Below, in pieces: positions 1-12,977 of a stretch of 12,977 nucleotides of DNA. The stretch spans positions 1 to 12,977 of the forward strand of contig JAAOIF010000011.1 of assembly GCA_015163925.1 (NCBI GenBank), given 5' to 3'. Every line of letters starts with the position of its first letter. The first letter of the stretch is position 1. The position numbers were made by a program, and so were the translations under genes. The notes beneath the pieces were generated by a model. The model was not told where the DNA came from and made no database searches. It saw only the letters and a program-made list of their open reading frames with translations. This DNA comes from Candidatus Thioglobus sp. Lineage in GTDB: Bacteria > Pseudomonadota > Gammaproteobacteria > PS1 > Pseudothioglobaceae.

Positions 1-1011
1 AATCGCAAAGCCTTTAATACTAATATCGGCTTGCGAAAATGCGAGTTTTTGCCCGTCAGCAATCAGAATCTGCGCCCGCACAATATCCACTCCGGTAATC
101 ATTTCGGTCACCGGATGCTCAACCTGCACGCGGGTGTTCATTTCAATAAAATAAAATTCATCATTTTCAAACAAAAATTCAAAAGTGCCAGCGCCGCGGT
201 AGTTGATGGATTTGCAAGCGTCAGCGCAGACTTTGCCGATTTTATTGCGGAGTTTCTGGCTGATACCGGGGGCTGGAGCCTCTTCAACCACTTTTTGATG
301 GCGGCGCTGCATGGAGCAATCGCGTTCGCCCAGATGCACCGAATTGCCGTATTCGTCCGCCAGAATTTGGATTTCAATATGGCGCGGAGTGGTGAGAAAT
401 TTTTCCATATACACTTGCGGATTGCCGAAAAAACTTACAGCCTCAGACCTTGCAAGCTCAATGGCGGCAAGCAAATCAGCGGATTTTTTCACCACTTGCA
501 TGCCCCGACCGCCACCGCCGCCAGAGGCTTTAATGATAATTGGAAAGCCGATTTTATTGGCTAATTTAATATTTTCTTTAGCGTCAGCGCCGAGTCCGCC
601 GTCAGAGCCCGGCACACAAGGCACTCCGGACTTTTGCATGGCGGCAATGGCAGCAACTTTATCGCCCATAATGCGAATATTTTCAGCCCGAGGACCGATA
701 AAAATAAAGCCACTTTTCTCCACCCGCTGGGCAAAATCGGCATTCTCAGACAAAAATCCATAGCCCGGATGAATTGCGTCCGCATGCGTGACCTCAGCAG
801 CACTAATAATGGCAGGAATATTCAAATAGCTGTCGGCGGAGGGCGGCGCGCCAATGCAAACGGCCTCATCCGCCAGCCGCACATGCTTTAGCTGCTTGTC
901 AGCGGTGGAGTAAACTGCCACGGTTTTGATGCCTAATTCCTTGCAAGCACGCAAAATCCGCAGGGCAATTTCGCCCCGATTAGCAATGAGGATTTTGTTG
1001 ATTTTATCCAC
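1..1011 (-). CDS. accC: Biotin carboxylase subunit of acetyl-CoA carboxylase (3' end beyond left edge)
   Basis: AccC carboxylates the biotin carried by AccB, using ATP and bicarbonate, in the first step of fatty acid synthesis. I translated the minus strand from 1011 to base 1 and found 337 uninterrupted codons of the usual ~450. The N-terminal fold starts [15 protein letters not shown]. The ATP-grasp domain carries K118, K161 and the glycine loop [11 protein letters not shown]211, [21 protein letters not shown]290, the metal-site segment [15 protein letters not shown] and R294 follow. These fit E. coli positions with an offset of +2. The catalytic arginine equivalent to E. coli R338 falls just outside the window. 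The start is GTG at 1011, chosen because it aligns with E. coli and no in-frame ATG lies nearby; no clear ribosome binding site precedes it. The accB stop is 7 bases upstream, so the two genes are very probably co-transcribed. Confidence 0.97.
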
Positions 1012-1018
1012 GATTTTG

Positions 1019-1459
1019 CTATTTTATTACCACTAAAGTTTGCCCAAATTCTACTGCATCGCCGTCAGAGCATAGGATTTCAGTTACTGTTCCGGACTGG
1101 TCGGCTTCAATTTGGTTCATAATTTTCATCGCCTCAATGATACAAACCGTGTCGCCCTGATTTACATGCGTGCCGATGCTGACAAAGGCGGCGGAGTCGG
1201 GCGCGGCGCTGGCGTAAAAAGTGCCGACCATCGGCGAAGTAATCGGGTGGCCGTCTGCGGCTGCGGCTGGAGTTTCAGGGGTTTCTGCGGCTGGGACTGC
1301 TGGAGCTGTTACTGCCGGAGCGGCTGGAGGCATTGCTGCCACTGGGTTTTTGTCAAATCTGGCAATGCGAATTGACTCTTCCCCCTCGTGAATTTCCACC
1401 TCAGCCATGCCAGATTGTTCCAATAATTCCATCAGTTTTTTTACTTTGCGAATGTCCAT
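1019..1459 (-). CDS. accB: Biotin carboxyl carrier protein of acetyl-CoA carboxylase
   Basis: AccB carries biotin on a lysine and moves the carboxyl group from AccC to the carboxyltransferase. The 146-residue length is close to the ~156 of E. coli. The N-terminal segment, [20 protein letters not shown], is typical. Residues about 40-70 form an Ala/Pro-rich flexible linker. The C-terminal biotinyl domain (about 72-146) contains the biotinylation motif EAMKIMN with K112 as the modified lysine, and the extra 'thumb' stretch around residues 84-95 typical of proteobacterial AccB. A good Shine-Dalgarno sequence, AGGGAG, lies 5 bases before the ATG and overlaps the aroQ stop codon, which suggests coupled translation in an aroQ-accB-accC transcript. 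Confidence 0.97.
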
Positions 1460-1468
1460 TTTTGCTCC

Positions 1469-1918
1469 CTAAATAGTTTTATTATTAATATGTTTGATGG
1501 CGGCGTTAATGGCAAATTCGTATCCTAACGCCCCAAAACCGCAGATTACGCCAGCGGCAATATCGGAAAAATAAGAGTGCTGGCGAAATTCTTCACGCTG
1601 ATAAATATTAGACAAATGTACTTCAGTAAATGCAATCTCCACAGCCAAAAGTGCGTCCCGTAGCGCCACAGAGGTATGAGTAAAAGCCGCCGGATTGATA
1701 ATAATATAGCTGATTTTTTCCTCAAGCGCTTGATGAATTCGCTTAATCAAACCAGCCTCAGCGTTGTCCTGATGGTGCGTTAGCGTAAGATTTGCTTGCT
1801 TTGCCAAGCCGCTCAGATGCTTGACAATTTCCGCTAAACTCTGGCTGCCATACCGGTCCGGCTCTCGTTTTCCAAGCATATTCAGATTTGGTCCGTTGAG
1901 TAATAAAATATCCGCCAT
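1469..1918 (-). CDS. aroQ: 3-dehydroquinate dehydratase, type II
   Basis: This enzyme converts 3-dehydroquinate to 3-dehydroshikimate in the shikimate pathway. The 149-residue length is standard for the type II dodecameric family, which is unrelated to the AroD of E. coli. The N-terminal signature [18 protein letters not shown] contains R18 and the catalytic Y23. N75 lies in [18 protein letters not shown], the catalytic H101 in [15 protein letters not shown], and R112 follows. All these agree with the family pattern as I know it from the Mycobacterium enzyme. The ATG at 1918 fits the family N-terminus, although no Shine-Dalgarno sequence is evident. The gene lies 9 bases before accB and 87 bases after dsbD; the dsbD-aroQ-accB-accC order is the one I know from Pseudomonas. 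Confidence 0.97.
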
Positions 1919-1948
1919 TTGAGTTTTTTTTAAGTATTAAGAAAAATG

Positions 1949-1976
1949 ATTTTACCAGCAATATCGTGAATTTTAA
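1949..1976 (-). promoter_or_regulatory. Possible promoter for aroQ-accB-accC
   Basis: In the 87-base gap after dsbD, the minus strand holds TTAAAA (1976-1971), a 16-base spacer and TAAAAT (1954-1949), about 31 bases before the aroQ start. The -10 box matches five of six consensus bases and the -35 four of six. In AT-rich DNA such matches arise by chance, and read-through from dsbD is an equally good explanation for aroQ expression. No terminator is visible in the gap. Confidence 0.25.
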
Positions 1977-2005
1977 TAGAAGTTATCGGCATTTTCACTA
2001 CTTTT

Positions 2006-4216
2006 TTATTTGGCTTGCTGCAAACGGCTAATAAAATTCTCAGCACTAATTTCGCCAATAATCCGCTGTGAGCGTTTTTCAATTCCGGCTTTAAAAAACA
2101 AAATCGCCGGCGGCCCGACTATGTTAAAACGCCGCATTAGAGCCTTATCAGCGGCATTATTTTTGGTCACATCAGCTTGTAAGGCAACCACATTTTGCAT
2201 ATTCTCAACCACTTGTGAATTGGAAAATACAATTCGCTCCAGCGCCTTGCAAGAAATGCACCAGTCGGCGTAAAAATCCAGCACCAGAGCCTGATTATTT
2301 TGCCGAGCTTGGCGTAATTCTTGGTCTAAATCTTGGATTGATTTGATGGGTTTAAAAGTAATATGCGCTTGCTGCTGTTGCCCCTCAATGCTTGATAAAC
2401 CGTAGCCTGAGAGCGGAGCAAACATATCGCCGCCGCCGCGTGCTACCAGCACCCAGAGCAAAATTCCATAGCCCAAAATAATCAGCCCAATAGCTTTAAA
2501 TATCCGCCGCCAAGGGGTTGTGGCATTCGCAAAAACGCCCATTGCAATCGGGGAAATTGTTAGTAATAATGCCCATAAAATTAGAGCAATATTCGCCGGC
2601 AGCACCCGCTGGATAAAGTAAATCGCCAGCCCTAACATAATTACTCCAAACACTTGCTTGACGGCGTCCATCCACGCCCCCGGTTTTGGCATTGCAACCC
2701 CCGTGCCAGCGACAATTAGCGGCATTCCCATTCCCATTCCGAGGGCAAATAATGAGCCAGCTCCAAGCCAAATATTATCAACATTTGACTGGGCAATATA
2801 CAAAAGTGCCGCACTTAAAATCGGTGCCGAGCAAGGCCCGACAATTAGTGCTGATAAAAATCCCATAATCGCCACGCCGATGAAGCTGCCGCCCTTTTGT
2901 TTATTGCTAATTTGGGTGAGTTTATTTTGCAAAGAGTTTGGAATTTTAATCTCAAAATAACCAAACATTGAAAATGCCAAAGCCACAAAAATCAGGCTAA
3001 ATCCGACCAAAACCCAAGGATTTTGCAAGACAATTTGGATTTGCTCGCCTGATTTTGCAAATAAAATTCCAATCAAAGCGTAAGCCAGAGCCATAAATAT
3101 TACAAATATTAGTGACATAAAAAAGGCTTTTTTGGTGGATATTTTCTGCGCTTGGCCGATAATAATTGTTGATAAAATCGGCATCATCGGCAAAACACAG
3201 GAAGTGAAAGCTGCGCCCAAACCGGCAATAAAAAAGAAAAATAATAGCGAATAAAAGCTTTTGCCTTGCAGAGATTGAATGATTTGTTCGGCTTCGGTTA
3301 GCTCGGTTTTGGAGGTTTCAGCAGGCTCAAAAGTGTTAGAATTATTACTAATGGATTGCCCCAAAACCTTTGCTACTAAAGGGATTTGCAAGGTTTTCTG
3401 CTGCGGCGGATAGCAAACTCCACCCTCCCAGCAGCCTTGATAATTTGCAGTCAGACTGACGCTTTTTGAATGAATATTTTGCAGTGGAATCTCAACCTCC
3501 ACTTGGTTTTTATGCACTTCCACTTTGCCAAATGTGAGGTCGTTTTTGATTTTGCCTTTGGGCAGTTTAATTTTGCCGATTTTTGCGCCATTTAGAGCAA
3601 AGGAAAATTTGTCATGATACAAATAATAATCTGGGTGAATGTCCCAAATTGCCTTTAATTTATTGGCATTTACCGCCAGAACAGTTAGTTTAAATGCCTT
3701 GTCAGGCGGCAACGGGACTTCATCAGTAATGCCAGCAAACACAGACCGGGCTTTGGATTGAGCCTTTGCCAGTAAGTCAAATGCGCCATCCACGCTGGGG
3801 AATTTTGTGGATTTTAGCGCCAAAGTAACCGACTTTTTAATCGGCGGATAACCAATTCCAATATCGGCATAACCTTGATAAATTACCGTCAGAACAATAG
3901 ATTTTTCCACGCCGGGCAGCAGCAGCAGACGGATTTCAACATTTTTACGATAAATGCTGGTAGCGCCAAAAAATACATCATTTTGAATTTCTGCTGGCGG
4001 AAAATTTGCCGCCCCGAGCCGTTCTGGGAGGTCGGCGCTGATGCTAATTTTGTCTTTATATAAATAGTGGCCTCTGGCGATTTTCCAGTTCAGGCGGATT
4101 TCATTATTAACGATTTTTGCTTTAAAATCAAAGGCTTGGTCGGCTGACAAGACTTCGCCTTGTGCATAATTTGATGCAGTAAAAATTAGCAAAAATGTTA
4201 GTAAAAAATGTTTCAT
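2006..4216 (-). CDS. dsbD: Thiol:disulfide interchange protein DsbD with a duplicated N-terminal domain
   Basis: DsbD carries electrons from cytoplasmic thioredoxin across the inner membrane to periplasmic proteins such as DsbC. At 736 residues it is much longer than the 565 of E. coli. A signal peptide (about 1-20) is followed by two copies of the nDsbD-type domain, about 25-135 and 170-282. The second has the redox pair C262/C268 in YQGCWEGGVCYPP. The first reads YQGYADIGIGYPP and has no cysteine. Residues about 320-592 are the membrane core, with eight likely helices, C340 (TSCVLPM) and C462 (GPCSAPI). The C-terminal thioredoxin-like domain has the W-C-I-S-C-K motif (C653, C656). So all six working cysteines of canonical DsbD are present, and the first domain is an extra. 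The gene starts 42 bases after grpE. TATAAT lies at 4229-4224 but has no convincing -35 box and sits only 8 bases from the ATG, so co-transcription with grpE is likelier. Confidence 0.96.
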   Translation of the reverse strand: MKHFLLTFLLIFTASNYAQGEVLSADQAFDFKAKIVNNEIRLNWKIARGHYLYKDKISISADLPERLGAANFPPAEIQNDVFFGATSIYRKNVEIRLLLLPGVEKSIVLTVIYQGYADIGIGYPPIKKSVTLALKSTKFPSVDGAFDLLAKAQSKARSVFAGITDEVPLPPDKAFKLTVLAVNANKLKAIWDIHPDYYLYHDKFSFALNGAKIGKIKLPKGKIKNDLTFGKVEVHKNQVEVEIPLQNIHSKSVSLTANYQGCWEGGVCYPPQQKTLQIPLVAKVLGQSISNNSNTFEPAETSKTELTEAEQIIQSLQGKSFYSLLFFFFIAGLGAAFTSCVLPMMPILSTIIIGQAQKISTKKAFFMSLIFVIFMALAYALIGILFAKSGEQIQIVLQNPWVLVGFSLIFVALAFSMFGYFEIKIPNSLQNKLTQISNKQKGGSFIGVAIMGFLSALIVGPCSAPILSAALLYIAQSNVDNIWLGAGSLFALGMGMGMPLIVAGTGVAMPKPGAWMDAVKQVFGVIMLGLAIYFIQRVLPANIALILWALLLTISPIAMGVFANATTPWRRIFKAIGLIILGYGILLWVLVARGGGDMFAPLSGYGLSSIEGQQQQAHITFKPIKSIQDLDQELRQARQNNQALVLDFYADWCISCKALERIVFSNSQVVENMQNVVALQADVTKNNAADKALMRRFNIVGPPAILFFKAGIEKRSQRIIGEISAENFISRLQQAK

Positions 4217-4258
4217 AATTGCAATTATAACCTTAAAATTTTGCCAGTTAGAGTTTGA

Positions 4259-4777
4259 TTATTGAGCCACAATTACCATCGCCGGACGCAGCAGACGGGC
4301 ATTCAAAGTAAAACCGACTTGCACCACTTCCACAATTGAATTTGCCGATTTACCGGCTGCAGCCACCGCCGTTACAGCTTCGTGAAATTCTGGATTAAAT
4401 TCCTCATTTTCCGGATTTATAATTTCCACCCCAAATTTTTGCAAAGTATTAATGAAAATTTTATCAGTCATTTGCAAGCCTTCAACAATATGGGAAACCG
4501 TAGCCGCCTCTTGCTGTGCGGTTTTCAGCCCCATTGTCATTGAATCTTTGACCTCTAATAACGACTTGGCAAAATCAAGCAATGCAAATTTATGAGCATT
4601 TTCCAAATCCTTAGTATGACGGCGTTTGAGGTTTTCCATTTCCGCCTGAGAACGCAATAATTTGTCCCAATTATCTTTAGTGGATTGCTGGGCAATGTCA
4701 AGCTGCTGCTGCAAATCTTGGGAATTAGGTTTTTTATCTTTAATAGTTTTTGTGGGTTTTTTTTTGTTTTCACTCAT
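4259..4777 (-). CDS. grpE: GrpE, nucleotide exchange factor of DnaK
   Basis: GrpE releases ADP from the chaperone DnaK in the cytoplasm and so drives its substrate cycle. The 172-residue protein starts with a charged, disordered, lysine-rich tail (1-20). A long helical region (about 21-85) includes [18 protein letters not shown], typical of the dimer coiled coil. The C-terminal beta domain carries the family signature FNPEFHEAV (127-135) and [23 protein letters not shown] (146-168). The segment [10 protein letters not shown] replaces the more usual LLPVIDSLE form. The gene diverges from nadK, as in E. coli. No sigma32-type promoter is visible, and only a weak GAGA precedes the start. Confidence 0.96.
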
Positions 4778-4832
4778 AATTGTTCTCAGTAACTGTTAAA
4801 ATGATTGTTTTTTGTAAATTAGGATATTTCCT
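4778..4832. promoter_or_regulatory. Divergent grpE/nadK promoter region
   Basis: These 55 AT-rich bases must hold start signals for grpE (leftward) and nadK (rightward). On the plus strand a TAAAAT box lies at 4797-4802 without a good -35 partner. On the minus strand TTTACA is a fair -35 box, but no matching -10 sequence stands out. The nadK ribosome binding site is AGGA at 4821-4824, eight bases before the ATG. The location is well supported by the gene arrangement, but I cannot fix the individual boxes. Confidence 0.4.
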
Positions 4833-5633
4833 ATGTTTAATGTAGTAGGCTTAATTACCAAACCAAACGACCCAACCAGCGAGGAAGTCGCCAGCAAGTT
4901 GCGTAAATTCTTAAAAGGCTTAGGCATAAAAGTAGTATTTTACCAACAAGATATTATTGATAGTGCAGAAATGGTTATTGTTTTAGGCGGCGATGGAACT
5001 TTTGTTGGCGCAGCGCGGAATTTTGTTGATGCAGAAATTCCACTTTTAGGCGTAAACCTTGGTCGGCTGGGCTTTTTAACTGATATTAACGCTGATAAAA
5101 TGTTTGATACAATTGAAAATGTTTTGGCTGGACAATACAATACCGAAGAGCGTTTTATGCTGACTTGCAAAACCTCAGACGGCGAAGAGCATCAGGCCTT
5201 GAACGATGTGGTTTTTCACCGTTCCACCGCCCCCAGAATGATAAATGCCGATGTTTATATCAACGGCAAATTTGTGAATAATGGCTCGGCTGATGGCATA
5301 ATTGTCAACACTCCGACCGGCTCAACCGCTTATGCGTTATCAAGCGGCGGCCCGATTATCAATACCGGCGTGGATGCTATATCTTTGGTGTATATTTCTC
5401 CGCATGCGATGACTTATCGGCCATTTATTTTCAATGCTGGAGACGAAGTGAGAATTCGCCTCAAAGAGCCAAAACACGGAGCCAGCCTGATTATTGATGG
5501 TCAGGTTTCAGCGCCAATTCACGCCGACAAAGATGTATTTATCAAAAAACACAAAAAATCGTTAAAGCTAATTCATCCGCAAGATTATGATTTTTTTAGT
5601 ATTTTACGCAGCAAATTGCATTGGAATAAATAG
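4833..5633 (+). CDS. nadK: NAD kinase
   Basis: NadK phosphorylates NAD to NADP and is the cell's NADP source. The 266-residue protein has the kinase motif GGDGT at 52-56 with the key aspartate D54, then GVNLGRLGFLTDI. ALNDVVFH has the conserved N124-D125, and the diagnostic SADGIIVNTPTGSTAYALS runs on into SGGP (174). A DGQ motif follows at 223-225. It is about 26 residues shorter than the E. coli enzyme. Most of the difference is a shorter loop before the first GGDGT strand (around residue 40) and a shorter C-terminus, so the start at 4833 is right; it also has an AGGA ribosome binding site. recN begins 19 bases downstream, probably in the same transcript. Confidence 0.97.
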   Translation: MFNVVGLITKPNDPTSEEVASKLRKFLKGLGIKVVFYQQDIIDSAEMVIVLGGDGTFVGAARNFVDAEIPLLGVNLGRLGFLTDINADKMFDTIENVLAGQYNTEERFMLTCKTSDGEEHQALNDVVFHRSTAPRMINADVYINGKFVNNGSADGIIVNTPTGSTAYALSSGGPIINTGVDAISLVYISPHAMTYRPFIFNAGDEVRIRLKEPKHGASLIIDGQVSAPIHADKDVFIKKHKKSLKLIHPQDYDFFSILRSKLHWNK

Positions 5634-5652
5634 CGGCTGCCAAATCATTTAG

Positions 5653-7314
5653 ATGATTACCGGCCTGAGTGTTACAAATTTAGCGGTTGTTGAAAGCTTA
5701 GAATTATCTTTTCAGCCCGGTATGAGTGCAATTACTGGCGAAACCGGCGCCGGCAAATCCATTGTTTTACAAGCCCTAAACTTAGCACTTGGCAATCGTG
5801 GCAGCACCGATTTAGTCCGTCACGGCAAGGATAAAGCCTCAATCACCGCTGTTTTTGCCGTTGAAAATAACCAAGCCGTGCAAGCCTTTTTGCAATCTCA
5901 AGCCTTAGACGATAACGGCGAATGCGTGCTGCGGCGGGTGATTGGAGCAGACGGCAAATCCAAAGCCTTTGTCAATAGCGTGGGCGTGGGGCTGGCGGTG
6001 ATACGCTCTCTGGGCGAGTTGATAATTGATATGCACGGGCAAAATGAGCATCAATTACTCTTGCGTCCCGACCAGCAACTGCTTGTATTAGACGATTATG
6101 CCGGTCTCGGCGAGCAGAAATCGGCGTTGAATTTGCTGGTCGGCGAGCATAAAAACCTCAAAACTAAAATTGATAATATCCGCCAAAATCAAGCCACAGC
6201 CTTGCAGCAGCAAGAGTTATTTGCCCATCAGTTGGAAGAATTAAAGCAAGCTCAACTGAGCCAAAATGAGTTAAATAATATTGAGGCTGATTTCAAAATT
6301 AGTGCTAATTCTCAGGCTTTAACCGCAGAAATCTCAGAGATTTTGGAGCAATTAGAGTCCGAAACTGGAGCTAATATTCAGCTGCCAAACCTCAGCCACA
6401 AGCTCTCTGCGGCGTTAGCAATGGATAAGAAATTAGCACCGGCGGCGGCACTTTTAAGCTCGGCGCAGCTGCAAACTCAAGAGGCAGTTTATGAGCTGGA
6501 AAATTACCTAAATGCCTTGACGATTGACGAAGAGGCGAGTAGTAATATGGAGTCCAGAATTTCGGAATTTCACGAGCTCGGCAGGAAGCATAATTGCAAA
6601 ATTCAGGACTTATTAATTGTGCAAGCCGACCTCAAAAAACAGCTGGATGAAATTGCTCTGGGCGCTGATTCTTTGGATGAATTATGCGCCCAGCTGGACG
6701 CTCTGGAGGGCAATTACAAAACTCAGGCGGCGGCTTTGTCAAATGCCAGAACCTCAAGCGCCGCCCAGCTTTCCGTCCAAGTCAGCCAGACCATGAGGCT
6801 GCTCGGAATGCCCGCCAGTGAGTTTAAAATTGACTTAGTTTCCAAGCCCGATGGGGTGCATTTGAACGGCGCTGAGGCGGCGCAATTTTTGGTCAAAACC
6901 AATCTGGGACAGGATTTTAAATTGCTCAATAAAATCGTCTCCGGCGGCGAGCTTTCGCGGATTTCTCTGGCGATTGCCGTGGTCGGCAGCAATTCACAAT
7001 TAGCTCCAACCCTGATTTTTGATGAGGTGGATGTAGGCATCAGCGGCGCAGTGGCGGAGGTTGTAGGGCGGCGGCTGCAAGAATTATCCGCCACTTACCA
7101 AGTGATTTGCATCACTCATTTGGCCCAAGTGGCAGCCTTCGCTCGGCAGCATTTGCGGGTGAGCAAAACTCAAAATGAAACCGGCGCTCAGACCGCAGTG
7201 GAGCAGCTTTCTGAGGCTGAAAAAGTTGATGAAATTGCCCGAATTTTAGGTGGTTCTGTTATTACCGAAAAAACTCGCCACGCCGCCGCCGAGATGCTTG
7301 AACTCAGCCACTAA
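5653..7314 (+). CDS. recN: DNA repair protein RecN
   Basis: RecN is an SMC-like ATPase that acts at DNA double-strand breaks in recombinational repair. The 553 residues match the usual length. Walker A is GETGAGKS (29-36, K35). The middle (about 150-360) is rich in Q, E, L and A, as expected for the paired coiled-coil arms. The C-terminal half brings the ABC signature SGGELSR (430-436), Walker B LIFDEVD (454-460), and the switch THLAQVA (488-494). The start at 5653 gives MITGLSVTNLAVVESLEL, the normal family N-terminus, but its ribosome binding site is poor. I see no LexA-type CTGT-N8-ACAG operator in the nadK-recN gap or in the grpE-nadK gap, so direct SOS control of the kind seen in E. coli is not apparent. 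Confidence 0.97.
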   Translation: MITGLSVTNLAVVESLELSFQPGMSAITGETGAGKSIVLQALNLALGNRGSTDLVRHGKDKASITAVFAVENNQAVQAFLQSQALDDNGECVLRRVIGADGKSKAFVNSVGVGLAVIRSLGELIIDMHGQNEHQLLLRPDQQLLVLDDYAGLGEQKSALNLLVGEHKNLKTKIDNIRQNQATALQQQELFAHQLEELKQAQLSQNELNNIEADFKISANSQALTAEISEILEQLESETGANIQLPNLSHKLSAALAMDKKLAPAAALLSSAQLQTQEAVYELENYLNALTIDEEASSNMESRISEFHELGRKHNCKIQDLLIVQADLKKQLDEIALGADSLDELCAQLDALEGNYKTQAAALSNARTSSAAQLSVQVSQTMRLLGMPASEFKIDLVSKPDGVHLNGAEAAQFLVKTNLGQDFKLLNKIVSGGELSRISLAIAVVGSNSQLAPTLIFDEVDVGISGAVAEVVGRRLQELSATYQVICITHLAQVAAFARQHLRVSKTQNETGAQTAVEQLSEAEKVDEIARILGGSVITEKTRHAAAEMLELSH

Positions 7315-7356
7315 TATTTTCAGCAGCCCTCCACCTATCACCCTGAAAAAACTACT

Positions 7357-7423
7357 GTCACCCTGAACTTGATTCAGGGTCTCGTTTTTACAAGATGAGA
7401 TTCTGAATCAAGTTCAGAATGAC
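7357..7423. repeat. Nested palindrome resembling a REP/BIME-type element
   Basis: Two 27-base arms (7357-7383 and 7397-7423) are inverted copies of each other around a 13-base spacer. They share the 15-base core CTGAACTTGATTCAG and outer GTCA/TCTC ends, and differ at four bases. Each arm is also a hairpin by itself: CCCTGAA-CTTGA-TTCAGGG on the left and ATTCTGAA-TCAAG-TTCAGAAT on the right. The four differences are paired within each arm (CC with GG on the left, TT with AA on the right), so both small hairpins stay intact. The element could act as a terminator for either gene, or be a dispersed palindromic repeat; one window cannot show whether it is repeated in the genome. Confidence 0.75.
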
Positions 7424-7562
7424 AAGCGGCTGGAGTTCAGAATGACAAGTGGCTGGAGTTCAGAATGACAAGCGGCTGGAGTTCAGAATGACAAGCGGCT
7501 GGAGTTCAGAATGACAAGTGGCTGGAGTTCAGAATGACAAGTGGCTGGAGTTCAGAATGACA
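7411..7562. repeat. Tandem repeat, 23-bp unit, six full copies plus a 14-base partial copy
   Basis: Units start at 7411, 7434, 7457, 7480, 7503 and 7526, with a partial unit at 7549-7562. Each reads AGTTCAGAATGACAAG, then C or T, then GGCTGG. The only variable base is position 17 of the unit, which goes C, T, C, C, T, T. The first 13 bases of unit 1 are the end of the right arm of the adjacent palindrome, so the array seems to have grown from that arm. There are no spacers, so it is not a CRISPR array. No plausible reading frame crosses it. Confidence 0.95.
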
Positions 7563-7587
7563 GGGGAAATTTAATATTCCAAGATTC

Positions 7588-7611
7588 CAAGGCAGAACCT
7601 TGTCATTTTTT
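7588..7611 (+). terminator. Weak candidate terminator for the recN transcript
   Basis: On the plus strand CAAGG-CAGAA-CCTTG (7588-7602) forms a 5-bp stem with a 5-base loop, followed after two or three bases by six T residues. It overlaps the last codons of sqr on the other strand. The stem is short, so the larger palindrome at 7357-7423 may do the real work. Confidence 0.3.
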
Positions 7612-8886
7612 GAGGCGTTCGATGCCGAGCATTTTAAGGATGTATTTTTGGTAAACTGGCTCAGGATTGCCGTTTTTCATATTGCGAATGAAGAATTTTT
7701 CAAAGGCGATTTTTGCCAAATGCATCATTTTGCTCTTTTTTGACCAAGTGACATTGCGGGGTGGAATCTGCGGCACAGCAACAAATGCCGCACCGGTGTC
7801 GCCGAAATCGGCAATGCAAACCGCGTTCCAAGTGGGAATGTGAGACGGCGATTTACCGGCAATCATATCAGCAATATTTCCCACCGCCGCCGCCGCCATT
7901 GATTCAATCATATAGCCAGTTTTCGGCGTGCCGCAAGGGATTGGCGTGGTTTCAACTGGCGGTATGGCAATATTTACTCCGATGGCAAAAATGTTGTTTT
8001 TTACCACTGATTGCTGAAATTCATTGACTTGCACGAAGCCGCGCGGATTGACATATTCTGCGTTAATATTCGCAAGATTTGCCACCACATCAACTCCCTT
8101 AAAAGCCGGCAGCAGCATCGTGTGCAAGCTTGGCACTTCAAGGGTTTTGACGGTTTCGCCGCTATCATTTACTTGCTCCACCAGCACCATATTTTCGCCG
8201 ACTTCAGCGACTTTTGCATTAGTAATCCATTTGATATGCCGGTGTCTAAATTCCGATTCTAACAAGCCCTTGGAATCGCCCACGCCGCCCAGTCCTAAGT
8301 GGCCGAGGTAGGGTTCGGCGGTTACAAAAGTTATCGGGCATTTGTCCCGAATGGAGCGTTTTTTCAAATCAGTATCCATAATTGCGGCAAATTCATACGC
8401 CGGCCCAAAGCACGAAGCCCCGGCCACAGCCCCTACTACAATAGGCCCGCCGCCGTTATTGCAAAATATTTCCCATTGCTGATGGGCAATTTCGGCATGC
8501 TCGGTGGTGCAAATTGAGACACTAAAACCATCTGGCCCCAGCCCAGCCACTTCGTCAAATGCTAATTTCGGCCCGGTGGCTAAAACCAAATAATCATAAT
8601 CTACGACTTGCTCGCCGACAATTACCTGATTTTCATCCGGCTTAATCTCAGTCGCCTCGCCGATAATTAGCTCAATTCCTTTGCGTTTTAGTCTTGGCGC
8701 TAATTCAAAACTAATATCCTCTTGCGACCGCCAACCGACCGCCAGCCAAGGGTTTGAGGGAATAAAATTAAAATTTGGATTATTGGAAATAACCGTCACT
8801 TGGTGGTTTTTGCCCAATGTTTTTTTAAGGTCATAAGCACAAGGCAGACCGCCTGTGCTTGCGCCGATAACAACAATTTGTGCCAT
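7603..8886 (-). CDS. sqr: Sulfide:quinone oxidoreductase
   Basis: SQR is a membrane-bound flavoprotein that oxidises sulfide to polysulfide sulfur and reduces quinone. The 427-residue protein aligns along its whole length with the A. ferrooxidans enzyme as I remember it. It has an N-terminal FAD motif (VVIGASTGG, 5-13), FIPSNPWLAVGW, and the second nucleotide-fold segment DYDYLVLATGPKLAF. All three cysteines and both histidines of that enzyme are present: C126 and H130 (ICTTEH), C159 (AGASCFGPAYEF), H196 (YLGHLG) and C357 (WNAVCIAD). IPPVETTPIPCGTPKTGYMIESM and the basic, amphipathic C-terminus fit attachment to the inner face of the membrane. I chose the ATG at 8886 because MAQIVVIGAS matches the family start; a GTG at 8895 would add three residues. 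The gene is alone on its strand, diverges from the ATP synthase operon and has its own promoter. Confidence 0.93.
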   Translation of the reverse strand: MAQIVVIGASTGGLPCAYDLKKTLGKNHQVTVISNNPNFNFIPSNPWLAVGWRSQEDISFELAPRLKRKGIELIIGEATEIKPDENQVIVGEQVVDYDYLVLATGPKLAFDEVAGLGPDGFSVSICTTEHAEIAHQQWEIFCNNGGGPIVVGAVAGASCFGPAYEFAAIMDTDLKKRSIRDKCPITFVTAEPYLGHLGLGGVGDSKGLLESEFRHRHIKWITNAKVAEVGENMVLVEQVNDSGETVKTLEVPSLHTMLLPAFKGVDVVANLANINAEYVNPRGFVQVNEFQQSVVKNNIFAIGVNIAIPPVETTPIPCGTPKTGYMIESMAAAAVGNIADMIAGKSPSHIPTWNAVCIADFGDTGAAFVAVPQIPPRNVTWSKKSKMMHLAKIAFEKFFIRNMKNGNPEPVYQKYILKMLGIERLKK

Positions 8887-8918
8887 AATTTTCACTGAAT
8901 TTGACTTGATAAAAGTAT

Positions 8919-8947
8919 ATTATTAAGTGAGTTCTGCCGATTGTCAA
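8919..8947 (-). promoter_or_regulatory. Promoter for sqr
   Basis: On the minus strand a perfect -35 box TTGACA (8947-8942) is followed by a 17-base spacer and AATAAT (8924-8919), five of six consensus bases. Transcription would start near 8912 and leave a leader of roughly 25 bases before the ATG at 8886. No clear repressor or activator site is visible around it. Confidence 0.65.
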
Positions 8948-8978
8948 ATATATCTGCCAAAAATTCGCCAAAACGCCT

Positions 8979-9006
8979 TTGATTTTTATGCCTCAGACTG
9001 TATAAT
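8979..9006 (+). promoter_or_regulatory. Promoter for the atp operon
   Basis: TTGATT (8979-8984), a 16-base spacer and a perfect TATAAT (9001-9006) form a sigma70-type promoter reading toward atpB. The leader would be about 60 bases. It contains the decamer TTTTTAATGA three times (9026, 9036 and 9048) before a modest ribosome binding site, TAGG at 9062-9065. Confidence 0.6.
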
Positions 9007-9025
9007 TTATGTTTTTTTTATAGCA

Positions 9026-9057
9026 TTTTTAATGATTTTTAATGATATTTTTAATGA
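9026..9057 (+). repeat. Triple direct repeat TTTTTAATGA in the atp leader
   Basis: Identical 10-base copies occupy 9026-9035, 9036-9045 and 9048-9057, between the predicted atp transcription start and the atpB ribosome binding site. They may result from slippage, or mark an A/U-rich leader that eases translation initiation. No protein binding can be claimed from the sequence. Confidence 0.85.
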
Positions 9058-9064
9058 GATTTAG

Positions 9065-10155
<1,091 letters not shown>

Positions 10156-10192
10156 AAAGTCAGAATATTTTGATTAAAATTGTGAATAAATT

Positions 10193-10663
10193 ATGAATAT
10201 AAACGCAACTTTATTTGGGCAAATGATTATGTTTGCCATGTTTACATGGTTTTGTATGAAGTTTGTCTGGCCGCCGCTTGTGGCTGCTATGGAAGAACGC
10301 AAAAAGCGTATTGAAAGTGGCTTATTAGCAGCCGAGCGGGGACTTTCAGAACACAAGGAAGCCCAGCAAAAATCACAAGAAATATTAGCTGCCTCTAAGG
10401 ACCAAGCGGCTGAAATTATTGCGAATGCTGGCCGCCAAGCAGCGACTATGGTTGAAGATGCGAAGGGAGTTGCCGCCGAGCAAGCCGATAAAATCAAGCT
10501 AAATGCTAAGGCGCAAATTGAGCAAGAATCCAAACGCGTTAAGAATGAGTTAAAAGAGCAAGTTTCCGGCTTGGTAATGCAGGGCGTGAGCTCGGTTTTA
10601 GCCAAAGAAGTGGATGCTCGGACTCATCAAGATATGCTTGGAAAATTGGCGCAAACCTTGTAG
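10193..10663 (+). CDS. atpF: F1Fo ATP synthase subunit b
   Basis: Subunit b is the peripheral stalk that holds F1 against Fo. The protein is 156 residues, the same length as in E. coli. A single N-terminal membrane helix (about 5-27, beginning [10 protein letters not shown]) is followed by the cytoplasmic turn [16 protein letters not shown], with R36 at the conserved place. A long charged coiled coil rich in A, E, K and Q then runs to the end. The ATG at 10193 is supported by this exact N-terminal agreement, although only a weak GTGA precedes it. atpE ends 37 bases upstream and atpH starts 8 bases downstream. Confidence 0.97.
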
Positions 10664-10671
10664 AATTGCCT

Positions 10672-11220
10672 ATGGAACCGACTTTCATCGCCAAACCTTA
10701 TGCGAATGCAATTTTTGAAATTGCCGCTAAAAACAGCTCACACGCCAGCTGGTCTGAGGTTTTGCACGCCGGGGCGGCACTCGCTGAGGATAAAAACATG
10801 CAAGCTTTTATTGCCTCTCCGAGTGTTGCAAAAGTGGCAAAAATCGCTGCTGCTAAAGCATTATTTGCCTCAGTTTTAAAGCGTTCAATTAGTGCTGAGG
10901 AAGGCGCTTTTGTGGAATTATTATTGGAAAATTCACGCTTTTCTGCCCTGCCGAGTATTTTGCAATTATTTACTGAAATGAGTAATATTAGCAGTGATAG
11001 CAAGGCTTTTGAGGTTGTAAGTGCGTATGAATTAAGCCGGCAGCAGCAGCAGCAATTAGTCGGCGATTTGAGCAAAAAATACAATTCTCATATTAAAATC
11101 AACGCCAGAGTTGATGAAAATTTGCTCGGCGGAGTGCTGATAAAATCTGGCGATAAAGTGATTGATTTATCAATTCAGGCGCGGACAGCGGAGTTGCAAA
11201 GCCGCCTGTCGGCTAATTAA
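10672..11220 (+). CDS. atpH: F1Fo ATP synthase subunit delta
   Basis: Delta joins the top of F1 to subunit b in the peripheral stalk. The 182-residue protein starts [18 protein letters not shown], the usual N-terminus, so I chose the ATG at 10672; the in-frame TTG at 10666 would add two residues. The C-terminal signature is [20 protein letters not shown] with VIDLSIQAR after it. A run of five glutamines (124-128) sits in the linker between the helical N-terminal domain and the C-terminal part. The ribosome binding site is poor, and translation is probably coupled to atpF, whose stop lies 8 bases upstream. Confidence 0.95.
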
Positions 11221-11242
11221 AACATTACAAAAACATTACAAA
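11221..11242 (+). repeat. Tandem 11-base duplication before atpA
   Basis: AACATTACAAA occurs twice in direct succession (11221-11231 and 11232-11242), immediately between the atpH stop and the atpA ribosome binding site. It lengthens the atpH-atpA gap with unstructured A-rich sequence, which may favour ribosome loading, but it could equally be a slippage product. Confidence 0.8.
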
Positions 11243-11254
11243 AGAGGAAAAATT

Positions 11255-12400
11255 ATGCAATTAAACGCCAACGAAATTAGTGATTTAATCAAACAACAAA
11301 TTCAAGGTTTTGATTTTAAAGCAACTGCGCGGACGCAAGGCACGGTAATTAGCGTCAGCGATGGGATTGTGCGGATTCACGGCCTGAGTGATGTGCAATT
11401 TGGTGAGATGCTGGAATTTCCGAATAATACTTTTGGAATGGCTTTGAACCTTGAGCAAGACTCGGTCGGAGCGGTGATTTTGGGCGATTATTTGCATATT
11501 TCACAAGGCGATATTGTCAAATGCACTAAGCGTTTGGTGGAAGTTCCGGTCGGCGAGGCGATGCTCGGGCGGGTGGTAAGTCCGCTGGGCAAGCCGATTG
11601 ACGGCAAGGGTGAGATTAAGGCTCAGGGCGAGCGGCCGCTGGAGGTGGTGGCGCCCGGAGTGATTGAGCGGCAAAGTGTAAATGAGCCGATTCAGACTGG
11701 CATTAAAGCGATTGATGCGATGGTTCCGGTCGGACGGGGGCAGCGAGAACTGATTATTGGCGACCGGCAAACTGGCAAAACTGCCGTGGCGGTGGATGCA
11801 ATTATTAACCAGAAAAATACCGGCGTGAAATGTGTATATGTGGCGATTGGGCAAAAGGATTCCTCAGTTGCCGCAGTGGTGAGGAAATTGGAGGAACACG
11901 GAGCGCTGGAAAATACTATTGTGGTAAATGCGAGTGCCGCTGATTCCGCCGCCCTGCAATACATTGCGCCGTATGCCGGCTGCGCGATGGGAGAATATTT
12001 CCGTGACCGCGGCGAAGATGCTTTGATTGTTTATGACGATTTAACCAAGCAGGCATGGGCTTATCGGCAGGTTTCATTACTGTTGAAGCGACCTCCGGGG
12101 CGTGAGGCTTATCCGGGCGATGTGTTTTATCTGCATTCTCGGCTGTTGGAGCGGGCTTCAAGGGTGAATGCAGAATATGTGGAAGCCTTCACGAAAGGCA
12201 AAGTTAAGGGGCAAACCGGCTCGCTGACGGCGTTGCCGATTATTGAAACTCAGGGCGGCGATGTCTCAGCTTTTGTGCCGACTAATGTGATTTCCATTAC
12301 CGATGGGCAGATTTTCTTGGAAACTGATTTGTTTAATGCCGGCATCCGTCCAGCGACGCCCTCAAATTTTAGGCGTTGTATTTTTGTTTCACTGCCCTGA
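11255..12400 (+). pseudogene. atpA: F1Fo ATP synthase subunit alpha, cut off after residue 367
   Basis: Alpha is the non-catalytic nucleotide-binding subunit of F1. The ATG at 11255 has a good ribosome binding site (GAGG at 11244-11247) and gives [16 protein letters not shown], the family start. Numbering is identical to E. coli: Walker A GDRQTGKT is at 169-176 with K175, followed by [25 protein letters not shown] and the segment [20 protein letters not shown]. The match ends at NAGIRPA (A367, base 12355). Fourteen unrelated codons and a TGA at 12398 follow, giving 381 residues instead of about 513. The lost part includes the arginine finger (R376 in E. coli, nine residues further) and the whole C-terminal helical domain. 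The DNA beyond the break is the 3' end of an alkyltransferase gene on the other strand, and atpG, atpD and atpC are not seen. This is either a true rearrangement or an assembly join. Confidence 0.9.
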
Positions 12401-12609
12401 TTAAATCCGCCTAAATCGCCATTTGCTTTAACCACGCGGTGACAAGGCACTTCTGGCGCAAATGGGTTTTTGTTCATTGCCGAACCAACGGCGCGACCGG
12501 CATTAGGATTGCCTCCCATTAATTTTGCCAAACCTCCGTAGGTAGTAACTTTGCCGGCCGGCACTTTGGTTTTTAAGGTGCGGTAGCAATGTTGTTGAAA
12601 TTCGGTCAT
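12250..12609 (-). pseudogene. Methylated-DNA-cysteine S-methyltransferase-like protein with foreign C-terminus
   Basis: This family moves alkyl groups from O6-alkylguanine in DNA to its own cysteine. The protein has only the DNA-binding/catalytic domain, as in small MGMT-like proteins: KVPAGKVTTYGGLAKLMG, then NAGRAVGSAMNKNPF and the active-site PCHRVV with C56. [22 protein letters not shown] ends the recognisable part at residue 85. After that, 34 residues are simply atpA read on the opposite strand, so the natural C-terminus (probably a short tail) is missing. The catalytic core appears whole and the product could still work. The ATG overlaps the stop of kdsC as ATGA, so the two are translationally coupled. 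Whether it is an active alkyltransferase or an ATL protein cannot be fully settled, but the cysteine favours the former. Confidence 0.85.
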
Positions 12610-12977
12610 GAGAGATAAATTTTTACAGCAGCATCAAATTTATTTTGCGCTTTGAGGACAAAATCTATCGCCTCTCTGACCGCTCCATGCCCGCCGCTTT
12701 TATTAGTAATAAAATCAGAATTTTGCTTGACCAAATCGTGGGAATTAGCGACTGCCACTGCAAATCCGACCTTTTGCATCACCGGCAAATCAATCACATC
12801 ATCGCCCATATAAGCCACTTCATCAGCACTAATATTTAACTTTTTCAGCAGCTCGGCAAAGGCAATTAGCTTGTCATTTTGCCCCTGATAAAAATGCTCA
12901 ATGCCCAAATTTTTCATCCGATAATCCACACTTTTGGAATTTCTAGCACTAATTACCGCCGCCGCAATTCCGCTTGC
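12606..12977 (-). CDS. kdsC: 3-deoxy-D-manno-octulosonate 8-phosphate phosphatase (5' end beyond right edge)
   Basis: KdsC removes phosphate from KDO 8-phosphate, a late step in making the KDO sugar of lipopolysaccharide, in the cytoplasm. The open frame continues to the last base of the window, giving 123 C-terminal residues of the usual ~170-190. Visible HAD-family parts are AAAVISARNSK (motif II, with S-A-R in place of the usual T-G-R), YRMKNLGIEHFYQGQNDKL (with the motif III lysine), EVAYMGDDVIDLPVM (motif IV, GDD) and GGHGAVREAIDFVL near the end. The N-terminal nucleophile motif DVDG lies outside the window. A GTG at 12929 is internal and is not the start. The gene implies a Gram-negative outer membrane with KDO. 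Confidence 0.93.
   Translation of the reverse strand, partial: ASGIAAAVISARNSKSVDYRMKNLGIEHFYQGQNDKLIAFAELLKKLNISADEVAYMGDDVIDLPVMQKVGFAVAVANSHDLVKQNSDFITNKSGGHGAVREAIDFVLKAQNKFDAAVKIYLS

Follow-up and report, generated by a model that had tools for sequence, protein, structure and literature searches.

A probable false join between atpA and a downstream methyltransferase gene in a draft genome of Candidatus Thioglobus sp.

The ATP synthase genes of many SUP05/Thioglobus-clade bacteria are followed downstream by a gene for a methylated-DNA-protein cysteine methyltransferase domain protein (MGMT). The loci collected from named relatives number 80; AtpA is matched in 74 of them, and MGMT is present as well in 27 of those 74. 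In all 27 it is a minus-strand gene, found 3.13-3.85 kb past codon 367 of atpA. In the remaining loci MGMT is absent or the locus ends before its position is reached; at least one contig (L064) runs past atpC with other genes there and has no MGMT within it.

Contigs built by de Bruijn assemblers are left overlapping by K bases. Chimeras formed by multiple displacement amplification (MDA) have been catalogued: a published set contains 475 chimeras, of which 69 are direct and 11 of those span less than 10 kb (PMC1855051). In the same study, 85% of MDA chimeras are inverted, and two or more bases are shared in 90.9% of the direct ones under 10 kb (PMC1855051).

The window, meaning the whole stretch of 12,977 bp analysed here, is the entire contig C22 of draft genome G000 (1.168 Mb in 230 contigs, 86.4% complete, 1.8% contamination). 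The named best matches of its AtpB are SUP05/Thioglobus-clade gammaproteobacteria, the top one being the thiotrophic symbiont of Bathymodiolus brooksi at 85%. Upstream of the break described below, the window is largely collinear with nine of the 12 relative loci aligned, and in the DNA alignment with the same-genus locus L108 the match starts only at about 8978. The names atpE, atpF, atpH, atpI, aroQ, accB, accC, grpE, nadK and recN are ones that we assume from the look of the sequence and from position. The features that bear on the argument are as follows.

1779..1958, no strand: stretch in and upstream of the aroQ-like gene, matching the first 180 bases of contig C208 at 98.9%, inverted; C208 then diverges
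3789..3909, no strand: dsbD stretch with which contig C9 begins (121 identical bases); C9 continues into a trpB that starts at profile position 49 of 385
9074..9901, plus strand: atpB, 275 aa, open frame; TIGR01131 above cut-off, single copy in the draft
9928..10155, plus strand: presumed atpE, 75 aa, open frame; named by operon position and family features
10193..10663, plus strand: presumed atpF, 156 aa, open frame; named by operon position, aligns with relatives' operon DNA
10666..11220, plus strand: presumed atpH, open frame from TTG 10666 with an ATG at 10672; named by operon position
11255..12355, plus strand: atpA codons 1-367, open frame; TIGR00962 profile positions 1-358 of 503
12355..12356, no strand: junction of atpA with the 3' end of MGMT, direct orientation, skipping about 3.7 kb; the alignment with contig C207 starts at 12356
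12356..12609, minus strand: MGMT, TIGR00589 and PF01035; last codons lost at the junction
12606..12977, minus strand: kdsC, cut by the contig end; TIGR01670 above cut-off, PRK09484 below its cut-off

The original prediction described an intact upstream operon whose atpA ends abruptly at residue 367 (base 12355), with no atpG, atpD or atpC after it, and each of these points is borne out. The upstream frames are open and undamaged. AtpA starts at ATG 11255 and reaches codon 367 (GCG, 12353-12355), after which 14 foreign codons continue in frame to a TGA stop at 12398-12400. The C-terminal domain of AtpA is absent from the Pfam scan of the window, and the lost part presumably includes the arginine finger. 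Downstream the window contains no atpG, atpD or atpC; a complete F1Fo ATP synthase operon, with a full atpA together with these three genes, is thus not found in it.

The change at the break is sharp. In 35 of 38 relative rows (one locus was entered twice, and several genomes are represented by an unnamed as well as a named locus) the residues there read GIRPAINAGLSV, while the window has 10 others, so the switch is not due to chance. Similarity to the relatives' DNA ends at 12354 or 12356 in 11 of the 12 loci and earlier in the twelfth, L067. Because the relatives' similarity stops at 12354-12356 and the alignment with C207 begins at 12356, the switch point is placed at 12355/12356.

Several possible sources of the join were considered and set aside. 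As for a join driven by shared sequence, at most one base is common to both sides: the window has GCGACGCC at a place where GCGATTAA or similar stands in most relatives. Tandem arrays occur in the window at 7411-7562, 9014-9062 and 11219-11243, and none is at the junction. MDA is a poor fit as well, because the join is direct with at most one base in common, and the 123 contigs compared yielded no inverted self-repeat.

Two further observations concern the upstream part of the window. The array at 7411-7562, between recN and an oxidoreductase gene, consists of 6.6 tandem copies of a 23-bp unit, and sequence resembling it is also present on other contigs of the draft, e.g. C150. No atpI-like frame stands directly upstream of atpB (8896-9073); those of the same-genus relative G001 (117 aa) and of the B. 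brooksi symbiont (113 aa) stand directly upstream of atpB.

The sequence past the break had been taken for antisense of an unrelated gene. It is instead MGMT, which normally follows the operon in many relatives, and its source can be traced within the draft. Window positions 12356-12977 align base for base and in unchanged orientation with C207:3212-3833, differing at 10 of 622 positions. Six of these differences are synonymous, three change a residue and one falls in the overlap of MGMT and kdsC. The tail past the junction is a second haplotype relative to C207.

Contig C207 (5,628 bp) carries most of what the window lacks next to this tail. Its genes are, in order, atpG from profile position 73, atpD, a 109-aa ORF and atpC; next, on the opposite strand, come a DUF3565 gene, MGMT and kdsC, and more genes lie beyond. 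The normal neighbours of the window's tail, namely atpC, the DUF3565 gene and a complete MGMT (a 100-aa frame), are therefore found there, upstream of the shared stretch. The 109-aa ORF (2215-2544, L006) is hydrophobic; tblastn gave no match for it in the 80 relative loci, and its Pfam matches are all far below cut-off. The DUF3565 gene (2960-3166) has a relative in one of the 80 loci (L090).

Since MGMT stands 3.13-3.85 kb downstream in the same orientation in the relatives, the window skips about 3.7 kb, comprising the atpA 3' end, atpG, atpD, atpC and the MGMT 3' end. Of this stretch, C207 carries about 3.1 kb. The other 0.67 kb or so, a length estimated from relatives, covers the C-terminal part of atpA and roughly the first 72 codons of atpG and is on neither C22 nor C207. 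Two queries from G001 for the atpA C-terminus and atpG start gave no match in G000, and the same queries match in five of five other family genomes tried. A search for the missing end of atpA followed by atpG, proposed with the original prediction, was thus answered in part: no such fragment was found in the draft, but atpG (from position 73), atpD and atpC were recovered on C207.

This arrangement bears on the suggestion that two distant loci were joined, either by the assembler or through an inversion. Distant-looking joins do exist in the draft: C207 itself fuses atpG to epmB, a gene with no match in any of the 80 relative loci, which cover up to 21 kb on and around atpB. The partners at the window's junction, on the other hand, are neighbours in the same orientation in all 27 relative loci that have both, and again on C207. 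A distant origin is thus hardly credible; in the order seen on C207 and in the relatives, about 3.7 kb separates the two sides, and the orientation kept across the junction speaks against an inversion.

The same contig bears on the idea that the end of the operon was lost for good and that a second operon supplies the ATP synthase. No support for it was found. The draft contains one atpA and one atpB, which at 86% completeness is no proof of absence, and atpG, atpD and atpC are still present on C207. Permanent loss with a second operon copy is very improbable; the original prediction had suggested such a copy. Most likely, the operon of this species runs atpBEFHAGD, the 109-aa ORF and atpC, with the DUF3565 gene, MGMT and kdsC behind it on the other strand.

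Assembly artefact and recent deletion, both named in the original prediction, stay as the two live options. Contig C22 is probably chimeric at 12355/12356, that is, the product of a false join. The assembly would have connected atpA codon 367 wrongly with the 3' end of MGMT, so bypassing about 3.7 kb. Such a false link may have come from chimeric library molecules or from graph errors in a strain-mixed sample assembled at K = 121, the source being a guess. The missing 0.67 kb may lie on a contig too short for the bin: if a branch point bounded it on either side, its contig would measure about 0.9 kb with the 121-bp overlaps counted in. The shortest of the 123 contigs compared has 1,505 bp, which would fit a bin length cut-off near 1.5 kb.

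Evidence for false joining comes from the rest of the draft. 123 of its 230 contigs were compared with each other (639,916 bases, 65,065 of them N), giving 246 ends. The overlaps counted were those of at least 60 bp, at 95% identity or more, that lay further than 150 bp from either end of the host contig. In this draft alone, 34 of the 246 ends, the window's 3' end and 33 others, sit inside another contig and then diverge from it. BLAST found no homology beyond the divergence point at any of the 34. The overlap is exactly 121 bp in 16 of the 34, and it is 100% identical in 18 and not identical in 16; we read 121 bp as the K of the assembly graph. No N bases occur within 300 bases of any of the 34 junctions.

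Several of these ends fall within genes that are intact in the host contig. A scan of ten host genes showed six at full length (EpmB, PheT, TypA, DsbD, SoxA and GpsA); XseA is nearly full, DnaX and a FadB-like gene are partial, and one has no family. Past the junctions, 20 ORFs (from 20 of the 34) were scanned. Those for trpB, FadD and GmhB begin mid-profile at the junction. The DnaX, SulP and RarA pieces are partial, with frames that extend to the contig end. Five others (transketolase, AnmK, DapE, oligopeptidase A and a cytochrome oxidase assembly protein) are complete or almost complete, so no gene is cut on that side of their junctions. The remaining ORFs gave three weak or partial matches and six none.

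The gap has an odd fusion at either edge: C22 is joined to MGMT, and C207 opens with 121 bases of antisense epmB. These 121 bases are identical to a stretch inside C150, and the EpmB encoded there is full length. The window also hosts two of the 34 ends, those of C9 and C208; the one of C9, within dsbD, is probably another false join touching this contig. A separate redundancy is seen between C175 (14290-15939, L218) and C47 (1484-3133, L169), which share 1,650 bp at 97.1%, inverted, before diverging; this is the longest redundant stretch among the 123 contigs compared.

The main rival to a false join is a true deletion of some 3.7 kb, through illegitimate recombination, in some members of a strain-mixed population, because the join is local and in direct orientation. 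The order and orientation of both sides are kept, like those of a true deletion, and a random chimera is seldom so. Such a deletion would remove the atpA 3' end, atpG, atpD, atpC and the MGMT 3' end. Cells carrying it would have no working F1, and would either draw on other ATP sources or form a short-lived, unfit class. The tail differs from C207 at 10 of 622 bases, so a second strain is present; this haplotype would be expected of a deletion strain as well as of a chimera. The assembler also chose the junction path over the intact path. Against a deletion stand the 33 other such ends in the draft; several fall in housekeeping genes of which the other contig has an intact copy, so not all of them can be real losses.

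The junction was also not seen in any other genome of the family that matches here. A total of 83 were searched, including G000, and 33 match neither side and are uninformative. A match spanning the junction was found in none of the 49 others that match its left or right side, G000 being the sole genome of its species among the 83. In 35 of 39 genomes other than G000, atpA reaches the end of its profile; it is in two pieces in G017, G018 and G032, and none was found in G029 (62% complete). No published account of the junction was found in the literature searched. On this evidence a real deletion is unlikely. It is still less likely that a subpopulation of this SUP05-clade sulfur-oxidiser recently lost the catalytic head of its ATP synthase (the atpA 3' end, G, D and C), kept atpBEFH and persists beside intact cells, obtaining its ATP, e.g., by substrate-level phosphorylation or from a host.

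Recognising a probable false join keeps ATP synthase loss from being wrongly claimed for a SUP05-clade bacterium. It also flags the whole draft: any missing gene, fusion or unusual neighbourhood taken from it needs checking, because 34 of the 246 ends examined run into the interior of another contig. A deletion, if real, would be remarkable as a loss in a lineage that is expected to depend on respiration.

The junction can be compared with known systems in three ways. MDA chimeras likewise bring together two genomic segments at a sharp joining point with a deletion between them, but they are mostly inverted and the near ones mostly share two or more bases, while the window's join is direct with at most one (PMC1855051). 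Chimeric contigs of short-read, strain-mixed drafts resemble it: their junctions lie without homology inside intact genes, their ends overlap by a fixed length, here 121 bp, and a second haplotype follows the junction. The window differs from them in that its junction is local and in direct orientation. Set beside the atp operon of the SUP05/Thioglobus clade, the window lacks the middle 3.7 kb, and C207 has an extra 109-aa ORF seen in none of the 80 loci; among the relatives themselves, at least one, L064, has no MGMT after atpC on its contig. The order from atpB to atpA is nevertheless the same, and MGMT and kdsC stand downstream on the other strand, as in the 27 loci.
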